A stretch of 64,000 nucleotides of DNA from Petrotoga mobilis SJ95. Its GTDB lineage: Bacteria > Thermotogota > Thermotogae > Petrotogales > Petrotogaceae. Each line of letters starts with the position of its first letter. Positions within the stretch are counted from its first letter, which is position 1. The stretch is taken from contig NC_010003.1 of NCBI RefSeq assembly GCF_000018605.1, positions 124,001 to 188,000 of the forward strand, in the 5' to 3' direction. Positions 1-64,000 of the stretch are shown here, piece by piece. The position numbers and the translations under genes are program-made. The notes under the pieces were generated by a model, which made no database searches, was not told where the DNA came from, and saw only the letters and a program-made list of their open reading frames with translations.

Positions 1-1
1 A

Positions 2-400
2 GTATTTCCAGTTCACTTAAATCCGATAGTGAGAGAAAGTGTGTATAAAATACTTGGGAATGAGGAAAAAGCGATATTGATAGATCCTGTTGAATACTTA
101 GAATTCATCGCGTTAATGGACGAAAGTCATTACATAATGACAGATTCAGGAGGGATACAAGAAGAAGCACCCACATTGGGCAAACCAACGTTGGTATTAA
201 GAGAAACAACGGAAAGGCCTGAAGCAATAGAAGCGGGAACAGCAAAATTAATAGGAACACAAGAAGAACAAGTGTATCAAGCCATGAAAGAACTAGAAAC
301 AGAAAAATATGCTCAAATGAGCAAAGCGAGCAACCCTTTTGGGGATGGCAAGGCATCTCAAAGAATCGTTGAATTTTTGAAAAAAAGATATTACTCTTGA
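2..400 (+). CDS. wecB: UDP-N-acetylglucosamine 2-epimerase (non-hydrolysing), 3' part, cut by window edge
   Basis: This is the C-terminal third of a WecB-type epimerase, which interconverts UDP-GlcNAc and UDP-ManNAc for surface-polysaccharide precursors in the cytoplasm. The reading frame is open from base 2 and has no real start in the window; it opens with the family signature FPVHLNP, and a GTG at 29 is internal. The nucleotide-binding stretch TDSGGIQEEAPTLGKP and the following LRETTERPEA are diagnostic. The stop at 398-400 overlaps the end of the convergent kwaB gene by 10 bases. Codon use favours ata, gta and aca, unlike the att/ttt-rich glycosyltransferase at 2091. Family assignment is firm; the pathway (capsule or O-antigen) is inferred. 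Confidence 0.93.
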   Translation, partial: VFPVHLNPIVRESVYKILGNEEKAILIDPVEYLEFIALMDESHYIMTDSGGIQEEAPTLGKPTLVLRETTERPEAIEAGTAKLIGTQEEQVYQAMKELETEKYAQMSKASNPFGDGKASQRIVEFLKKRYYS

Positions 401-1392
401 TAAGGGCTATTTTCACTTGCCACCATTCTATTCCCTGACAACTCAGATCTATAATACAGTTCGTCGTAGAGTTGTAAAAAATCTTTAATAGAAGTCTCTT
501 CGCCCAAATCAATACATTTATTACCCTCATCTAGTTTAACTTTTAGATTGAAATCATCTATTATCTCCTTAACCTTAGAAAACTCAAATTTCTTATAATT
601 ACCTTTTTTGATAACCTTATAAAACCTCTTCAAATACAAAGGTTTATTTTTGATTTTCTCACTAAAATAATCGATACTTTTTAATTTAATATCCTTACCA
701 AATAGATTTCCCTTTTTCTTTATTTCCTCGATAACTTCATCTTTAGCCTCTTCATATTTCTTGTAAAACCCGAAATCTCTTTCAAAATAAGTCAGATTTC
801 TAATTAAGACGGTATCTCCAACAACCATGTAATCAAAACTATTTTTTGGAATTAAGTAAAACTGTTCCTTTAAAGGTTGAATTTTACGTGCAGTAAGGGC
901 TAAAATCCTTTTATCTTTAAAGATTTTGGAAGCTGTTAAATATTGAATACCCAACAAAAAATCATTCAACTCATTACTGTACAATTTTACTATCAGTTTG
1001 AACTTCTTAATTGTTTCCAAGTCTTTATTAGAATAATTTTTTATATACTTACCTTCACGAATAATCTCAACAATATCCCCAATATCGCTTACATTCTCTT
1101 TGACATCTTTTAGATACAAAAAGCTCCTATCATCAATGACTGTCTCGTATTCATCTACCTTGTTTGATTCTTTGACGCGTAAATCATTTAAAAACTCGTC
1201 AGTAGAAGTGAGAAAAATTCCCTTGAAAAAAGAGGGATCTTCATTTTTCAACCAAAATATCTGGTTGTTCTCATTTTGGATAAAAACATCCATTGTGAAA
1301 TCTGTTGAAGTAGCGATTAGCTCCCTAAGAGATTCTAAATTTTCTTTTAAAAAGATATTCTTTAAAATCTCATCCCAATTAACTTTATTCAT
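391..1392 (-). CDS. kwaB: Kiwa anti-phage system protein KwaB (DUF4868 family)
   Basis: A 333-residue soluble, lysine-rich protein that I read as KwaB, the DUF4868 partner of the two-gene Kiwa defence system. Known Kiwa acts at the inner membrane: KwaA senses phage infection or host RNA polymerase disturbance and KwaB is the effector that lowers late phage DNA replication and transcription. Visible support is the length (family about 310-330), the DUF4868-like C-terminal block ending in a D-E-L-Y-Y-R-S-E-L-S-G segment around residues 307-320 (family pattern: two acidic residues, aromatic, S-x-L-T/S-G), and pairing with a four-helix membrane protein. Its ATG overlaps the kwaA stop by 4 bases, so translation is coupled. 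It converges on wecB with a 10-base overlap. Sequence divergence from the proteobacterial type members makes this a motif-and-context call. Confidence 0.8.
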   Translation of the reverse strand: MNKVNWDEILKNIFLKENLESLRELIATSTDFTMDVFIQNENNQIFWLKNEDPSFFKGIFLTSTDEFLNDLRVKESNKVDEYETVIDDRSFLYLKDVKENVSDIGDIVEIIREGKYIKNYSNKDLETIKKFKLIVKLYSNELNDFLLGIQYLTASKIFKDKRILALTARKIQPLKEQFYLIPKNSFDYMVVGDTVLIRNLTYFERDFGFYKKYEEAKDEVIEEIKKKGNLFGKDIKLKSIDYFSEKIKNKPLYLKRFYKVIKKGNYKKFEFSKVKEIIDDFNLKVKLDEGNKCIDLGEETSIKDFLQLYDELYYRSELSGNRMVASENSPYQE

Positions 1393-1904
1393 TTCTTGTC
1401 AGCCATCCCCAAATAAAAATCTTTGGAAAACTCTTTAACTTTCATTCCTTCGGTTATTGATTTTGAAATCAACCAAGCGGACCGGATACTCTTTTCACGT
1501 CCGTCCATAAGACAAACTCTGTAAATATTATAGCCAAACAAAGAAAGGACAGGGTTTATAGCTATCAAATCCGTTTTTACATAAATATTGCCTACAATAA
1601 AAACGATTATAGCAAAAGAAATCAATTCTTTTATGCCACCCATATTGATAAAAGGCAAGATATAAACAAAAATATAATCCAGCAGCCTCACATTCTGCGA
1701 TTCTACTTTCTCAAATTTAATGAACTTTTCCTCGGCATTCGTCTTAGCAGAAATAAAAAGAACCAAAGAAACAACAAAAACAAAAATCGAAAAAAAACTA
1801 AAAAATAAGAACAAAACGTTCCCAAAATTATTAATGGCAAAGATAACAAAAAGAGGCAGATACGAAAGCAAAAACAAAAAAGATTTAAACAATGTATTGA
1901 TCAT
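1389..1904 (-). CDS. kwaA: Kiwa anti-phage system membrane protein KwaA
   Basis: A 171-residue integral membrane protein with four predicted helices (about residues 5-27, 29-52, 72-90 and 92-110), followed by a cytosolic tail that begins INPVLSLFGYNIYRV. The NP-x-L-x-L-x-GY-x-IY block after the last helix matches my recollection of KwaA. It would be the membrane sensor and anchor for KwaB, which follows in the same operon with an ATGA overlap. The start at 1904 is set by a strong ribosome-binding site (GGGGAGG, 7 bases ahead). The pair lies between polysaccharide genes on the opposite strand, a typical variable site for defence cassettes. No toxin-antitoxin, integrase or transposase is visible beside it. 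Confidence 0.8.
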   Translation of the reverse strand: MINTLFKSFLFLLSYLPLFVIFAINNFGNVLFLFFSFFSIFVFVVSLVLFISAKTNAEEKFIKFEKVESQNVRLLDYIFVYILPFINMGGIKELISFAIIVFIVGNIYVKTDLIAINPVLSLFGYNIYRVCLMDGREKSIRSAWLISKSITEGMKVKEFSKDFYLGMADKK

Positions 1905-1959
1905 ACAAAAACCTCCCCAATGAGGAAATCTATTAATCTTAATAAATCACATATTCATA

Positions 1960-1968
1960 ATTATAACA
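1960..1968 (-). promoter_or_regulatory. Extended -10 promoter for kwaAB
   Basis: On the minus strand the bases read TGTTATAAT, a perfect extended -10 element, 56 bases ahead of the kwaA start. I see no good -35 box, as is usual for extended -10 promoters. Confidence 0.5.
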
Positions 1969-2030
1969 TTAAACCCAACTTTTAATTCTATATCACCCTT
2001 CACCTCCATGTAGAAAGCGGTTGTTTCTTA

Positions 2031-2039
2031 TGATATAAT
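2031..2039 (+). promoter_or_regulatory. Extended -10 promoter for the glycosyltransferase
   Basis: TGATATAAT, an extended -10 element, lies 52 bases ahead of the glycosyltransferase start and faces away from the kwaAB promoter, so the 1905-2090 gap is a divergent promoter region. Confidence 0.5.
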
Positions 2040-2090
2040 AAATCGGGGATAATAACAACAAAAGTCTTTATAATTTCAAGGTGAAATTTT

Positions 2091-3200
2091 ATGAAAATTC
2101 TGATCATTGGTTACATGCATCCAAAATTTGACAAAAGAGTATACAGAACGGTTAAATCCCTTTCTAAAGTTCATGAAGTTATTTATCAATATTGGACTAA
2201 TAAAGACGACAAAGAATATACAGATGGAAATATTAAATACCTACCCATAAAAGAAATCAATGAAACAATAGGCAATCCATTAAAAAAGCTTATTAATAGA
2301 AGGCCTCTCGATAAAAAAATATGCGATTTGGTAGCCGAAGAAAATTACGACATCTTATACATGCATCATTTTTTAGCAAGCAAACCTTTGGATCCTTTTA
2401 AAATAGCAAAAAAAAGAAATAAAAAAATCGTTTACGATATTCACGAATACCATCCAGAAAACTTTTTAGCAGAGTTAGAAGGGATGATTGGAAATTTAAA
2501 AGTAAAAACCGTCTGGAGGTTCTTTAAAAAGCAATTAGATCTCTCAGATCTGGCAATATTCGTCTCAGAAGAAACAAGAAATGATGTTGTTAACAAAACG
2601 AACATAGATAAAGAAAAAACCTATATTATACCCAATTACGCAAATTTTATTATAAAACCTGATATTCAAAAAAAGAGAAAAGAAATTGTCTTAGTTGGTA
2701 AAGTAACAAGAAAGATAGAAGATGAGAAAAAAATATTAAAATCTTTAATCGAAAAGGGTTTTAGCTTCAAGATTATAGGAATGGATTCGAAAGAGTTTAT
2801 GGACATAACCCATGAATCTACAGAATTTTTACCTTACGATGAAATGATGAATGAACTATCCAATTCCCTGTTTTCTCTAATTTCTTACAACACCGTCAAA
2901 AACAGAGATTATAAAAACGACATTTACGCCTTACCTCACAAGTTTTACGATTCCTTAGCTGCAGGCACCCCCGTTATTGTAAAAGAATCTTTTGTTTCAA
3001 TGGCTAAACAGGTAGAAAATTTAGGCTTAGGAGTGGTTATAGATCCATCTAAAGTGGAAGAAAGTGTTGAAAAAATCACTAACGCATACAAAAATTACGA
3101 AAAAATTATAAAAAACGTTGAAAAACACCAAAAAGAATTTATATGGAATGAAGAAAAAGAAAGGAATTTTCTTAACTTGATATCTCACATAACAACGTAA
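2091..3200 (+). CDS. Glycosyltransferase, GT-B fold (GT4-like)
   Basis: A 369-residue cytosolic glycosyltransferase. The N-terminal Rossmann half begins MKILIIGYMHPKFDKRVYR and shows the HHFLASKP and YDIHEYHPE segments (about 95-125) typical of GT4-like donors and acceptors. The C-terminal half carries LPHKFYDSLAAGTPVI (about 283-298), where family 4 enzymes bind the nucleotide-sugar. Donor and acceptor cannot be read from sequence. A ribosome-binding site AAGGTG precedes the ATG by 7 bases. Its neighbours (wecB side) suggest a role in surface polysaccharide. The gene is very A+T-rich, with att/ttt codons unlike the wecB fragment, which hints at a different origin or a variable locus. Confidence 0.85.
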   Translation: MKILIIGYMHPKFDKRVYRTVKSLSKVHEVIYQYWTNKDDKEYTDGNIKYLPIKEINETIGNPLKKLINRRPLDKKICDLVAEENYDILYMHHFLASKPLDPFKIAKKRNKKIVYDIHEYHPENFLAELEGMIGNLKVKTVWRFFKKQLDLSDLAIFVSEETRNDVVNKTNIDKEKTYIIPNYANFIIKPDIQKKRKEIVLVGKVTRKIEDEKKILKSLIEKGFSFKIIGMDSKEFMDITHESTEFLPYDEMMNELSNSLFSLISYNTVKNRDYKNDIYALPHKFYDSLAAGTPVIVKESFVSMAKQVENLGLGVVIDPSKVEESVEKITNAYKNYEKIIKNVEKHQKEFIWNEEKERNFLNLISHITT

Positions 3201-3348
3201 TCCATACTTTAGTGATATCTGATTTCAGAAAGAGTAGTGAAAAAAGCTATTAAAAAAATAGATAACAATATCATAACGATTTACACTATAAACAACATTA
3301 TAGCAACAAAAAAGTTCAATAGTTGATAAAAGAGGAGGAAAGATGTAA

Positions 3349-4803
<1,455 letters not shown>

Positions 4804-4809
4804 TAGTTT

Positions 4810-4837
4810 AATTAAGGGGGCTAATGCCCCCTTAATT
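4810..4837 (+). terminator. Intrinsic terminator after the GH4 gene
   Basis: A 12-base stem (AATTAAGGGGGC with its complement) and a 4-base TAAT loop follow the GH4 stop by a few bases and run into TTTAATAAA. A 210-base gap without a gene follows (4841-5050); it is very A+T-rich and presumably holds the promoter of the aldolase operon, but I see no clear operator. Confidence 0.8.
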
Positions 4838-5050
4838 TAATAAACAAATCTATCTAAATTTTGTATAAATCTTCGTTATAAGTGTATTTTTACGGTCGAT
4901 TATGATGAATTATTTTGAAATAACTCTTAGATTCTGTGATTATGTTAGTTTTATATACCACTATATTACTTATATATTGTGTTAAAATTGTATTATAACG
5001 TTAAGTTTAGAATTATTAATTCAAAAAGCAATAATACAGGAGGTTACAAT

Positions 5051-5695
5051 ATGCTAGAAGAGCAATTAAAAAAAGAAGTTGCAGAATTTGCAAAATTAGT
5101 CTGGGACAGAAAGCTAACGGATGGTACGGGTGGAAACATGAGTATAAAATATGGAGAAAAAATATATATCACTCCCACATCGACCATAAAACACTTTCTA
5201 ACTGAGAAAGATATCATCACCATAGATAAAAACGGGAATAAAATCGACGGACTCAAGAAACCTTCTTCAGAAAAAAAAATGCATATAAAAATATACGAAA
5301 AAGCAAATGATGTAAACGCAGTTATTCATGCTCACCCAATGTATGCTACCTCTTTTGCAATTACCTTTGAGAAATTACCTATAAACGCTCTTCCAGAATC
5401 TTCTTTAGTATTGGATCCAATAACCTATATACCATATCAAATGCCTGGAACTCAAGAATTTGCAGATGCCTTCAATGAAGGTTTAGAAAAGGGATCTCGG
5501 GTATTCGTTCTTCAAAACCATGGTGTCACGGTTGCAGGAAAAGACATGAATGAAGCATATGTAAAGTTGGAAACTTTAGAATTTCTCGCTCAAGTTTCAT
5601 TTGTTTCTAAACTCTATTCAAATGTGAACGAAATACCAGAAGAAAAAATAGCTGCATTCAAAGAATTTTTCAGAAGAAACAAGGCGGACCAATGA
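5051..5695 (+). CDS. Class II aldolase (L-fuculose/L-rhamnulose-1-phosphate aldolase type)
   Basis: A 214-residue zinc-dependent class II aldolase of the AraD/FucA family. The start is ATG 5051, placed by an AGGAGG site 5 bases upstream; a longer upstream frame has no such site. The phosphate loop and the catalytic acid are in KPSSEKKMH, the zinc ligands in HAHPMYAT, and the third histidine in NHGVTVAG. Such enzymes split a ketose-1-phosphate into DHAP and an aldehyde. As a rhamnulokinase closes this operon, L-lactaldehyde is the expected product, with rhamnulose-1-P or fuculose-1-P as substrate. It is shorter than E. coli RhaD and closer in size to FucA. No rhamnose or fucose isomerase is in the window. 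Confidence 0.85.
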   Translation: MLEEQLKKEVAEFAKLVWDRKLTDGTGGNMSIKYGEKIYITPTSTIKHFLTEKDIITIDKNGNKIDGLKKPSSEKKMHIKIYEKANDVNAVIHAHPMYATSFAITFEKLPINALPESSLVLDPITYIPYQMPGTQEFADAFNEGLEKGSRVFVLQNHGVTVAGKDMNEAYVKLETLEFLAQVSFVSKLYSNVNEIPEEKIAAFKEFFRRNKADQ

Positions 5696-5753
5696 TAGAG
5701 TTAACTGAGATAAAAGTGAAAAAATAATTTTGATAATTTTGAAGGTGTGAAAA

Positions 5754-7040
5754 ATAAAAGTTAAAATTCCATACGGTAAAGAAGAAAAGATTTTAGATTT
5801 AGATAAAAACTTAAATGTTTCTTTATTAAAAAAGCGTGAATTTAGAGGCTTGGGGGAACTCTTTGACATTGAGATGATGAAATCGTTAGGTCTTCCCTTT
5901 GGTACCCGTTCTCTTTCAACCTTAGCAAAAAGAAAAAAGGATTGTTGCATAGTTATTTCTGACACCACAAGGCCCGTACCAAATTCTCTAATTTTGCCCT
6001 ACATAATCTATGATGTGAGGTTTGCTGGCATTAAAAAGGAGAATATAACAATTTTGATCGCAAATGGTTCACATGAACCGGTTCCAGAAAGTATGTTTGA
6101 AAAATTAGTTGGTAAAGAAGTTTTAGAAGAAAATATAAAAATAATTAATCACGATGCATACGATGATACTCAATTGAAGAAGATTGGAGAAACCTCTTCT
6201 GGTTGCCCTGTTATTGTGAATAAAAAATATTTAGAAGCGGATTTAAAAATCTGTACAGGTTTAATAGAACCCCATTTTATGGCAGGATATTCAGGAGGGA
6301 GAAAATCAATCTGCCCGGGAATAGTTGGCATCGAAACCTTGAAAGTATTTCATGGCGTTAAGGCGATGGGAGATCCAAATTCAAAAAGTTGTCAGTTAGA
6401 AAATAATCCTGTCGATGAGATCGCTAGAGAAGTAGCTTCAATGGCTGGGTGTGATTTCATAGTAAACGTTTCTTTAAACGAGAAAAAAGAAGTTGACGGG
6501 ATTTATGCAGGTGATATCTTTGAAGCTCACGAAGTAGGTTGTAGAATGGTAGCATATACTTCGATAGTGAAAATTAAAGAACCCGTTGATATAGTTATAA
6601 CCTCAAATGGTGGATATCCTTTAGACCAAAACTTTTATCAAACGGTTAAAGGTTTAGTAGAAGCTTCAGAGATTTTAAAACCTGATGGAGTAATAATAAT
6701 GGCTTCAAAATGCGAAAAAGGTATCGGGAAAAAAGAGTTTAAAGAATTGCTTTTAGAAGTAAAAGAAAAAGGAATAAAAGAATTTTTAAAAAGCCATGAT
6801 TCACCAGAAACTTTCAAAAGTGATCAATGGGAGGTACAAAAGTTAACTCAAGTATTAGAGAAAACGAAAAACATTTTCATGTTGTCGTCGCTGGATGATG
6901 AAGAGTACAAATATACTTTTTCAACTAAAATCAATACTTTAGAGGAAGGATTAAAAAAGGCTTTAAAATTAAAAGGGCGCGGCGCCAAGATAGCAGTTAT
7001 ACCTGAAGGGCCCTATGTTGTTGGAAAGATAAAAAATTAA
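5754..7040 (+). CDS. larA: LarA-family nickel-pincer racemase (lactate racemase-like), apparent AUA start
   Basis: A 428-residue member of the LarA (DUF2088) family, racemases or epimerases of 2-hydroxy acids that carry a nickel-pincer nucleotide. Counted from codon 5754, the family's key residues fall at His107 (GSHEPV), His174 and Lys184 (PHFMAGYSGGRK) and His200 (KVFH). These match His108, His174, Lys184 and His200 of the studied Lactiplantibacillus enzyme almost number for number. The reading frame opens with K-V-K-I-P-Y-G-K-E-E, the expected N-terminus, but the codon ahead of it is ATA, 6 bases after GAAGGTG; no ATG, GTG or TTG is in frame before 5850 (TTG), and starting there would lose 32 conserved residues. 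No larB, larC or larE maturation genes are in the window. D/L-lactate is the likely substrate by context. Confidence 0.85.
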   Translation: MKVKIPYGKEEKILDLDKNLNVSLLKKREFRGLGELFDIEMMKSLGLPFGTRSLSTLAKRKKDCCIVISDTTRPVPNSLILPYIIYDVRFAGIKKENITILIANGSHEPVPESMFEKLVGKEVLEENIKIINHDAYDDTQLKKIGETSSGCPVIVNKKYLEADLKICTGLIEPHFMAGYSGGRKSICPGIVGIETLKVFHGVKAMGDPNSKSCQLENNPVDEIAREVASMAGCDFIVNVSLNEKKEVDGIYAGDIFEAHEVGCRMVAYTSIVKIKEPVDIVITSNGGYPLDQNFYQTVKGLVEASEILKPDGVIIMASKCEKGIGKKEFKELLLEVKEKGIKEFLKSHDSPETFKSDQWEVQKLTQVLEKTKNIFMLSSLDDEEYKYTFSTKINTLEEGLKKALKLKGRGAKIAVIPEGPYVVGKIKN

Positions 7041-7056
7041 AAAGGAGCCAAGTTTA

Positions 7057-7848
7057 ATGGAAATATGCGTATTAGTCAAACAAGTACCTTCCACTGACAA
7101 GGTACAGATAGATGAGGAAACTGGAACAATGATAAGAAGTGAATTAGAATCCGAACTCAACCCATTGGATATGTACGCAGTCGAAGAAGCGGTGAGAATT
7201 AAAGAAAGCACACCACAAACTAAGATAACGGTTGTAACGATGGGACCTCCTTCAGCAGAATATGCACTAAAAGAAGCAATATCCATGGGATGTGATGAAG
7301 GGGTATTGTTAACCGATAGAAAGTTTGCCGGTGCAGATACCTTAGCAACCGCTTATACATTGAGTCAATATTTAAAAGACAAACATTACGACATTATATT
7401 TGCCGGTGAAAGGGCAACAGATGGAGAAACAGGTCAAGTGGGACCATCCGTTGGAACTCAGTTAGATATTCCTATACTAACCTACGTCAACAAGATAATT
7501 AACATAGCAAACGACACGATAACAGTTCAAAGGGCTGTAGAAGGTGGAAACGAAATTATTCAAACTGGGTTACCGGCTTTAATAACGGTTGTAAAGGAGA
7601 TAAACGAACCCAGGCTACCGAATTTAGAAAACAAACTAAAAGCTAAGAAAAGTAGTATAAAAATAGTAAGTAACCAAGAGTTAAAAATAGAGGAAGGAAA
7701 GATAGGACTTAAAGGATCTCCAACAAGGGTTGTAAAGGTATTCTATCCAAAGATATCAAGAAATGGTGAAAAGGTAATAGTAAAAACTCCACAAGAAGCC
7801 TTAGAAAAAATAACAAACTTTCTAAAAGAAAAAGGCGTGATATCATGA
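7057..7848 (+). CDS. etfB: Electron transfer flavoprotein, beta subunit
   Basis: A 263-residue EtfB. Family marks are the N-terminal MEICVLVKQVPSTDKV, the NPLDMYAVEEAVRI block (about 38-51) and the nucleotide-binding ATDGETGQVGP segment (about 122-132). It forms a heterodimer with the EtfA encoded next and passes electrons to or from the dehydrogenase at 8839. A good AAGGAG site precedes the ATG. In Acetobacterium woodii the homologous EtfAB pairs with an FAD lactate dehydrogenase and couples NAD+ reduction by lactate to ferredoxin oxidation. Whether this copy binds the second, bifurcating FAD I cannot decide by eye. Codon use (ata, gta, aca) differs from that of larA just upstream. Confidence 0.94.
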   Translation: MEICVLVKQVPSTDKVQIDEETGTMIRSELESELNPLDMYAVEEAVRIKESTPQTKITVVTMGPPSAEYALKEAISMGCDEGVLLTDRKFAGADTLATAYTLSQYLKDKHYDIIFAGERATDGETGQVGPSVGTQLDIPILTYVNKIINIANDTITVQRAVEGGNEIIQTGLPALITVVKEINEPRLPNLENKLKAKKSSIKIVSNQELKIEEGKIGLKGSPTRVVKVFYPKISRNGEKVIVKTPQEALEKITNFLKEKGVIS

Positions 7849-8846
7849 ACCAAGAATTCAAAGGTGTATGGACAGTAGCGGAAATAAATGATGGAAAAAT
7901 AGAAACAGTATCGTACGAATTGCTATCATGGGGAAGGGACTTAGCCACAAAATTGAATGTTGAACTATCAAGTGTAGTAATATCAAACAAAGTGGAGAAT
8001 TTAGATAGCCTTATTCAATATGGGGCTGACAACGTATACTATGTTGAAGATAAGAAACTAGAACATTTCTATCCTGATGTACACACAAACATACTCAAAA
8101 AAATGGTAGAAGATTTCAAACCTGAAATAATACTTGCATCTGCAACTACAAGGGGAAGAACTCTCATGCCCGCTCTTGCTGCAAAATTAAACACTGGCTT
8201 AACAGCTGATTGTACGGACTTTGAAATAGAAGAAAAAACAAGATCTCTGATACAAATAAGGCCTGCTATAGGTGGAAACGTGATGGCAAAGATAAAAACA
8301 ATAACAAAACCACAGATGGCTACGGTAAGACCTAAATCGAAACTACCTTTAGCTAAAGACGAAAACAGGAAAGGAAAAATAACAAAAATAGAGTACGATG
8401 AAGAACTCTTTCGATCAAAATATACGTGGATAGAATTTAAAAAAGACGAATCCAGTGTACAACCACTTCAACAAGCTGATGTAATCGTAGCTGGGGGTAA
8501 AGGTTTAAAAAAACCCGAGAACTTCAAATACTTACAAAATCTATCAAAAAAATTAAAGGGCGCAGTTGGGGCAACAAGGGCGGTAGTAGATATGGGATGG
8601 ATAGACTACTCTCACCAAGTGGGACTTTCCGGAAAAACCGTTAGCCCAAAACTGTACATAGCGATTGGAATATCTGGTGCGGTGCAACACTTAGCTGGAA
8701 TATCGTCATCTAAGTATATTATAGCGATTAACAAGGATCCAGAGGCACCGATTTTCAAGATATCTGATCTTGGAATAGTATGTGATGCTTTGGATATACT
8801 GCCGTTGTTAGAAAAAGAAATAAAATCAGGTGATCAAAATGAGTGA
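7845..8846 (+). CDS. etfA: Electron transfer flavoprotein, alpha subunit
   Basis: A 333-residue EtfA, overlapping etfB by 4 bases (ATGA). The C-terminal FAD domain is clear: VAGGKGLKKPENF (about 209-221), GAVGATRAVVDMGW, and the GKTVSPKLYIAIGISGAVQHLAG stretch (about 265-287), whose serine and glutamine/histidine contact FAD. The protein starts directly in the EtfA fold, so it lacks the N-terminal two-[4Fe-4S] ferredoxin domain that some lactate-linked EtfA (LctC) proteins carry. The electron route to a low-potential carrier, if any, would then need an external ferredoxin. It works in the cytoplasm with EtfB and the dehydrogenase encoded by the next gene. Confidence 0.94.
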   Translation: MNQEFKGVWTVAEINDGKIETVSYELLSWGRDLATKLNVELSSVVISNKVENLDSLIQYGADNVYYVEDKKLEHFYPDVHTNILKKMVEDFKPEIILASATTRGRTLMPALAAKLNTGLTADCTDFEIEEKTRSLIQIRPAIGGNVMAKIKTITKPQMATVRPKSKLPLAKDENRKGKITKIEYDEELFRSKYTWIEFKKDESSVQPLQQADVIVAGGKGLKKPENFKYLQNLSKKLKGAVGATRAVVDMGWIDYSHQVGLSGKTVSPKLYIAIGISGAVQHLAGISSSKYIIAINKDPEAPIFKISDLGIVCDALDILPLLEKEIKSGDQNE

Positions 8847-10257
8847 ATACAGAAAGGTAACTACCAATACCGTTGAAAAGTTGAGAAAAATATTAAAAAA
8901 CGATGCACTGTTGATATACGAGGATACAGAAAGTCTAAAAAGTTACTCAAACGATGAATCAGGTGGAGAGTATTACGCACACATGCCAGATGTTGTAGTG
9001 AAACCAGAAACCAAAGAGCAAATTTCCCAAATAATAAAATTGGCAAACGACGAAATGATTCCCATAACACCACGAGGAGCTGGCAGTGGATTGGCTGGTG
9101 CGGATATACCAATATATGGTGGGATAGTAATATCACTTGAGAGAATGAACAGAATAATAGAAATAGATTCAGAAAACTTAGTCGCTGTGGTTGAACCAGG
9201 GGTAGTCACTAACGATCTATGTAGAATTGTATCAGATAAGGGATTATACTACGCGGGATATCCCATGAGTGTAGAAACGAGTTTCATTGGAGGCAACGTT
9301 GCTACCAATGCAGGTGGAAGTAAGGTAATAAAATATGGAAACACAGCTCACCATATATTGGGATTAGAGGTAGTAATGCCTGACGGTGAGATAGTAGAAT
9401 ATGGGGGAAAAAGAAGAAAAGATTCTAGTGGTTACAACCTATTACAACTTTTCATTGGCTCAGAAGGAACGCTTGGAATATTCACAAAGATATACGTGAA
9501 TCTCATACCTCAACCAGGAAAAGTCGTTGACCTGCTGGTTCCCTTTGAAAGTGTTGAAAAAGCTATAAGCAATGTTGCACCCTTAATGGTCGAAACAAAG
9601 AGTTTGCCCTCAGGAATAGAATTCATAGACAAGAAATCCATTTACTATGCTTCAAAATACACTGGAATGAAATTACCCTACCAAGACGAGGTAGAATCGT
9701 ATCTCATAGTTCAATACGAAGCAACGAGCTTGCAAGAAATTGAAGAATTGTACGAAAAAGGTGGAAAAGCCTTACAAAAAAATGGAGCAAAAGACGTATT
9801 CATAGCAGATAACAGAAGTAATTCTGAAAAGATATGGCGTATGAGAAGGAACTGGCTGGAAAGCTTAAAAGCCGTAGATCCGTATGTACCCACAGGAGAT
9901 GTCGTAGTACCAACATCTAAGATACCTGAAATGATGACATACATCAACGAAGTAGCCAACGAGTTTAAAATAGATATTCCTGTGGCAGGACATGCAGCTG
10001 ATGGTAACCTCCATCCTGCACCATTAAAACCAAAAAATCTTCCACCAAATGAATGGAAAACCTTATCGGAAGAGATACTTGGAAAAATAGCGATGAAAGC
10101 TGCCCAAATGGGTGGAGCCATAAGCGGGGAACATGGAGTAGGGTTCATAAAAAAGGAGTTACTAAAAAAGACAAAACCAAAACAGTACAAATGGATGCAA
10201 GAGGTAAAAGAAACGCTTGACCCTAATAACATTATGAACCCAGGGAAGTTATTCTAA
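8839..10257 (+). CDS. FAD-binding 2-hydroxy acid dehydrogenase (GlcD/LctD type)
   Basis: A 472-residue VAO/PCMH-family flavoprotein. The FAD-binding half shows PRGAGSGLAGADIP (about 77-90), NVATNAGGSKVIKYG (about 154-168) and GSEGTLGIFTK; the C-terminal half has the substrate motif GHAADGNLHP (about 383-392) and GAISGEHGVGFIKK. These mark the D-lactate/glycolate dehydrogenase group. The ATG at 8839 is preferred over a GTG at 8830 because AGGTGA lies 6 bases ahead; it overlaps etfA by 8 bases. Tight linkage to etfBA and a lactate racemase points to D-lactate oxidation with EtfAB as electron partner, as in the A. woodii lct operon. Direction in vivo is not known. Confidence 0.9.
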   Translation: MSEYRKVTTNTVEKLRKILKNDALLIYEDTESLKSYSNDESGGEYYAHMPDVVVKPETKEQISQIIKLANDEMIPITPRGAGSGLAGADIPIYGGIVISLERMNRIIEIDSENLVAVVEPGVVTNDLCRIVSDKGLYYAGYPMSVETSFIGGNVATNAGGSKVIKYGNTAHHILGLEVVMPDGEIVEYGGKRRKDSSGYNLLQLFIGSEGTLGIFTKIYVNLIPQPGKVVDLLVPFESVEKAISNVAPLMVETKSLPSGIEFIDKKSIYYASKYTGMKLPYQDEVESYLIVQYEATSLQEIEELYEKGGKALQKNGAKDVFIADNRSNSEKIWRMRRNWLESLKAVDPYVPTGDVVVPTSKIPEMMTYINEVANEFKIDIPVAGHAADGNLHPAPLKPKNLPPNEWKTLSEEILGKIAMKAAQMGGAISGEHGVGFIKKELLKKTKPKQYKWMQEVKETLDPNNIMNPGKLF

Positions 10258-10285
10258 AAAAATTTTCAAAGAAAAGGTGATAATT

Positions 10286-11743
10286 TTGAAATATCTACAC
10301 TTAGCTATCGACCTCGGAGCGTCAGGTGGAAAAGTAATGGCAGGTAACATACAGAATGACAAACTTATCTTGAGTGAAGTAAACCGTTTTTCAAACTCCC
10401 CGGTTGAAATAAATGGAATATCTTATTGGAATATCTTGAATCTGTATGATCATATAATTGAGAGCATTCACATAGCTCAAAAAAATGATCAAAAGATACT
10501 GTCTTTAGGTATAGATAGTTGGGGAGTGGACTTCGGACTTTTAAACAAAAACGGTTATTTAATAAACAATCCAATTCATTACAGAAATATGTTTAAAACG
10601 AATATAATGCAAGAGACAATAGAAAAGGTTGGCAAGAAATGGATATATGAACACTCCCCAACACAGTTTCAACCGTTCAATACATTGTACCAAATATTAG
10701 CCTACCAAAAATATGCTCCAGATTTTGTCAAAATCTCAAAAGACCTATTGATGATCCCTTCGTTGCTAAATTATTTTTTAACAGGTGAAAAAGCTATTGA
10801 TTTTACAATGGCTACAACTACTCAAATTTATAATCATAGAAAAAGAAAATGGGACGAAGAAATAATGAAAAAGTTTGACATTCCTGATATATTACCTGAA
10901 ATAGTCCCTGCTGGTACAAAAATTGGTAAAATAAAAAAAGATGTGTTAAATAATAATTCAAACATAGATGTTATTCTGCCAGCAAGTCATGATACAGGAT
11001 CCGCATATGCCGCAATTGCTTCAGATCCCCAAGATACCTTGTATATTAGTTTAGGAACATGGTGCTTGACTGGCGCTATTATCAAGGAGGTCCCCTACAA
11101 CGAAGAACTCATGGAAAACAATTTAGCCGCAGAGGGTTGTTTGGATGGATCCTTTAGAATATTGGCAAACGTAACAGGGATGTGGTTAATTCAGGGGATT
11201 ATAAAAAGTCTTAACTTGCCGGATAACAGCGATACTTATCAAAAAATTACAGATATGGCACAGAATGCAAAACCATTTTCTTCTTATATCAATGTAGACG
11301 ATCCTTCTTTACAAAACCCTCAAGACATGATTCAAGCAATAATTCAGCAGTCTATAAAAGATAACGATACTGTTTTAAATGAAACATCTCAAGTCATAAG
11401 AACGGCATTGGAAGGAATTGCCTTCAAAGTAAATGAAGTTAAAGAAAAACTATCAAAGATTTTGAATATTGATTTTAAAAGGGTTCATGCGGTAGGTGGA
11501 GGTACCAGGAATAAATTACTCTGTCAATTAATCGCAGATGCAACAGGACTAACTGTTCTAACTGGACCCATTGAAGGAACGGCAGTAGGGAATTTAGTTT
11601 CCCAGCTATATGCCTTACAATTTGTAAAAAACTTTGAAGAGGCACGGAACTTAATAAAAAGATCTTTCGACTTTCAAATTTTTGAACCTAAAGAACATGA
11701 TATCTGGAAAGAGGCTTTTGCTTCTTTTCAAAAGCAGAAATGA
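10286..11743 (+). CDS. rhaB: Rhamnulokinase (FGGY carbohydrate kinase)
   Basis: A 485-residue FGGY kinase. The start is TTG 10286, 6 bases after AAAAGGTG; the in-frame GTG at 10277 lies inside that site. RhaB-type marks are DLGASGGK (about 8-15), the V-N-R-F-S-N segment, DSWGVDFGLL (about 79-88), PASHDTGSA (about 233-241), LGTWCLTG, NVTGMWL and VGGGTRNKLLCQLIADATG near the C-terminus. Rhamnulokinases phosphorylate L-rhamnulose at C1 using ATP, giving the substrate for the aldolase at the head of the operon. The stop codon region also forms TGATATAAT (11741-11749), an extended -10 look-alike that may serve the next gene. A 206-base gap without another gene follows. Confidence 0.9.
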   Translation: MKYLHLAIDLGASGGKVMAGNIQNDKLILSEVNRFSNSPVEINGISYWNILNLYDHIIESIHIAQKNDQKILSLGIDSWGVDFGLLNKNGYLINNPIHYRNMFKTNIMQETIEKVGKKWIYEHSPTQFQPFNTLYQILAYQKYAPDFVKISKDLLMIPSLLNYFLTGEKAIDFTMATTTQIYNHRKRKWDEEIMKKFDIPDILPEIVPAGTKIGKIKKDVLNNNSNIDVILPASHDTGSAYAAIASDPQDTLYISLGTWCLTGAIIKEVPYNEELMENNLAAEGCLDGSFRILANVTGMWLIQGIIKSLNLPDNSDTYQKITDMAQNAKPFSSYINVDDPSLQNPQDMIQAIIQQSIKDNDTVLNETSQVIRTALEGIAFKVNEVKEKLSKILNIDFKRVHAVGGGTRNKLLCQLIADATGLTVLTGPIEGTAVGNLVSQLYALQFVKNFEEARNLIKRSFDFQIFEPKEHDIWKEAFASFQKQK

Positions 11744-11749
11744 TATAAT
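11741..11749 (+). promoter_or_regulatory. Possible extended -10 promoter ahead of the secreted protein gene
   Basis: TGATATAAT overlaps the rhaB stop codon. If active it would give a leader of about 190 bases before the gene at 11950. The gap 11750-11949 is A+T-rich and holds nothing else I recognise. Confidence 0.3.
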
Positions 11750-11949
11750 TAATACAACCAAAAGACTGCCTCTTATACTCTCTTGGTTTATTATGAGAAT
11801 AGATTTCAAGTTTTTTCAAGAAAGTAATAAAATGATGAATATTAAAAACCAAATTGCTCTTAAAATAAAGTTAATATTTCTTTATTTCAAATTCATTTAA
11901 TTTTTATAAAATCAAGTGTAACAAAATTTTTTACAAATGGGGGGTAAAT

Positions 11950-12651
11950 ATGAAAAAGACTGGTTGGTTAATAACGTTGATTATTCTTTTAATAGGTTTG
12001 GTTTTTTCACAAGAAGTAAAAAACGGTCAGTATGGAGGACTTGGTGGTGGAGATATTGGTGCTCAGTGGCTTGATGTTAAAGAATTAAATACACAGTTAA
12101 CAGCCGCTGGACTCCCTGAATTAAAAGATGTGGCATTGGCTAACGGGGGTGGCGGTTATGGAGTAATGGGAAGATTTCTAATAGGGGGAGAAGGATACGG
12201 TATATCTACTAATGAGAAAGAGAGTGGGAAAACGGTACAACTCGATATTGGTTATGGAACATTCAATATTGGTTATTTGATTTTTTCTAAGCAGGCTTTT
12301 AGAATATACGCTCTTGGGGGTATTGGTGGTGGTGGAATAGAGTTGAAAATTTCCCAAGACCCTGCTTCTTCAGATTTCGATAGCAATTTGTCCACTTTCA
12401 ACCAAAACACTTTTTATACCGAATTTCCTATCTTTAAAGTAGGAATAAATGCTGATTACATATTATCATTTAGTGATGATGAGGCAGCAGGAGGTTTAGC
12501 TATTGGTTTAGCAGTGGGGTACACATATGCGCCTGTTGGATTGATAAGTGATTGGCAATTATCTGAAAGAACCATTGGAAGTGTTCCAAATTTTGGACCC
12601 ACAGGTCCATATATCACTTTTAGAATAGGTGGTGGAGGACTAGCTTTTTAA
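11950..12651 (+). CDS. Secreted glycine-rich protein of unknown function
   Basis: A 233-residue protein with a clear signal peptide (MKKTGWLITLIILLIGLVFS, probable cleavage near residue 20-22). The mature part is rich in glycine runs (GGLGGGDIG, GGIGGGGIE, IGGGGLAF) alternating with aromatic and hydrophobic residues, a pattern seen in small outer-membrane beta-barrels and in conserved proteins of the Thermotogota toga. I do not recognise a named family. It ends IGGGGLAF, an aromatic C-terminus compatible with outer-membrane insertion. A GGGG ribosome-binding site precedes the ATG. It may be cotranscribed with the peroxiredoxin 18 bases downstream. Function unknown. Confidence 0.75.
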   Translation: MKKTGWLITLIILLIGLVFSQEVKNGQYGGLGGGDIGAQWLDVKELNTQLTAAGLPELKDVALANGGGGYGVMGRFLIGGEGYGISTNEKESGKTVQLDIGYGTFNIGYLIFSKQAFRIYALGGIGGGGIELKISQDPASSDFDSNLSTFNQNTFYTEFPIFKVGINADYILSFSDDEAAGGLAIGLAVGYTYAPVGLISDWQLSERTIGSVPNFGPTGPYITFRIGGGGLAF

Positions 12652-12669
12652 TAAAGGAGAGGGTTTAAA

Positions 12670-13158
12670 ATGAGATATCTAAATTTTGAAATAGGCGATA
12701 AAATCCCAGAGTTTTCACTTAAAGATGCTGATGGTGATCAGATTAATATCAAGGATTTTATGGGAAAATGGCTTGTGCTTTATTTCTATCCACGGGATAA
12801 CACACCTGGTTGTACTAAAGAAGCCGTTGATTTTTCAAATTACTTAGAAGAGTTCAAAAAGTATAATTGTCAAATAGTGGGAGTAAGTCCCGATACTGCA
12901 GAAAAACATGCAAACTTTAAAGAAAAAAATGATTTAAAAGTGATTTTGCTAAGTGACCCCGAACATTCCATTCTTGAAAAATTTGGCGTTTGGCAACTAA
13001 AAAAGAATTATGGTAAAGAAAATTGGGGAGTTGTCAGATCAACAATCCTGATAGATCCAAATGGAATAATTAAAAAAGTGTGGGAAAATGTAAGGGTAAA
13101 AGATCATGTTTTAGAAGTATTGGAAAGCTTGAAAGAACTATCAAACAACAGGGAGTAA
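12670..13158 (+). CDS. bcp: Thioredoxin-dependent peroxiredoxin, BCP/PrxQ type
   Basis: A 162-residue AhpC/TSA-family peroxiredoxin that reduces hydrogen peroxide and organic peroxides. The peroxidatic cysteine lies in YPRDNTPGCTKEA (about residue 46). The nearby resolving cysteine of E. coli BCP (five residues on) is absent; a later cysteine in KYNCQIVG (about 65) could take part, or it may act as a 1-Cys enzyme. The ATG has an AAAGGAGAGGG site. Its neighbour, a ferritin on the other strand, suggests a peroxide and iron defence pair. The stop codon is within the loop of the terminator. Confidence 0.92.
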   Translation: MRYLNFEIGDKIPEFSLKDADGDQINIKDFMGKWLVLYFYPRDNTPGCTKEAVDFSNYLEEFKKYNCQIVGVSPDTAEKHANFKEKNDLKVILLSDPEHSILEKFGVWQLKKNYGKENWGVVRSTILIDPNGIIKKVWENVRVKDHVLEVLESLKELSNNRE

Positions 13159-13172
13159 ACTCCCTGTTGTTT
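13143..13172. terminator. Bidirectional terminator between bcp and ferritin
   Basis: A 13-base perfect stem (AAACAACAGGGAG with its complement) and TAAA loop lie between two convergent genes and include the bcp stop codon. Flanking A and T tracts let it serve either strand. Confidence 0.75.
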
Positions 13173-13198
13173 ATAATAGCCTATTTTATTGAATCATT

Positions 13199-13690
13199 CT
13201 ACTGCCTACTACCTAGTTGACCATTGAACATGAACAAAGCGGTTTTACTTTCACCGATCATTTGCAAAGTATCTACAATCTTTTTTGTATTAGCTTCCTC
13301 TTCAACTTGTTCGTTTACAAACCATTGAAGAAAGTTTTGAGTTGCATGGTCGTTTAATTCTTTGGCTAAATCAACCAACTTGTCGATAGATTGTGTAACT
13401 GAAAGCTCATGGTCATACGCATCTTTGAAGGCTTCTAAGGGACTGCCCCATTCTTTCTTTGGTTTGTCAATATTATCTAATTCTACTATACCGCCTTTAT
13501 CGTAAATATAATCATACAACTTCTGGGCGTGAGTAAGCTCTTCTTTTGCCTGGACTTTCATCCAATTAGCAAATCCTTCTAAATTCAGTGAATCAAAATA
13601 TGCTGCCATTGAATAATAGAGGTACGCGGAAAAAATTTCTTTGTTTATTTGTTCATTAAGGGCATTTAACATCTTATCTTCTAATTTCAT
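13199..13690 (-). CDS. ftn: Ferritin (bacterial non-haem type)
   Basis: A 163-residue ferritin, forming the 24-subunit cage that oxidises Fe(II) and stores it as ferric mineral. The ferroxidase ligands are visible: E-x6-Y in NKEIFSAYLYY (Glu about 18), EELTHAQK (Glu and His about 51-54), Glu in DHELSVTQ and QWFVNEQVEEE in the fourth helix. There is no haem-binding methionine pattern of bacterioferritin. An AGGAGGAA site precedes the ATG. It is monocistronic; the 229-base gap up to 13919 is a divergent promoter region shared with the chemoreceptor gene. Confidence 0.94.
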   Translation of the reverse strand: MKLEDKMLNALNEQINKEIFSAYLYYSMAAYFDSLNLEGFANWMKVQAKEELTHAQKLYDYIYDKGGIVELDNIDKPKKEWGSPLEAFKDAYDHELSVTQSIDKLVDLAKELNDHATQNFLQWFVNEQVEEEANTKKIVDTLQMIGESKTALFMFNGQLGSRQ

Positions 13691-13855
13691 ATGTTTATTC
13701 CTCCTCGTGATTTCTTAGTATATTTTTGAAATTTCATTGTTCCTAAAGCCGCTATCTTTAAGTAAATTATAACTTATAATTCTTTCATTTATTAAAACAT
13801 TAGATTAATTAATACTTTAATTAAATAGAGGGATTCACTTTTTATATTAGTTTAG

Positions 13856-13884
13856 TTTACTAATTTTTTCTGATATGGTATAAT
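13856..13884 (+). promoter_or_regulatory. Promoter of the chemoreceptor gene
   Basis: TTTACT and TATAAT are separated by 17 bases, and the -10 is extended (TGGTATAAT). It lies 35 bases ahead of the ATG at 13920 and supports that start rather than the downstream TTG. Confidence 0.65.
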
Positions 13885-13919
13885 TTTAAAGAAAACGCTT
13901 CCATAAAGGAGGAATCCAA

Positions 13920-16232
13920 ATGAAAAAATTGGGCTTGTCTAAAGTTCATTTGTTTAATAAATTTGGTAACAAAATAGGAATTTAGTTGATTCTTTTCGCT
14001 CTGATACCAAGTGCTTTTTTTGTAATATACATTACAAATGCCATTCAAAAAAGTTCTGAACAAAACGAGGCGCAAGTATCAACTTTGATTGAATCCTTGA
14101 ATCAAGATTATTCGAATCAAATTAATGAATATAACTATTTAATTCAAGAGCAACTAAACCAATACAATGACTATTTAACTGATCAAATAAAAAACATAGA
14201 AGCACAATTTTCTGAACAACTAGAAAAAAATTATACAGATTCTTTTGATAATTCTCTAGAAACCTTAAGTCAAGTTTTCACCAATTTCGTAGATACCCAA
14301 AAAAATTCACTTGAGAAATTAGGAAAAATGATTGCAGCTATTCCAGGCATTCAAGAGAAAACTGCTTCGAAATCTATTTCTTTGGTAGAAAGGTACAGTT
14401 TGTTAGAACCTTACGTAACATCCCAACAATACAACGGGATGCAACTTTGGATCATGAACACCCCTGATACTCGTGGAAGTGGTTTGGAAATAACATCAAG
14501 AAATACTTCGTATAAAGTACAAAAAAAGGCCGAAACGTATTTACCAGGATATGAATATACAAAAGAATTGAATATTGAAGATTTTTTAAATAAACAATTT
14601 AAAACAATTCTAGACATTGGATATATGACGCCAGTCATAGAAAGTAAGTCATTCAATTCTACACCTTACTTTATCGGAATTTTTCCCGTAGTTGATCCCA
14701 TTGCAACAAATACGGTAAATGGGTTTCTAGTGATCTTAGAAGAGTTTGATCATCAAAAATTATTGGAAATATCCAAGCTTCTAGATGCATACATAACTTT
14801 ATTCGATAAAGATTATAAAGTTATTTATTCAAATCTACCAGAAGAAGAAGTTTCTTTAAACGAAAGTAAATTAAATGAGCAATTTATCACCGAAGAAATA
14901 ATCAAAAAACAGTTGAGAAGCTTTTATTTTCAAATAGACGAATTTGATGGCATACACCTTCAAATTGCCAAAGAATTCCAAACATTAGAGACTTCAGTCC
15001 ATATCCCTTTACAAACATCTTTTGAATTACCTTCATTAACCCCGAAAAAAGTAGACTTTGAATTAGAATTAGGTTTGAACAAAATTATCAGAAACGTTAT
15101 GCTTTTATTGTTAATTCTAATCGTTATTATTATCGTTGTTACTTTTTTATTTACAAAACAATTTGGAAATAGAATTGAACAATTAACAAATGCGGTTAAA
15201 AAACTTTCAGAAGGAGACCTAACGGTAAACTTTGAAAGTAAAAGCAAAGACGAGATAGGTCAGATGGCTAATGCTCTATCGGAAATGAGTAAAGAATTAA
15301 GAAGATCCATGGGGTCAATAAGGCAGGCATCGGACAAAGTAGAAAACGCATCAGAAAGTCTAACGCGCTCATCACAAGAAAGCAGGAAGAACTCAGAAGA
15401 ACTCAAAAACCAGATGGACAAGATACAAACAAGTACAGAAGAAACGGCAGGAAACGTAGAAGAAGTAACCTCAGGGGTAGACGAAGTAGCAAGGGCAGCA
15501 CAAGGAGTATCCCAAGACGCACAAAGACTAAGTGAAGAAGCAGATGAAACAAGTAAAGCGGCAGAAGAAGGAAGCAAAACGATAGAAAGTATAAGTCAAG
15601 CGGTGAAAGAAGCGGTAGAAAGGACAAAAGAAAGTCAAAAAGAAGTAGAAACACTCGCAAGCAACGCCAAAAACGTACAAAGTATAGTAGAAACGATAAA
15701 CTCGATAACGGAACAAACGAACCTGTTGGCACTAAACGCAGCGATAGAAGCAGCAAGGGCAGGGGAAGCGGGAAGAGGATTTGCAGTTGTAGCGGATGAG
15801 ATAAGGAAGTTAGCCGAAGAATCAAGGAATGCAACGGATGAAATATCAGAAATACTAACCAACATAACGCAAGGAACGAACAAAGTAAACGAATCGACGA
15901 ACAAGGTAGTAGGAACGATAGGAGAAATAAACGAAAAGATGGAGAATGTACAGAAAAGTTTCAACCGGATAAAAGAAAGGATAGAAAGGATGGACCAAGG
16001 GATAGAAAACATGACGGCAAGTGCAGAGGAACAAAGTGCGAGTGCACAAGAGATGAGCACAGCGATGGACAGGGTAGCGAAAGCGGTAACAGAAATAAGT
16101 AAACAACTAGAAAGGTCAAGAAGTGTAATAGACGAACAAGTAAAACAAGGGATAGGAATAAACGAAGAAGCGAAAGAGTTGAGTGAGTTAGCCACAGAGT
16201 TAAAAGGATTAGTTGGAAGTTTTAAGATATAA
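13920..16232 (+). pseudogene. Methyl-accepting chemotaxis protein, interrupted by an in-frame amber codon
   Basis: The gene starts at ATG 13920 (AAAGGAGGAATCCAA site) and codes for 21 residues ending KFGNKIGI, then a TAG at 13983-13985, then continues in the same frame without a break for 748 codons beginning L-I-L-F-A-L-I-P-S. The TAG therefore sits within transmembrane helix 1. After it come a long extracytoplasmic sensor with coiled coil, a second helix ([16 protein letters not shown]), a HAMP domain and the MCP signalling hairpin with its conserved tip [21 protein letters not shown] Gln codon (CAG to TAG) is the simplest ancestral state. Expression would need suppression or restart at TTG 13986, which has no ribosome-binding site of its own. 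The 3' half is notably richer in ata/gta/aca/acg codons than the 5' half. Confidence 0.85.
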
Positions 16233-16248
16233 AAAGATCTATTTTGAT

Positions 16249-16277
16249 AAAAGGCAGACTTAATTAGTCTGCCTTTT
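16249..16277 (+). terminator. Intrinsic terminator after the chemoreceptor gene
   Basis: Perfect 12-base stem AAAAGGCAGACT with loop TAATT and a trailing TTTTATAATT tract, 17 bases after the stop. Confidence 0.85.
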
Positions 16278-16321
16278 ATAATTGACAAATTAATTTCACT
16301 TAAAAACAAGCGCTATTTTTA

Positions 16322-16330
16322 TGATATAAT
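16322..16330 (+). promoter_or_regulatory. Extended -10 promoter of the lone sugar-binding protein gene
   Basis: TGATATAAT, 35 bases ahead of the ATG at 16366 and directly after the preceding terminator. Confidence 0.55.
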
Positions 16331-16365
16331 TTTATTGAAGATAAAAATACAAGGGGGTGTGTAAA

Positions 16366-17604
16366 ATGAAGAAGAAATTTTTTATTTTCATTATCACATC
16401 TTTATTTATCAACTTGTTTGCTGTTCAAATAAATATCGCCGTTGAATCAATAGAAGATCAAATTCAATTACTAACCTCCCAAATAGAGAATTTTGAAAAA
16501 CAAAATCCAGACATTGATGTTGAAATTTATTCGATTCCAAGTTACCCAGGTTCAACTTACAAATTTTACGGGACATTTGTAGTTACCAATGCGAAAGAAC
16601 CTACGATCTTATCTCTTGATATGGAGTGGATAAATGAATTTTCACCTTTCCTGGTAAACTTAAATCAAGATTCTGAATATTTTGATGTAAACAATCTTGA
16701 TCCACAAATCTTAGAAATGGTAACAATTAACGGTGAATTAAAAGCAATTCCTTATTATGTTGAAACAGGTGTTTTATATTATCGAAAGGATTTATTGGAA
16801 AAATATGGATATGACGTGCCGACAACTTGGAATGAATTGATTACAATTGCAAAGGATATTTCTCAAAAAGAAGGAATAGAAGGATTTGTCTGGCCTGGTG
16901 CTAGATACGAAGAATTAACGACTTTTTTTCTCGAAATTTTGTATTCTCATGGAGGCAAGATATTTGAAGGAGATCACTTAGTTCTAGAACAAGCAGAAAA
17001 TAAAGAAAAGGCTTTACTTAGCCTAAACCTGTTAAATAACATTATATCTGAAGAAATTAGTCCAAAAGGTGTAACAACTTACAGAGAAGAAGAATGCAGA
17101 AACATATTTCAAAGTGGTGATGCCGTTTTCATGAGGAATTTGACCTATGCTTGGCATTTATTAAACAGCGAAGATTCAGCTGTTAATGGAAAGGTGGGGA
17201 TCGCTCCTATTCCAAAAACTGAATTTACAAATCAACATGTATCTGTTCTTGAAGGAAAAGCATTGGCTATCAACCCAAACTCCTCTGATGAAGAAAGAGA
17301 AGCTGCAAAGAAATTTATAAAATACTTGACTTCCAATGAAAGTCAAACACAAAGATTAATACAATTAAACTTTTTACCAACTAATTTAGAAGTATTTAAC
17401 GAACCAACTATCTCTGAAGTTGATCCCAATTTATTGAATTTTAGATCATCTTTAGAAAATTTAGTTTTAAAACCAAAATCTCCTATATACACAGAAATTT
17501 CTTTTGCTATACAAAATAATGTGTATGATGCCTTAACTGGAAGAATTTCAGTTGAAAGAGCTTTAAACAACATGATATCAGAAATAGAGTTTTTATTACG
17601 TTAA
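16366..17604 (+). CDS. ABC transporter extracellular sugar-binding protein (family 1), orphan
   Basis: A 412-residue solute-binding protein with an N-terminal signal peptide (MKKKFFIFIITSLFINLFA). The fold marks of family 1 are clear: EDQIQLLTSQIENFEKQNPDI, a KAIPYYVETGVLYYRKDLLEKYG block (about 124-146) and an A-x-K-F-I-K-Y-L segment near 315. Binding partners of this kind usually deliver oligosaccharides to MalFG-type permeases, but none is encoded next to it here. It may share the permeases of another locus. The ATG at 16366 is chosen because AAGGGGGTG lies 8 bases ahead. Own promoter and no clear terminator before apgM, 39 bases downstream; the two may be cotranscribed. Confidence 0.88.
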   Translation: MKKKFFIFIITSLFINLFAVQINIAVESIEDQIQLLTSQIENFEKQNPDIDVEIYSIPSYPGSTYKFYGTFVVTNAKEPTILSLDMEWINEFSPFLVNLNQDSEYFDVNNLDPQILEMVTINGELKAIPYYVETGVLYYRKDLLEKYGYDVPTTWNELITIAKDISQKEGIEGFVWPGARYEELTTFFLEILYSHGGKIFEGDHLVLEQAENKEKALLSLNLLNNIISEEISPKGVTTYREEECRNIFQSGDAVFMRNLTYAWHLLNSEDSAVNGKVGIAPIPKTEFTNQHVSVLEGKALAINPNSSDEEREAAKKFIKYLTSNESQTQRLIQLNFLPTNLEVFNEPTISEVDPNLLNFRSSLENLVLKPKSPIYTEISFAIQNNVYDALTGRISVERALNNMISEIEFLLR

Positions 17605-17643
17605 AGGATTCACTTAAAAAATTAATATCGGAGGTGTAATTTA

Positions 17644-18855
17644 GTGAACAGTGTAGATCGACAACAAGTTATAAAAGACTTAGTAGTTAAGACAGATTCA
17701 AAAATAGTATTACTCGTCATGGATGGATTGGGAGACCTGCCAAAAGATGGTAAAACTCCTCTTCAAGCGGCATACAAACCCCACATGGATGCTTTAGCGA
17801 AAGAAAGTGATTTAGGGCAAAGTGTACCTGTTCTACAAGGAGTCACTCCTGGCAGCGGTCCAGGGCATCTTTCCCTTTTTGGCTATGACTCATTAAAGTA
17901 TGACATAGGAAGAGGTATATTGGAAGCCCTTGGATTAGGAATCAAAGTAGATAAAAAGGACGTTGTTGCAAGAGGTAATTTTGCAACAATAAAAGATGGA
18001 ATAATAGTTGATAGAAGAGCTGGAAGGCCATCCAGTGAAGAATCAAAAAAAATTGTAGAAATTCTCTCTGAAAATATTAAAAAAATAGACGATGTTGATA
18101 TAACTTTCTACCCAGGTAAAGAACATAGACTTGTAGTTAAATTTACAGGAGATGGCTTATTTGATGAAGTAACGGATGCTGATCCACAAAGAGAAGGATC
18201 ACCAATGGAATGGGCTAAGGCAACTAATCCCGATTCAGAAAAAATGGCTAATATTGTCAACAAATTGATAAAAGAGATAGGGGAAGTCTTGAAAGATCAA
18301 CCAAAAATGAATTTCGCACTATTACGAGGATTTTCCAAGCATCCTCTATTGCCATCTTTTGAAGAGAATTATAAATTGAAAGCCGCGGCTATTGCTACCT
18401 ATCCTATGTATAAAGGGCTTGCCAAATTAGTAGGAATGGAAGTGCTAGAAGCAGGTCAAACAATAGAAGACGAGGTCGAAACACTGAAAAAAGTATGGAA
18501 TGATTATGACTTCTTCTACTTTCATGTGAAAAAAACTGATTCCTATGGTGAAGACGGAAATTTCGAAGAAAAAGTGAAAGTTATCGAAAACACCGATAAA
18601 GCCGTGAAAGAAATTTTAAACCTGAAACCAGATGTTTTAATCATCACCGGAGACCATTCTACCCCTGCTTTACTAAAAGCACACAGCTGGCATCCTGTTC
18701 CTGTTTTGCTCTATTCAAAATATGTAAGAAAAGGATTGTCTGTTTCTTTTGATGAGTATGAATGCGCGAAGGGGACCCTTGGAACGATATCAGCCTTGGA
18801 TATTATGCCGTTAGCTTTGGCAAATGCTTTAAAACTAGAAAAGTACGGAGCTTAA
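17644..18855 (+). CDS. apgM: 2,3-bisphosphoglycerate-independent phosphoglycerate mutase, archaeal type
   Basis: A 403-residue ApgM, which interconverts 3- and 2-phosphoglycerate in glycolysis. It belongs to the alkaline phosphatase superfamily: the metal-binding MDGLGDLP (about 26-33), LQAAYKPHMDALA, the TPGSGPGHLSLFGYD block holding the serine nucleophile (about 70-84), and DGIIVDRRAGR, then the C-terminal FFYFHVKKTDSYGEDG and ITGDHSTP metal ligands. It starts at GTG 17644 with GGAGGTG 8 bases ahead. The archaeal-type enzyme is common in Thermotogota. It is separated from the convergent GH65 gene by a terminator. Confidence 0.95.
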   Translation: MNSVDRQQVIKDLVVKTDSKIVLLVMDGLGDLPKDGKTPLQAAYKPHMDALAKESDLGQSVPVLQGVTPGSGPGHLSLFGYDSLKYDIGRGILEALGLGIKVDKKDVVARGNFATIKDGIIVDRRAGRPSSEESKKIVEILSENIKKIDDVDITFYPGKEHRLVVKFTGDGLFDEVTDADPQREGSPMEWAKATNPDSEKMANIVNKLIKEIGEVLKDQPKMNFALLRGFSKHPLLPSFEENYKLKAAAIATYPMYKGLAKLVGMEVLEAGQTIEDEVETLKKVWNDYDFFYFHVKKTDSYGEDGNFEEKVKVIENTDKAVKEILNLKPDVLIITGDHSTPALLKAHSWHPVPVLLYSKYVRKGLSVSFDEYECAKGTLGTISALDIMPLALANALKLEKYGA

Positions 18856-18857
18856 TC

Positions 18858-18881
18858 AAAGTGGGCCATATGGCCCACTTT
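18858..18881. terminator. Bidirectional palindromic terminator between apgM and the GH65 gene
   Basis: A perfect 24-base palindrome (half-site AAAGTGGGCCAT) followed by a T run on the plus strand. It lies exactly between two convergent genes; the last base abuts the GH65 stop codon. Confidence 0.75.
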
Positions 18882-21173
18882 TTAAATTATATTTGAAGTA
18901 TTAAAAACAAACAATTTGTAACTGGTTAATTCGCAATCTTGAGAAAAAACCTTTACCATTAGATCATGTGTTGATTCCAAGATTACTTTATCTTGAAAAA
19001 TACTGATTGTTATCTTTGCTCCCTTCCAGTAGATTTTGAAAGATAATTTCTCCCATTTTTCTGGTATCCAAGGGTTGAGATTCAAAACTCCACTCTCATC
19101 TACACTCAATCCCCCAAAACCATAGACAATGCTTTGCCATGAACCTCCAGTAGATGCAGCGTGTAAACCAAACTCCGTGTTTCCTTGATTATCTTCCAAA
19201 TCAGTCATCACTGTTTTCATAAAATATTCATAGGCATTGTGATGATCTCCCACTTTCAAACCCATTATTGAATACATAGACGGACTCAAAGAAGATTTAT
19301 GCATAGTCCTTTTCTCATAATAGTCATAATTCAATTTTTTCGTACTACTATCAAATTCATCTTCCAATAACAATAAAAGCATTATCACATCTGCCTGTTT
19401 CACAAGTTGAGTTTTATCTAATTTATTGATCTCTACACCTTTAGGCCACAGTGGCATTTTGTTTTTGTCCCACTCATTGATAATATAGTCCTTCAGTTTA
19501 AAATAGCCCTCAAATTGTTCTATAAGTTCTGTGTCGTCAAATTTTGGGATAAATATCTTTTCCGAAATTTCTTTCCAGTTCTTGAAATCTTTTTCTGATA
19601 AACCCAAATTATTACACAATCTGTCATATTTTATAAAATCTTTTTGCTTAAGTAAATTAGAAATCTCATAAGCTTTTTTTAAATTCCACCTAGCTAGATA
19701 ATTCGTATAGGCATTGTTATTTACGTGCTCATGAAACTCATCAGGACCTATAACATTATTGATTTCATATCTGTCTTTTTGCTCATTATACTCTAATCGA
19801 GATTCCCAAAATTTTGCGGTTTCAAAAAATATTTCTGCTCCATAATCAAACATGAAGTTCTCATCGTTAGTAGCTCGAAAATATTCCCAATAAGCAAAAG
19901 GAATATCTGCTGTAATATGTATTTCTTCATCACCGGTCCATATTCTCACTGGATTACCCAAATAATCTTTTCCCCACTTTGGAGTAGTTTCTAAACCATT
20001 ATCTGTCGACTCCCATGGAAATTGGGCACCTTTGTATCCATTCAAAATGGCATTTTCCCTGGCTCCGTTTAGTGTATTATATCTGTATAGTAGAAGCGAT
20101 TTTGCTGTTTCCGGTTGAGAATATATAAAAAACGGGACCATAAATATTTCGGTATCCCAAAATATGTGCCCTTTATATCCTTCCCCGTGTAATCCTTTAG
20201 CGGCTATACTAACACTAGTATCATTTTTATTGGCACATGAGGTTAACTGAAAAACGTTGAATCTAATGCCTAACTGAGCTTTCTCATCACCTTTTATTTC
20301 TATATCAATATCATCCCAAATCTTTTCCCATTCTTCACAGTGTTTTTTTAACTCTTTTTCATAACCTTCAAAGGCAAATTCTACTAAAGCTTCTTCTGAT
20401 ACTTTTTCAACATCACTTATGTTATCTCTCGTTGTGTAAGTTACTCCGTATTTATATATAGTATAAACTTCATCTTTTTCAAGAAAAATCTCATAAAGTT
20501 CTTTTACTTTATCACCTAAAATTTTAAAAGAACGATTTCTTAAAAGGTTATTGTTATTTCTATAGCAACGCAACGTCGTTGCTTCGACTACGTCAATTGC
20601 TTTCTCTTTTGTAGAAGATTTTAGAAATATACCTGGCTCCAAATCTTTCATTTTTAGAACATTATAATGTTTTACCTCTTTATAAGGATCGTGAACAGAA
20701 TTTGTAATTGATCCATCTATTGTGTTTTCGATTATAAGTTTTCCTGAAAAATTCTTCGGTACTATTTCATATTTAGTTGCCCATCTGTGGACATCATTCT
20801 TGCTGACAAATCTTTCGACGTTGATCGTTAATATTTCACCAGAAGTCAATTCAACTTCTAAGTTTGTTTTTAAAATTGCTTTTCTCATATCAAGAAATCT
20901 TTTGAAATTTCTAATTTTGTGATTATCTAAATTAATCCTTTTTCCATCGATATAGAATTTTATTGTTAAAGGGTCCGGATTATTCACGATCTCCTGTACT
21001 TCTGCTTCTGATTTGTCATATATACCAGCAATAAAGTTACCTTTCCAACCGTAACTTGAAAATTCATTGAACCCTCTAAGTCCTCGATAACCGTTTGCTA
21101 ATGTGAAAATAGTCTCGTATTTTTTGTTTTCTTCTGGATTGTATTCATCTTGTACAATTTCCCAAAGGTTCAA
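18882..21173 (-). CDS. Glycoside hydrolase family 65 disaccharide phosphorylase (kojibiose/trehalose/maltose type)
   Basis: A 763-residue GH65 phosphorylase, which splits an alpha-glucosyl disaccharide with phosphate to give beta-glucose 1-phosphate and the other sugar. The N-terminus (NLWEIVQDEY, then TLANGYRGLRG) and the general acid in VIGPDEFHEH (Glu near 478) are diagnostic; phosphate-site residues lie in TMHKSSLSPS and STGGSWQS. TTG 21173 is chosen as start: GGGAGGGAG lies 6 bases ahead, whereas the ATG at 21197 has no site and adds residues not usual in the family. The beta-phosphoglucomutase just upstream uses its product. Which disaccharide is used (kojibiose, trehalose, nigerose or maltose) cannot be settled from motifs alone. 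Confidence 0.9.
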   Translation of the reverse strand: MNLWEIVQDEYNPEENKKYETIFTLANGYRGLRGFNEFSSYGWKGNFIAGIYDKSEAEVQEIVNNPDPLTIKFYIDGKRINLDNHKIRNFKRFLDMRKAILKTNLEVELTSGEILTINVERFVSKNDVHRWATKYEIVPKNFSGKLIIENTIDGSITNSVHDPYKEVKHYNVLKMKDLEPGIFLKSSTKEKAIDVVEATTLRCYRNNNNLLRNRSFKILGDKVKELYEIFLEKDEVYTIYKYGVTYTTRDNISDVEKVSEEALVEFAFEGYEKELKKHCEEWEKIWDDIDIEIKGDEKAQLGIRFNVFQLTSCANKNDTSVSIAAKGLHGEGYKGHIFWDTEIFMVPFFIYSQPETAKSLLLYRYNTLNGARENAILNGYKGAQFPWESTDNGLETTPKWGKDYLGNPVRIWTGDEEIHITADIPFAYWEYFRATNDENFMFDYGAEIFFETAKFWESRLEYNEQKDRYEINNVIGPDEFHEHVNNNAYTNYLARWNLKKAYEISNLLKQKDFIKYDRLCNNLGLSEKDFKNWKEISEKIFIPKFDDTELIEQFEGYFKLKDYIINEWDKNKMPLWPKGVEINKLDKTQLVKQADVIMLLLLLEDEFDSSTKKLNYDYYEKRTMHKSSLSPSMYSIMGLKVGDHHNAYEYFMKTVMTDLEDNQGNTEFGLHAASTGGSWQSIVYGFGGLSVDESGVLNLNPWIPEKWEKLSFKIYWKGAKITISIFQDKVILESTHDLMVKVFSQDCELTSYKLFVFNTSNII

Positions 21174-21202
21174 AATTTGCTCCCTCCCATAAAACATATT
21201 TT

Positions 21203-21847
21203 TTAAATAGATTCAATTAACGTTAAATTAATGTTTTCAAAATTCTTAATTACTTTATCCGCACCTTTCAATACTTCTTCTTCTCCCACACCAATAACTT
21301 TCATTCCGGCTCTTTTCGCAGCTTGTATCCCTGCTACAGCATCTTCAAAAACGACACATTCTTCTGGTTTTAAACTTAAATAATTAGATGCTGTTAAAAA
21401 GATTTCCGGATTAGGTTTTGCATTACTTATCATTGTTCCATCTATAACCGCGTCGAAGACGTCTTCAAAATTTAATCGCTCTAAAATTAATTTTGTGTTT
21501 TTGCTTGCTGATGCAATTGCGATCTTAATACCTTTGCTTTTCAAAATTTTTATAAATTTCTCTACACCAGGAAGTAATTCACTTTTGTCCATCTTACTTA
21601 TGTACTCAACGTACCAATTATTTTTCTTTTGTGCCAACTCTTCTTTTTCTTCTAGACTAAGATTTAAATTTCCCAAATCTAATATAATCTCCAAACTTTT
21701 CATCCTACTAACACCTTTTAACCTTTCGTTATCTTTTTCATTAAAAGGTATATTCAACTGGTCTGCAAGTTTCTTCCATGCCATATAATGATATTTTGCT
21801 GTATCGACTATTACTCCATCTAAATCGAAAATGCAGGCTTTTATCAC
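21203..21847 (-). CDS. pgmB: Beta-phosphoglucomutase (HAD superfamily)
   Basis: A 214-residue HAD phosphomutase that turns beta-glucose 1-phosphate into glucose 6-phosphate. Motif I is FDLDGVIVDTA (Asp8 nucleophile, Asp10 acid/base), the cap begins KYHYMAWKKLADQL, motif II is in IAIASASKNT, motif III Lys in NAKPNPEIF and motif IV in VFEDAVAGIQAAK. The substrate-loop K-G-V-S-R between residues 45 and 50 fits pgmB. The start is GTG 21847 with AAAGGAGG 8 bases ahead. It lies between the permeases and the GH65 gene, so uptake, phosphorolysis and entry into glycolysis are in one operon. Confidence 0.93.
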   Translation of the reverse strand: MIKACIFDLDGVIVDTAKYHYMAWKKLADQLNIPFNEKDNERLKGVSRMKSLEIILDLGNLNLSLEEKEELAQKKNNWYVEYISKMDKSELLPGVEKFIKILKSKGIKIAIASASKNTKLILERLNFEDVFDAVIDGTMISNAKPNPEIFLTASNYLSLKPEECVVFEDAVAGIQAAKRAGMKVIGVGEEEVLKGADKVIKNFENINLTLIESI

Positions 21848-21906
21848 AGATTAATCCTCCTTTGTATTTCTAAACTCAATACCTTCATCATCAAATTCTT
21901 GATCAA

Positions 21907-22800
21907 TTAACCTTTAACTGCAGCAGCTCTACCTGTTTCAACAAACTGTTTTTGAAATGAAAGAAATATAATTATCATTGGAATTGTCATTATGATAGTT
22001 GCCGCCATCATGTACTGCCAGAAAGTATAATAAGATGTCTTAAAGAAATTTAATCCTAGGGTTAAGGTGTACATCTCTTTTTGAGAAGTAATTATTAAAG
22101 GCCATTGAAAATCATTCCAAGCACCTAAAAAAGTATATATAGCTAACGCCCCAACAGCAGGCCTAGCATTGGGTAACACTATTCTGAAAAAAGTTCCTCC
22201 AATCCCAGCCCCATCTATTCGTGCAGCTTCTTCCATCTCTTTTGGAAAATTCATAAAGAATTGTCTCATCAAAAATAGTCCAAAAATATTTGCTAATTTT
22301 GGAAACACCATTCCATAATACGTATTGACTAAATCCCAATTTACCATTAAAGTATATTGTGGTATCATGGTAACTTGAGCTGGAACCATCATGGTCCCTA
22401 AAAAAAGAGCAAACCACACTTCCTTTAAGGGAAATCTTAGTCTCGCAAAAGCATAACCTCCAAGGGTACCTATGAGAATGTTCCCAATGGTAATAAACCC
22501 TGCGTATAAAACTGTATTTAAAAACCATCTCGAATACAACGGAACTACTTCAAAAACCTTCGCATAGTTTTCAAATGTTAAAGGAGCACCAAAAGCCTTA
22601 GGTGGCCATTCAAAAACTCGTATCTTGGGTGGCCAACTCATTACATCGGTACCTTTAGTAATACCGTTTTCGTCAACATAATTCATAGGTACAAACGATA
22701 CGAGTGCTGCCCATAAAAAGGGAAAAAGAGAAATTAAAGTGTAGACAATTAAAACAATATAAGATATTATCCTTGCAATTTTCCATTTTTTCTCTGTCAT
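21907..22800 (-). CDS. Sugar ABC transporter permease, MalG type
   Basis: A 297-residue inner-membrane permease with six predicted helices. The cytoplasmic EAA loop, which docks the ATPase, is EEAARIDGAGIGGTFFRIVLP (about 196-216). The ATG at 22800 has GAGGTG 7 bases ahead; that site overlaps the stop codon of the preceding permease gene, so translation is coupled. It pairs with the MalF-type protein. No ATPase gene is in this operon, so a shared MsmK/MalK-like ATPase elsewhere must power uptake, as is common for this transporter class. Confidence 0.93.
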   Translation of the reverse strand: MTEKKWKIARIISYIVLIVYTLISLFPFLWAALVSFVPMNYVDENGITKGTDVMSWPPKIRVFEWPPKAFGAPLTFENYAKVFEVVPLYSRWFLNTVLYAGFITIGNILIGTLGGYAFARLRFPLKEVWFALFLGTMMVPAQVTMIPQYTLMVNWDLVNTYYGMVFPKLANIFGLFLMRQFFMNFPKEMEEAARIDGAGIGGTFFRIVLPNARPAVGALAIYTFLGAWNDFQWPLIITSQKEMYTLTLGLNFFKTSYYTFWQYMMAATIIMTIPMIIIFLSFQKQFVETGRAAAVKG

Positions 22801-22810
22801 TGATTTCACC

Positions 22811-23974
22811 TCAATATTCTTCAGGGATGTATCTCCGTTGTAAAAACGTTATGAACATAATGATCGCAAAAAGTATCAATGCTAGTGATGAAGCATAACC
22901 CATATTTCCGTATTCAAAAGCATTTTTATATATGTAAAATGAGATCGTGATATTTCTCATATTTTCGATTAAAAAATAGATCTGATCAAACACTTGCATA
23001 CAGCCAATAGTTCCCATGACTATAACAAACAATATCTGCGGTCTTAAAAGAGGTAGAGTAATCCTCCAAAATTTCTGTCCCCCAGAAGCACCATCTATCT
23101 CTGCAGCTTCATATAATGAATTGGGAATGTCTTGCAGTCCTGCTAAAAAGGTAATCATAAAATATCCAGCTGTAGACCATATGTTCATGAGCATTATTGA
23201 AAATAATGCGGTATTTGGGTTATTAAGCCAATCTATCGGTTGATATCCAAAATTGCCGAAAAGTCCAACAAGAATTCGATTTAAGACTCCTGGTTTAGAA
23301 TAAATCAACCAAAAAATCATAGAGATAGCAGCAGATGATGTTATGGCTGGAAGAAAAAATACAACTTTGTAAAATTTAACACCCTTAACTTTTGAATTCG
23401 CTGCGACTGCTAACAAAACAGCTAAAAAAGTTTGTATAGGAACCACGATAATAGTATACAATAATGTATTAAAAAGAGATATTCTGACATAATCATCATT
23501 AAACATTCTCTGAAAATTTCCCAATCCGACAATTTGGGGTTTATATTTTTTAAATAGATCTTTTTCTTCTTTCATATAGGTTGTCATAAATTCAGAACTT
23601 GTCATAGTTGTATCTAATTTACCTTCGATAAAATCTTCCAAAAGTTTCTGACTATCAAAATATTTCAATATCGCTTCTTTTTGTTCCTCATTTAAATTAA
23701 TGCCAACGTCGTATTGGATAAAAGTGAGTACGTCAAACCAGCTTTCTATTTCATCAACAGATTTCACATCTGTCTGAAACATACCTAGATGAAGCTCAAT
23801 GGCTTCTTGTGGGTTAAGCGGTGCCTTGAATTTTTGTGTTTCTAAAGGATTAAAATTAGTAAAACTATAATAAAATATCATGATAATTGGATATATTACA
23901 AATAATAAGACTATAATTATAACAGGAGAAGCGAACAGATACCCAGATATTGCTTCTCTAGTTTTAGGTTTCAC
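22811..23974 (-). CDS. Sugar ABC transporter permease, MalF type, with a long extracytoplasmic insertion
   Basis: A 387-residue permease, about 90-100 residues longer than the usual 290-300. The excess lies between helix 1 (YLFASPVIIIVLLFVIYPII) and the usual VGLGNFQRMF entry to helix 2: a hydrophilic, mostly helical stretch at about residues 45-135 that includes FEKLLE-like acidic helices. The EAA loop is YEAAEIDGASGGQKFWRITLP. The start is GTG 23974 with AGAGGTG 6 bases ahead; an in-frame extension to 24022 reads through a terminator hairpin and is rejected. E. coli MalF also has a large periplasmic domain there that contacts its binding protein; the same role is likely here. Confidence 0.9.
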   Translation of the reverse strand: MKPKTREAISGYLFASPVIIIVLLFVIYPIIMIFYYSFTNFNPLETQKFKAPLNPQEAIELHLGMFQTDVKSVDEIESWFDVLTFIQYDVGINLNEEQKEAILKYFDSQKLLEDFIEGKLDTTMTSSEFMTTYMKEEKDLFKKYKPQIVGLGNFQRMFNDDYVRISLFNTLLYTIIVVPIQTFLAVLLAVAANSKVKGVKFYKVVFFLPAITSSAAISMIFWLIYSKPGVLNRILVGLFGNFGYQPIDWLNNPNTALFSIMLMNIWSTAGYFMITFLAGLQDIPNSLYEAAEIDGASGGQKFWRITLPLLRPQILFVIVMGTIGCMQVFDQIYFLIENMRNITISFYIYKNAFEYGNMGYASSLALILFAIIMFITFLQRRYIPEEY

Positions 23975-23995
23975 AAAATCACCTCTTTTCTTAAA

Positions 23996-24024
23996 AAATG
24001 ATGAGGGGTTGCCCCTCATCATTT
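23996..24024 (-). terminator. Intercistronic terminator between binding-protein and permease genes
   Basis: A 13-base perfect stem (AAATGATGAGGGG with its complement, 3-base loop) followed on the minus strand by six Ts. It lies 41 bases after the binding-protein stop and 21 bases before the permease start, so partial termination would give more binding protein than permease. Confidence 0.8.
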
Positions 24025-24064
24025 AATTAACTTTAATAAAAGCCTTGAAGACACCTAGTCTGAT

Positions 24065-25276
24065 CTATTGAGTCACCCAAGAATTATAATTCTTTTCGAT
24101 AGAATTTACAGCTTCTTCAATTGTAATTCTTCCTGCAAAAAGATCATTCAGTAAAGAGTTCAAATAATCGTTTGCTTTGGCAAATATCCCGGTAGGAGTA
24201 GGAACTCTCCATGGGTAACCAAATTCAACTGAATCATAGAATACTTTCTTCATAGGATCTGTATCTTCAGCGGCAACACTTTGCCTTGAACCAAGAACTC
24301 CTGCCTTTTCAACGAAAATTTCTTGTCCTTCAGTTACTAAGAATTTTAAAACCTCCCATGCTTCATCCTTATGTGGGGATTGTCTATTCATACCCCAAGC
24401 AACGGTATATATCATAGTGGATTCCTCAACAAGACTTGGTATTTCAACTATACCTGTCTTTTCTTCAACATTTGGGAAAGATTCTCTTATATATCCCAAA
24501 GCCCAAGGACCTTCCATAACCATAGCAGTCATCTCTTTAGCAAACGCATCTCCGAGCCATCCTGCACCCAACGTGGAAGGTAAATAAGCTAAATCGTAGT
24601 TTGTAGCTAGTTCAGTATAAAACTTCATGGCAGCAACCGCTTCTTTTTCGGTTAAAGCAGTTGATAAATCTTCTTTCACCAAACTTCCACCAAAACTATG
24701 AATAAATGGAATCAATCTGTTAAAATCTGCTGCCAAAGACAAAGGTGCATCAAATCCTCTTTCTTTCAACAAGGCCGCTTTGTACAACAAATCAAACCAT
24801 GTATCATCGTTAGTAGGATATGGAACACCATATTCATCAAAAATCTCTTCGTTGTAGAAAAGCGCAAGAGTTGAGTAATCTTTAGCTATTCCGTATATTC
24901 TGTTGTTAAACGTGAATGCATCTACCAAGTTAGGATAGAAGTCGTCGATATCAAAGTTATCTCTTTGTATGTATAGATCTAAAGGTTGCAAAACATTGGC
25001 TCTAGCAAGTTCTTCGAAAACATACACATCTACATAGAACAGATCAGGTCCTTGACCCCCAGATAACCTAGTCATAAGAGTTTGTTTATAATCTCCTGCA
25101 ATGGGATCCCATCTGACTTGGATATCTTGATGCGAAGAGTTAAATTTCTGAACAATCTCGTTTATAGCTGATTCTTCAGCAGGGTTTCCAGGCCATCCAG
25201 TGATAGTAATAGTTACTGCGGAAAAAGATGAACCAACTAACAAAACCATTAGAACAAATAAAGCTAACTTTCTCAT
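24065..25276 (-). CDS. ABC transporter sugar-binding protein (family 1)
   Basis: A 403-residue extracellular binding protein with signal peptide (MRKLALFVLMVLLVGSSFS, cleavage near residue 19). Family 1 marks are INEIVQKFNSSHQDIQVRW, LSGGQGPDLFYVDVYVFEEL (about 71-90), YGIAKDYSTLALFYNEEIFDEYG (about 126-148) and MVMEGPWALGYI near 256. It captures the disaccharide processed by the GH65 phosphorylase encoded downstream. AGGAGG lies ahead of the ATG. It follows the interrupted LacI gene by 35 bases and is separated from the permeases by a hairpin. Confidence 0.93.
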   Translation of the reverse strand: MRKLALFVLMVLLVGSSFSAVTITITGWPGNPAEESAINEIVQKFNSSHQDIQVRWDPIAGDYKQTLMTRLSGGQGPDLFYVDVYVFEELARANVLQPLDLYIQRDNFDIDDFYPNLVDAFTFNNRIYGIAKDYSTLALFYNEEIFDEYGVPYPTNDDTWFDLLYKAALLKERGFDAPLSLAADFNRLIPFIHSFGGSLVKEDLSTALTEKEAVAAMKFYTELATNYDLAYLPSTLGAGWLGDAFAKEMTAMVMEGPWALGYIRESFPNVEEKTGIVEIPSLVEESTMIYTVAWGMNRQSPHKDEAWEVLKFLVTEGQEIFVEKAGVLGSRQSVAAEDTDPMKKVFYDSVEFGYPWRVPTPTGIFAKANDYLNSLLNDLFAGRITIEEAVNSIEKNYNSWVTQ

Positions 25277-25310
25277 ACAATACTACCTCCTTTAAAATGT
25301 TTTTATGGTA

Positions 25311-26303
25311 CTAAATATGCTTCTGAATAAAACTCAATGTGCTTTGTCTCTTAATTAATTTTGAAGGAACAACCATAGAAATTGTATCTTTCCCATTTGC
25401 TATGTTATCTACAGCTTGCGCAGCACTGTATCCTATTTTTATAATGTTCTGGTCGATGGTACTTAAACCTACAAATTCGGAAAGGGGAATATTATCGTAT
25501 CCAACTATTGGTACTTCTATATTCAACCCCCTCAAAAATTTCATAGCTGCATAAGCCATAATATCTGAGGCACAAAATATTCCATCATATTCAAATCCTT
25601 TTTTTAGAATAGATTTTTATATTTCGACTGTTTTTTCTTCATCAAAATCCCCGAATTCTACATCTACTTCAACGCCTAGGTCTTTTTGAGCACTTTTTAC
25701 CCCGGCTAATCTTTGCTCTGAGACAGGGATTCCCATATTACCACTAATATAAAGAATCTTTTTACATTTTATCTGTTTTAAATGTTTGATAGCCATATAA
25801 GCTCCAGCTACGTTATCACTATCTATGTATACAAAATTGTTTTCATCATTTCTACCTATAACAACATATGGAAATTTTTCTTTATTTAAAAGATCAACCC
25901 TTTCATCATTTTTTCTGATGTCTAATAGAATAAAACCATCAACAATCTTACTTTTTATCGTATTACTATAATATTCAGCGACGTTGCCATTTTCATGGAT
26001 ATCTACGATTAGTTTAAGACCTTTTGAAGAAAAGTAATTTAAAACACCTTTTAAAAATTTTGTGGAGTAAGTATCCTCTAAAACCTTTCCACCTTTCACC
26101 GAAAAAATAACCGCGTAAATTCCCGTTTTTTTGCTTCTTAAGGAAGTCGCTATCCTGTCTGGTTTATAATCATATTTCTGAATTATTTTTATAATCTTGT
26201 TTTTTGTTTCAAGGCTTACTTTATCAGAATTGTTTAATACCCTGGAAACTGTCGCTACGGATACATTTGCCATCTTAGCAATATCTTTTATTTTTAGAGC
26301 CAT
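25311..26303 (-). pseudogene. LacI-family transcriptional regulator, interrupted by an in-frame ochre codon
   Basis: The frame opens at ATG 26303 with the LacI-type helix-turn-helix (IKDIAKMANVSVATVSRVLNNS, residues 4-25) and the YKPDRIATSLR hinge, and runs 228 residues to a TAA at 25617-25619. It then continues in the same frame for 101 more codons (KSILKKGFEYDGIFCASDIM onward) that supply the missing effector-domain half, including the GYDN...LSTIDQ block; total length (about 330) is that of a full LacI protein. So one nonsense codon splits an otherwise intact repressor. A product ending at 25620 would keep the DNA-binding domain but lose the end of the sugar-binding and dimer region. It would be the natural repressor of the disaccharide operon downstream. 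Confidence 0.87.
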
Positions 26304-26328
26304 AATAATTACCCCTTAAAACAGTTTT

Positions 26329-26342
26329 TGTAATCGTTTACA
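26329..26342. promoter_or_regulatory. LacI-type operator 1
   Basis: TGTAATCGTTTACA is a near-perfect dyad around a central CG, the usual form of LacI-family operators. It lies 26 bases ahead of the regulator start, where a bound repressor would block the operon promoter. Confidence 0.6.
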
Positions 26343-26430
26343 TAAAAATAGAATGAGTTTAATTTCTTTAATACCTTTAAATATTGAACTTGAATTCTAT
26401 ACTTTTAATTTATTTTCAAGAATCAAGAGC

Positions 26431-26454
26431 ATTAATGTAATCGGTTACATTAAT
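26431..26454. promoter_or_regulatory. LacI-type operator 2
   Basis: A 24-base dyad, half-sites ATTAATGTAATC and GGTTACATTAAT, with a single mismatched pair and a central CG. It shares the TGTAAnCGnTTACA core with operator 1, about 105 bases away, a spacing compatible with looping. Confidence 0.65.
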
Positions 26455-26486
26455 TATATAAAAAAACTTTAAAACTAGCAAGTCCA

Positions 26487-26526
26487 ATTAAAGGCATTTA
26501 AGGACGATTAAAACCATTTAAAGTCG
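26487..26526. repeat. Two tandem 20-base degenerate repeats
   Basis: ATTAAAGGCATTTAAGGACG and ATTAAAACCATTTAAAGTCG abut each other and agree at 16 of 20 positions. They lie in the 284-base gap 26304-26587, which otherwise holds only the two operators. Confidence 0.45.
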
Positions 26527-26587
26527 ATTATTTTGAAAATCCTTTATTTTCCTCAATATTTATATTTTTTTTGATATTTCAAAATAA

Positions 26588-27652
26588 CTATTCGTTCTTT
26601 ATCAAAGTTGGCTTTTTTCTTATCCATTTCAAAGCTATTTTTTCAAAAAATCTCATAAATCTAGTCCATAGTCCTTCTTTTTTAGATAGAGGCTTAACTT
26701 TTATCGTGTAAAATCCTAAGGCATTCCCTAGCGCAACATCAGTGAAAAGTTGATCTCCAATCACCACGCCTTCCCCAGGTTTGTAACCATGAAACTTTAT
26801 TTTTTTTCTGATTTTAAATCTTAATGGCTTCATTGCAGAAGTCAATAAATCTACTCCTAACTCATTTAATTGTATATATAAATTCATAAAACGCTTTTTT
26901 GAGCTATTACTTGCTATTAATATATAGAATCCGAGATCTTTTAATTTTAAAAAAAGATCGATGACTTCTGGTTGTAAATAATCACTATGCCATTCATTGA
27001 GGGTATTATCGAAATCAAAAATTAAAATTTTATACCCCTTATCTTTGAGGTGCAAATAATCAATATCAAATACACTTTTTTCAAATTCATTTGGACCTAC
27101 TAAATCAATAGCTCTAAAAAACCAACCTATAGTATAAAAAAACACGTTGTAAGCAAATTTCGTGAATCCAGCCATAAACTGTTTAAACTTATTTTCGAGT
27201 CCATAGGTATACGGATTTATCAAAATCGTATACAACCCCAGACGATTTCCTGCGCTAATATCTGTGATAAAAAGATCACCTATAATAACAGTTTCTGACT
27301 CTTTTGAACCGAGCTCTTCTAAAACGGATTTCAATTTTTTAGGATTAGGCTTTTTCATACTTGTATGTACTTTTACCTTCCCGTTAGTCAGTTTTTCAAT
27401 TCTTTTTACCTTTTCCCTTTTGGCATTGGTAACTATTGCAACTTTAAAATCATCGTTTATTAATTTGTTTAAAAGGTTTAATGTTTTATCAGGAATATTG
27501 TCATCTCTCCATACAGTAATAGTAAAATCATAATCCATAAGAATAGTATTGAAACCAAGTTTTTTTAATTTTTCATAATCAATAGAGTATATATCAGGAC
27601 TATATTCTCTAGGTATTGGAATGTACTTAAATAATCCCATTGTGCGGTTCAA
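26588..27652 (-). CDS. Tandem-duplicated YqeG-type HAD phosphatase
   Basis: A 354-residue protein made of two HAD (subfamily IIIA, YqeG-like) domains. Domain 1 (about 1-165) has ILMDYDFTITVW as motif I, IVTNAK as motif II, a KKPNPKKL lysine and VIIGDLFITDI as motif IV; domain 2 (about 185-345) has IFDFDNTLNEW, IASNSS, SAMKPLR and VIGDQLFTDV. Both keep the DxD pair, but domain 1 has F in place of the N of DxDNT. YqeG family members are single-domain (about 170 residues) phosphatases, with a proposed lipid phosphatase role for some. Start TTG 27652 has GGAGG 9 bases ahead; it overlaps the DUF4911 gene by 26 bases. Confidence 0.82.
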   Translation of the reverse strand: MNRTMGLFKYIPIPREYSPDIYSIDYEKLKKLGFNTILMDYDFTITVWRDDNIPDKTLNLLNKLINDDFKVAIVTNAKREKVKRIEKLTNGKVKVHTSMKKPNPKKLKSVLEELGSKESETVIIGDLFITDISAGNRLGLYTILINPYTYGLENKFKQFMAGFTKFAYNVFFYTIGWFFRAIDLVGPNEFEKSVFDIDYLHLKDKGYKILIFDFDNTLNEWHSDYLQPEVIDLFLKLKDLGFYILIASNSSKKRFMNLYIQLNELGVDLLTSAMKPLRFKIRKKIKFHGYKPGEGVVIGDQLFTDVALGNALGFYTIKVKPLSKKEGLWTRFMRFFEKIALKWIRKKPTLIKNE

Positions 27653-27881
27653 TACTTACAACCTCCACTTTTATGTCGGAATTTTTCAAAGAGTTGAGTA
27701 AAGTTAATGCTTCATCAACCAAGCCTGCTGGTACTATTATTTTAAAATACCCATTCTCTTGTTTTTTTCTAACGTTCATTATGTGTGCTTCAGCTTCGAC
27801 CAGATAAATTAAAAGGTGAATATCTTCTTTTGCAATGTCTATGTAAATATCGTATTCAAGATGCAATTTTTCTTTCTCCAT
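27627..27881 (-). CDS. Small DUF4911-like (ACT-like) protein
   Basis: An 84-residue protein with alternating beta and alpha elements (IYIDIAKEDIHLLIYLVEAEAHIMNVRK, then GYFKIIVPAGLVDEALTLLNSL) that suggests an ACT-like ferredoxin fold. I associate it with DUF4911, a family of unknown function. AGGAGG lies ahead of the ATG. Its 3' end overlaps the tandem HAD gene, so the two are probably translated together, and both follow the phoH-exonuclease pair on the minus strand. Confidence 0.6.
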   Translation of the reverse strand: MEKEKLHLEYDIYIDIAKEDIHLLIYLVEAEAHIMNVRKKQENGYFKIIVPAGLVDEALTLLNSLKNSDIKVEVVSIEPHNGII

Positions 27882-27940
27882 TAACTTATTTTTCCTCCTA
27901 GTTATTTATTTTTTTGGCTTCTTTAGAACTTCTAATACTT

Positions 27941-28034
27941 ACTTTAGCGCCCCTTCGCCCCGCAGCCCACCCTAAAGGAAAAAAGAGTTTTATCCCTTTG
28001 CCTCGCTCCCCACCCATCTTTCCCCCATCCATCT
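27941..28034 (-). other. G-rich intergenic element, possible small basic ORF
   Basis: The gap after the PIN-PhoH gene is strongly G-rich on the minus strand (GGGTGGG, GCGGGGCG, AAGGGGCG), far above the local composition. In frame with the PhoH gene after its TAA it can be read as about 44 basic codons (from ATG at about 28031, ending at 27901) with FFPLGWAAGRRGAK in the middle. I see no ribosome-binding site, so a repeat or RNA element is as likely as a peptide. It resembles the patch at 57955-58015. Confidence 0.35.
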
Positions 28035-28035
28035 C

Positions 28036-29322
28036 TTACAAAATTTCAGAAGACACTGTAGCTAATTCTGACCTTTCACCTTTTTTCATTGTAATATTAG
28101 CTGATAAAGGGTTATCTTTAAATTTTGAAGCTGTATAGACTAAGCCGTTAGATGAACTGTCCAAATACGGGTTATCTATTTGATATGGATCTCCCGTTAA
28201 TACAATCTTTGTGCCTTCTCCAACTCGGGTCAAAATAGTTTTTACTTCAGCAGGAGTTAAATTCTGTGCTTCGTCAACTATCATATATTGGTTTGGGATT
28301 GTTCTTCCTCTTATATATGAAAGTACTTCTATTTCCAATAAATCTTTCTTAGCTAAATATTCTTCTGGTTTTTTACCACTACCTTTGAATAACAAATCTA
28401 AATTATCATATATGGGTTGTAACCAAGGACGCATTTTTTCTTCTATATCTCCGGGTATATAACCAATATCTTTCCCCATCGGTATAACAGGCTTTGAAAC
28501 CAAAAGTTTATTGTACAATTTTTCAACTTGAACACAGTATAATCCTGCTGCCAATGCTAGTAACGTCTTACCAGTTCCAGCCTTGCCCACCAACGTCACA
28601 AAAGGTATATCTGGGTTTAAAAGTGCATCCAAGGAAAAAACTTGTTCTACGTTTCTAGGTTTTATTCCAAAAATTTCGCTTTCAAAATCTATCAAAATTG
28701 ATTGAAACTTCTTTAGCTTAGAATCATATCTTAAAAATAAGTTTCCATAGTTAAGATATGAATTTGGAAGAGGTTCTTCTTTGAACCCTAATTCTGAAAA
28801 ATCATACTCACCCTTCTCTTCAACCTCTTTATCTGGATTTTCTTCAATATAATAACCATCAGGAAGAAGTTTTATGTCTATTTTATCAGTCAAATAATCT
28901 TGACTTTCTAAACCCAACGCATCAGCCTTGATCCTCAGATTTAAATCTTTACTAACTATTATTGTTGGTAAGTTGTCTGTTCTTTTTAAAAACATGGCGT
29001 AATATAATATGAAATCATCTTTTGATTCCCCAAGGTAAGTAGGAATTTTATGTTTTTCATCGTTTTTTTCCAGCGCCAAGATTTTCAATATGCCTCCACC
29101 AGGCAATTTGATCCCTTTATGTAATGGTGTCCCGTTTCTAAAACTATCTAAAATTCTATTAACCTCTCTGGCGGATTTAGCGACTTTATCGCTTCTTGTT
29201 TTTAACTTATCTATTTCTTCTATTACAGGAAAAGGTATCACAACATTGTTATCCTGAAAATTGAGAATACTGTTAGGATCATGAATCAAAACATTTGTAT
29301 CGATAATGAAATTTTTAACCAA
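28036..29322 (-). CDS. PIN domain-PhoH family ATPase (PhoH2-like)
   Basis: A 428-residue fusion. The N-terminal PIN domain (about 1-145) begins FIIDTNVLIHDPNS, with acidic residues at D-T-N, EEIDKLK and ESKDDFILY as expected of a Mg-dependent ribonuclease. The PhoH ATPase part has Walker A VGKAGTGKTLLA (near 242-253), YIRGRTIPNQYMIVDEAQN as Walker B and LTGDPYQID. PhoH2 proteins act as RNA helicase-ribonucleases. TTG 29322 is preferred as start: GGGGTG lies 7 bases ahead; a TTG at 29328 is possible. Sits directly after the DEDDh exonuclease, 2 bases from its stop. Confidence 0.92.
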   Translation of the reverse strand: MVKNFIIDTNVLIHDPNSILNFQDNNVVIPFPVIEEIDKLKTRSDKVAKSAREVNRILDSFRNGTPLHKGIKLPGGGILKILALEKNDEKHKIPTYLGESKDDFILYYAMFLKRTDNLPTIIVSKDLNLRIKADALGLESQDYLTDKIDIKLLPDGYYIEENPDKEVEEKGEYDFSELGFKEEPLPNSYLNYGNLFLRYDSKLKKFQSILIDFESEIFGIKPRNVEQVFSLDALLNPDIPFVTLVGKAGTGKTLLALAAGLYCVQVEKLYNKLLVSKPVIPMGKDIGYIPGDIEEKMRPWLQPIYDNLDLLFKGSGKKPEEYLAKKDLLEIEVLSYIRGRTIPNQYMIVDEAQNLTPAEVKTILTRVGEGTKIVLTGDPYQIDNPYLDSSSNGLVYTASKFKDNPLSANITMKKGERSELATVSSEIL

Positions 29323-29324
29323 AA

Positions 29325-29891
29325 TCAATCACCCCATTTTTTAATAAAATTGATTATTGCTTCGAAAGAAAAAAGTTTTATATATTTTTGGAAAAGTTTG
29401 GCTGTAGATAGTGCATCATCCCAGGCTCTATGAAATTGTTTTATCCCTAAATTGAATTTTTTCGAAAGGAATTCAAGATTGTATGGCCCTTTATCAAAAT
29501 AGTATTTTGAAATTTCGAGGGTGTCAATATAGTAATTGTCTATTGAAAACATTCCACTTTCTTTTGCAGCAATATCTAGAAACCTCAGATCCATTTTTAC
29601 GTTATGTGATACAATTATAGAATCATCAATATACTCTTTAAATCTTGGGAAAACTTCTGATAAGGATGGAGCGTTAGAAATATCTTGATTATTTAATTTA
29701 TGAAATTTAGAGACCTCTCCAGGTATGAATATATTTGGATTTACCAAGGTATGAAATGCATATTTGAAATTAATTTTTTTATCGTATATGGGGATCGCTG
29801 CTATTTCTATAATCCGATCTCCTAACTCAGGGTTCAAACCGGTTGTTTCAAAATCTAAAGCTAAAAAAACTTTATCTTTAACTTTCATCAC
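29325..29891 (-). CDS. DEDDh 3'-5' exonuclease, DnaQ/PolC epsilon-like
   Basis: A protein of about 188 residues with all DEDDh motifs: LDFETTGLNP (Exo I, Asp and Glu), VSHNVKMDLRFLD (Exo II) and HRAWDDALSTAKLF (Exo III, His and Asp). Such proteins proofread or trim 3' ends of DNA or RNA. It is a free-standing protein, not fused to a polymerase. The start is a GTG at 29891, 8 bases after GGAGG, or the ATG three bases on. An extended -10 (TGATATAAT, minus strand, 29913-29921) lies just upstream and is divergent to the tRNA promoter. Paired with the PhoH gene; together they may act in RNA processing. Confidence 0.9.
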   Translation of the reverse strand: MMKVKDKVFLALDFETTGLNPELGDRIIEIAAIPIYDKKINFKYAFHTLVNPNIFIPGEVSKFHKLNNQDISNAPSLSEVFPRFKEYIDDSIIVSHNVKMDLRFLDIAAKESGMFSIDNYYIDTLEISKYYFDKGPYNLEFLSKKFNLGIKQFHRAWDDALSTAKLFQKYIKLFSFEAIINFIKKWGD

Positions 29892-29912
29892 AATCTTTAC
29901 CTCCACGAATAA

Positions 29913-29921
29913 ATTATATCA
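29913..29921 (-). promoter_or_regulatory. Extended -10 promoter for exonuclease-phoH operon
   Basis: TGATATAAT on the minus strand, 22 bases ahead of the chosen start. Confidence 0.5.
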
Positions 29922-29944
29922 TATGATTTAAAAAATTTTTGGTC

Positions 29945-29974
29945 TTGATTTAAATAGTCATTTTAAGGTATAAT
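29945..29974 (+). promoter_or_regulatory. Promoter of tRNA-Arg (and probably spoVS)
   Basis: TTGATT and TATAAT with an 18-base spacer, the -10 ending 15 bases ahead of the tRNA. Confidence 0.6.
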
Positions 29975-29989
29975 TATCATTAGTGATGA

Positions 29990-30066
29990 GCGTCTGTAGC
30001 TCAACTGGATAGAGCGTCGGACTTCGGATCCGAAGGTTGTGGGTTCAAATCCCACCAGATGCGCCA
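29990..30066 (+). tRNA. tRNA-Arg (anticodon TCG)
   Basis: A 77-base cloverleaf. The acceptor GCGTCTG pairs with CAGATGC (one G-T pair), the anticodon stem is TCGGA/TCCGA with loop CTTCGGA, giving anticodon TCG for CGA codons, the T stem is GTGGG/CCCAC with loop TTCAAAT, and the CCA end is encoded. No terminator separates it from spoVS, 54 bases on, so a joint transcript is likely. No integrase lies nearby. Confidence 0.96.
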
Positions 30067-30120
30067 TATGCTCTATATAAGTCAAAATTACAAACAAAAC
30101 ATTACAGGGAGGTATCATTC

Positions 30121-30393
30121 ATGGCAGAAATGGAAGTACTAAAAGTAGCTGCTAATTCAAATCCTGTTGCTGTTGCCGGTGCTTTAGCTGCTATCATTAG
30201 AGATAAAGGAAGCGCTGAGTTACAGGCTATAGGAGCCGGCGCAGTTAATCAAGCTGTTAAAGCTATAGCAATAGCCAGGGGGTACGTAGCTCCGAGCGGA
30301 ATCGATTTAGTTTGTGTTCCAGCGTTTTCAGATGTTGAAATTGAAGGGGAAGAGAGAACGGCAATTAAATTTTTGGTTAAAGCAAGAGACTAA
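30121..30393 (+). CDS. spoVS: SpoVS family (Alba-like) protein
   Basis: A 90-residue protein matching SpoVS across its length (VLKVAANSNPVAVAGALAAI, RDKGSAELQAIGAGAVNQAVKAIAIARG, RTAIKFLVKAR). SpoVS belongs to the Alba superfamily, basic nucleic-acid-binding proteins; in Bacillus it affects sporulation. Here it must have another, unknown role, as Thermotogota are not known to sporulate. The start is ATG 30121, with GGGAGG 10 bases ahead; a longer frame would run back into the tRNA. It ends in a strong terminator. Confidence 0.93.
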   Translation: MAEMEVLKVAANSNPVAVAGALAAIIRDKGSAELQAIGAGAVNQAVKAIAIARGYVAPSGIDLVCVPAFSDVEIEGEERTAIKFLVKARD

Positions 30394-30420
30394 AAGAGGC
30401 TATGCCTCTTTTAGTTTTTT
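30390..30420 (+). terminator. Intrinsic terminator after spoVS
   Basis: CTAAAAGAGGC with its complement, TAT loop, then seven Ts; the stem begins in the spoVS stop codon. Confidence 0.88.
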
Positions 30421-30472
30421 TAGTTTTAGAATTAAAAAATATGCGTATTTTTAGTTTTTTTTCATCTAGCTG

Positions 30473-30481
30473 TGTTATAAT
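30473..30481 (+). promoter_or_regulatory. Extended -10 promoter for the coiled-coil/zapA/murI cluster
   Basis: TGTTATAAT, 52 bases ahead of the coiled-coil gene and just after the spoVS terminator. Confidence 0.55.
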
Positions 30482-30532
30482 TGCTTTAGTTTCACTTCAA
30501 CAAATTATTTTAATAAAGGGGGAATGTACAAA

Positions 30533-30853
30533 ATGGACGTTTTGAAGGAACTGGAAAATATGTTAGAAACGTTGGCCGACAAATACAACGAACTAAAAAA
30601 AGAAAAAAACGATCTTCAAACTCAGTACGATGAATTGTTCAGCGAATACGAAAAAATAAACAACGAAAAAGAAGAGATGGGACGTGAATTGGAAGAATTA
30701 AGAAGAAAGAATGATGAAATTGAAAACCATCTAAACCAGTTAAAAAGTTCACTTATATCAAGATTAGGAGATGAGTTTAGAACTGGAGAATTTGATAATC
30801 CGGCATCTTCAAATACTTCATTCCAAGATGAACCGGATCAAAATCGTTATTAA
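30533..30853 (+). CDS. Small coiled-coil protein, ZapB-like by context
   Basis: A 106-residue acidic protein that is almost wholly heptad-patterned (LKELENMLETLADKYNELKK and on, to about residue 70), with a short disordered tail rich in Asn, Ser and Asp. There is no membrane segment or enzymatic motif. It precedes zapA, and ZapB-type coiled coils bind ZapA in the division ring, so a division-linked role is plausible but not shown by sequence identity. ATG 30533 is preferred over ATG 30524, as the GGGGG site is too close to the latter. Confidence 0.6.
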   Translation: MDVLKELENMLETLADKYNELKKEKNDLQTQYDELFSEYEKINNEKEEMGRELEELRRKNDEIENHLNQLKSSLISRLGDEFRTGEFDNPASSNTSFQDEPDQNRY

Positions 30854-30887
30854 TTGATTCATTAAAATCATTTAAGGATGAAAAATC

Positions 30888-31202
30888 ATGAAGAATTATC
30901 GCTCAATTGAAGTAAAAATCTTAGGAAAAGATTATAAATATAAAGTGGACGAACCCGAGGATGTTATAAAAGAAATTTTAGAAAACATAAAATCGGAAGT
31001 TGAAACCTATGCAAAAAAAATCGGTGGAGAAGAAGTGGATTATATCTTTCTCCTATTACTTCTAAATGAAAGATTAAACAGTATAAGAACGAAACAAGAA
31101 ATCAAACAAATGGTTGATAAGTTCAGTGATATGTTGAATACCGCACTTAAAAGCAATGATGAAGGTAGCGATGAACAAAGTAAAAGTATTCAATGGGGGT
31201 AA
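30888..31202 (+). CDS. zapA: Cell division protein ZapA
   Basis: A 104-residue ZapA-like protein: a short N-terminal beta element (RSIEVKILGKDYKYKVDEPED), then the long amphipathic helix (VDYIFLLLLLNERLNSIRTKQEI) and coiled coil. ZapA crosslinks FtsZ protofilaments. Its stop codon is next to an ATG (31193) in another frame that could extend murI. AAGGATG-type site ahead of the ATG. Placed between a coiled-coil gene and murI. Confidence 0.78.
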   Translation: MKNYRSIEVKILGKDYKYKVDEPEDVIKEILENIKSEVETYAKKIGGEEVDYIFLLLLLNERLNSIRTKQEIKQMVDKFSDMLNTALKSNDEGSDEQSKSIQWG

Positions 31203-31216
31203 GATATTTTCCAATT

Positions 31217-31984
31217 ATGAAAATAGGACTTTTTGATTCAGGAATAGGTGGTTTAACGGTTTTAAAAAAAGTGATAGAAAATTTTGGTAATCATGAGTAT
31301 TTTTATTTAGCTGATAATTTAAATGTACCTTATGGTTCAAAGCCTATTCCTTTTTTAAGAGAAAATTTAAAAAACATACTTTCTTTTTTTCAAAAGATGA
31401 AAGTTGATTTTCTAATTTCTGCATGTAATACAACAGATTCCATTGTAAAAAAAACCAATTTCGACACGAAAAATTATAACTTCACATATGTAAGTATAAT
31501 TGACAACGCTATAAAAACAATAGAAAGAAACGATACTGTTCTTTTGTTAGCCACCGAGAACACCATTAATTTGGGGGCTTATAAGGAAGCTCTTATAAGC
31601 AAAAAAATAACCAATCTGGAAGAAAAGGCATGCCCATTGTTCGTTCCACTTATAGAAGAAGGTTATTGGGATGGACAGATGGCAGAGTCAGTTTTGAGAT
31701 TTTATTTACAAGATTCCAAATCTAAGTACCACAAAGTAATATTAGGATGCACCCATTATCCAATTTTAGAAAAGCAAATTAGAAAATACACAAATTCTTC
31801 CATCGTTGATCCTGCAGATGGGGTTGTTGATTTTTTAAAAAATGAGATCAAATTAGAGAGAATAGATGGGAAAATTAAAGTAAATTTTTTAGTTACTGGC
31901 AACCTAGAAAAATTCAAATTTCTTTCCAAAGTTTTTATGAAAGACGTAAAGTATCACCCTATTTTTAAAAAAATCGTATTATAA
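31217..31984 (+). CDS. murI: Glutamate racemase
   Basis: A 255-residue MurI, which makes D-glutamate for peptidoglycan. MKIGLFDSGIGGLTVLK at the N-terminus, the first catalytic cysteine in SACNTTDS (residue about 69; usual form ACNTAS) and the second in LGCTHYPI (about 178) are all present, as is the DNLNVPYGSKP block. The start at 31217 gives the usual N-terminus; an in-frame ATG at 31193 overlaps the zapA stop and cannot be excluded. Grouped with division genes, which makes sense for wall growth. Confidence 0.94.
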   Translation: MKIGLFDSGIGGLTVLKKVIENFGNHEYFYLADNLNVPYGSKPIPFLRENLKNILSFFQKMKVDFLISACNTTDSIVKKTNFDTKNYNFTYVSIIDNAIKTIERNDTVLLLATENTINLGAYKEALISKKITNLEEKACPLFVPLIEEGYWDGQMAESVLRFYLQDSKSKYHKVILGCTHYPILEKQIRKYTNSSIVDPADGVVDFLKNEIKLERIDGKIKVNFLVTGNLEKFKFLSKVFMKDVKYHPIFKKIVL

Positions 31985-32000
31985 ACTATATAAAAGGCGA

Positions 32001-32864
32001 TTGATAACATTGCTAACAAAACCAACAGTTTTTTTAATTACCGGTTTATCTGGCGCAGGTAAAACTTTATTGTTACAATCTCTAGAAGACGAAGGGTACT
32101 ATACAGTTGACAACATACCCCCTCATTTAATAGAATCTTTTTTAAATATTTTATGCACTAGCAATGTCAAAAAACTTGCTATAGTAAGTGATATTAGATG
32201 GAAAGATCCCCAAAAATTGATCGAATTATTTAAAAATGTTGAAAGTTTAGCCAAATGTACTATGGAAATTCATAAAGTCTTTTTAAAAGCTGATAAAAGT
32301 GAACTAATCAATAGATACAAAAAAACGAGAAGAACCCATCCGTTAGGTCTTTCCTTAGAGAATGCCATTGATGAAGAAATAAAAGTTATGTCAGAAATAG
32401 AGAGTTCTTGTGACATAGTTATCGATACTTCCTCAACTGAACCAACTGAATTTAAAAAAAGATTCTTTCAGATGATAAAAGAAGATATGAAAAAACTAAA
32501 GTTAAATTTTATCAGCTTTGGATTTAAAAATGGTATTCCGCCAATCTCTGATTATGTTTTTGACGTGAGATATCTTCCAAATCCTTTTTATTTTCCAGAG
32601 ATGTATGAACTAACTGGTTTAGATATGAAAGTAATGGAATTCCTTGAAAAATTTAAAGAAACTCATGAAACCGTGGATAAGATTGCTAATTTAGCGAAGT
32701 TTATTCAAGATAAATATTCTGAAAGTGGCCGTATAGAAGCATATTTTTGCATAGGTTGCACCGGAGGCCAACATAGATCGGTTTACATTGCCCAAAAGGT
32801 TTATGAAATTTTAAAAAAAGAAGGAAGAGAAGTAAGCATAGATCACAGAGATATAGAACGATAA
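32001..32864 (+). CDS. rapZ: RapZ/YvcJ-like nucleotide-binding protein
   Basis: A 287-residue protein with Walker A GLSGAGKT (about 15-22), the DNIPPHLIESF segment, the YKKTRRTHPL motif (about 107-116) and the C-terminal GCTGGQHRSVYIAQKV block. In E. coli RapZ senses glucosamine 6-phosphate and guides small-RNA decay; in Firmicutes the homologue YvcJ has GTPase/ATPase activity. The target RNAs are not expected here, so the role is unknown. It leads the rapZ-yvcK-whiA trio that is kept in most Gram-positive bacteria. Start is TTG 32001 or TTG 32010; the AAAAGG site fits neither perfectly. Confidence 0.92.
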   Translation: MITLLTKPTVFLITGLSGAGKTLLLQSLEDEGYYTVDNIPPHLIESFLNILCTSNVKKLAIVSDIRWKDPQKLIELFKNVESLAKCTMEIHKVFLKADKSELINRYKKTRRTHPLGLSLENAIDEEIKVMSEIESSCDIVIDTSSTEPTEFKKRFFQMIKEDMKKLKLNFISFGFKNGIPPISDYVFDVRYLPNPFYFPEMYELTGLDMKVMEFLEKFKETHETVDKIANLAKFIQDKYSESGRIEAYFCIGCTGGQHRSVYIAQKVYEILKKEGREVSIDHRDIER

Positions 32865-32897
32865 CATGGAAATATTCGTCAGGTGGGTAGATATGCT

Positions 32898-33833
32898 GTG
32901 AAAAATATTGTAACTATTGGTGGTGGAACGGGAACAAGTCAAATATTAAGGGGATTGAAATGGAATCAAGATATAGATATTGTTTCCATAGTAACCGTTA
33001 CAGATGATGGAGGAAGTTCCGGTATATTGCGTGAAGATTTTAATATATTACCGCCAGGAGATATTAGGAACAATATCTTAGCTTTGGCTGAACAAGAAAC
33101 CTTTCTGACTAAATTACTTAAATATCGATTTAATGAAGGATTCTTAAAAAATCATAATCTCGGTAACATAATTTTGCTAGCATTAACTAGAATTAACGGC
33201 AATAATTTTCCCTTAGCTATCAAAACATTGTCGGAAGCTCTGAAAATAAAAGGGAGGGTCTTTCCTGCCTCTTTGGACTCTCTAAAACTTGTAGCAGAAC
33301 TTGACGATGGTGAAATCATTTTTGGGGAAACATCAATTGTGTTGAAAAACAAAAATATAAAAAGAATCTGGTTGGACGGCAATGCCGAAGCATTTGATGA
33401 AAGCGTTATGGCAATTCAAAAAGCTGATATAATAATTTTTGGACCTGGCAGTTTATATACGAGTATTATCCCCAATATATTGGTAGACGGAATAAGAAAC
33501 GCAATCAATTTATGCAAAGCAAAGAAATTATATATAGCAAATATTATGACACAGCCAGGGGAAACGACCAATTATTCTTTGAAAGATCATGTTGAAGAAC
33601 TAGAAAATTATTTAGGCGAAGAATTAGATTACATCATAGCCAATAAATCAAATTTACCATATGAAATAATTCAAAGATACCAGAAAATGGGATCTAGTCC
33701 GGTAAAGTTGGATATGGAAGAAGATAGAAGAGTAGTGGTATCTGATTTGGTTTATATTATAAACGATGAGGAACCGAAAATTAGACATGATCCAAAGAAA
33801 ACATCAGAGTTGATTTTAAAATGCGTTCTATGA
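32898..33833 (+). CDS. yvcK: YvcK family protein (gluconeogenesis factor)
   Basis: A 311-residue CofD/YvcK-type protein with GGGTGTSQILRGLK, VTVTDDGGSSGILRED, LPPGDIRNNILALA and FGPGSLYTSIIPNILV, all family signatures for UDP-sugar or phosphate ligand binding. YvcK binds UDP-GlcNAc and links carbon supply to peptidoglycan formation. The start is GTG 32898 (AGGTGGG 11 bases ahead); a GTG at 32883 lies inside this site. It overlaps whiA at its end. Confidence 0.93.
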   Translation: MKNIVTIGGGTGTSQILRGLKWNQDIDIVSIVTVTDDGGSSGILREDFNILPPGDIRNNILALAEQETFLTKLLKYRFNEGFLKNHNLGNIILLALTRINGNNFPLAIKTLSEALKIKGRVFPASLDSLKLVAELDDGEIIFGETSIVLKNKNIKRIWLDGNAEAFDESVMAIQKADIIIFGPGSLYTSIIPNILVDGIRNAINLCKAKKLYIANIMTQPGETTNYSLKDHVEELENYLGEELDYIIANKSNLPYEIIQRYQKMGSSPVKLDMEEDRRVVVSDLVYIINDEEPKIRHDPKKTSELILKCVL

Positions 33834-34741
33834 ATTCATTTTCAGAAGCTTTAAAATTAAGCCTAGTGAACAGTGATTACATTTTCCCAGAGGCTGAGTT
33901 CTATGGTTTTTTCATAGGAAAAGGTGAAATTATTGAAAAAGAAACTGAAAAATTAATAAAAATATCCATAACATCTTTGAATAGTTTTAAAAGATTATAC
34001 AAACTGTGCAAATTTTCTTTCACAGAAAAATTTGAAGTAAAATTTAACAACGAAAAAAGGTTAAATCTTGGTGGAACAGGTTCTATATTCTTAAACTATC
34101 AAACGATATATAAAATATTAAAGAAAAACAACCTTTATCTAAATGAAACTAAATTTTCCCCACCTTTAAAAAAAGATCCAGTAATTTTTGGATCTTTTAT
34201 TAAAGGTTTATTGTTGTCTTGTGGATCTATATCAGTAAAAGAATCCTATCATTTAGAATTTAATTTGAAAACTAACAATGTATTTAAAGAGGATTTAGTT
34301 AGAACATTTAAGAATCTTTTAGGGGTAAATGCCAGATTTTTAAATAGAAGTAAGGGCTCTAAAGTATACATAAAATCACGCGATGACATTTTGAATATCC
34401 TTGAGCTTCTCAACGCCAAAGAAAAAGTAAAAGAACTAAGTGAATTAATGGATATAAGGGATTTACGTAGCAACGTCACAAGGACTATTAATTTAATATC
34501 TGCTAATTCATCAAAAACGGCTCGTAGCTCAATAAAGCAAATTAACGATATACAAATTATTCAAGAAAGCATTGGTATAGATAGTTTACCAAATGACCTA
34601 AAACAAATTGCTGCTTTTAGATTAGAAAATGAAGATGCAAGTTTGAGTAACATGGCAGAATCTTTATCAATGAAAAAATCTACCTTGTACAACAAACTAA
34701 AAAAAATCTCAAAAATTGCCGAATCTCTAAAAAATACCTAA
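33830..34741 (+). CDS. whiA: WhiA-type DNA-binding regulator
   Basis: A 303-residue WhiA. The N-terminal two-thirds are a degenerate LAGLIDADG-endonuclease-like fold (EAEFYGFFIGKGEI, then FIKGLLLSCGSISVKESYHLEF), the C-terminal third a helix-turn-helix domain with RSSIKQINDIQIIQ, LKQIAAFRLENEDASLSNMAESLS and KSTLYNKLKK. WhiA controls division genes such as ftsZ in Actinobacteria and chromosome separation in Bacillus. The ATG at 33830 overlaps the yvcK stop (ATGA); an ATG at 33821 would add three residues. Confidence 0.93.
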   Translation: MNSFSEALKLSLVNSDYIFPEAEFYGFFIGKGEIIEKETEKLIKISITSLNSFKRLYKLCKFSFTEKFEVKFNNEKRLNLGGTGSIFLNYQTIYKILKKNNLYLNETKFSPPLKKDPVIFGSFIKGLLLSCGSISVKESYHLEFNLKTNNVFKEDLVRTFKNLLGVNARFLNRSKGSKVYIKSRDDILNILELLNAKEKVKELSELMDIRDLRSNVTRTINLISANSSKTARSSIKQINDIQIIQESIGIDSLPNDLKQIAAFRLENEDASLSNMAESLSMKKSTLYNKLKKISKIAESLKNT

Positions 34742-34768
34742 TTTAGGTAAAATGGTGGTGCAATAATT

Positions 34769-35221
34769 ATGAAATGTCCTTTCTGTGGTTACGAGGAAAC
34801 TAAAGTTCTGGACTCAAGACCAGTTAGTAACGGCACTTCCATAAGAAGAAGAAGAGAGTGCTTGCAATGCCAAGCGCGCTTTACAACTTATGAAAGATAC
34901 GAGCAAACAAGGATAAGAATAATAAAAAAAGATGGCAGAAGAGAACTTTACGATAGAAAAAAACTAATGAACGGGATCTTAAAAGCTTGTGAAAAAAGGC
35001 CTGTAAGTACTGATCAAATCGAAGAAATTGTTGATAATATAGAAGAACAATTAAGAAGAAGTGGCAATTCAGAAATTTATTCTTCTGAAATTGGTGATAA
35101 GGTTATGGAGCAATTGAAATCAATCGACCAGGTAGCTTATGTGAGATTTGCTTCCGTGTATAAAGAATTTAGAGATTTAGACAGCTTTTTACAAGCTATA
35201 AGAGAATTAAAAAATAGTTAA
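34769..35221 (+). CDS. nrdR: Transcriptional repressor NrdR
   Basis: A 150-residue NrdR, the zinc-ribbon and ATP-cone repressor of ribonucleotide reductase genes. The ribbon cysteines are Cys3, Cys6, Cys31 and Cys34 ([18 protein letters not shown] and [14 protein letters not shown]); the ATP-cone runs from about 46 ([16 protein letters not shown]) to 136. No ribonucleotide reductase gene is in the window. It follows whiA by 27 bases with GGTGG ahead of the ATG. Confidence 0.96.
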
Positions 35222-35256
35222 TCACCATTATTAGAAATGGGAGGAGCGATACAAAA

Positions 35257-35736
35257 GTGGCTGAACAAGTATACCAACTAACCCGAGAAGGGTACGAAAA
35301 ATTAAAGAGGGAACGAGAAGAGCTTAAAAAAAGACTTATGGGAGAAGTTGCCGAAAGAATTAAAGAAGCCAGGGAATTGGGAGATCTTTCAGAAAACAGT
35401 GAGTACGAAGAGGCAAAAAACGAACAAGGAATGATAGATTCCAGAATCAAAGAGATAGATTATATATTAGACAATGCAGAAATAATTGAAAATGGAGGCA
35501 ACCACGATAACTCTACCGTAAGTTTGGGGAAAAAAGTGAAAATAAAAGACTATAGATTGAATAGAGAGCAGGAATTCGTTCTAGTTACCCCTCAAGAGGC
35601 AAATATAGAAGAAAATAAGATCAGTATTGAATCTCCTATTGGAAGATCATTACTAGGAAGGAAAAAAGGTGAAGTTATCAACATTAAAACCGCCAGAGGA
35701 AGTTCAAAAAAAATAGAAATCAAAGAGATAAGCTAA
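35257..35736 (+). CDS. greA: Transcription elongation factor GreA
   Basis: A 159-residue GreA, which enters the RNA polymerase secondary channel and helps it cut backtracked transcripts. The coiled-coil arm carries the acidic tip [13 protein letters not shown] (about 43-55), and the C-terminal FKBP-like domain has the [16 protein letters not shown] signature. GTG start with GGGAGG 11 bases ahead. Between nrdR and lysS in the same direction. Confidence 0.97.
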
Positions 35737-35782
35737 GATTTCATAGATCACAAAACTAACCTTACCAAGCAGGAGGCAAAGT

Positions 35783-37291
35783 ATGGACCTTAGAAATATA
35801 CGAATGCATCAATTAAAAGAAATGAGGGAAAAAGGATACAATCCGTATAAGTACAATTTTCAAAAAAATTATACTTCCCAACAAATCAAAGACCTTTTCG
35901 ATAGTAAAATAGAGGCTGGCCAACAATTACCGGATGAAGTTTTTAATTTCGGCGGAAGGCTGATGAATTTAAGAAAACATGGCAAATCTGCTTTTGCTGA
36001 TTTAAAAGATGAATTTGGACGTATCCAGGTATATATCCGTTTGGATCAAGTAGGGCAAGAAAACTATGATTTTTTCAAAGAATATATTGATATTGGAGAC
36101 TGGATAGGAATAAAAGGTTATCCCTTCAAAACGAGAACTGGCGAATTAACTCTTTTGGCTTTAGATATAGAATTACTCTCAAAAGCTATTCGCCCTCTTC
36201 CTGAAAAATGGCATGGCCTTAAAGATAAAGAAGTTCGATATAGACAAAGATATGTGGATATGATCGCAAACGATGACACCATTAAAACCCTCAGAACACG
36301 TTTTTTAATCATAAAATACATCAGAGAGTATTTAAACAACAAAGGTTTTTTAGAAGTTGAAACCCCAGTTCTTCAAAGTATAATGGGTGGAGCAAATGCA
36401 AGACCTTTTATTACCCATCTAAACGTATATGATATAGATATGTACTTACGCATAGCCACGGAATTACATCTAAAAAGACTAGTCGTAGGTGGGATGGAGA
36501 AAGTTTATGAAATAGGGAAAATATTCAGAAACGAAGGTGTTTCAAACAAACATAATCCTGAATTCACATCTATTGAATTGTACCAAGCTTTCGCTGACTA
36601 CAACGATATGATGGAACTAACCGAAGATCTCTTATACAACATTACCAAAAAAGTTCACAACAAAGCAAAGATTATGTACCAAGGAGAAGAAATAGATTTC
36701 ACACCTCCTTTCAAAAGAATAAAGATGAGAGAATTCATACAAGAAAATCTTGGAATAGATATAGTGGAAGCTAGTGATCAGGAACTGAAAGAGTTTTTGA
36801 AAAACAAGGGTGAAGAGGTAGAAATAGAAGACAGATACCATTACCTCGACAAAGTATGGGATTTAGTCGAAGATAAGATCGTTCAACCTACTTTTGTTAT
36901 GGATTATCCTATCGAATTATCTCCACTGGCAAAAAGAAAAAAAGATGATCCAAGGTTAACCGAAAGGTTTGAATTAATAATAAAGGGCAATGAAATAGCG
37001 AACGCCTTTTCTGAATTGAACGATCCTCAAGACCAATTTGAAAGGTTTAAAAAGCAAATGGAACTGAAAGAGTTGGGCGATGAAGAAGCTCAAATGATGG
37101 ATCTTGATTTCATTAGGGCATTAGAATATGGTTTGCCTCCAACTGGAGGACTAGGAATAGGTATTGACAGGGTTTGTATGCTGCTTACTGATACTCCAAC
37201 TATTCGCGACATTATACCTTTTCCAATTGTAAAACCCATGGCTTTCGAAGACGAAGAAGCCATGTTAAAAGAAGAAGAGACAAACGAATGA
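35783..37291 (+). CDS. lysS: Lysyl-tRNA synthetase, class II
   Basis: A 502-residue class II LysRS. An N-terminal OB-fold anticodon domain (VFNFGGRLMNLRKHGKSAFADLKD) is followed by the catalytic core with motif 1 (FLEVETPVLQ), motif 2 (FRNEGVSNKHNPEFTSIELYQAF) and motif 3 (GLPPTGGLGIGIDRVCML). It charges tRNA-Lys. AGGAGG ahead of the ATG. It follows greA, an order common in many bacteria, and precedes ispE by 12 bases. Confidence 0.97.
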   Translation: MDLRNIRMHQLKEMREKGYNPYKYNFQKNYTSQQIKDLFDSKIEAGQQLPDEVFNFGGRLMNLRKHGKSAFADLKDEFGRIQVYIRLDQVGQENYDFFKEYIDIGDWIGIKGYPFKTRTGELTLLALDIELLSKAIRPLPEKWHGLKDKEVRYRQRYVDMIANDDTIKTLRTRFLIIKYIREYLNNKGFLEVETPVLQSIMGGANARPFITHLNVYDIDMYLRIATELHLKRLVVGGMEKVYEIGKIFRNEGVSNKHNPEFTSIELYQAFADYNDMMELTEDLLYNITKKVHNKAKIMYQGEEIDFTPPFKRIKMREFIQENLGIDIVEASDQELKEFLKNKGEEVEIEDRYHYLDKVWDLVEDKIVQPTFVMDYPIELSPLAKRKKDDPRLTERFELIIKGNEIANAFSELNDPQDQFERFKKQMELKELGDEEAQMMDLDFIRALEYGLPPTGGLGIGIDRVCMLLTDTPTIRDIIPFPIVKPMAFEDEEAMLKEEETNE

Positions 37292-37303
37292 AAGAGGAGT
37301 TAA

Positions 37304-38077
37304 ATGCATTTAAAAGCCTTTGGGAAAGTTAACCTTTACTTAGATGTAATTAGTAGGAGAAAAGATAATTACCATAATATTTTAACCCTTTTCCAATCTA
37401 TTAACGAACACGACGATATATTTATTGAATTTTCTGAAAGTGAAATATTCGAATCAGAACCTCCTTTAAATATTTCATGGGATAATAATATAATAAAAAA
37501 GTCCATAGAGACCTTTAAAAAAGAAACGGGTTTTGACAATTTTAACTTAAAAATTAAGCTTATTAAGAATTTACCTATGGGTGGAGGACTAGGGGGTGGA
37601 AGTGCCGACGCTGCTGCTGTCTTAAACTTCCTTTCAAAGAATTTTAAAATATCAGAAAAAGACTTATTCGAAATAAGTTGCAAAATCGGGAGTGATGTCC
37701 CATTTTTGCTAAAAGGTGGAACCGCTATAGGTAAAGGGAAAGGAGAAATTTTGGAATTTTTGGAACCTTTAAAATTAAATATTCAAATATACCCCATGAA
37801 CTATAATATTGATACTAAAAAAATGTACGAAAAACTTGATCAAAATTGGAAAAGTATAAACCATTTCGGTGATCCATACAATTTGTACGAAGCTTTAAAA
37901 AATAACGACATTATAACTGCTAAACAAAATGCGTTTAACGTATTCGAACAAGTGGCATTCAAAGAATATCCTAAATTGAAGCAAAAAAAGGAAGACATGG
38001 AAAAGGATGAAGGAATTATATTTGCTTTGATGTCTGGTTCAGGTAGTACATTATACAAAGTAATTTATGCTAACTGA
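37304..38077 (+). CDS. ispE: 4-diphosphocytidyl-2-C-methyl-D-erythritol kinase
   Basis: A 257-residue GHMP kinase of the MEP isoprenoid pathway. KAFGKVNLYLDV at the N-terminus, the ATP loop NLPMGGGLGGGSADAAAVLNF (about 86-106) and GSDVPFLLKGGTAIGKGKGE (about 130-149), and the C-terminal ALMSGSGSTLYKV are all diagnostic. It starts 12 bases after lysS and overlaps the convergent FlhB-like gene by 8 bases. It supplies precursors that the polyprenyl synthase at 62782 would extend. Confidence 0.95.
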   Translation: MHLKAFGKVNLYLDVISRRKDNYHNILTLFQSINEHDDIFIEFSESEIFESEPPLNISWDNNIIKKSIETFKKETGFDNFNLKIKLIKNLPMGGGLGGGSADAAAVLNFLSKNFKISEKDLFEISCKIGSDVPFLLKGGTAIGKGKGEILEFLEPLKLNIQIYPMNYNIDTKKMYEKLDQNWKSINHFGDPYNLYEALKNNDIITAKQNAFNVFEQVAFKEYPKLKQKKEDMEKDEGIIFALMSGSGSTLYKVIYAN

Positions 38078-38333
38078 ACTCTTTATCTAACTTAAAGACA
38101 AAAGCAATTATTTCAGCGGCCAATTCATACAATTCGGGAGGAATTTCTTCATCCAAATCTAAACCATAAAACTCTTCTACGGCTTTTTCACTTTTAACTA
38201 TTGGTATGTTTTCCTCTTCAGCTATTTCTATGATTCTCCTGGCTATTGAATCTATACCTTTTGCAACCACTTTAGGTGCTTGATCCGTTCCTTGTTTATA
38301 CCGTAAAGCTACTGCTTTTTTTGAATTAGACAT
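38070..38333 (-). CDS. FlhB-like C-terminal domain protein (FlhX/YlqH type)
   Basis: An 87-residue protein equal to the cytoplasmic C-terminal domain of FlhB, the flagellar export switch. It has KAVALRYKQGTDQAPKVVAKG, then ENIPIVKSEKAVEEFYGLDLDEEIPPELYELAAEI. In FlhB this region follows the autocleaved NPTH site; here N-S-K-K-A-V replaces the start, so no cleavage is needed. Such free domains can replace the FlhB C-terminal half in some bacteria. Its upstream neighbour, the threonine aldolase, is 6 bases away; coupling is likely, with no functional link obvious. Confidence 0.85.
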   Translation of the reverse strand: MSNSKKAVALRYKQGTDQAPKVVAKGIDSIARRIIEIAEEENIPIVKSEKAVEEFYGLDLDEEIPPELYELAAEIIAFVFKLDKEFS

Positions 38334-38339
38334 TTTTTA

Positions 38340-39371
38340 TCACTTCTTTAAATATTCTTTCATTGTTTCAACAATATAATCCACATCTTTCTTGCTTACC
38401 CAATAATTAGTTACAAATCTGAATTCCCCATTTTCTGGGGGATTTATTTTGATACCTTTTTCTAAAAAAAATGATACCATTTCCCTAAAATTTATATCTT
38501 CGTTTATTGTGAAAAAAACCATATTTATATGAATATCGTCTAAGTTCAAAGAAATTTCAGGGATCTCGCTCAGCCTTTCTCCCAGATATCTGGCGTTTTC
38601 ATGATCCTCTTTTAGTCTGAATCTCATCTTTTCAAGGGCTATTAACCCTGCTGCAGCTAGAAATCCTGCTTGCCTTAAACCTCCACCCATCAGTTTGCGT
38701 TTCTTTTTGGCTTTTTGAATGAAATCTTTACTCCCGGCCACAATAGAACCTACAGGTGCACATAAACCCTTTGAAAGGCAAAACATGACTGAATCACAGT
38801 ATTGAGTTACCTCCGTAGGATCAACATTCAAGTAGGTTGCAGCGTTGAATACTCTAGCTCCATCCAAATGAACGGGGATCTCATTCTTGTGAGCTATTTC
38901 AGATATTTCTTTCATATTTTCAAGCGGCACAACCGTTCCATTGGAATGAGCATTCTCTAGACATATCAAACCTGTAGATGGGAAATGAAGATCCTCTTCT
39001 CCCTTTCTTATTCTATTTTTAATATCCTTAGGCGACATAACCCCGTTATCACTATTTATAGTTCTTAATTGTACGCCAGCTATTACTGAAGCCGCCCCGA
39101 CTTCGTGAACAACGATATGGCAACTATCATCAAGGATAACTTCATTTCCTCTTTCACAATGTGTAAAGATGGAAAGTTGGTTACCAAACGTTCCACTGGG
39201 AACAAAAAGTGCATCTTCCTTTCCTACTACTTCTGCAGCGTATTTTTCTAATTTTTTCATTGTTGGGTCTTCATCGTATACATCATCACCAACTTCTGCC
39301 TTAAACATGGCTTCTCTCATCTCTTGAGTAGGTTGCGTAACGGTATCACTTCTGATGTCTATGTATTTCAC
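38340..39371 (-). CDS. ltaE: Low-specificity L-threonine aldolase
   Basis: A 343-residue fold-type I PLP enzyme that splits threonine to glycine and acetaldehyde. IDIRSDTVTQPTQEMREAM and GDDVYDEDPTM at the N-terminus, FVPSGTFGNQLSI, HLDGARVFNAA, and the PLP lysine in FCLSKGLCAPVGS (about 199) are all in place. Start GTG 39371, 5 bases after GGAGGAG. Precedes the FlhB-like gene on the minus strand. Confidence 0.95.
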   Translation of the reverse strand: MKYIDIRSDTVTQPTQEMREAMFKAEVGDDVYDEDPTMKKLEKYAAEVVGKEDALFVPSGTFGNQLSIFTHCERGNEVILDDSCHIVVHEVGAASVIAGVQLRTINSDNGVMSPKDIKNRIRKGEEDLHFPSTGLICLENAHSNGTVVPLENMKEISEIAHKNEIPVHLDGARVFNAATYLNVDPTEVTQYCDSVMFCLSKGLCAPVGSIVAGSKDFIQKAKKKRKLMGGGLRQAGFLAAAGLIALEKMRFRLKEDHENARYLGERLSEIPEISLNLDDIHINMVFFTINEDINFREMVSFFLEKGIKINPPENGEFRFVTNYWVSKKDVDYIVETMKEYLKK

Positions 39372-39389
39372 TAAAACTCCTCCTCTTTC

Positions 39390-40256
39390 TCAAAGCTCTT
39401 TTAAATCTAATTTCTTTTTCAAATATTTATTAACCCTGTACGAAAAAGTAGTTAAAATTATTACCCCAATCATAATTGAAGCCCCGACTATCTGCAATCC
39501 AGAAAATCTCTCTCCCAAAAAAATAAATGAAAATAATGAAGCAAATATGGGTTCTCCAATGAATATAAGAACGGTGGAATTAGAACCAATTACCTTTTGA
39601 TATTTAACTTGCAAAAAATTCACTACTATGGTTGCAGCGATCGCTGTATATATAACTGTTAACCAAATCGGAACACCTAACTTCCAGTTAGAATTGAATG
39701 ACATTGACAAATTGATTATAGCAGCAAATAAAAACTGATAAGCTAAAAGCGAAGTTTCATCAACAACTTTTGAAAATTTTGTTATTAAAACAATATGAAC
39801 GGCAAACAAAACAGCACTCAAAAACGTTAAGAAATCTCCAAAATTAAATCCCGAAATACCTCCAAAAAGCATGTAAGAACCTAACAAAGACAAAGGAAAA
39901 CATACCCACTGAATAAAGTTGGGTTTCTCTTTTTCAATTAGATAAGAAATTATGGGAGTGAGTGGAATATATAAAGAGGTAATAAAACTACTTTTGGAAG
40001 CATCTGTAAAATTAATCCCATAAGTTTGCAAAGCATGTGCCAATCCTAAAATTACTCCTAAGGTTGCCCCATATTTGAAAGAATGTTTTTTCCAAATAAG
40101 AAAAGACAAAACGGCAGCAATACCAAACCTGATAAACAAATAAGGCAAGGTTTGAAGATCCGTCAACACCACCTTGTGAATCGGAAAAGTAGTACCCCAT
40201 ATTAATGTGGCTAACAAAAGCCAAAAAAACGCTCTAATCAACCTATAATCCCTCAT
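39390..40256 (-). CDS. DMT-superfamily transporter, EamA family
   Basis: A 288-residue inner-membrane protein with ten predicted helices in two EamA repeats (first LIWGTTFPIHKVVL, second AVLFAVHIVLITKF). Substrates of this family are amino acids, nucleosides or other small metabolites, usually exported; none can be named here. The ATG at 40256 is used; a GTG at 40265 is also possible. An extended -10 (TGATATAAT, minus strand, 40278-40286) places the transcript start only some 10-15 bases ahead, so the mRNA has almost no leader and there is no ribosome-binding site. Confidence 0.88.
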   Translation of the reverse strand: MRDYRLIRAFFWLLLATLIWGTTFPIHKVVLTDLQTLPYLFIRFGIAAVLSFLIWKKHSFKYGATLGVILGLAHALQTYGINFTDASKSSFITSLYIPLTPIISYLIEKEKPNFIQWVCFPLSLLGSYMLFGGISGFNFGDFLTFLSAVLFAVHIVLITKFSKVVDETSLLAYQFLFAAIINLSMSFNSNWKLGVPIWLTVIYTAIAATIVVNFLQVKYQKVIGSNSTVLIFIGEPIFASLFSFIFLGERFSGLQIVGASIMIGVIILTTFSYRVNKYLKKKLDLKEL

Positions 40257-40277
40257 CTTATTCACATGTTTTAGTGT

Positions 40278-40286
40278 ATTATATCA
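40278..40286 (-). promoter_or_regulatory. Extended -10 promoter for the EamA transporter
   Basis: TGATATAAT on the minus strand. It would start transcription at about 40270, close to the first codon. Confidence 0.5.
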
Positions 40287-40382
40287 AAATTTTAATTCGA
40301 ATTTTAGTATCATTCTTAATTAATCTTAAAAGTTTTTAATAAAAATCGTTGCATTTTGGTGTATAATTGAAAAAAACTTATT

Positions 40383-40853
40383 TTGAAAAAAGGGGGTAAC
40401 GTTTTCAAGTTAAAAAATCCAACTATAGGCACTATAGAATTCAAAGACTTGACTAATTTCATTGAATTATTTTTAGAAAACAAAAGTTACAAAGTTTGGG
40501 TGGGAACAGATAGCCATGCAAGAGATGGAGTGGTAACTTTTGCTACCGCTATAGTAATTTACAAAGTAGGTAATGGGGCTACTTATTTTTATTATGTCAC
40601 TCACGAACGTAGACCATATGATATGTACTCAAGATTGATAAGAGAAGCAGAATTTAGTTTAAACACCGCAGAATTTATCGAAAATCACTTAAATTTAATA
40701 AAGCCAGAAATACACCTTGATATAGGTTTAAATGGTAGATCAAAAGAGGTTTTTAATGTTGTCACTGGCTATGTGAAGGGTCTGGGATATGATTGTAAAA
40801 TAAAACCAGAATCTTTTGCAGCTACCAATGTTGCTCATTTATATACTAAATGA
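40383..40853 (+). CDS. YkuK-like (DUF458) ribonuclease H-like protein, start uncertain
   Basis: A protein of about 150 residues of the DUF458/YkuK family, with an RNase H-like fold: VWVGTDSHAR, FATAIVIYK, YFYYVTHERRPYDMYSRLIREAEFS and HLDIGLNGRSK hold the conserved acidic and histidine residues. The function is not known. The only common start is TTG 40383, but the sole ribosome-binding site (AAAGGGGG, 40389-40396) lies downstream of it and would be decoded K-K-G-G. That site points to a start at about 40401-40404, where the codons are GTT and TTC, so either initiation is unusual or the TTG works on a nearly leaderless message from the -10 TATAAT at 40362-40367. Confidence 0.8.
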   Translation: MKKGGNVFKLKNPTIGTIEFKDLTNFIELFLENKSYKVWVGTDSHARDGVVTFATAIVIYKVGNGATYFYYVTHERRPYDMYSRLIREAEFSLNTAEFIENHLNLIKPEIHLDIGLNGRSKEVFNVVTGYVKGLGYDCKIKPESFAATNVAHLYTK

Positions 40854-41161
40854 AAATATTTCTGCAATTGATGTTTCAATAGGATTATGGTCGTTTTCAA
40901 TTCTCATCTTCTTCAAAACATATTTTGCATTTGAACCTCTTTAAATCTCCATAAAACAACTAGTCAGAATGTCTTTCTATAAAAAAAGTTGCTGATAACT
41001 TACCTTATTTTTTGAATTTTTGTGTGGCTCCCACACTTAAGGCCATCAATGTTTTTTTAATATATTGATTAATAATAGCATTCGAATTTTTGCTAATATT
41101 ATTTCACTACAATCAATTTGTTTAGAAAATCATTCATATTTTCAGATTACTCTGAGAATTC
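40854..41161. other. Gene-free stretch, possible eroded coding remnant
   Basis: About 300 bases without a supported gene. On the minus strand, from about 40945 down into the ykuK end, some 35 codons read sensibly (GSNAKYVLKKMRIENDH, then NPIETSIAEIFS) but no start or longer frame exists, so it may be a gene remnant. A short hairpin GTGTGG-CTC-CCACAC lies near 41022-41036. Confidence 0.3.
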
Positions 41162-41190
41162 TTGACTTGATTCGTTTTATTTGATATAAT
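41162..41190 (+). promoter_or_regulatory. Promoter of the gntR-chromate transporter operon, with overlapping dyad
   Basis: TTGACT and TATAAT with a 17-base spacer, and the -10 is also extended (TGATATAAT): the best sigma-70-type promoter in the window. Directly after it, TTGTGTATACAA (41191-41202) is a near palindrome of the form used by GntR proteins, with a related TTGTATATC at 41219-41227, which suggests autoregulation. Confidence 0.75.
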
Positions 41191-41250
41191 TTGTGTATAC
41201 AAGTATGAGTAGACATATTTGTATATCTTTCTTGAAGGAAGGTAACTTAA

Positions 41251-41955
41251 ATGGCCGATTATAAGACGCCAATCTATCAAAGGATTGCTGACAAAATAGT
41301 TTCAAGAATATATGAAGGGGAATATCCAATGAACTCATTTCTTCCGTCAGAAAATGACTTAGCCGAGGAATTTCATGTAACAAGAACTACGATAAGAAAA
41401 GTTTTAAGTTTATTGAAACAGCAAGGGACAATTAAAAGTTACCAAGGAAGAGGGTATAAAGTTCAAACTCTTTTATGGGAGCAAAGTCTTTTAAAGTTTT
41501 ACAGCTTTGGGAAAAGTATAGCTAGCAAGGTTGAAAATTCTAATACTAAACTTATATCGGTAAAAAACGTCTCTGGCTTGGAAGATGTTGATGAATTTGA
41601 AAACCTAGAATTATGGGAAATTACGAGGTTGAGATTAGTTGGTGAAATTCCTTTAATATTGGAAACCTCTTACATCCCTGTCGAATTTTTAAAAAAAGTG
41701 GATAATGAAAATCTGAAAACAAAACCTCTGTATGATTTACTTGCCAGAGAAGGAATAAGATGTGTCAATGCAAAAGAATATCTTGAACCAGTTCTTCCTT
41801 CACTAGAAGCCCAAGAATTGCTAGAAATTGAAGAAAATATTCCCCTTTTTCAAACTACAAGATACACATATGATTCCGAAAATAGATTGGTAGAATTCAG
41901 AGAAAGTCTTATAAGAGCTGATCATTTTAGATTCTTTACTGAATTGAAATTGTAG
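41251..41955 (+). CDS. GntR-family regulator, HutC subfamily (UTRA domain)
   Basis: A 234-residue regulator. The winged helix at about 8-72 has PIYQRIADKIVSRIYEG, LPSENDLAEEFHVTRTTIRKVL and GTIKSYQGRGYKV; the C-terminal UTRA ligand domain has EITRLRLVGEIPLILETSYIP and FQTTRYTYDSENRLVEFRESL. HutC-type regulators sense a small molecule such as a sugar phosphate or histidine breakdown product. It is 14 bases ahead of a split chromate transporter and so may control it; that pairing is unusual. GAAGGAAGG precedes the ATG. Confidence 0.92.
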   Translation: MADYKTPIYQRIADKIVSRIYEGEYPMNSFLPSENDLAEEFHVTRTTIRKVLSLLKQQGTIKSYQGRGYKVQTLLWEQSLLKFYSFGKSIASKVENSNTKLISVKNVSGLEDVDEFENLELWEITRLRLVGEIPLILETSYIPVEFLKKVDNENLKTKPLYDLLAREGIRCVNAKEYLEPVLPSLEAQELLEIEENIPLFQTTRYTYDSENRLVEFRESLIRADHFRFFTELKL

Positions 41956-41969
41956 GGAGAATAATAAAA

Positions 41970-42533
41970 ATGGATGAAAAAGGCAGATCAAAATTATTGT
42001 TAAAAATGTTCATCACATTTTTTAAAATAGGGCTCTTCACTTTTGGTGGCGGGTACGCAATGATTCCTTTAATAGAGAAAGAAGTCGTAGAAAATAAAAA
42101 GTGGGTAGAAAAGGATAAGTTTACAGACAAGGTTTCTTTAACTCAAACTATACCTGGAGCTGTAGCTATCAATCTTTCTATTTTAGTAGGATACGATATA
42201 AAGGGAGTATTAGGAGCGGTTATGTCAGTAATAGGGGTTTCTTTACCTTCTTTTATAATAATATTGGTGATAGCTTTTACTCTTACGAAAACAGCAGGAA
42301 TCAGCGTTTTACAAAGTGCCTTTGAAGGAATAAGACCTGCTATAGCGGCACTTATTGTATACGCGGGGATAAGTTTATCAAAATCAGTTAAATGGTCCAT
42401 GGTTTTAGTTTTATTAGCTGCAGGGGCTTTTGTTGCAATTGGAGTATTTAACATTAATCCTATTTATATAATTGTTATCGCTTTCATTATAGGAAGCCTT
42501 TATTCAATACCGCAAGGGAGAAAAAATTCATGA
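41970..42533 (+). CDS. chrA: Chromate transporter family protein, subunit 1
   Basis: A 187-residue membrane protein holding one CHR domain, with the signature FKIGLFTFGGGYAMIPLIEKEVV (about 14-36) and the second motif TQTIPGAVAINLSILVGY (about 59-76). Short-chain CHR proteins work as pairs in antiparallel topology, giving the equivalent of one long ChrA. The true substrate may be chromate or, more likely in an anaerobe, another oxyanion such as sulfate. It overlaps its partner by 4 bases (ATGA). Confidence 0.9.
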   Translation: MDEKGRSKLLLKMFITFFKIGLFTFGGGYAMIPLIEKEVVENKKWVEKDKFTDKVSLTQTIPGAVAINLSILVGYDIKGVLGAVMSVIGVSLPSFIIILVIAFTLTKTAGISVLQSAFEGIRPAIAALIVYAGISLSKSVKWSMVLVLLAAGAFVAIGVFNINPIYIIVIAFIIGSLYSIPQGRKNS

Positions 42534-43045
42534 AAACTTTATTTGGTTTGTTCCTTTCTTTTTTTGAAATTGGTTTATTTGGATTTGGCGGTGGTTACGC
42601 CATGATTCCACTCATTCAAACACATTTAGAAAGAAGAGGTTGGATGTCGATCCAAGAATTTCTCGATTTAATAGCTATAGCAGAGGTTACTCCCGGACCA
42701 ATAGCAGTAAATAGTGCCACTTTTGTTGGGTATAGGGTTTTTGGGGTAGTTGGTTCGTTGGTTGCAACAACTGCTGTTATATTACCTTCGCTAATTGTAG
42801 GATTATTGGTAGGCAGATATTTTAAGAACGGAAATGGTGATACTCAACAAAATATTCTTAAATTTCTAAAACCTGCTGTTATCGGATTGATTCTTGGTTC
42901 CGCATATACAATTGGCGTTGCTAATATCGTAAATTTGGCGAGCTTTCTTATATTTATTGGGGTTTTGTTGCTCCTGTTTTTCACAAAATTAAATCCGATT
43001 TTTATAATAATTATGACAGGAATAGTTGGAATTATCTTTTATTAG
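42530..43045 (+). CDS. chrA: Chromate transporter family protein, subunit 2
   Basis: A 171-residue CHR-domain membrane protein, with FEIGLFGFGGGYAMIPLIQTHLE (about 12-34) and AEVTPGPIAVNSATFVGYRVFG (about 55-76), the pair to the gene before it. The ATGA junction implies equal expression of the two half-transporters. Its 3' end overlaps the convergent S58 peptidase gene by 14 bases. Confidence 0.9.
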   Translation: MKTLFGLFLSFFEIGLFGFGGGYAMIPLIQTHLERRGWMSIQEFLDLIAIAEVTPGPIAVNSATFVGYRVFGVVGSLVATTAVILPSLIVGLLVGRYFKNGNGDTQQNILKFLKPAVIGLILGSAYTIGVANIVNLASFLIFIGVLLLLFFTKLNPIFIIIMTGIVGIIFY

Positions 43046-43991
43046 GATTCATATCTTTGTAACTGAGAATGTTACCAACTTTTCTTGCCGATTTGATAGC
43101 CCTTATAATGGATATTTCTACTACTTCTGCCGCCACTTCACCAATTAAAGTAACGTCGCTTTGTAAATCACCCGTAGACAAGCAAAAAATAGTATCTCCA
43201 TCGTACATGGTGTGAACAGGTCTTATCGCTCTTGCCAACCCATCGTGGCTCATTTGAGCAACTTTGTTGGCTTCTTCTTTAGATAATTTTGCATTTGTAG
43301 CTACAACGGATAGAGTTGTATTTTCACCTGGATTAGCATTAAAACTCGATTTTTTCATATATTCAGATATATTCAAAAATTTATTGTTTTTATCAATAGC
43401 TCCGGCTATTATATCCCCTTCTTCGTAAACATCTCCTGTAGCGTTCACAACCGTTATCGCCCCGACTATTATCCCGTTACCTAATTCAATGGAGTAACTT
43501 CCTACCCCACCTTTCATAGCACTATTAACGCCTGCCGCCTTACCAACGAGTGCCCCGGTTCCTACACCAACGCATCCTTCTTCAACGCAATTTGATGTTG
43601 CTAAATTTGCTGCAATATAACCAGATCTTTTATCTGGCCTAACGTTTGGGTCTCCTATATCCAAATCGTAAATAACTGCAGCAGGTACTATGGGGACTTT
43701 CACGGTACTTGTTTGAAAACCTATACTATTTTCCTCTAAAAATTGCATGACTCCACTTGCTGCATCTAAGCCAAAAGCACTTCCCCCGGTTAATAAGACA
43801 GCGTGTACCATTTGAACAAGATTCCCCGGTTTTAGTAAGTCAGTTTCTCTTGTACCTGGGGCTGAACCTTTGACATCAACCCCACCTACCGCCCCATTTT
43901 CGGCTAGAATTACCGTACAACCTGTTAAGGATTTATTGTCAGTGTAGTGTCCTACTTTTATTCCTGGTACGTCTGTTATACCTTTGATCAT
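43032..43991 (-). CDS. P1/S58-family peptidase (DmpA-like aminopeptidase)
   Basis: A 319-residue Ntn-type hydrolase of the DmpA/BapA group. ITDVPGIKVGHYTD at the N-terminus, VLLTGGSAFGLDAASGVMQFLEE (about 66-88), and the autocleavage area AMKGGVGSYSIELGNG and GAITVVNATGDVY are the family pattern. The precursor cuts itself ahead of a serine or threonine to free the nucleophile. Some members act on beta- or D-amino acid peptides. GGAGAAG lies ahead of the ATG; monocistronic. Confidence 0.92.
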   Translation of the reverse strand: MIKGITDVPGIKVGHYTDNKSLTGCTVILAENGAVGGVDVKGSAPGTRETDLLKPGNLVQMVHAVLLTGGSAFGLDAASGVMQFLEENSIGFQTSTVKVPIVPAAVIYDLDIGDPNVRPDKRSGYIAANLATSNCVEEGCVGVGTGALVGKAAGVNSAMKGGVGSYSIELGNGIIVGAITVVNATGDVYEEGDIIAGAIDKNNKFLNISEYMKKSSFNANPGENTTLSVVATNAKLSKEEANKVAQMSHDGLARAIRPVHTMYDGDTIFCLSTGDLQSDVTLIGEVAAEVVEISIIRAIKSARKVGNILSYKDMNPNKR

Positions 43992-44067
43992 ATCAATTCT
44001 TCTCCTTTTTTAAAATAACTATCTGAAAGTTTCCAACCCTCAAGTGACGGAACTTTATCTATATATT

Positions 44068-45180
44068 TTAAAAGCTTTTGTAATTATATATTTCAACTAA
44101 TTCTTTGTAATCATCAAACCAATAGGCTTGTGGATTTCTTTTGAATACAAAAAATTTACCATAGTTATCAAGATTGTGTGATCTATGATAACGAAAGATA
44201 ATATTTTTGCTAGTTAATGCGGCAACTTCTATTTTTCCAGATTCATGAGACATTACAAATCTAGGCCTTTTGGCTAAACCTGAGATATCTTCTAAAGATT
44301 CTAGGAATATTGAATAAGCTTTTTCTAAAGGAATAGTAAAACCTTTATTTCCCATTACAGGTCTATTTTGAAATACATAATAGGGGGGAATACCATTAAA
44401 GGATAGCTTTTTAAATAATGTTGATAATGTTTTGGGATTATCATTAATACCATGCAAAAGAGGGGTTTGATTGGCTATTATGGCTCCAGAATTTTGCAAT
44501 ATATTTATCCCCTGAATAGAAGCAGAAGTTAATTCTCTTGGGTGATTAAAGTGCACAATAAAATATAATTTTTTACCACTATTGGTAATTTTTTTAATTA
44601 AATTTGATAGGGCATCATCCGATATTATTCTGAAAGGATTAAAAGCTGGAGTTTTAGTACCTATGCGAATGATTTTTATATGATCTATTTCATTAATAGA
44701 TTCTATAATTGATTTAAGTTTATTAGTTGAAAGGAGTAAAGGATCACCCCCTGTTAGGAGAACATTTGTGATTTCTTCGTGTTTTCGAATATAATCGAGA
44801 TCTTTATCAATTTCACGGGTTCTAACTACTTCTTTACCAACGTTCTTGAACAATCTTTTTCTAAAACAGAATCTACAGAAACTTCCGCATACATCATTTA
44901 CTAACAGTAAAGCGGTATCCCTATACTTGTGTTGCAGTCCCTTACTTATTGTATACGAATGTTCTCTTGAAGCGTCTTCTAATCCCCATTCTTCCAATTC
45001 TTCAACACTCGGAATTATAATCTTTCTTATAGGATCGTTTTTGTCTTTCCAATTGATTAAGTCCAAGTAATATTCATTAGCTCTAAACTTATACTTTTCT
45101 TCAACAGGTTGAAGTTCTTTTAGTTCTTCTTGTGAAATCCCTTTTACTTTTTCTAACTTAGTTACATATTCTGGATACAA
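44068..45180 (-). CDS. KamA-family radical SAM aminomutase (lysine/glutamate 2,3-aminomutase-like)
   Basis: A 370-residue radical SAM, PLP enzyme of the lysine 2,3-aminomutase family. The cluster motif is CGSFCRFCFRKR (Cys at about 98, 102, 105), SAM-binding GGDPLLLS lies near 146, and a GK in SHESGKIEV (about 325) fits the PLP lysine. It is shorter than clostridial lysine aminomutase (about 415), lacking part of the C-terminal tail, so the substrate (lysine, glutamate or an EpmB-like protein target) is open. TTG 45180 is the start: AAAGGAG lies 8 bases ahead; the upstream TTG at 45198 has no site. Confidence 0.87.
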   Translation of the reverse strand: MYPEYVTKLEKVKGISQEELKELQPVEEKYKFRANEYYLDLINWKDKNDPIRKIIIPSVEELEEWGLEDASREHSYTISKGLQHKYRDTALLLVNDVCGSFCRFCFRKRLFKNVGKEVVRTREIDKDLDYIRKHEEITNVLLTGGDPLLLSTNKLKSIIESINEIDHIKIIRIGTKTPAFNPFRIISDDALSNLIKKITNSGKKLYFIVHFNHPRELTSASIQGINILQNSGAIIANQTPLLHGINDNPKTLSTLFKKLSFNGIPPYYVFQNRPVMGNKGFTIPLEKAYSIFLESLEDISGLAKRPRFVMSHESGKIEVAALTSKNIIFRYHRSHNLDNYGKFFVFKRNPQAYWFDDYKELVEIYNYKSF

Positions 45181-45223
45181 AGATATCACTCCTTTCAAAC
45201 TTTTTCATCACAAGTTATTTATA

Positions 45224-45718
45224 TTATTGTTTTTTAAAAAAATTTTGGAGTAAGGAAGAAATCTCACATTTCAATCTCTTCAATAAATACCCATAAATAT
45301 TGGTAAATATCAAATAAATAAATATTATAAATAATAACCCTTTTCCTTGTGTTGCAAAATCCGGAAGAAGTTCACCAAAAAAGGCAAACATAAGATAAAA
45401 GGCGAGAATTGAAAGGGTTGTAATAAATAAGTGTTTAAATAACCTTTTTTCTACAACAGCAAAAGCAAGGATCGGAAGAAAAAAGAGTAAAAATATTCCA
45501 ATTGCTTCAACAACAAATCCACTGATAAATATTAAAAAGAAAATTGAAATACTGAAGATAAATGCATATCTTTTTTCTAAAAAGAAAACTCCCAGAGGAA
45601 GAGTTAAACTAACCACAGTGGGAGCAATTCTCAAATATCTTGACATAAGGAATAGCAAGAAAAAAAGGATAACCAAAAAAGCTGTCTTTATAAGGGGATT
45701 TTTTATAACTAAATTCAT
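45224..45718 (-). CDS. Hydrophobic membrane protein of unknown function
   Basis: A 164-residue protein with about five or six membrane helices and few polar residues outside a basic C-terminal tail (KRLKCEISSLLQNFFKKQ). I do not recognise a family. It follows the Cys-rich gene by 6 bases and so probably belongs to the operon that begins with the DUF5685-like gene. No clear ribosome-binding site; translation may depend on the gene upstream. Confidence 0.65.
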   Translation of the reverse strand: MNLVIKNPLIKTAFLVILFFLLFLMSRYLRIAPTVVSLTLPLGVFFLEKRYAFIFSISIFFLIFISGFVVEAIGIFLLFFLPILAFAVVEKRLFKHLFITTLSILAFYLMFAFFGELLPDFATQGKGLLFIIFIYLIFTNIYGYLLKRLKCEISSLLQNFFKKQ

Positions 45719-45724
45719 AAATTT

Positions 45725-45955
45725 TTAAAACCAATTACAAAGATCTCCGCCACCACATTCACAAAGGGTATCTAAACAGACAGTGGCTCCTAAACATTCT
45801 AAACAATTACCACATCCACTTCTTCCATAGCTATAGTAACCAGCTCTAAAAGTATCCATTTTTTCTCTAAACTTTTCATCTTCCTTATATTTTAAAAATA
45901 GGTTTTTGAACTCTCCCTTTTTTATTTGCTCTAGAATGGTTTGTTGCTCTTTCAT
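45725..45955 (-). CDS. Small cysteine-rich protein, overlapping the DUF5685-like gene
   Basis: A 76-residue protein: a charged helical N-terminal half (MKEQQTILEQIKKGEFKNLF) and a C-terminal cluster SGCGNCLECLGATVCLDTLC followed by ECGGGDLCNWF, with eight cysteines, likely a metal site or Fe-S scaffold. Such cysteine-rich tails with a C-G-G-D-L end are ones I recall next to DUF5685 proteins in Clostridia. The ATG at 45955 is preferred (GGAGG 8 bases ahead) over the one at 45970. It overlaps the preceding gene in another frame by 71 bases. Confidence 0.75.
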   Translation of the reverse strand: MKEQQTILEQIKKGEFKNLFLKYKEDEKFREKMDTFRAGYYSYGRSGCGNCLECLGATVCLDTLCECGGGDLCNWF

Positions 45956-46775
45956 CAATTTCTCCTCCATCTAAAATTTTTGTGACAGAATTTCTGTGAT
46001 ATATCAAAGAAAAAGTCGCTAGCTTTTTTACTAAATGCTTGTTAAAATTTGCGACTTCTTCAACATTTTCTAAGAACTCTTTTGAACATAAATCGTAAGT
46101 AAATAAAATTCTTTCTTTTTGATCTTGAGTTAATTCATCTAATTTTTTTACCCCAAAAGAGTTTGCTATAGAGTTAAAATTTCTTTTTTTTATATCTTTG
46201 TTAAAATCGTACACACTATCTACCAAATATAGCAAATAAGCTGTCACAACAGGCATGGTTGCTGGATATCCTTGAGGGAAAAATTCATCGAATAACATCT
46301 CCATAATTCCTTGAGATGGTTTGGCATAATCATCCAAATCTAAATTTTGTTCTTCTACCCTTTGTTGCATTTTTAATAGATGTTTGTATTCATTGATAGT
46401 TGTGGGATCAAACTGTTCAAGTAACTTCATTTCCAACTTTTTCAAAATTTTCTTTGGAACTGGTTTCCCTTCTAAATTGTAATCTAAAAGTTTTCCATAG
46501 ATTATAAGCAAATTGAGATACGCATAAGGTGTCATAAAAGAATTATTTTCAGGTTTAAATCGTTTTTTTAATCCTACATATGGACATCTGAATTCGTTTA
46601 TATTCTCAACAGGGTTGTTCAACATGGAAAAGAAAACCACTTCTTTTACTGTCGTGAGTCTATAGAACTCACCTAAATTCTCCTTTAAAGAGTGACATAA
46701 TCCACAATAGTAATATAGATAATTTTTCCTCTCTTCTTCTGTTGGAGTAAAATATATAGATATGTATCCGTACAT
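45885..46775 (-). CDS. DUF5685-like protein
   Basis: A 296-residue protein that starts MYGYISIYFTP and has YLYYYCGLCHSLKENLGEFYRL (about 20-41) and a third cysteine in RCPYVGLKKRF (about 64), the marks of DUF5685: a CxxC site within an otherwise helical protein. DVYDFNKD-like acidic residues near 190 (VDSVYDFNKDIKKR) may bind metal. The function is unknown. GAGGTT lies ahead of the ATG. Its last 71 bases also encode the start of the Cys-rich protein in another frame, an overlap that makes coupled production likely. Confidence 0.72.
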   Translation of the reverse strand: MYGYISIYFTPTEEERKNYLYYYCGLCHSLKENLGEFYRLTTVKEVVFFSMLNNPVENINEFRCPYVGLKKRFKPENNSFMTPYAYLNLLIIYGKLLDYNLEGKPVPKKILKKLEMKLLEQFDPTTINEYKHLLKMQQRVEEQNLDLDDYAKPSQGIMEMLFDEFFPQGYPATMPVVTAYLLYLVDSVYDFNKDIKKRNFNSIANSFGVKKLDELTQDQKERILFTYDLCSKEFLENVEEVANFNKHLVKKLATFSLIYHRNSVTKILDGGEIDERATNHSRANKKGRVQKPIFKI

Positions 46776-46832
46776 TATTTTAACCTCATTTGTTTTAATT
46801 TTCCTCTATTAGGATAAAGGAGTTAGGTGAAT

Positions 46833-48044
46833 TTAATAAACTTTCACTGTATGTTTCTTTGAAAATGTCTTATCCCCAATATTTACACTGAATTGAATTT
46901 CATACTCTCCTGATCTATCTAAATTTATAGTCTTAACGTTTGATAAATCAAATACCTTAGCCGTTCCCAATTCTGTTATATATACTCGAGATAAATCGTT
47001 ATTCTCGTAATTATAAATTAGCTGTCCTTCATAGAATAACCTAAAGATCACTTGTGAAATTTCAAAGGCTTTTGGTTCTTCATTAGAATTTCTTAGTAAA
47101 CCTTCAAAATAAAGCTGATCTCCTCTTGAGGCCGCCGAAATAACATAAACTAAAAGGGAAATATCGTTGTAATTTCTATCTATTTGATTAACTATATTCA
47201 AAGTGGTTACATAAGTTTGCTCAAAAGAATCAAAGTCGAATAATAAATAATAATTTCCTGGATCGAAATTTTTATTGATTTCAAAATCTAAAGGTATCGA
47301 AGACAGAGGATTCAAATTTAATGTTCCAAAGGAAAATTTCTGTGAATGGATAACCTTTTCTTTTTGTTTTATTGTTAGCGTTCCAAATAATTCTTTGTTA
47401 AAGGTTTCATTGGTCCCATTTATTGCTAATATGCTAATAGAAGGGAATTCCGTAGTTAAGTAAAACATCTCTTTAGCAGAAACATCTATAATCAATCCTT
47501 TATTGTATTCAAAGGTTTTAACAAGATTTACACTTTCGTCATTTAAGATAAAGGACACTCGGGCTTCATAGGTTCCTTTTTCTAAATCTGAAATCTCCTT
47601 TTCTCTTAACAGGTCAAAAACTAAAATTGTTTTATACGGTGAGATATCAGCTTCTACAGGTTGTGAGAACACATAACTGTATTCAACCTCAGAACTTTCC
47701 TGATTTACTATCAAAAATGAAAAGTTATTAATTTCTACATGAGAATCATTGTTGTTGGTATTTTGTATAGTAACTTTTATATCTAAATTATCTGGATAGT
47801 AATATTCTTCTTTTGATTCTAAATTGATATGAATCCCTTTTATAACTACATTGTAAGGTAAATCAAATCTTGAACCTCTACGCCCCATAATAATAAATAT
47901 GAACACTAACATGGACAAAAATATAACGATGTAAAATGTCCATCTAATTATTCTTTTTTTAGATTGTTCTCTTCTTTCTCTTTCTTTTTTCCTTTCTTCA
48001 TCATACTTTTGCCATTCTTCCGGGCTTTTTGAAAAATATTGCAT
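46833..48044 (-). CDS. Membrane-anchored extracytoplasmic protein with beta-rich domains
   Basis: A 403-residue protein: a very charged cytoplasmic N-terminus (PEEWQKYDEERKKERERREQ), one membrane helix (about 34-53, TFYIVIFLSMLVFIFIIMG) and a large extracytoplasmic part with repeated beta-sandwich-like stretches (NLDIKVTIQNTN, GTYEARVSFIL, GNYYLLFDF, GEYEIQFSVNI). Each stretch resembles the BsuPI or Ig-like class of secreted domains, about three to four copies. No family named with confidence. It follows the GspE-like gene; a role with secretion or pili is possible but only inferred. Confidence 0.7.
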   Translation of the reverse strand: MQYFSKSPEEWQKYDEERKKERERREQSKKRIIRWTFYIVIFLSMLVFIFIIMGRRGSRFDLPYNVVIKGIHINLESKEEYYYPDNLDIKVTIQNTNNNDSHVEINNFSFLIVNQESSEVEYSYVFSQPVEADISPYKTILVFDLLREKEISDLEKGTYEARVSFILNDESVNLVKTFEYNKGLIIDVSAKEMFYLTTEFPSISILAINGTNETFNKELFGTLTIKQKEKVIHSQKFSFGTLNLNPLSSIPLDFEINKNFDPGNYYLLFDFDSFEQTYVTTLNIVNQIDRNYNDISLLVYVISAASRGDQLYFEGLLRNSNEEPKAFEISQVIFRLFYEGQLIYNYENNDLSRVYITELGTAKVFDLSNVKTINLDRSGEYEIQFSVNIGDKTFSKKHTVKVY

Positions 48045-48072
48045 GAATTCATCTCACTATTTTCAATATTAT

Positions 48073-49179
48073 TTAGAAGGAAGATAAGTTACTTAAATAC
48101 TGATCTTCATTGATTACCCCTTTATTAAAAAATTCCCGAAGTGTGGGCAACGGATCTATATAACAATCAGAATCTTTGTATTTTTCACTTACAAAATTAA
48201 TACTCTTACCTTGTGATATGTCTCTTTTCAAATTTTTTGAAATTATCAAACCTTCAAAAACAGTTATAAAACCTTTTTTCCCTGTATTATAACAGTGTTC
48301 ACATCCATTTCCTTGGCAAAAAGGACAGTTTTTAGGGATTAATCTTTGATTAAGGATGAGATCTAAGCTTTCAGAGAGATTTCTTACTTCTATTCCAAAC
48401 ATCTTCAACCTTTGAAGCACTAAAAAAACATTCTTAGCGTGTAACGTGGAAAATACCAAATGACCTGTTATCGAAGATTCAAATAACAATTTTGCAAAAT
48501 TTTCCTCCCTAATTTCGCCCACAACTATTAAATCAGGATCTTGTCTCAATATATATTTTAAAATATCTGCTTTGTCTTCCTCGTTTTTTGATACTATTTG
48601 AATTATACCTGGATTAATATACTCTACTGGATTTTCTATGCTATGAACTTTTCTCCTTTTTTTGAACTTATTAACTATGTACTGCATCGTTGTAGTTTTG
48701 CCAGACCCTGTAGGACCAGAAAAAATAAGCATTTTTGATTTTTGATCAATTAATTTTTCGACGTTAGAAAGAATCATTGGTTCCATGAAAACTTTTATGT
48801 CGTTTATGTTTCTCAATTTTCTTAAGACACAACTTATTCCTCCAGAAGATCTAACAAAGGAAGCTCTATAATTGATGTTCTGGAAACGAAAAGAACCATC
48901 AATATTTTCAAAATCTTTTACTATATCGTACCCACAATTGATAAGCAATTTGTTTAGCACTACTTCGTATTCATATGCCCCCATAGTTTCTAAAGTTATT
49001 AAATCTCCACAGTATCTGGCTTTAACGCCTACCTTTTCGTCATGAGGTTCAAAATGAAAATCTGTAATATTTTCATCGTCATATTTTTTCAAAAAGTTGT
49101 CTAAAATATTTTCTTCTACTTCATAATTCTTTAGGTCTTTATTATACAAGAGGTAGAAATTAGAGGGTTTCTTTTTCAT
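48073..49179 (-). CDS. GspE/PilB-type secretion ATPase, short form
   Basis: A 368-residue type II secretion/type IV pilus ATPase. Walker A is GPTGSGKTTT (155-164), the Asp-box and Walker B lie near DPDLIVVGEIRE (214-225), the His box is in TGHLVFSTLHA, and the zinc site has Cys285, 288, 293 and 296 (CPFCQGNGCEHC). It lacks the N1 domain of full GspE/PilB (usually 500-560 residues) and starts near N2, resembling PilT in size but with the GspE zinc motif. It starts 8 bases after ftsZ, has no ribosome-binding site, and so is probably translated by coupling from ftsZ. Confidence 0.9.
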   Translation of the reverse strand: MKKKPSNFYLLYNKDLKNYEVEENILDNFLKKYDDENITDFHFEPHDEKVGVKARYCGDLITLETMGAYEYEVVLNKLLINCGYDIVKDFENIDGSFRFQNINYRASFVRSSGGISCVLRKLRNINDIKVFMEPMILSNVEKLIDQKSKMLIFSGPTGSGKTTTMQYIVNKFKKRRKVHSIENPVEYINPGIIQIVSKNEEDKADILKYILRQDPDLIVVGEIREENFAKLLFESSITGHLVFSTLHAKNVFLVLQRLKMFGIEVRNLSESLDLILNQRLIPKNCPFCQGNGCEHCYNTGKKGFITVFEGLIISKNLKRDISQGKSINFVSEKYKDSDCYIDPLPTLREFFNKGVINEDQYLSNLSSF

Positions 49180-49187
49180 TATTATTG

Positions 49188-50315
49188 TTATTGTTGTTGG
49201 ACTTCTTCTCCTGGAATTTCTTCTACATGATCTTGCAAATACTTGTTCAATCTGGATATTTCTTCGGCAACCACACCTTTTCCAAACTGTCTATATAATG
49301 CTGGTTGTTCATAAAGATCTAGATAGTTTTCTTCTCCAGGCAATTTGTCGTAACCGGATGCTATAACCGTTACCTTAATAACTTCAGGAGGCAAATCTAT
49401 AATTGTAATTCCCATTTTTAGTCGTGCATCATCAATTGCGTATGAACGTAAAATTTCATTGACAATTTTGACATCTTGTGTGGTTGGAGTCTTACCCGCG
49501 ATGTTTACTAAAGCAGCTGTTGCATTCCTTACAGGATCCTCTAAAATTTTACTATTCAATGCATTTTTTATAGCTTCTTCAGCTCTTTTTTCTCCTTTTG
49601 CAAGTCCAATACCAAGCATCGCAGAACCTTTTATGCGTAATACCGACGCTACATCTGCAAAATCTAAATTGATCATACCTGGTTTGGTTATCAAATCGGA
49701 AATACCAGTAATTGCTTGAATAAGTATTTCATCAGCTTTCTCAAAGGCTTTGTCAATCGGAATATCATCATCGTTATCTATAAGTTTATCGTTTGATATT
49801 TTAATTAAACTATCCACATACTTTTTAGTTTCTTGAAACCCTTTCAAAGCTATTCTTTCTTTTGTTGATCCTTCAAAGTGAAAAGGTAAGGTAACTATTG
49901 CCACAGTCAAAATACCCATTTGTGTAGCTAAATCAGCTATAATAGGTACAGCCCCTGTTCCTGTACCTCCCCCTAAACCCGCGGTTATAAATAAAAGATC
50001 TGTATCTTTCAAAGTTTCTTTTAAATCATCCTGACTTTCTAAAGCTGATTTTTTACCAATTTCTGGATCTCCACCGGCACCTAGACCTTTTGTCAGTTCT
50101 TTACCCAATTGAATTTTTGTAGGTGCGTCATTATTTTCTAATACCTGTACATCCGTGTTTGCAGCAATCAGTTCTACATCATCAATGCCCTTTTTTATCA
50201 TTCTTTGAATAGCATTATTCCCTGCTCCTCCAACGCCTATTACTTTTATCTTATAACTCGTTTTCCTACTAAACAATTTATTTCGTTTGTTGATTTCTTC
50301 CATTTCAAAGGGCAT
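49188..50315 (-). CDS. ftsZ: Cell division GTPase FtsZ
   Basis: A 375-residue FtsZ, the tubulin-like GTPase that forms the division ring. IKVIGVGGAGNNAIQRM (23-39), the tubulin signature GGGTGTG (115-121), and the T7 loop NLDFADVASVL are clear. The C-terminal tail is short (NKYLQDHVEEIPGEEV) with a Gln-rich end and no classic FtsA-binding D-x-P-x-F-L-R motif visible. ATG 50315 is the start: GGAGGTG lies 9 bases ahead; GTG 50327 lies in that site. It overlaps ftsA by 11 bases. Confidence 0.97.
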   Translation of the reverse strand: MPFEMEEINKRNKLFSRKTSYKIKVIGVGGAGNNAIQRMIKKGIDDVELIAANTDVQVLENNDAPTKIQLGKELTKGLGAGGDPEIGKKSALESQDDLKETLKDTDLLFITAGLGGGTGTGAVPIIADLATQMGILTVAIVTLPFHFEGSTKERIALKGFQETKKYVDSLIKISNDKLIDNDDDIPIDKAFEKADEILIQAITGISDLITKPGMINLDFADVASVLRIKGSAMLGIGLAKGEKRAEEAIKNALNSKILEDPVRNATAALVNIAGKTPTTQDVKIVNEILRSYAIDDARLKMGITIIDLPPEVIKVTVIASGYDKLPGEENYLDLYEQPALYRQFGKGVVAEEISRLNKYLQDHVEEIPGEEVQQQ

Positions 50316-51618
50316 CTTCTTCTTCACCTCCCGTTATTTTCTTAAAAAAAGTCTTTAAGGTGGATGTTGTTTTTTTGGAAGATTTATTTCTTTTGGAGGA
50401 TTCTGAACGCGTCTCTTTGTTTTTTTCATAAAGATTTTCTTCTAACAAATCGATTCTGTACCTTTCTATTAACCCAAAAACAGTTTGAAATTCCGGATCC
50501 TTAGCTAATTCTTCTGGAATGTTCTTGAACGAGTCAAAAGATACTATGGAACTTTTCCTGAAATTTTCACCCATCAGTTCTTTAACGGTGATTTCAATAT
50601 TTTTTATTTTCGAGCCTCCCCCGGTCAATACTATTCCTCCCTGTAAAGCACCTACTTCAAAAGTTCTTTCATAACCTATTTTTGAGAGCTCTCCATTTAA
50701 CCTGCTTATAATTTCTCTGACTCGAGCAAAAATAATTTTATTTAAAAGACTTAGAGGAACATAAGAATACCCACTACCTGTCAATAATTGGAAATTCACC
50801 TTTTTCATTGTTTTCGTTTCTCTTGAACATGCCCCTTCCTCTTCCAATAACCTATGTGCCTCTCTTTCAGAAACCTTGAGTATATTGGAGATATCTTTTA
50901 ATACATATTTAATTCCATACGGAAAAGTGTAGAATAATTTTGGAATTCCATCTTTAAAGATGATTATTCTACAAGAATTGTACCCAAAGTCTATCACAGT
51001 GATGCCGACATTTCTATCGTTGGGGGTGGTAATTATATAACTATTCGATAAAGTTGAATCGTATATAGGAATTTCAGAAGTATAGACAATATCTTTTAAG
51101 ACGTTAATTAACAGCGAAAAGGAATTTTCATCTACCCATACAATGTTTAGTGTTGTAGTTAAAGATTTTTCAGCAAAAAAAGAAACTGGATTTTTTACTT
51201 TTTTTTCGTCGATATGAAACTTCACAAAGTTTGAATCTAAAATTATTTTTCCCTCGTCTGTGTATTTTTTGATAATGCTTTTCTTGATGTTTCTGAGTTC
51301 CTCTTCTCTTATTTCTGTCCTTTTGCTAAACTCAACAGTAAAATGCTCTTCTGTGATATTCAAAGAGTTAGTGGAATATCCTACAATAATTTCTGGATTT
51401 TTAATCTTCTTTGGAGACTCCTGGTTCAACTTTTCTATAAGCGTTTCAATTGATCTACGTAGTGATTCCATATCTTGTATTTCACCATTAATGATACCGT
51501 CCACTGGAAGTTTACTCAGTGAAATTGGCACAATACTTCCATCTTCTTCTATTTCAAAAAGTACTCCCTTTAGAAAAAAACTACCGATATCTATTCCAAT
51601 CAAATAATTCTTAGCCAT
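50305..51618 (-). CDS. ftsA: Cell division protein FtsA
   Basis: A 437-residue actin-fold protein: YLIGIDIGSFFLKGVLFE (phosphate 1, about 5-22), VIDFGYNSCRIIIF (phosphate 2, about 204-217), and GGIVLTGGGSKIKNIE (adenosine motif, about 323-338). The C-terminus is basic and Ser/Thr-rich and ends FKKITGGEEEDAL, which could act as the amphipathic membrane tether. ATG 51618 has GGGGG 7 bases ahead. It anchors FtsZ at the membrane and overlaps both neighbours' coding ends or starts, a tight operon. Confidence 0.95.
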   Translation of the reverse strand: MAKNYLIGIDIGSFFLKGVLFEIEEDGSIVPISLSKLPVDGIINGEIQDMESLRRSIETLIEKLNQESPKKIKNPEIIVGYSTNSLNITEEHFTVEFSKRTEIREEELRNIKKSIIKKYTDEGKIILDSNFVKFHIDEKKVKNPVSFFAEKSLTTTLNIVWVDENSFSLLINVLKDIVYTSEIPIYDSTLSNSYIITTPNDRNVGITVIDFGYNSCRIIIFKDGIPKLFYTFPYGIKYVLKDISNILKVSEREAHRLLEEEGACSRETKTMKKVNFQLLTGSGYSYVPLSLLNKIIFARVREIISRLNGELSKIGYERTFEVGALQGGIVLTGGGSKIKNIEITVKELMGENFRKSSIVSFDSFKNIPEELAKDPEFQTVFGLIERYRIDLLEENLYEKNKETRSESSKRNKSSKKTTSTLKTFFKKITGGEEEDAL

Positions 51619-51619
51619 A

Positions 51620-52108
51620 CTAAAGCCCCCGATCATCGATTTTAAAGAAACTATGGTTACTAATGAAATAATTCCCAGGTCCCAAAAATTCTATATTACT
51701 AAGAGTGATCAAAAAATCTTTAATTTCTGGTAATTCAAGGTACTCAATTCTAATGTTATTATAACAAAGTATTTCTTTATTCGGAAAATTTATTTCTCTA
51801 ATCGACGTATTACAACAAATACTTTTGACAAAATTGAGTTCTTCTTCTTTTTTTATTTTATCTTTCGAAAAAATTACTTTGATGAATTTTGGATAGGGAT
51901 GATCGCTAACAAATGTTATTTTATCATAAATATCAAAATAAAAATATCTATTATTTATTTCTACGTAATAAATACTTTTCTCAATTTCTACTTTATCTTT
52001 ATAAACAAAAAATTCTTCTTGAGTTTCAAAAAAAGGGAGGAGATTGTAAACACAAATTATTAAAAGTAGAAGGTAAAAAAAGGTTAAGATTAACTTTTTC
52101 CATTGCAC
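51620..52108 (-). CDS. Single-pass membrane protein in the ftsQ position
   Basis: A 162-residue protein with a short cytoplasmic start (MQWKKL), one membrane helix (about 7-26) and an extracytoplasmic domain of about 135 residues. Between gyrB and ftsA it sits where ftsQ/divIB is often found, and topology and size fit a reduced FtsQ-like protein, but I cannot trace a POTRA pattern with confidence. It contains adjacent cysteines (SICCNT) and a further one (ILCYNN). Start GTG 52108 shares its G with the gyrB stop; its own stop is one base from the ftsA ATG. Confidence 0.6.
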   Translation of the reverse strand: MQWKKLILTFFYLLLLIICVYNLLPFFETQEEFFVYKDKVEIEKSIYYVEINNRYFYFDIYDKITFVSDHPYPKFIKVIFSKDKIKKEEELNFVKSICCNTSIREINFPNKEILCYNNIRIEYLELPEIKDFLITLSNIEFLGPGNYFISNHSFFKIDDRGL

Positions 52109-54033
52109 TAGATATCTAGCTCTTTCACCTTATTAGCATTAGATTCAATAAACTCTCTTCTAATAGAGGGATCGTATCCCATGAGTATTTCTATCATCTC
52201 TTCTGCCATTTCTAAATCTTCCATCTTTATTTTTACAAGTTTTCTAGTGTCTCTATCCATAGTGGTCTCTCTCAATTGGTCAGGGTTCATTTCTCCTAAT
52301 CCTTTATATCTTTGTATTCTCCATTTTTTATCCCCATATTTTTTCTTCAACTCTTCAAGTTCTTCGTCGGAATAAAGATAAAAATGTTGTTTACCAATCT
52401 CAAATCTATACAGAGGAGGTTGAGCAATGTATACATATCCTTCCTCTATTAAAGAACGCATGTATTTGTGAAAAAGCGTCAACACTAAAGTTCTAATATG
52501 TGCGCCATCAACATCTGCATCAGTCATGATAATGATTTTACCGTATCTCAATTTAGACAAATTGAACTCTTCTCCTATACCAGTTCCTAATGCAATGATA
52601 ATATTCGAAACTTGTTCATTTTTTAAAAGTTTTAAAAAATCAGTTTTTTCTGCATTTAGAATTTTCCCCCTCAAAGGTAAAATCGCCTGGTACATTCTAT
52701 CCCTAGCTTGTTTGGCATTTCCCCCAGCCGAATCTCCTTCAACTATAAAAAGTTCTGATTCGTTTAAATCCCTCGATGTACAATCTGCCAATTTGCCTGG
52801 TAGAGTTGTATTTTCGAATATTGTTTTTCTTTTAATGCTGTCTCTGGCTCTTTTAGCAGCAAGTCTTTTTTTATATGCTAAAAACATTCTTTCAAAAATA
52901 TTTTTTGCTTCTTTTATATTTGCATCAAAATATAAAGATAATTTCTCTGTAGTTATTTGATTTACTGCTTCTCTGGCAACTTTAGATCCCAATCTTCCCT
53001 TTGTTTGACCTTCGAAAACAGGATTGGGCATTTTTATATGTATTATGGCTAATAATCCTTCTCTCACATCTTCTCCACTAAAATTCTCGTCTTTTTCCTT
53101 TAAAACATTGTACTTTCTTGCATATTCATTTGATAATCTTGTTAGAGCTTGTTTGAATCCAGATTCATGTTCCCCGCCATCGATAGTCCTAATGTTGTTC
53201 ACAAAAGAGATTACTTCGCTTTCTTCAGAATCCGTATAGACAAAAGCTGCTTCCACTTGAATTTCTGACTCCACTTTACTATATTGATATGATCCGTACA
53301 TGTAAACCGGCTCGGAAATAGAATTCATCTTCCGCCGTTTCAAGATGTAATTTATAAATTCGTTCAAACCGCCAAGAAAATGAAATTCTTGCTTGTAATC
53401 TCTTTTTCTATCTTCAAAGATAACTTTCAAGTTAGGATTTAAAAAGGCTATTTCTTTCAACCTATTCTCTATTAATCGTGATTCAACAGTTATATCTCCA
53501 TCATCGAATATTTCTTTATCAGGGAGAAATTTCACAACAGTCCCACTCTTGTCTGTTTCGCCTACAATAATTACATCTGTTTGAGGAACACCTCTTGCAT
53601 ACTTTTGATAGTATATTTTCCCGTCTCTGTAAACCTTTACCTCCATATATTCGGACAAAGCGTTAACAACCGATGCTCCTACTCCATGAAGTCCTCCACT
53701 AACCTTATAGGCTTTTTTATCAAACTTTCCACCAGCATGAAGCGAAGTCATAACTAACTCCAATGTATTTTTATTTTCAGTTGGATGTATATCTACAGGT
53801 ATACCTCTTCCGTTATCCTCAACTTCAATAGAATCATCCTCATTCAAAGTAACTCGAATTGTATCACAAAACCCGTTAACATGCTCATCTATGGCGTTAT
53901 CGATTATTTCATAAACCATATGGTTTAACCCTGTTTTACCCGTTGATCCTATGTACATTCCAGGTCTTAACCTAACAGGTTCTAACCCTTTCAAGACCTT
54001 TATATCGTTTCCAGAATAAGTTTTTTCTACCAT
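52108..54033 (-). CDS. gyrB: DNA gyrase subunit B
   Basis: A 641-residue type IIA topoisomerase B subunit. The GHKL ATPase part shows RPGMYIGSTG, EIIDNAIDEHV and DNGRGIPVD, then GGLHGVGASVVNALS; the transducer has QTKGRLGSKVAREAV, and the TOPRIM part EGDSAGGNAKQARDR and MTDADVDGAHIRTL. The C-terminal RYKGLGEMNPDQL is also there. Length without an insert fits GyrB; QAILPLRGKILNAEK favours GyrB over ParE. GGAGGTG ahead of the ATG. GyrA is not in the window. Confidence 0.95.
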   Translation of the reverse strand: MVEKTYSGNDIKVLKGLEPVRLRPGMYIGSTGKTGLNHMVYEIIDNAIDEHVNGFCDTIRVTLNEDDSIEVEDNGRGIPVDIHPTENKNTLELVMTSLHAGGKFDKKAYKVSGGLHGVGASVVNALSEYMEVKVYRDGKIYYQKYARGVPQTDVIIVGETDKSGTVVKFLPDKEIFDDGDITVESRLIENRLKEIAFLNPNLKVIFEDRKRDYKQEFHFLGGLNEFINYILKRRKMNSISEPVYMYGSYQYSKVESEIQVEAAFVYTDSEESEVISFVNNIRTIDGGEHESGFKQALTRLSNEYARKYNVLKEKDENFSGEDVREGLLAIIHIKMPNPVFEGQTKGRLGSKVAREAVNQITTEKLSLYFDANIKEAKNIFERMFLAYKKRLAAKRARDSIKRKTIFENTTLPGKLADCTSRDLNESELFIVEGDSAGGNAKQARDRMYQAILPLRGKILNAEKTDFLKLLKNEQVSNIIIALGTGIGEEFNLSKLRYGKIIIMTDADVDGAHIRTLVLTLFHKYMRSLIEEGYVYIAQPPLYRFEIGKQHFYLYSDEELEELKKKYGDKKWRIQRYKGLGEMNPDQLRETTMDRDTRKLVKIKMEDLEMAEEMIEILMGYDPSIRREFIESNANKVKELDI

Positions 54034-54056
54034 TTAAACACCTCCACAAGCGTTTC

Positions 54057-54347
54057 TCAAGAAACAATTCTAATTCTATTTATCGTTTCATTTTCCAGAA
54101 TAGAATTTATCGCGTTCAATAATAATTTTTCCCTAAAAAGTATTTCCTGTTTAACATAATTGTCAGCACAGGCTATTTCCACTATCTTATCTTTTAAGAG
54201 ATAATTTTTAACTGTTACATTTTTTGATAAATTCTCAGGAATATACTTAGGTAATTCTTCTCTTAATCTTTTTATTATATATATTTTTTTGTAAACCAAA
54301 TTTTTTTTAGAAAGTTGTTTTAAAACACCTTCAAATTTTTCCTCCAT
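54057..54347 (-). CDS. DciA-like (DUF721) protein
   Basis: A 96-residue protein. The order DUF721-gyrB is typical of bacteria where DciA loads the replicative helicase DnaB. The sequence (VLKQLSKKNLVYKKIYIIKRL, then KNYLLKDKIVEIACADNYVKQEILFREKLLLNAI) follows the DUF721 pattern of a beta element V-x-V-x-C/D-N-x-x-x-x-Q-E-L followed by an amphipathic helix. No ribosome-binding site is evident. The call rests equally on pattern and position. Confidence 0.72.
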   Translation of the reverse strand: MEEKFEGVLKQLSKKNLVYKKIYIIKRLREELPKYIPENLSKNVTVKNYLLKDKIVEIACADNYVKQEILFREKLLLNAINSILENETINRIRIVS

Positions 54348-54378
54348 TTTAGACCATCTTAATAGTAAAGTATTCCTC

Positions 54379-55194
54379 TCAATCTTCTATTTTTTCTGTT
54401 ATAAAATCTTTCCAATTGTCAAGAATAGCTTCCGTTACTACACCAGGTACAGTAAAAGTAAAATCAGGAAAAATTCTTCTAACAGGTACTACACCTCTTG
54501 AAGTGTGGGTAAGAAATACTTCCTCGGCAGATAAAAGTTCCCATACTTGAACATTTGCTTTCTCTTCAACTTCTAAAGATAAATCATTTGCTAACTCAAG
54601 GACATCTTCTCTAGTTATCCCTGGTAATATCCCCGATGAAATATGAGGAGTCAATAAAACACCTCCACTGACATAAAAAATATTAGAGTATGTACCTTCG
54701 GTTACATTACCGAACTCATTTAAAACGATGGAATCATAATAATAATCATATTTTTTATGGATGTATTTGATTGAACCATTTAAAGGTGTTTTTACATAAT
54801 AAGGAATAATAGGAGACGAAGTTTTTCTTTCTCTCGCTATATTAACTACAACACCTTCTTCGATCAAATCTACATCCTCTTTCAACTCTTCAACAAAGCA
54901 ATAAAATGTTTTATATTTAGAAGTGAAAGGAGTTACATATATTTTAAATCTGAATTCTTCATAATTATGAATCTTTTTTGCCTGATTTAAAATTATTTTT
55001 ATCTTTTCAAGAGGTGGTATTTCAAATGCCATAAAATCAGCAGATCGTTTCAATCTATCATAATGTCTTTTTAAATTGTAAGGAATACCTGAATAAGTTC
55101 TAAGTACATCATAAATCGAATAACCATTCACGAACCCTTCATCATCTCCACTAACCAATGGAAATTCTACCCACTCTTTACCATTATAGAACAT
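54379..55194 (-). CDS. PLP-dependent aminotransferase, class IV
   Basis: A 271-residue fold-type IV enzyme (branched-chain aminotransferase, D-amino acid aminotransferase or aminodeoxychorismate lyase). GFVNGYSIYDVLRTYSGIPYNLKRHYDRL at the N-terminus, the lysine region LNGSIKYIHKKYDYYYD (about 140-156), NVTEGTYSNIFYV (about 165-177) and SGILPGITREDVLELA (about 190-205) are the family motifs. The specificity cannot be set. Its ATG lies inside the end of mtaB (11-base overlap), with AAAGGGGTGG ahead. Confidence 0.9.
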   Translation of the reverse strand: MFYNGKEWVEFPLVSGDDEGFVNGYSIYDVLRTYSGIPYNLKRHYDRLKRSADFMAFEIPPLEKIKIILNQAKKIHNYEEFRFKIYVTPFTSKYKTFYCFVEELKEDVDLIEEGVVVNIARERKTSSPIIPYYVKTPLNGSIKYIHKKYDYYYDSIVLNEFGNVTEGTYSNIFYVSGGVLLTPHISSGILPGITREDVLELANDLSLEVEEKANVQVWELLSAEEVFLTHTSRGVVPVRRIFPDFTFTVPGVVTEAILDNWKDFITEKIED

Positions 55195-56488
55195 TCGATA
55201 CCACCCCTTTATTTTCTTTAGACAAAGAAGATATCACCGTACTAAAAAACTCACCTTTTTCAATTTTTTTCTCATGAAATTGAACATTATGGGGGATGTA
55301 ATATTCATCGTATCCAAAAAGACCTTTTTTTGAGCTACTTTCTGTTAATACTTTAACTCTAGACCCTAACATATCATTCAAGTAATTTTTTCTTGAGAGA
55401 TCAGCAATTTTATCCATTTGTGAAAGTCTGTCTTTTTTTTCATTTCCAGGTATCTGATTTTGCATCTTAGCTGCTACAGTTCCCTCACGTAATGAGTACC
55501 TAAAACTATGGACTTTTAAAACCTTAAGTTCTTCAATTGAATCAAACAGGATTCTTAAATCTTCCTCATCTTCACCAGGAAAACCAACTATGAGATCACA
55601 AGTAATAGAAAACTTTGAGTCGTATTTTCTTAAGTTTTCGATGGCTGTATAAATCATTTTTCTATTATATTTTCTATGCATTGATTGTAAAATTTTATCA
55701 GAAAAATGTTGAATCGAAAGGTGTATGTGTTTTTCAAATATTGGATAAGAATTCAATATGGTAGACAAATTGTCAGTAATTATTTCAGGATATAGAGACG
55801 TTATTCTTATTCTAATTTCTTTATCAGCAAAACTCTTCCCGATTTGATTTAATAGTTCTTCTAAGGTTTCTGAATTGTCCATTCCATAATATCCCAAATT
55901 TGTTCCAGTTAGCACTATTTCTTTATACCCTTTTTCAATAAATTTTTCTATACTTTTTATAACTTCTTCTGTTGGTAAACTGACTATTTTTAATCCTCTC
56001 AAGAATCTTATTTTACAGAATGTACATGAGTTAATACATCCTTCTTCAATAGGTAAAAAGATCCGTGTTCTGTCACCATACGGTTCGTTGGGAACTAATA
56101 TGTCATATTTTTCATTATGGAACCAAAAATGTTTATCTGAGTATATACCTTCTTCACACAATAAACGGTCTATTTGTTTTTTTTCTAAATTACCTAAGAC
56201 CAAATCGGCGCCTACTTTTTTTAATTCTTCGGGATCAGATACAGAATAACAGCCTGTAGCTATAATCTTGGAATTTTCATTTGATTTTTTTAATCTCCTA
56301 ATTGTTTGCCTTACCTTTCTTTCAGCCTCTGAAGTTACGGCACAAGTGTTTAAAACGTAGATATCACTCTTACCCATTTTTTCTTCAAATACAATATCAA
56401 AATGAGGAGATAGTTTCTCGGCCATCGCTTGACTTTCAGCTTGGTTCATTTTACATCCAAAAGTAATAAAAGAAACTTTACGCTTCAT
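55184..56488 (-). CDS. mtaB: tRNA t6A37 methylthiotransferase MtaB
   Basis: A 434-residue radical SAM methylthiotransferase that adds a methylthio group to t6A37 of tRNAs. Three N-terminal cysteines bind the auxiliary cluster (FITFGCKMNQAESQ, NTCAVTSEAERKVRQ, ATGCYS), and the radical SAM cluster is in EEGCINSCTFCKIRFLRG (about 148-165). The F-G-C-K-M-N-Q form (MtaB) rather than T-Y-G-C-Q-M-N (MiaB) decides the subgroup. A TRAM-like C-terminus is reduced. GGTG ahead of the ATG; overlaps the genes on both sides. Confidence 0.93.
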   Translation of the reverse strand: MKRKVSFITFGCKMNQAESQAMAEKLSPHFDIVFEEKMGKSDIYVLNTCAVTSEAERKVRQTIRRLKKSNENSKIIATGCYSVSDPEELKKVGADLVLGNLEKKQIDRLLCEEGIYSDKHFWFHNEKYDILVPNEPYGDRTRIFLPIEEGCINSCTFCKIRFLRGLKIVSLPTEEVIKSIEKFIEKGYKEIVLTGTNLGYYGMDNSETLEELLNQIGKSFADKEIRIRITSLYPEIITDNLSTILNSYPIFEKHIHLSIQHFSDKILQSMHRKYNRKMIYTAIENLRKYDSKFSITCDLIVGFPGEDEEDLRILFDSIEELKVLKVHSFRYSLREGTVAAKMQNQIPGNEKKDRLSQMDKIADLSRKNYLNDMLGSRVKVLTESSSKKGLFGYDEYYIPHNVQFHEKKIEKGEFFSTVISSLSKENKGVVSNVL

Positions 56489-56936
56489 ATTCTATTTCAC
56501 CAGTCAATGTTCTACTAAGTAAACCTATTCTTCTAATAACCCCCACTAATCTTTCATTGTCATCAACAACTGGCAGAACCTTTAATTTATTTTTTATTAT
56601 TACATCTGCTACATGTAAAACCGTATCATCAAAGTAAACCTTAAATGGCTTTTTTATCATAAAATCAGATACTGGACGATCCAATATTTTTTTTAATCCA
56701 TTAAAAAATTGATGGCTATCCGGTATAAAAGAAGTAGTTTCCATAAGCTTCAAATACCCCGGAAGTGAGGCGTCAATGATACCACTTTCGCTTAAATATC
56801 CCACCAGTCTAAAATCACTTGTAACTATGGGAAGCGCAGATAAATTATGCCTACGACATACCGTAATAAAACGCTCTACTTTCTCATCTTCCATTAAAGA
56901 CGTTAGATCTCTCTCCATTATTTCCTTAGCTTTCAA
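56478..56936 (-). CDS. Two-CBS-domain protein
   Basis: A 152-residue protein made of a CBS pair: first AKEIMERDLTSL to IVTSDFRLVGYLSESGII, second PVSDFMIKKPFKVYFDDTVL to VDDNERLVGVIRRIGLL. CBS pairs bind adenosine nucleotides and act as energy sensors, here as a free-standing module. TTG 56936 is chosen because AGAGGTG lies 6 bases ahead; GTG 56945 is within that site. It lies between a sugar kinase and mtaB and overlaps the latter by 11 bases. Confidence 0.9.
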   Translation of the reverse strand: MKAKEIMERDLTSLMEDEKVERFITVCRRHNLSALPIVTSDFRLVGYLSESGIIDASLPGYLKLMETTSFIPDSHQFFNGLKKILDRPVSDFMIKKPFKVYFDDTVLHVADVIIKNKLKVLPVVDDNERLVGVIRRIGLLSRTLTGEIEYEA

Positions 56937-56952
56937 GGTAAACACCTCTTTG

Positions 56953-57915
56953 TTATTCTAATCTTTCAATGGAAAACCTACTTAAACTTCTTTTTATATC
57001 TTCTAAAGTTCCTATCTTTTTTTCTATATAATCCGTTTTGGAAATGGCACTAGCCATACCGAATTTTGCAGCTTCAAAATAATTAAAATTATAATTTATA
57101 ATATAATATATTATTCCCGACATAAATGCATCTCCTGCTCCAAAAAGATGTGATTTCTCAATCCTTTCTTCTGGATTAAAAAGCCAGACACCCTCATTTG
57201 TTGTTATCACATCACCAAAAATCTGATAACTCATAACAACTAATCTGGCACCATTTTCTATAATTTTTTTTGAAGCATCAATAAAATCATCTATACTTTC
57301 AAGGGTTTTCCCGAAAATTTCTGCTTTTCTTCTAAAGTCTGGTCTAACAACGGTAGGGCAATTATTTAAAATAGCTTTTTCAAAACACGGTCCAATTGAT
57401 TCCATGTAAGTAGTTTTTCCTCTTTTCTTAGCTTCAAACATCAGATCGGAATAAACATCAGTTTTCAAGCCAGGAGGAACACTTCCTGACACTACGACAT
57501 GTTCCACTAATGAAAGAGAATTTTTATATCTCCTTAAAAAATGATCGTAATCTTCATCATTAATGAAGGGACCTTTACTGTTTATTAGAGTCATTACTTC
57601 CTTCAAGGGATCTATTATTTCAATGTTTTCTCTACTTTCTTCTTCTGAATAAACAAAATTCATCGTTATATTTTCATACGCAGAAAGCTTACTCTGAATA
57701 ACCCTACCTATGTGTCCCCCCAAAAAACCTGTTACTATCGATTTCATTTGCAAATTAGATAGCATTATTGAAACGTTAATACCCTTACCTCCTGGTTCCA
57801 TTTTGGAATTTGAAGGATTTTCTATTCTATACATGTTACCTACTTCAAAATTATCAATTATAACTTCTCTATCCAGCGAAGGATTTAATGTGACAGATAA
57901 AAAATCGTACTCCAT
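56953..57915 (-). CDS. PfkB-family sugar kinase (1-phosphofructokinase/tagatose-6-phosphate kinase type)
   Basis: A 320-residue ribokinase-fold enzyme of the FruK/LacC branch: VTLNPSLDREVII at the start, EPGGKGINVSIMLSNL (about 37-52), VVSGSVPPGLKTDVY (about 137-151) and the C-terminal HLFGAGDAFMSGIIYY with the catalytic Asp (about 249). Likely substrate is fructose 1-phosphate or a related sugar phosphate, but no PTS genes are nearby. GGAGGAA lies ahead of the ATG. First gene of a minus operon with the CBS protein. Confidence 0.88.
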   Translation of the reverse strand: MEYDFLSVTLNPSLDREVIIDNFEVGNMYRIENPSNSKMEPGGKGINVSIMLSNLQMKSIVTGFLGGHIGRVIQSKLSAYENITMNFVYSEEESRENIEIIDPLKEVMTLINSKGPFINDEDYDHFLRRYKNSLSLVEHVVVSGSVPPGLKTDVYSDLMFEAKKRGKTTYMESIGPCFEKAILNNCPTVVRPDFRRKAEIFGKTLESIDDFIDASKKIIENGARLVVMSYQIFGDVITTNEGVWLFNPEERIEKSHLFGAGDAFMSGIIYYIINYNFNYFEAAKFGMASAISKTDYIEKKIGTLEDIKRSLSRFSIERLE

Positions 57916-57954
57916 CGATTTCCTCCTAATACCATTATTATTTTACTATTATGG

Positions 57955-58015
57955 AAACCCCACACTTGCTATAATGCCCTTTTCTTCCCACCCCTCGTTT
58001 CTAAGAAAGGACTAT
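57955..58015. repeat. G-rich intergenic patch, possible dispersed repeat
   Basis: On the minus strand this stretch reads GAGGGGTGGGAAG, then AAAAGGGCATTATAGCAAGT and GTGGGGTTTCC, out of line with the local A+T content. It partly matches the patch at 27941-28034 (GGGTGGG, then AAGGGgCgcTAaAGtAAGT). The remainder of the 57916-58163 gap is A+T-rich and holds a terminator. Confidence 0.4.
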
Positions 58016-58103
58016 GTACTATAACTCTCTATCTTATTAGAATAATCTTTTATTTTTTATATTATACCATATCAAACCTAAGTATTATTAACTGAAAAAT
58101 TAA

Positions 58104-58130
58104 AATAACGGGTAGAAAATACCCGTTATT
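58104..58130 (-). terminator. Intrinsic terminator after the SPASM radical SAM gene
   Basis: An 11-base perfect stem (AATAACGGGTA and complement) with loop GAAAA and a TTTTAATTTTT tract on the minus strand, 33 bases after the stop at 58164. Confidence 0.8.
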
Positions 58131-58163
58131 TTAAAAGATAATACTACTTTTGAAGAATCAATA

Positions 58164-59609
58164 TTATGCTTTTTTATCCAGTGCTAATTTTTCTTCATTT
58201 TCTGAATATCTTCTCATCCTTACTTTGTAGTTATATACACCTCTTTTTGAAGGATACTTCTCAGCGTAGCCTTCTTCGTACCAAAGTTTATCGGCATATT
58301 TTTTCCATTCTTCGGCAAGTTGGTCTAATTCAGGAGCTAATTCATTCACGGTTCGCTCACTACCAGGATGTTGTGGAATAGCGTTGAACTTCTTTACCAT
58401 TGCCCTGAATACTTTTGGATTGTCTATTATGGGGCATGGTCTAAATAAATTATTGGAATAGGGAATGGTCCTCTTATAAGCCTCAAAAAATGGTGATTTT
58501 AAAATATCTATAATTCGTTTTTCCCTTATATTATCCACGGCAAACTGTTGGAAGACACATGGTTCAGCATAACCTTTGGCGTTTATATGTAAATATTTAG
58601 CTCCCGCTGCTAAACAACCGTTAGTTAAGAAACCATGATTCCAAAAATCAGCAACAAACGCAAACTTTCCACCTAACCTTAACTCTTCCAATTTGTAGAA
58701 TCTTTCATACCTTTGTTCGGCAGTAGGTACTAAATCCATCGAAGCATCTGCTCCTACGGGCATAAATTGGAAAACCCATGCATAACTCACATTGTTTTCT
58801 TTTAAATATTCCCAAAAATCATCACTCATTATTGCATCGTGATTCTTTCTTGTTGCTGTGACAGAGGCTCCATATATTACCCCATTTTCACTTAAGAGCT
58901 TCCAAGCGTTTTGAATTTTTTCAAAAACACCCTTACCTCTTCTCCAATCGGTATCAGCTTCATATCCTTCTACTGATATAGCCAATGTAGCGTTACCCAA
59001 TTCAGCTAATTTTTTAGCGTTTTCTTCATTAATTAACGTTCCATTCGTATAAAGCAAAAAGTAAGAATCGCTGAACTCTTCTAGTACATCGAATAGATAA
59101 GGATATACAAATGGCTCTCCACCTGTTATAATGAAGAAATAGATGCCTAAATCATTGAATTGTCTTATTACATCAAAAATTTCTTCTTTGGAAAGCATAT
59201 ACTTGTGACCATACATAGCAGCGTAACAACCCACACATCTGAGGTTACATGCATATGTTGGAGAAAGCACAGCTAATTTTGGAAGGACTATCCCATATTC
59301 ATGCATCTTATCCTGTCTCGTTTTTTCACCAACTGCAAATTCGTTAATGATTAGATTGTTTATTATTTTTTCAACAACTTTGGGATTAGATTTCTTGAAC
59401 AAATTAGCCCAATTCTCCAGCATCGGATCATGATTTTCTGCCCCAGTTGCTAATTTTCTAAGCCCACTTTTTGCAGGTTCCTTAGAGAATTTTGATAATG
59501 TCCATAACAACTTCCCAAGTTGATCCACATCAGAATGTCTTACAACGTTGGTTATTAATTTAGAACTTTGTTTAAGTAACATATTTTTCATTGAGTCCAC
59601 AACTGCCAT
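58164..59609 (-). CDS. Radical SAM/SPASM domain protein
   Basis: A 481-residue enzyme. An N-terminal helical region of about 105 residues precedes the radical SAM barrel, with cluster CNLRCVGC (Cys121, 125, 128), SAM-binding TGGEPFVYP and an S-V-E-G-Y segment. The C-terminal SPASM-like region has cysteines in TNGCLAAGAKYLH, AEPCVFQQF and RPCPIIDNP for auxiliary cluster(s). Substrate unknown; no precursor peptide gene is visible next to it. ATG 59609 is chosen because GGAGGTG lies 6 bases ahead; GTG 59618 is inside the site. Cotranscribed with the TetR gene just upstream (12-base gap). Confidence 0.88.
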   Translation of the reverse strand: MAVVDSMKNMLLKQSSKLITNVVRHSDVDQLGKLLWTLSKFSKEPAKSGLRKLATGAENHDPMLENWANLFKKSNPKVVEKIINNLIINEFAVGEKTRQDKMHEYGIVLPKLAVLSPTYACNLRCVGCYAAMYGHKYMLSKEEIFDVIRQFNDLGIYFFIITGGEPFVYPYLFDVLEEFSDSYFLLYTNGTLINEENAKKLAELGNATLAISVEGYEADTDWRRGKGVFEKIQNAWKLLSENGVIYGASVTATRKNHDAIMSDDFWEYLKENNVSYAWVFQFMPVGADASMDLVPTAEQRYERFYKLEELRLGGKFAFVADFWNHGFLTNGCLAAGAKYLHINAKGYAEPCVFQQFAVDNIREKRIIDILKSPFFEAYKRTIPYSNNLFRPCPIIDNPKVFRAMVKKFNAIPQHPGSERTVNELAPELDQLAEEWKKYADKLWYEEGYAEKYPSKRGVYNYKVRMRRYSENEEKLALDKKA

Positions 59610-59621
59610 ACCGGACACCTC

Positions 59622-60215
59622 CTAATTTTTGTCATCTTCTGTAAAACTTAAAATCATTTTTTTAAAATTATTCTTTATTTCATCATTAGAAAATTCTATT
59701 CCTACGGCCCTGTATATAACTAAACCATCAAACATCGCTTGCAGCATAAAAGCTTTCGTTTTTGAATTAAATAATTTTTCAAATTTGCCAAGGATCTTTC
59801 CGTAATTTTCTTTGAATGTTTGAGTTAAAATTTTCATCATACTTTGATCATGTGTAGAATTTATTAAAATTTCAAACAATCGCATCAATTCTTTTGAAGG
59901 AAAAGTATTTAAAATTTGCGAATAAAGATTTGCATAAAAATCAGCACTTGCTTCCACACAATCCTGAGAGGGCATCGATTCATTTTCTTCGAAAAAACCT
60001 TGGACTTTTTCTAAAAGAGCACTAAAAGCAGAAACAATTAGTGCATTTTTATTTTTGAAATAGTTATATATAGAACCCTTAGATAAGTTACACGAAGAGG
60101 CGACATCTTCCATCGTTAGATTTGACAAACCTTTTTCGCTTATTAATTCCAACGTTTTTTCTGCAATGTATTTTTTTCGTTCTTGCTTATCCAAAATCTT
60201 TAACCCCGTGTTCAT
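59622..60215 (-). CDS. TetR-family transcriptional regulator
   Basis: A 197-residue regulator. The helix-turn-helix is KYIAEKTLELISEKGLSNLTMEDVASSCNLSKGSIYNYFKNKNALI (about 15-60 in pieces), with a helical ligand domain after. ATG 60215 has AGAGGTG 6 bases ahead. A perfect dyad lies 16 bases upstream of the start, so it most likely represses itself and the radical SAM gene behind it. Confidence 0.93.
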   Translation of the reverse strand: MNTGLKILDKQERKKYIAEKTLELISEKGLSNLTMEDVASSCNLSKGSIYNYFKNKNALIVSAFSALLEKVQGFFEENESMPSQDCVEASADFYANLYSQILNTFPSKELMRLFEILINSTHDQSMMKILTQTFKENYGKILGKFEKLFNSKTKAFMLQAMFDGLVIYRAVGIEFSNDEIKNNFKKMILSFTEDDKN

Positions 60216-60231
60216 TTGGATCACCTCTTTT

Positions 60232-60251
60232 CTGACTGACTGGTCAGTCAG
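60232..60251. promoter_or_regulatory. TetR operator
   Basis: A perfect dyad with 9-base half-sites CTGACTGAC and GTCAGTCAG around a TG centre. TGACTGAC half-sites are classic for TetR/AcrR-type regulators. It lies between the tetR start and the A+T-rich gap up to 60540, where its promoter must be. Confidence 0.82.
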
Positions 60252-60540
60252 TTAAATTATAAACTATTGTGAAAAATAATTCAAATATGACTGAATTTGT
60301 CTAATTTAATAACGTACATTTTATAATAAGTCATAACCCTTTATTTAAAGTCAATAGAAAGCACATATATTAAATAAAATAACAATCGTATGTTCTTAAC
60401 TTAATATTTTCAGAAAAGATATTCTAATTACATATTTTCGTTGAAAAAGTTACTTTTTTGTTTTTTTGAATTGGTCGACTCTTTTCCTCAATATTTTCCA
60501 AAGTGACTCTTAAAAAAATATAGTTGAAAAAACCCAGTTA
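60252..60540. other. A+T-rich divergent intergenic region, no gene
   Basis: About 290 bases without a supported frame, between the divergent tetR and thiI genes. Apart from the TetR operator and the promoter at its edges I see nothing in it. Confidence 0.5.
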
Positions 60541-60549
60541 TGTTATAAT
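60541..60549 (+). promoter_or_regulatory. Extended -10 promoter of the thiI-plsC operon
   Basis: TGTTATAAT, 46 bases ahead of the thiI start codon. Confidence 0.5.
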
Positions 60550-60594
60550 TTAGTTGAAGAAAATATTTTTTATAAATTATAAGGTGGCAAATGA

Positions 60595-61364
60595 ATGCTA
60601 TTTTTAGTAGTAAGGGTTGACGAGATCAGTCTAAAAAATAAAAATAAAATGTCTTTTATGCATAAACTTAAAAACAACATCCAAAGCAAAATTTCCCAAA
60701 ACTTCATTTTCAAGGTTAACAACAATAGAATATATCTAATTCCTCAACAAAATATGGGAATAACCGTTAAAGATATCGATACTCTAAAAAAGATTTTTGG
60801 AATACATTCATCTTCAATAGCTGAAAAAACTGAATTAAATATAGATTCATTTAAAAATAAAGTCTACGAAGTAGCAAAAAATCTCTTGAAAGCAACAATT
60901 ATAGTACTTTTAAAATAAACGTCAATAGAGCCAATAAATCTCTTCCCTACAACAGTCAAGAATTTGCTGGAATAATAGGTGAATTTATATTGAACAATTT
61001 CCCTAAACTAAAAGTTGACTTAAATAACCCGGAGCTTGATATAGAAATAGATATTAGAAAAGAAGGTACGATTATATTTGACAATCGTTTAAAAAGACCA
61101 AGCGGATTACCCATTGGTACATCTTCAAAAGATTTAACAAAAAACGGAACAATTAAATTATCCCAAAAATTCGCATTGTATAAAACATCTATTTTACCAT
61201 ACGAAGATTCATGTAGCGTATTTATACCTTCTAAACCTGCCACTAAATCAAATACAAATTACATAAAATCAATTGAGGATTCTTTACAACATCTAAGTAA
61301 ATTGGAAAAAGATGCTTTAGATGAAGTTAAAAAGTATAAGATTGAAGATAGTAAAGTCTCATAA
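60595..61364 (+). pseudogene. thiI: Decayed thiI (tRNA 4-thiouridine synthase): frameshift and loss of the PP-loop domain
   Basis: ATG 60595 has AAGGTGG 7 bases ahead and opens the ThiI N-terminal domain (VVRVDEISLKNKNKMSF) and THUMP start (to AKNLLK, near 60888). The frame then fails (TAA at 60916), but the next sense frame, one base back, carries on with NNYSTFKINVNRANKSLPYN, then EFAGIIGEF and GLPIGTSS, the rest of the THUMP domain; loss of one A in a run near 60888 explains this. Straight after GTSSK comes the family's C-terminus, ILPYEDSCSVFIPSKPATK. The whole ATPase part, with the SGGIDS PP-loop and about 170 residues, is missing. It cannot thiolate tRNA. Confidence 0.9.
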
Positions 61365-61429
61365 ATTGATCACTTTGAATCATAGTCTCATGTATCTTAA
61401 AGAAAAGGGAAGAAAAAGGAGGACAATTC

Positions 61430-62206
61430 ATGAAAAAGGTATTAGAAACAATAAAGGCAATATTCTTCACAATATGGTTAATTATCGGATTTCTCGGAGT
61501 TGTAATTGTATATGGAAGTTATGTGTTGATAAAAGCCAATATCTTGGAAAAAAGAAAGGGACACAAAGTCTCTCAAGAATATATTAGAAAGGTTGTATCT
61601 TGGTTTGGAAAAGTTACTTTTAAATTCTTAAATAGTAAGATTTCAGTTCATGGTGAAGAGAATATTCCTCAGCAAGGCCCTTATGTAGTAGTAGCGAATC
61701 ATCAAAGCCTTTTCGATATTCCTTTAATTTTAGGATATATATATCCCACAGCTTTTATTGCAAAAAAAGAGCTTTCTATGATTCCTATATTAGGAAATTT
61801 CATCAAAAGACTTGGCTCTATCTTCATAGATAGGAATAATTCAAAAAGTGGTGCTATAGCTCTTAAAAAATTTGCAAAAATATCTCAATCAGGGGAAATT
61901 ATAACTATTTTTCCTGAAGGAACAAGGAGTTTAGATGGTCAAGTAGGTGAATTTAAAAAGGGAGCTCTTTTAATCCCTTTTAGATATAATATAAAACTAT
62001 TACCTGTCACAATAGATGGAACTATCAAAATGAGCAAAAAAGGAAGCGTCTTTATCAAACCTTCGAATGTTAATCTATTCATACATGAACCAGTCGAGCC
62101 AAAACTTTTCGCTAGCGAAGGAGAATTAAGAGAATGTCTCAAAAGCATAATCAGCGAAAATATTACAAGCGAACCTCAACTAGCTTTAAAAGAAACAAGA
62201 GCGTAA
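61430..62206 (+). CDS. plsC: 1-acyl-sn-glycerol-3-phosphate acyltransferase
   Basis: A 258-residue membrane-bound acyltransferase that makes phosphatidic acid. One or two N-terminal helices (about 5-30) precede the catalytic NHQSLFDIP (the HX4D motif, about 88-96), then KKELSMIPILGNFIKRLGSIFIDR and the FPEGTRS motif (about 162-168). AAAGGAGGA lies 6 bases ahead of the ATG. It follows the thiI remnant by 65 bases and precedes the nuclease-family gene. Confidence 0.94.
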   Translation: MKKVLETIKAIFFTIWLIIGFLGVVIVYGSYVLIKANILEKRKGHKVSQEYIRKVVSWFGKVTFKFLNSKISVHGEENIPQQGPYVVVANHQSLFDIPLILGYIYPTAFIAKKELSMIPILGNFIKRLGSIFIDRNNSKSGAIALKKFAKISQSGEIITIFPEGTRSLDGQVGEFKKGALLIPFRYNIKLLPVTIDGTIKMSKKGSVFIKPSNVNLFIHEPVEPKLFASEGELRECLKSIISENITSEPQLALKETRA

Positions 62207-62235
62207 TTTCAGTTTTTTAAAGGAGGTTTTCAAAC

Positions 62236-62754
62236 ATGAAAAAAGTAAGCAATGTTACTATGGGAATAGATAAAGTTTCAAATTCACCGATAGTTTTTTT
62301 AAAGGTAGAAGATACAAACGTTGTTGTACCAATATGGATTGGGCCATGTGAAGCTGGTGTTTTGGCTTTAATATTGAGAAACGAAGATTTTGAAAGACCT
62401 TTAACGCACGATCTCATTGGTAATATTATCGAACAACTTAAAGCTCAACCTATTAAGATAGAAATTGACCAATTCAAGCAGGATATTTATTACGCTAAAT
62501 TAGTCCTGAAAGATAGTGGTTCAAAAGAGATCTATATCGATGCCAGGCCTTCTGATTGCATAATTTTATCATTAAAAAATAACTTACCTATTTACATAGA
62601 CGAAGAAATAGTATCCGAACACGGTATTGAAGCTTCTTTTATAAACGCAGAAGAACAAAGCGAGTTCAGACAAGATATTGAAAACTTCGATATAGACGAA
62701 CTGAGAAGGAAGTTCGAAAATAAAAATAAAACTGAAGATGAAGATGACGAATAA
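62236..62754 (+). CDS. Bifunctional nuclease (DUF151) family protein
   Basis: A 172-residue protein. The BFN domain (about 1-135) shows VFLKVEDTNVVVPIWIGPCEAGVLALIL, RPLTHDLIGNIIEQL and IYIDARPSDCIILSLKNNLPIYIDEEI, the full family pattern. The family was named for a plant nuclease, and the T. maritima homologue has a known structure, but the bacterial role is not known. A strongly acidic tail (KTEDEDDE) ends the protein. AAAGGAGG ahead of the ATG. Confidence 0.93.
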   Translation: MKKVSNVTMGIDKVSNSPIVFLKVEDTNVVVPIWIGPCEAGVLALILRNEDFERPLTHDLIGNIIEQLKAQPIKIEIDQFKQDIYYAKLVLKDSGSKEIYIDARPSDCIILSLKNNLPIYIDEEIVSEHGIEASFINAEEQSEFRQDIENFDIDELRRKFENKNKTEDEDDE

Positions 62755-62781
62755 TTTTTTCTAAAAGCACGAGGTGAATCA

Positions 62782-63648
62782 ATGGAATTTCTAAAATTAT
62801 TAGAGTTTAAAGATTTCTTTGACAAGAAGATAAAGAATTTTTTCGAAAATTTGGACCTGGAAGATTATTTAAAAGAGCCACTGTTTTATTACATAGAAAA
62901 TGGAGGCAAAAGACTTAGACCCTGGATAATATATAACTTCGGACAAATAATCTCTATAAATAAAAAGAATTTAATTGACATTGCGATAGCTGTCGAAATT
63001 TTACACTCATCATCCTTGATACATGATGATCTACCTGCCTTAGACAATGCAAAGTTAAGAAGAGGAGCTCTAACAACTCATTTAAAGTTTGGAGAATATA
63101 AAGCCATACTAGCTGGAGATTATGGATTCACTCTCCCACTACAGATTGTTGCCGGTTTAGATAATATTAAAGAAGGGAACAAACTTCTCTTAGTGGATTA
63201 TTTTATAAAAACCATTTTAAAATTATTTCAAGGAGAAATGGAAGATCTAATCTTCGAAAAAGAAGATAAAAATGTAGGTGAGAAAGAAATTCTTGAGATG
63301 TATTCAAAGAAAACAGGGGCGGTTTTTGGTTTTTGTTTTGCATCTCCTTTTTTAATGGCTGGGGAAGCAGAGCTTGCTAAAGAGATGAATAAAATAGGAA
63401 CTGATTTTGGTGTTTCTTTCCAAATTTTCGATGATCTAAAAGATATCTTTACTAAAGAAGAAGATATTGGAAAAGAAACTAATAAAGATGTAAACAAAAA
63501 AACTCTTTTAAATTTTTATAATTTTCAAGAAACACAAATAATAGCCGATAATATTTATATAAATGTTTTACAAAAATTGGAAGACCTAAATCTAAAAGAA
63601 CTATCTCAACTTTTGAAAGAAGTTCGAAAGATTATAGAAACAAGGTAA
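62782..63648 (+). CDS. ispA: Polyprenyl diphosphate synthase (farnesyl/geranylgeranyl type)
   Basis: A 288-residue trans-prenyltransferase. GGKRLRPWI (about 39-47), the first Asp-rich motif HDDLPALDNAKLRRG (about 82-96; DDxxxxD type as in short-chain bacterial enzymes), the YSKKTGAVFGFCF segment and the second motif FQIFDDLKDIF (about 214-224) are present. It lengthens IPP/DMAPP to FPP or GGPP; chain length cannot be set by eye. CGAGGTG ahead of the ATG. Follows the nuclease-family gene by 27 bases. Confidence 0.93.
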   Translation: MEFLKLLEFKDFFDKKIKNFFENLDLEDYLKEPLFYYIENGGKRLRPWIIYNFGQIISINKKNLIDIAIAVEILHSSSLIHDDLPALDNAKLRRGALTTHLKFGEYKAILAGDYGFTLPLQIVAGLDNIKEGNKLLLVDYFIKTILKLFQGEMEDLIFEKEDKNVGEKEILEMYSKKTGAVFGFCFASPFLMAGEAELAKEMNKIGTDFGVSFQIFDDLKDIFTKEEDIGKETNKDVNKKTLLNFYNFQETQIIADNIYINVLQKLEDLNLKELSQLLKEVRKIIETR

Positions 63649-63716
63649 AAGTCTCAAAAGGAGTTGACTGAGCTATAAAATTCAAACCTTTCAACTTTTT
63701 AAATAAAATTAAATAT

Positions 63717-64000
63717 ATGGAAAAAAAATACAAAATTCTCTTATCGATTGTTGTAATAGGTATTTTAATTCTTGTTTTTTCTATTATTTTTAAAAACATA
63801 TTTTTGCCTCCAAATCAGATAACTCCTTCTTCTAACAATATTCAAATAATGGTTCCTGATTTTGCTTTTCCTTCAAAGAAACACATTGATATAAGCGTTG
63901 TGGATAAAAGTTCTGCGGAATATCAAGAATTGATCAACTACAAAAATTTTTACGGTGAAATATATAAAATTACTTTCTCAGATGAAAGTAATGAATCCTC
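63717..64000 (+). CDS. Membrane-anchored protein, N-terminal part, cut by window edge
   Basis: The frame is open from 63672 to the window end. From ATG 63717 it gives MEKKYKILLSIVVIGILILV, a membrane helix to about residue 28, then a hydrophilic extracytoplasmic start (IQIMVPDFAFPSKKHIDISVVD). I do not recognise the family. The ATG has no ribosome-binding site; the only one (AAAAGGAG, 63656-63663) lies 11 bases ahead of an in-frame ATA at 63675, which would add a basic 14-residue lead. The start is therefore uncertain. Confidence 0.65.
   Translation, partial: MEKKYKILLSIVVIGILILVFSIIFKNIFLPPNQITPSSNNIQIMVPDFAFPSKKHIDISVVDKSSAEYQELINYKNFYGEIYKITFSDESNES

What the first reader, a model, noticed from the sequence alone, without database searches (positions are those of the whole stretch)
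5741..5853. larA appears to start at AUA
Seen: the conserved LarA N-terminus is encoded directly after an ATA at 5754, 6 bases behind GAAGGTG, and the preceding codon in frame is a stop. No ATG, GTG or TTG is in frame until 5850. Counting from 5754 puts the key residues at His107, His174, Lys184 and His200, in step with the studied LarA. Either AUA is used, giving low output, or ATG was recently lost (G to A), or one A too many in the run 5750-5754 hides a GTG start at 5747. The ribosome-binding site fits the AUA best.
Basis: seen in the sequence. Interest (0 to 1): 0.6.

Follow-up and report, generated by a model that had tools for sequence, protein, structure and literature searches.

The report
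Lactate racemase gene lost its ATG
In this bacterium a lactate-racemase gene has lost its normal ATG start, still present in close relatives, and now seems to begin with ATA, a very rare and weak start codon that the same bacteria probably also use for one essential gene; it is a small, recent change in a sugar-use gene cluster that has also lost several genes.

Summary
At 5754 the larA frame begins with ATA behind GAAGGTG; the next in-frame ATG/GTG/TTG is TTG 5850. Of 46 coding-like ORFs in the window, larA alone has coding signal reaching 10 or more codons above its first standard start. All five relatives inspected (four same-genus, one same-family) have ATG at the homologous place. Three share the same GAAGGTGTG leader and read A6-TG where the window reads A5-TA. 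The ATA is therefore derived (G to A, plus one A lost); relatives do not support a hidden GTG. The 428-codon frame is intact, under purifying selection, with the active-site residues. AUA initiation is plausible here: infC, the IF3 gene, has a conserved ATA at its apparent start in 6 of 6 Petrotoga genomes. In print, AUA starts in Staphylococcus aureus gave about 10% of AUG output. The operon has been remodelled: about 4 kb (rhamnose isomerase, rhamnosidase) present in two relatives is missing, an aldehyde dehydrogenase is gone, and an 11-codon stub remains upstream of larA. None of 21 family genomes has LarC, so the cofactor source is unclear. Best reading: a recent start-codon downgrade with residual AUA translation, possibly an early step of decay.

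The parts
5741..5747 (+). Shine-Dalgarno-like GAAGGTG, unchanged from three sister genomes
   Evidence: anti-SD duplex -8.7 kcal/mol in window and in G001
5748..5750 (+). in-frame stop TGA closing the larA frame upstream
5754..5756 (+). ATA at the place of the ancestral ATG of larA; proposed start codon
   Evidence: alignment with G001, G002, G004, G005, G006
5754..7040 (+). larA: LarA-type 2-hydroxyacid racemase, 428 codons plus stop, intact
   Evidence: Pfam Lar_N 187.7 bits and LarA_C 123.3 bits; NCBIfam NF033504 412.8 bits, below its 460 cut-off; PDB 9eid/2yjg relatives
5850..5852 (+). TTG, first standard start codon in the larA frame (codon 33); poor candidate
5692..5727 (+). 11-codon stub (MIELTEIKVKK): 5' end of the L-rhamnose isomerase-like gene joined to what looks like the last codons of an aldehyde dehydrogenase gene
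5051..5695 (+). class II (fuculose/rhamnulose-phosphate type) aldolase, intact
7057..10257 (+). etfB, etfA and FAD-linked D-lactate/glycolate-type dehydrogenase, intact
10277..11743 (+). rhamnulokinase-like kinase, intact

Best explanation
The larA gene of this lineage recently lost its ATG start by a G-to-A change, and also lost one A in the run just before it. Shown: the ATG is ancestral in the relatives inspected, the coding frame is intact and conserved, the ribosome-binding site is unchanged, and a block of about 4 kb present upstream in two relatives is absent here. Inferred: ribosomes still start at the AUA with initiator fMet-tRNA, at a fraction of the former rate and limited by IF3, so the cell makes little LarA. 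The loss was probably tolerated because the rhamnose-to-lactate route that the operon served has been cut by the deletion. The gene is either a low-dose enzyme or at the first step of decay.
For: ATG at the homologous site in all 5 relatives inspected: G001, G002, G004, G005 and G006. Three have the identical GAAGGTGTG leader with A6-TG against A5-TA here. SD pairing is equal in window and G001, -8.7 kcal/mol. The frame is intact, window-G001 dN/dS 0.10; window-unique changes 23 synonymous/12 nonsynonymous against 28/17 unique to G004. Any neutral period covers at most about 12-16% of the window branch by a rough binomial bound. Residues 2-24 hold three confidently predicted strands and Gly8 is invariant in 30 homologs, so the segment before TTG 5850 belongs to the protein. 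ATA stands at the apparent infC start in 6 of 6 Petrotoga and both g3 genomes, although the codons before it vary TTG/TTT/TAC/TGC. Precedent: passages of PMC13009471 report S. aureus AUA starts at infC, ccpN and, in one lineage only, citZ, with about 10% of AUG reporter output. Deletion: aldolase end to larA is 62 bases here and 4099 in G001 and G002; rhamnose isomerase gives 0 hits in G000.
Against: No expression, ribosome-profiling or peptide data; AUA use is inferred. Purifying selection equally fits a start lost so recently that the gene is simply dead. Petrotoga mobilis is listed as using rhamnose (table in PMC7795431, passage read); if the genome is that species (recalled from its size), the sugar route may not be dead and the relaxed-need argument weakens. 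The downstream genes and the aldolase are intact and conserved, which also argues against a dead operon. G001 and G002 lack the dehydrogenase and keep ATG, so that loss does not by itself lead to start loss.
Confidence: 0.62

Rival explanations
1. Start-loss null allele: larA is no longer translated to any useful extent and is a pseudogene in the making that has not yet gathered further damage.
For: Start codon changed and upstream pathway genes lost; LarB/LarC/LarE not found, so the enzyme may lack its cofactor; one genus member, G003, has no larA at all.
Against: SD is kept; AUA seems to work at infC in this genus; no stop or frameshift in 428 codons, and at most about 12-16% of the branch can have been neutral.
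Confidence: 0.2
2. Sequencing or assembly error: the true sequence has ATG at 5754 (or a four-A run giving GTG 5747).
For: Homopolymer context; the only changed start among the 7 genes compared with sisters; no reads available.
Against: The genome is one contig, 99.62% complete, and only larA among 46 coding-like ORFs in the window looks start-less. Two separate changes from the sisters (A6 to A5 and G to A) would need explaining, and a four-A run would be two As away from all sisters that share the leader.
Confidence: 0.06
3. Translation starts downstream (TTG 5850, ATG 5873 or ATG 5876), giving a LarA shortened by 32 to 41 residues.
For: TTG 5850 is the first standard start, with GAGG just upstream.
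Against: GAGG ends one base before TTG; weak pairing (-5.8, -3.3 and -2.7 kcal/mol). Residues 2-24 hold three strands with pLDDT about 94, Gly8 is invariant in 30 homologs, and the coding signal continues above 5850. The substitution pattern in codons 2-32 is too thin to decide: 5 changed codons against G001 (3 synonymous, 2 not), and 7 of 9 against G004 are nonsynonymous.
Confidence: 0.05
4. The AUA is a selected, IF3-sensitive throttle that keeps LarA low while the rest of the operon is expressed.
For: Same genus appears to use AUA for infC; ccpN in S. aureus is a published AUA throttle (PMC13009471 passages); no sign of decay.
Against: Present in one lineage only, unlike the conserved infC ATA; ATG in all 5 relatives inspected; occurs together with gene losses.
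Confidence: 0.07

Closest known systems
citZ AUA start in the S. aureus NCTC 8325 lineage (PMC13009471, passages)
   Same: A metabolic gene with AUA in one lineage only, behind a Shine-Dalgarno sequence
   Different: There initiation was tested with luciferase fusions; here only sequence evidence
infC (IF3) genes with AUU/AUA/AUC starts (E. coli AUU recalled; S. aureus AUA in PMC13009471)
   Same: AUH start behind an SD; the infC of this genus has ATA at its apparent start
   Different: infC's codon is conserved and thought to be autoregulatory; larA's ATA is new and confined to this genome among those seen
LarA, nickel-pincer-nucleotide lactate racemase family (PDB 9eid, 2yjg, 5huq)
   Same: Both Pfam domains and the active-site residues His107, His174, Lys184, His200
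   Different: Below the NCBIfam LarA equivalog cut-off; no LarB, LarC or LarE genes found in the genome; start codon

Membership tests
Genes with a non-canonical AUA start | No standard start in frame near the conserved N-terminus | tested here: met
Genes with a non-canonical AUA start | Shine-Dalgarno sequence at suitable spacing before the AUA | tested here: met
   GAAGGTG, 6 bases, ATA; -8.7 kcal/mol as in sister
Genes with a non-canonical AUA start | Initiation at the AUA shown by peptide, Ribo-seq or reporter | not testable with these tools
   no expression data
Conserved regulatory AUA starts (as infC) | AUA conserved among relatives | tested here: not met
   ATG in 5 of 5 relatives inspected
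LarA nickel-pincer racemase family | Lar_N and LarA_C domains | tested here: met
   187.7 and 123.3 bits, over cut-offs
LarA nickel-pincer racemase family | Catalytic and cofactor-binding residues (roles recalled: two His, Lys184, His200) | tested here: met
   H107, H174, K184, H200 present, all invariant in 30 homologs
Lactate racemase proper (NCBIfam equivalog) | NCBIfam NF033504 cut-off | tested here: not met
   412.8 bits against 460; substrate therefore open
LarA nickel-pincer racemase family | NPN synthesis genes larB, larC, larE in the genome | tested here: not met
   LarC 0 of 21 family genomes; LarB and LarE 0 of 6 genus genomes over cut-off. A feature of the system, not of the protein family itself

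The most novel reading that the evidence does not exclude
LarA of Petrotogaceae works without a resident LarB/LarC/LarE pathway, taking its nickel-pincer cofactor from outside, by an unknown route, or using another cofactor. In this strain its dose is set by a selected, IF3-sensitive AUA start, tying a racemase to the same control as infC.
Probability: 0.05. Interest if true: 0.65.

Novelty: new member of a known kind. Interest (0 to 1): 0.36.

Why it matters
It is a clean natural case of ATG turning into ATA in an otherwise intact gene, with sister species as before-pictures, in a genus whose IF3 gene itself appears to start with AUA. A gene finder limited to standard starts can only place the start at TTG 5850 or later. 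The wider point of interest is the family-wide pairing of conserved LarA with no detectable cofactor-synthesis genes.

Tried and rejected
Hidden GTG at 5747: rejected because sister leaders have six As and ATG; the window has five. Downstream TTG/ATG start: rejected on weak ribosome-binding pairing, predicted fold and coding signal. Branch-wide pseudogene decay: rejected, no excess of nonsynonymous change. A first alignment of the rhaI start that included G004 used the wrong part of locus L093 and its G004 row is meaningless; it was redone with G001/G002 only. Two first scripts to read infC starts printed nothing (the infC script); searches replaced them. A passage search on LarA without LarB/C/E showed no statement about such genomes in PMC11770544, PMC7583248 or PMC11796402 (passages only, plus section 4 of PMC11770544). 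No paper in the held library has both Petrotoga and lactate racemase.

Full report
What is there. At 5741-5747 stands GAAGGTG, then six bases, then ATA at 5754, from which an open frame of 428 codons runs to the stop at 7038-7040. The next in-frame standard start is TTG 5850. The protein carries Lar_N and LarA_C and matches solved LarA structures, best 9eid at 3.8e-83. Counting from ATA, His107, His174, Lys184 and His200 are present and invariant in 30 aligned homologs (30 of the 85 larA-bearing loci then at hand, chosen by me).

Is it more than chance? A codon-usage scan found 46 coding-like ORFs in the window; larA was the only one whose coding signal reaches 10 or more codons above the first standard start. 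Of 80 homologous loci fetched, 64 have a match reaching the N-terminus, and all 64 have a standard start there. Of the 50 aligned from residue 1, 49 have ATG, GTG or TTG at that very codon and one has CTT (16 loci whose match starts at residue 14 or later were left out).

Relatives give the ancestral state. The genus search covered 6 genomes including the window's own; 5 have larA DNA and G003 has none. G001, G002 and G004 read GAAGGTGTG-AAAAAA-TG-A(A/G)AGTT, the window GAAGGTGTG-AAAAA-TA-AAAGTT; G005 also has ATG, behind a different leader. G006, another genus of the family, has ATG too. So the ATA arose on the window's branch by G to A, accompanied by loss of one A. A sequencing slip that hides GTG 5747 would need four As, two fewer than in any relative with this leader.

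Has the gene decayed? No. Window-G001 dN/dS is 0.10; changes unique to the window are 23 synonymous and 12 nonsynonymous, against 28 and 17 unique to G004. A rough binomial bound allows at most 12-16% of the window branch to have been neutral (it rests on typed-in site numbers and counts, not on a codon model). Changes in codons 2-32 are few and not decisive: 3 synonymous and 2 nonsynonymous codons against G001, 2 and 3 against G002, 2 and 7 against G004. The predicted fold (mean pLDDT 93.5) has strands at residues 2-7, 10-15 and 21-24, all lost if translation began at TTG 5850, and Gly8 is invariant in the 30-row alignment.

Can AUA work here? The IF3 gene suggests so. In the order-level search 37 of 38 genomes have infC, and loci for 32 were read (the other five with a match had no locus). 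All six Petrotoga genomes and both genomes of genus g3 read ATA AGC GAT behind an AGGAAGGTGA- or AGGATGGTGA-type SD. The codon two before ATA varies: TTG in five Petrotoga, TTT in G005, TAC and TGC in g3. So a standard start is absent in G005, G007 and G008, and in the other five the TTG lies only three bases behind the AAGG core. Three genomes of genus g11 read ATA, eight of g12 and one of g9 read ATC, with no standard start between the upstream stop and the conserved region. Genomes of g4, g7, g10 and g13 have in-frame ATG or GTG codons just upstream and are ambiguous; g5 (7 genomes) reads ATA AGT ATT behind GGAGGG, four of them without a standard start upstream and three with one further up. 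This infC pattern is an inference from sequence. In print, passages of PMC13009471 report retapamulin-enriched ribosomes at the AUA of S. aureus infC, AUA starts at ccpN and at citZ (the latter only in the NCTC 8325 lineage), and reporter output of about 10% of AUG, up to 30% for ccpN in rich medium. That citZ case is the closest precedent. The pairing of the larA SD with the 16S tail is the same in window and G001 (-8.7 kcal/mol; tail sequence from recall).

The operon around it. In G001 and G002 the order is class II aldolase, L-rhamnose isomerase-like gene, 894-residue rhamnosidase-like gene, a broken aldehyde dehydrogenase start, larA, etfB, etfA, FAD-linked dehydrogenase, rhamnulokinase; in G004 and G005 an intact aldehyde dehydrogenase stands directly before larA. 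The names rhamnose isomerase, rhamnosidase and aldehyde dehydrogenase are my reading of the sequences, not the result of family searches. In the window the aldolase is followed by 36 bases reading MIELTEIKVKK-stop: the isomerase start, then what looks like the dehydrogenase's last codons. Aldolase end to larA is 62 bases here and 4099 in G001 and G002. A 9-base AAAAAATAA occurs both in the isomerase start of G002 and at the dehydrogenase end of G005, a possible deletion repeat; G004 shares only 6 bases. The isomerase gives no hit in the window's genome and the close dehydrogenase occurs only in G004 and G005. The pathway reading is rhamnose to lactaldehyde to L-lactate, racemised by LarA and oxidised by the Etf-linked dehydrogenase; this is inference from gene content. 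Against a dead pathway stand the intact, conserved remaining genes and a table listing P. mobilis as a rhamnose user (PMC7795431).

Cofactor. LarC (PF01969) is found in 0 of 21 family genomes while the control Thermotoga maritima rings; Lar_N is found in 8 of 21, one marginal. LarB and LarE models give nothing over cut-off in 6 of 6 genus genomes. So LarA is kept under selection in a family with no detectable NPN synthesis. I have no explanation that these tools could test.

Verdict. Derived ATG-to-ATA change: shown, short of resequencing. Residual AUA translation at reduced rate: likely, inferred. Whether it is a throttle or the first step of decay: open, with decay or tolerated loss more likely given the operon losses.

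Noticed in passing
L120-L125 (infC of G000-G005), L158, L159: infC of Petrotoga and a sister genus appears to start at ATA behind AGGAAGGTGA/AGGATGGTGA; other genera of the order show ATC, ATA or ATT there.
   Followed up: partly
family-wide: LarA-type genes in 8 of 21 Petrotogaceae genomes but LarC in none, and no LarB or LarE over cut-off in the 6 genus genomes: source of the nickel-pincer cofactor unknown.
   Followed up: partly
window 5692-5727: 11-codon remnant of the L-rhamnose isomerase-like gene overlapping the aldolase stop (ATGA), left by a deletion of about 4 kb or more.
   Followed up: yes
L087 8330-8540, L088 7950-8160: G001 and G002 keep only the first codons of the aldehyde dehydrogenase before larA, an apparently independent loss of the same gene.
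   Followed up: partly
G004:C7:57145, G005:C31:86912, G006:C2:248255 (loci L111, L110, L135): A second LarA-type gene in some relatives; in G004 and G005 it lies about 1 kb from another aldehyde-dehydrogenase-like gene.
   Followed up: no

Follow-up and report, generated by a model that had tools for sequence, protein, structure and literature searches.

ThiI, the tRNA uracil 4-sulfurtransferase, thiolates tRNA at position 8, and an effect of the resulting 4-thiouridine (s4U) in near-UV light has been described in enterobacteria (E. coli and Salmonella). The lineage to which the locus described here belongs is made up of thermophiles. In E. coli, s4U8 raises the melting temperature of tRNA, a value of 4.7 degrees being cited for tRNA-Ser in PMC9957541. 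The ThiI of T. maritima has a sole active-site cysteine, Cys344 (PMC4041423), and the role of ThiI in thiamine synthesis rests on a rhodanese domain (PMC5372745). A study of RudS (PMC11417400) mentions other prokaryotic groups that have no ThiI.

We analysed a window of 64,000 nucleotides from Petrotoga mobilis SJ95, whose genome is closed in a single contig of 2,169,548 bp. Profile searches and alignment to congeners identified positions 60595-61364 of the window as a thiI pseudogene (features in Table 1). The N-terminal ferredoxin-like domain (NFLD, 60604-60816; PF22025, 51.1 bits against a cut-off of 25) lies in frame 1, which aligns to positions 1-94 of TIGR00342, the NCBIfam model of ThiI, and the THUMP domain lies in the second frame, which spans 60870-61364; the matches to PF22025 and PF02926 thus bore out the preliminary description of the locus, which had placed the N-terminal and THUMP parts in two frames. 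Only the final quarter of the ThiI pyrophosphatase domain (PF02568, 19 bits) is left at the end of the second frame, as a stub that retains YEDSC, with the equivalent of T. maritima Cys344; in G013, the closest congener, YEDSC aligns with the YQDSC of PDB 4kr6. We compared the remnant with what is expected of a functional ThiI, namely one protein scoring above 264.5 bits with TIGR00342, an SGGxDS PP-loop motif, the NFLD and THUMP RNA-binding domains, and the active-site cysteine. The two pieces scored 35.4 and 87.6 bits, far under the cut-off, in contrast to the thiI that G013 carries at this position, a full-length match of 328 bits. The PP-loop motif is deleted in the remnant and kept in all four intact congeners, both RNA-binding domains score above their cut-offs in different frames, and the cysteine is present. 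Rfam gave no match at the thiI locus.

The lesions were defined by DNA alignment with the intact genes of four congeners (G013, G015, G016, and G017). An intact thiI was found at the same place in four of the five congeners searched, as frames of 402-407 aa that are open without stops, and the DNA identity of these genes to that of G013 was 82-87%. The apparent one-base loss noted earlier proved to be one A gone from an A-run. The deletion is exactly 139 codons long, corresponding to G013 residues 181-319, and removed the SGGIDS ATP-binding motif and, with it, some two thirds of the pyrophosphatase domain; its ends have 2 nt in common (AG, 61130-61131). The missing stretch, put at about 500 bases beforehand, is 417 nt in the alignment, and what had been called a clean loss of the PP-loop domain holds for the ATP-binding core, but not for the C-terminal part, of which about 50 residues with the YEDSC cysteine are kept. 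At least two disabling events had been postulated; the alignment revealed three lesions, the one not mentioned before being an early TAA, seven codons ahead of the ancestral stop TAG at 61383-61385.

Table 1. Features of the thiI locus and its downstream genes (coordinates in the window)
Feature	Position	Strand	Basis or detail
Extended -10 promoter-like element TGTTATAAT	60541..60549	+	TATG-n-TATAAT conserved in five congeners aligned
Ribosome-binding site AAGGTGG	60581..60587	+	Direct reading; same or similar purine-rich stretch at this place in congeners
thiI pseudogene, frame 1	60595..60918	+	ATG 60595, 107 residues, out-of-frame TAA 60916-60918
One-base loss, A6 run (A7 in G013)	60876..60881	+	Alignment to four intact congeners
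THUMP domain, second frame	60897..61076	+	PF02926, 53.8 bits, cut-off 20.6
Junction of 417-nt in-frame deletion	61129..61132	+	Alignment to G013, G015, G016, G017
C-terminal pyrophosphatase-domain stub and tail	61134..61361	+	PF02568 positions 147-195; alignment to PDB 4kr6
Early stop TAA (GAA in congeners)	61362..61364	+	Alignment
plsC-like acyltransferase gene, intact, next downstream of thiI	61430..62206	+	PF01553
Bifunctional nuclease-domain (BFN) gene, intact	62236..62754	+	PF02577

A search of the genome for an intact thiI, the check proposed in the preliminary description, was carried out with PF02568 and TIGR00342, and no intact second copy was found in the closed genome. Elsewhere in the genome, the matches to PF02568 were confined to a GuaA-like protein and to MnmA, the latter named by its NCBIfam match. 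The full-length ThiI model returned the remnant pieces and one further match, with no full-length ThiI among them. A second ThiI was rejected as the remaining PP-loop matches are MnmA, the GuaA-like protein, and TilS. PF01171 matched no protein of the genome other than TilS (G000:C1:926291-926830), and TtuA or TtcA was accordingly rejected as another tRNA thiolase, suggesting that both TtuA (s2T54) and TtcA (s2C32) are absent.

The upstream region of the remnant is preserved, as had been stated, with a promoter-like extended -10 element that is conserved in the congeners aligned and a ribosome-binding site; the pattern scan did not list the -10 element, which has a short spacer to an upstream TTGAAA. 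The genes thiI and plsC adjoin in 26 of 27 related loci, and plsC lies downstream in 25 of the 26 loci in which the order can be read (the G030 locus ends too close) and upstream in one (G018). The BFN gene follows plsC in 15 of 17 loci of the same family. This gene order suggests that thiI is the first gene of a conserved operon-like block that may be transcribed as a single unit, and the survival of the promoter and ribosome-binding site therefore needs no special explanation. On the simplest view, the downstream genes rely on this promoter and leader, which selection would therefore retain after the death of thiI.

The assembly of a further congener, G014, lacks thiI and plsC, and the stretch falls between two contigs: C27 ends (L036) a short way before the thiI promoter, and C8 starts (L070) inside the BFN gene. 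A loss shared with G014 was considered; the absence there may be a gap in the assembly or a real loss. The last ~60 bases of L036, compared with the matching intergenic stretch of L017, contain a short GC-rich stretch, CCTGCGCGCCCCTTAGCCCCGCAGCCCACCC, in the otherwise AT-rich intergenic region upstream of thiI, in which the congeners differ strongly.

The gene had been described as long dead, a view which the state of the remaining sequence does not support. Among the 32 residues that are invariant in 27 intact homologues drawn from two families, 31 are kept in the remnant and one is changed (F to L), and single intact sequences deviate at these columns about as often as the remnant does. No stops were found in the remnant beyond those of the lesions described above. 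In a codon model, dN/dS on the window branch was 0.28 (profile interval about 0.14-0.63) versus a background of 0.09, which is above the background (p = 0.003) and below 1, the neutral value (p = 0.005). The two control branches of intact thiI, G015 and G016, which are short, gave 0.21 and 0.42, and dN/dS of the plsC-like gene, whose frame is intact, is likewise raised on the window branch (0.15 vs. 0.05, p = 0.003); the relaxation signal is therefore weak when taken alone. The contrast with the sister G013 is clearer than the dN/dS excess, with 13 synonymous and 20 nonsynonymous codon changes found only in the window as against 24 and 3 found only in G013. If the window branch combines a constrained period with a neutral one, the latter would make up roughly a fifth of it and at most about 60%. 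The loss of thiI is thus probably fairly recent, as dated from substitution patterns.

A unitary pseudogene is a disabled gene whose orthologue is intact at the corresponding locus of close relatives, in a genome without a functional paralogue, and both features were found here. We consider it very likely that thiI is such a pseudogene and that its function was lost in the window's own lineage after the split from G013, with a small residual probability of a strain-specific or assembly event, one strain of the species having been available. The in-frame deletion took the ATP-binding core and would leave any product unable to adenylate U8, and the contraction of the A-run and the terminal stop add to the damage. 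The remnant may persist because it heads an operon-like thiI-plsC-bfn block that still requires this promoter and leader, and also because too little time has passed for its erasure. An artefact of assembly or sequencing, with the 417 nt lost by collapse and the single-A change being a homopolymer error, is highly improbable; homopolymer miscounts are indeed common and the locus is known from a single strain, but a collapse requires repeats at both ends, where only the shared dinucleotide was found, the genome was assembled as one contig, and the early TAA and the nonsynonymous excess relative to G013 are two more signs of decay.

The exact length of the deletion in codons, the retention of nearly all invariant residues, and the lower dN/dS on the window branch of the NFLD (0.18) and THUMP (0.21) domains versus the stub (0.35) would all fit a remnant that still yields a useful NFLD-THUMP RNA-binding protein, for example a non-catalytic tRNA-binding factor, with the frameshift bypassed by slippage or being a sequencing error. 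However, chance alone leaves one deletion in three in frame, the site of the frameshift is between NFLD and THUMP in a run of only six A, and no such remnant occurs in other ThiI-lacking genomes among the matches listed. Further, the pyrophosphatase domain is also the dimer interface, and U8 is positioned in the catalytic site of the partner subunit (PMC4041423). We give this possibility very little credence. It also seems very doubtful that the ThiI-lacking Thermotogota have substituted a different U8 chemistry or modification of the tRNA core for s4U8, or that an NFLD-THUMP remnant has been kept as a non-catalytic tRNA binder.

Under the preferred reading of thiI as a unitary pseudogene, s4U8 has likely been lost from the tRNAs, because an enzyme without the PP-loop cannot adenylate U8 (mechanism in PMC4041423 and PMC5372745). 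The preliminary description had also pointed to the synthesis of the thiamine thiazole, a link which finds no support here. The ThiI of G013 has no rhodanese domain, as is the case for the intact congener proteins of about 402 aa, and searches of the genus with PF05690 and PF01946 gave partial matches only, with no convincing ThiG or Thi4 among them; the best match of each in the window's own genome was read, and these matches are general nucleotide-binding or barrel proteins. A consequence for thiamine was rejected on these grounds, and an effect of the thiI loss on thiamine appears unlikely.

To place the loss in its phylum, ThiI was counted across 103 Thermotogota genomes; it scored above the cut-off in 75, and no full ThiI was present in 28, some of these absences falling in incomplete assemblies. 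Full ThiI is missing throughout families f7 (ten genomes), f6 (three), and f5 (two) and genus g26 (four genomes, of which two are single contigs). These counts indicate that ThiI absence, and with it absence of s4U8 synthesis, is recurrent in the phylum and, together with the loss in a thermophile lineage, suggest that these organisms can easily do without s4U8. As the absence of thiI is common in the phylum, the present case is a good example and no surprise. It is an ordinary pseudogene, of mild interest as a loss caught early, and a natural thiI loss beside sister species with the gene intact offers a way to ask how much s4U8 contributes to an organism of this phylum.

In comparison with the known enzyme (TIGR00342; T. 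maritima ThiI, PDB 4kr6), the remnant is alike in NFLD and THUMP sequence, domain order, and the C-terminal YEDSC block, and differs in lacking residues 181-319, including the SGGxDS motif, and in being split over two frames. With the other ThiI-lacking Thermotogota, such as g26 and f7, it shares a genome without full ThiI; among the matches listed, those genomes contain no N-terminal or THUMP remnant, whereas the genome of the window alone shows an N-terminal/THUMP wreck that can still be read and is not attributable to a contig split. The locus is a genuine unitary pseudogene, probably of recent origin, of a tRNA-modification gene that is dispensable, and adds one more case to a known kind.
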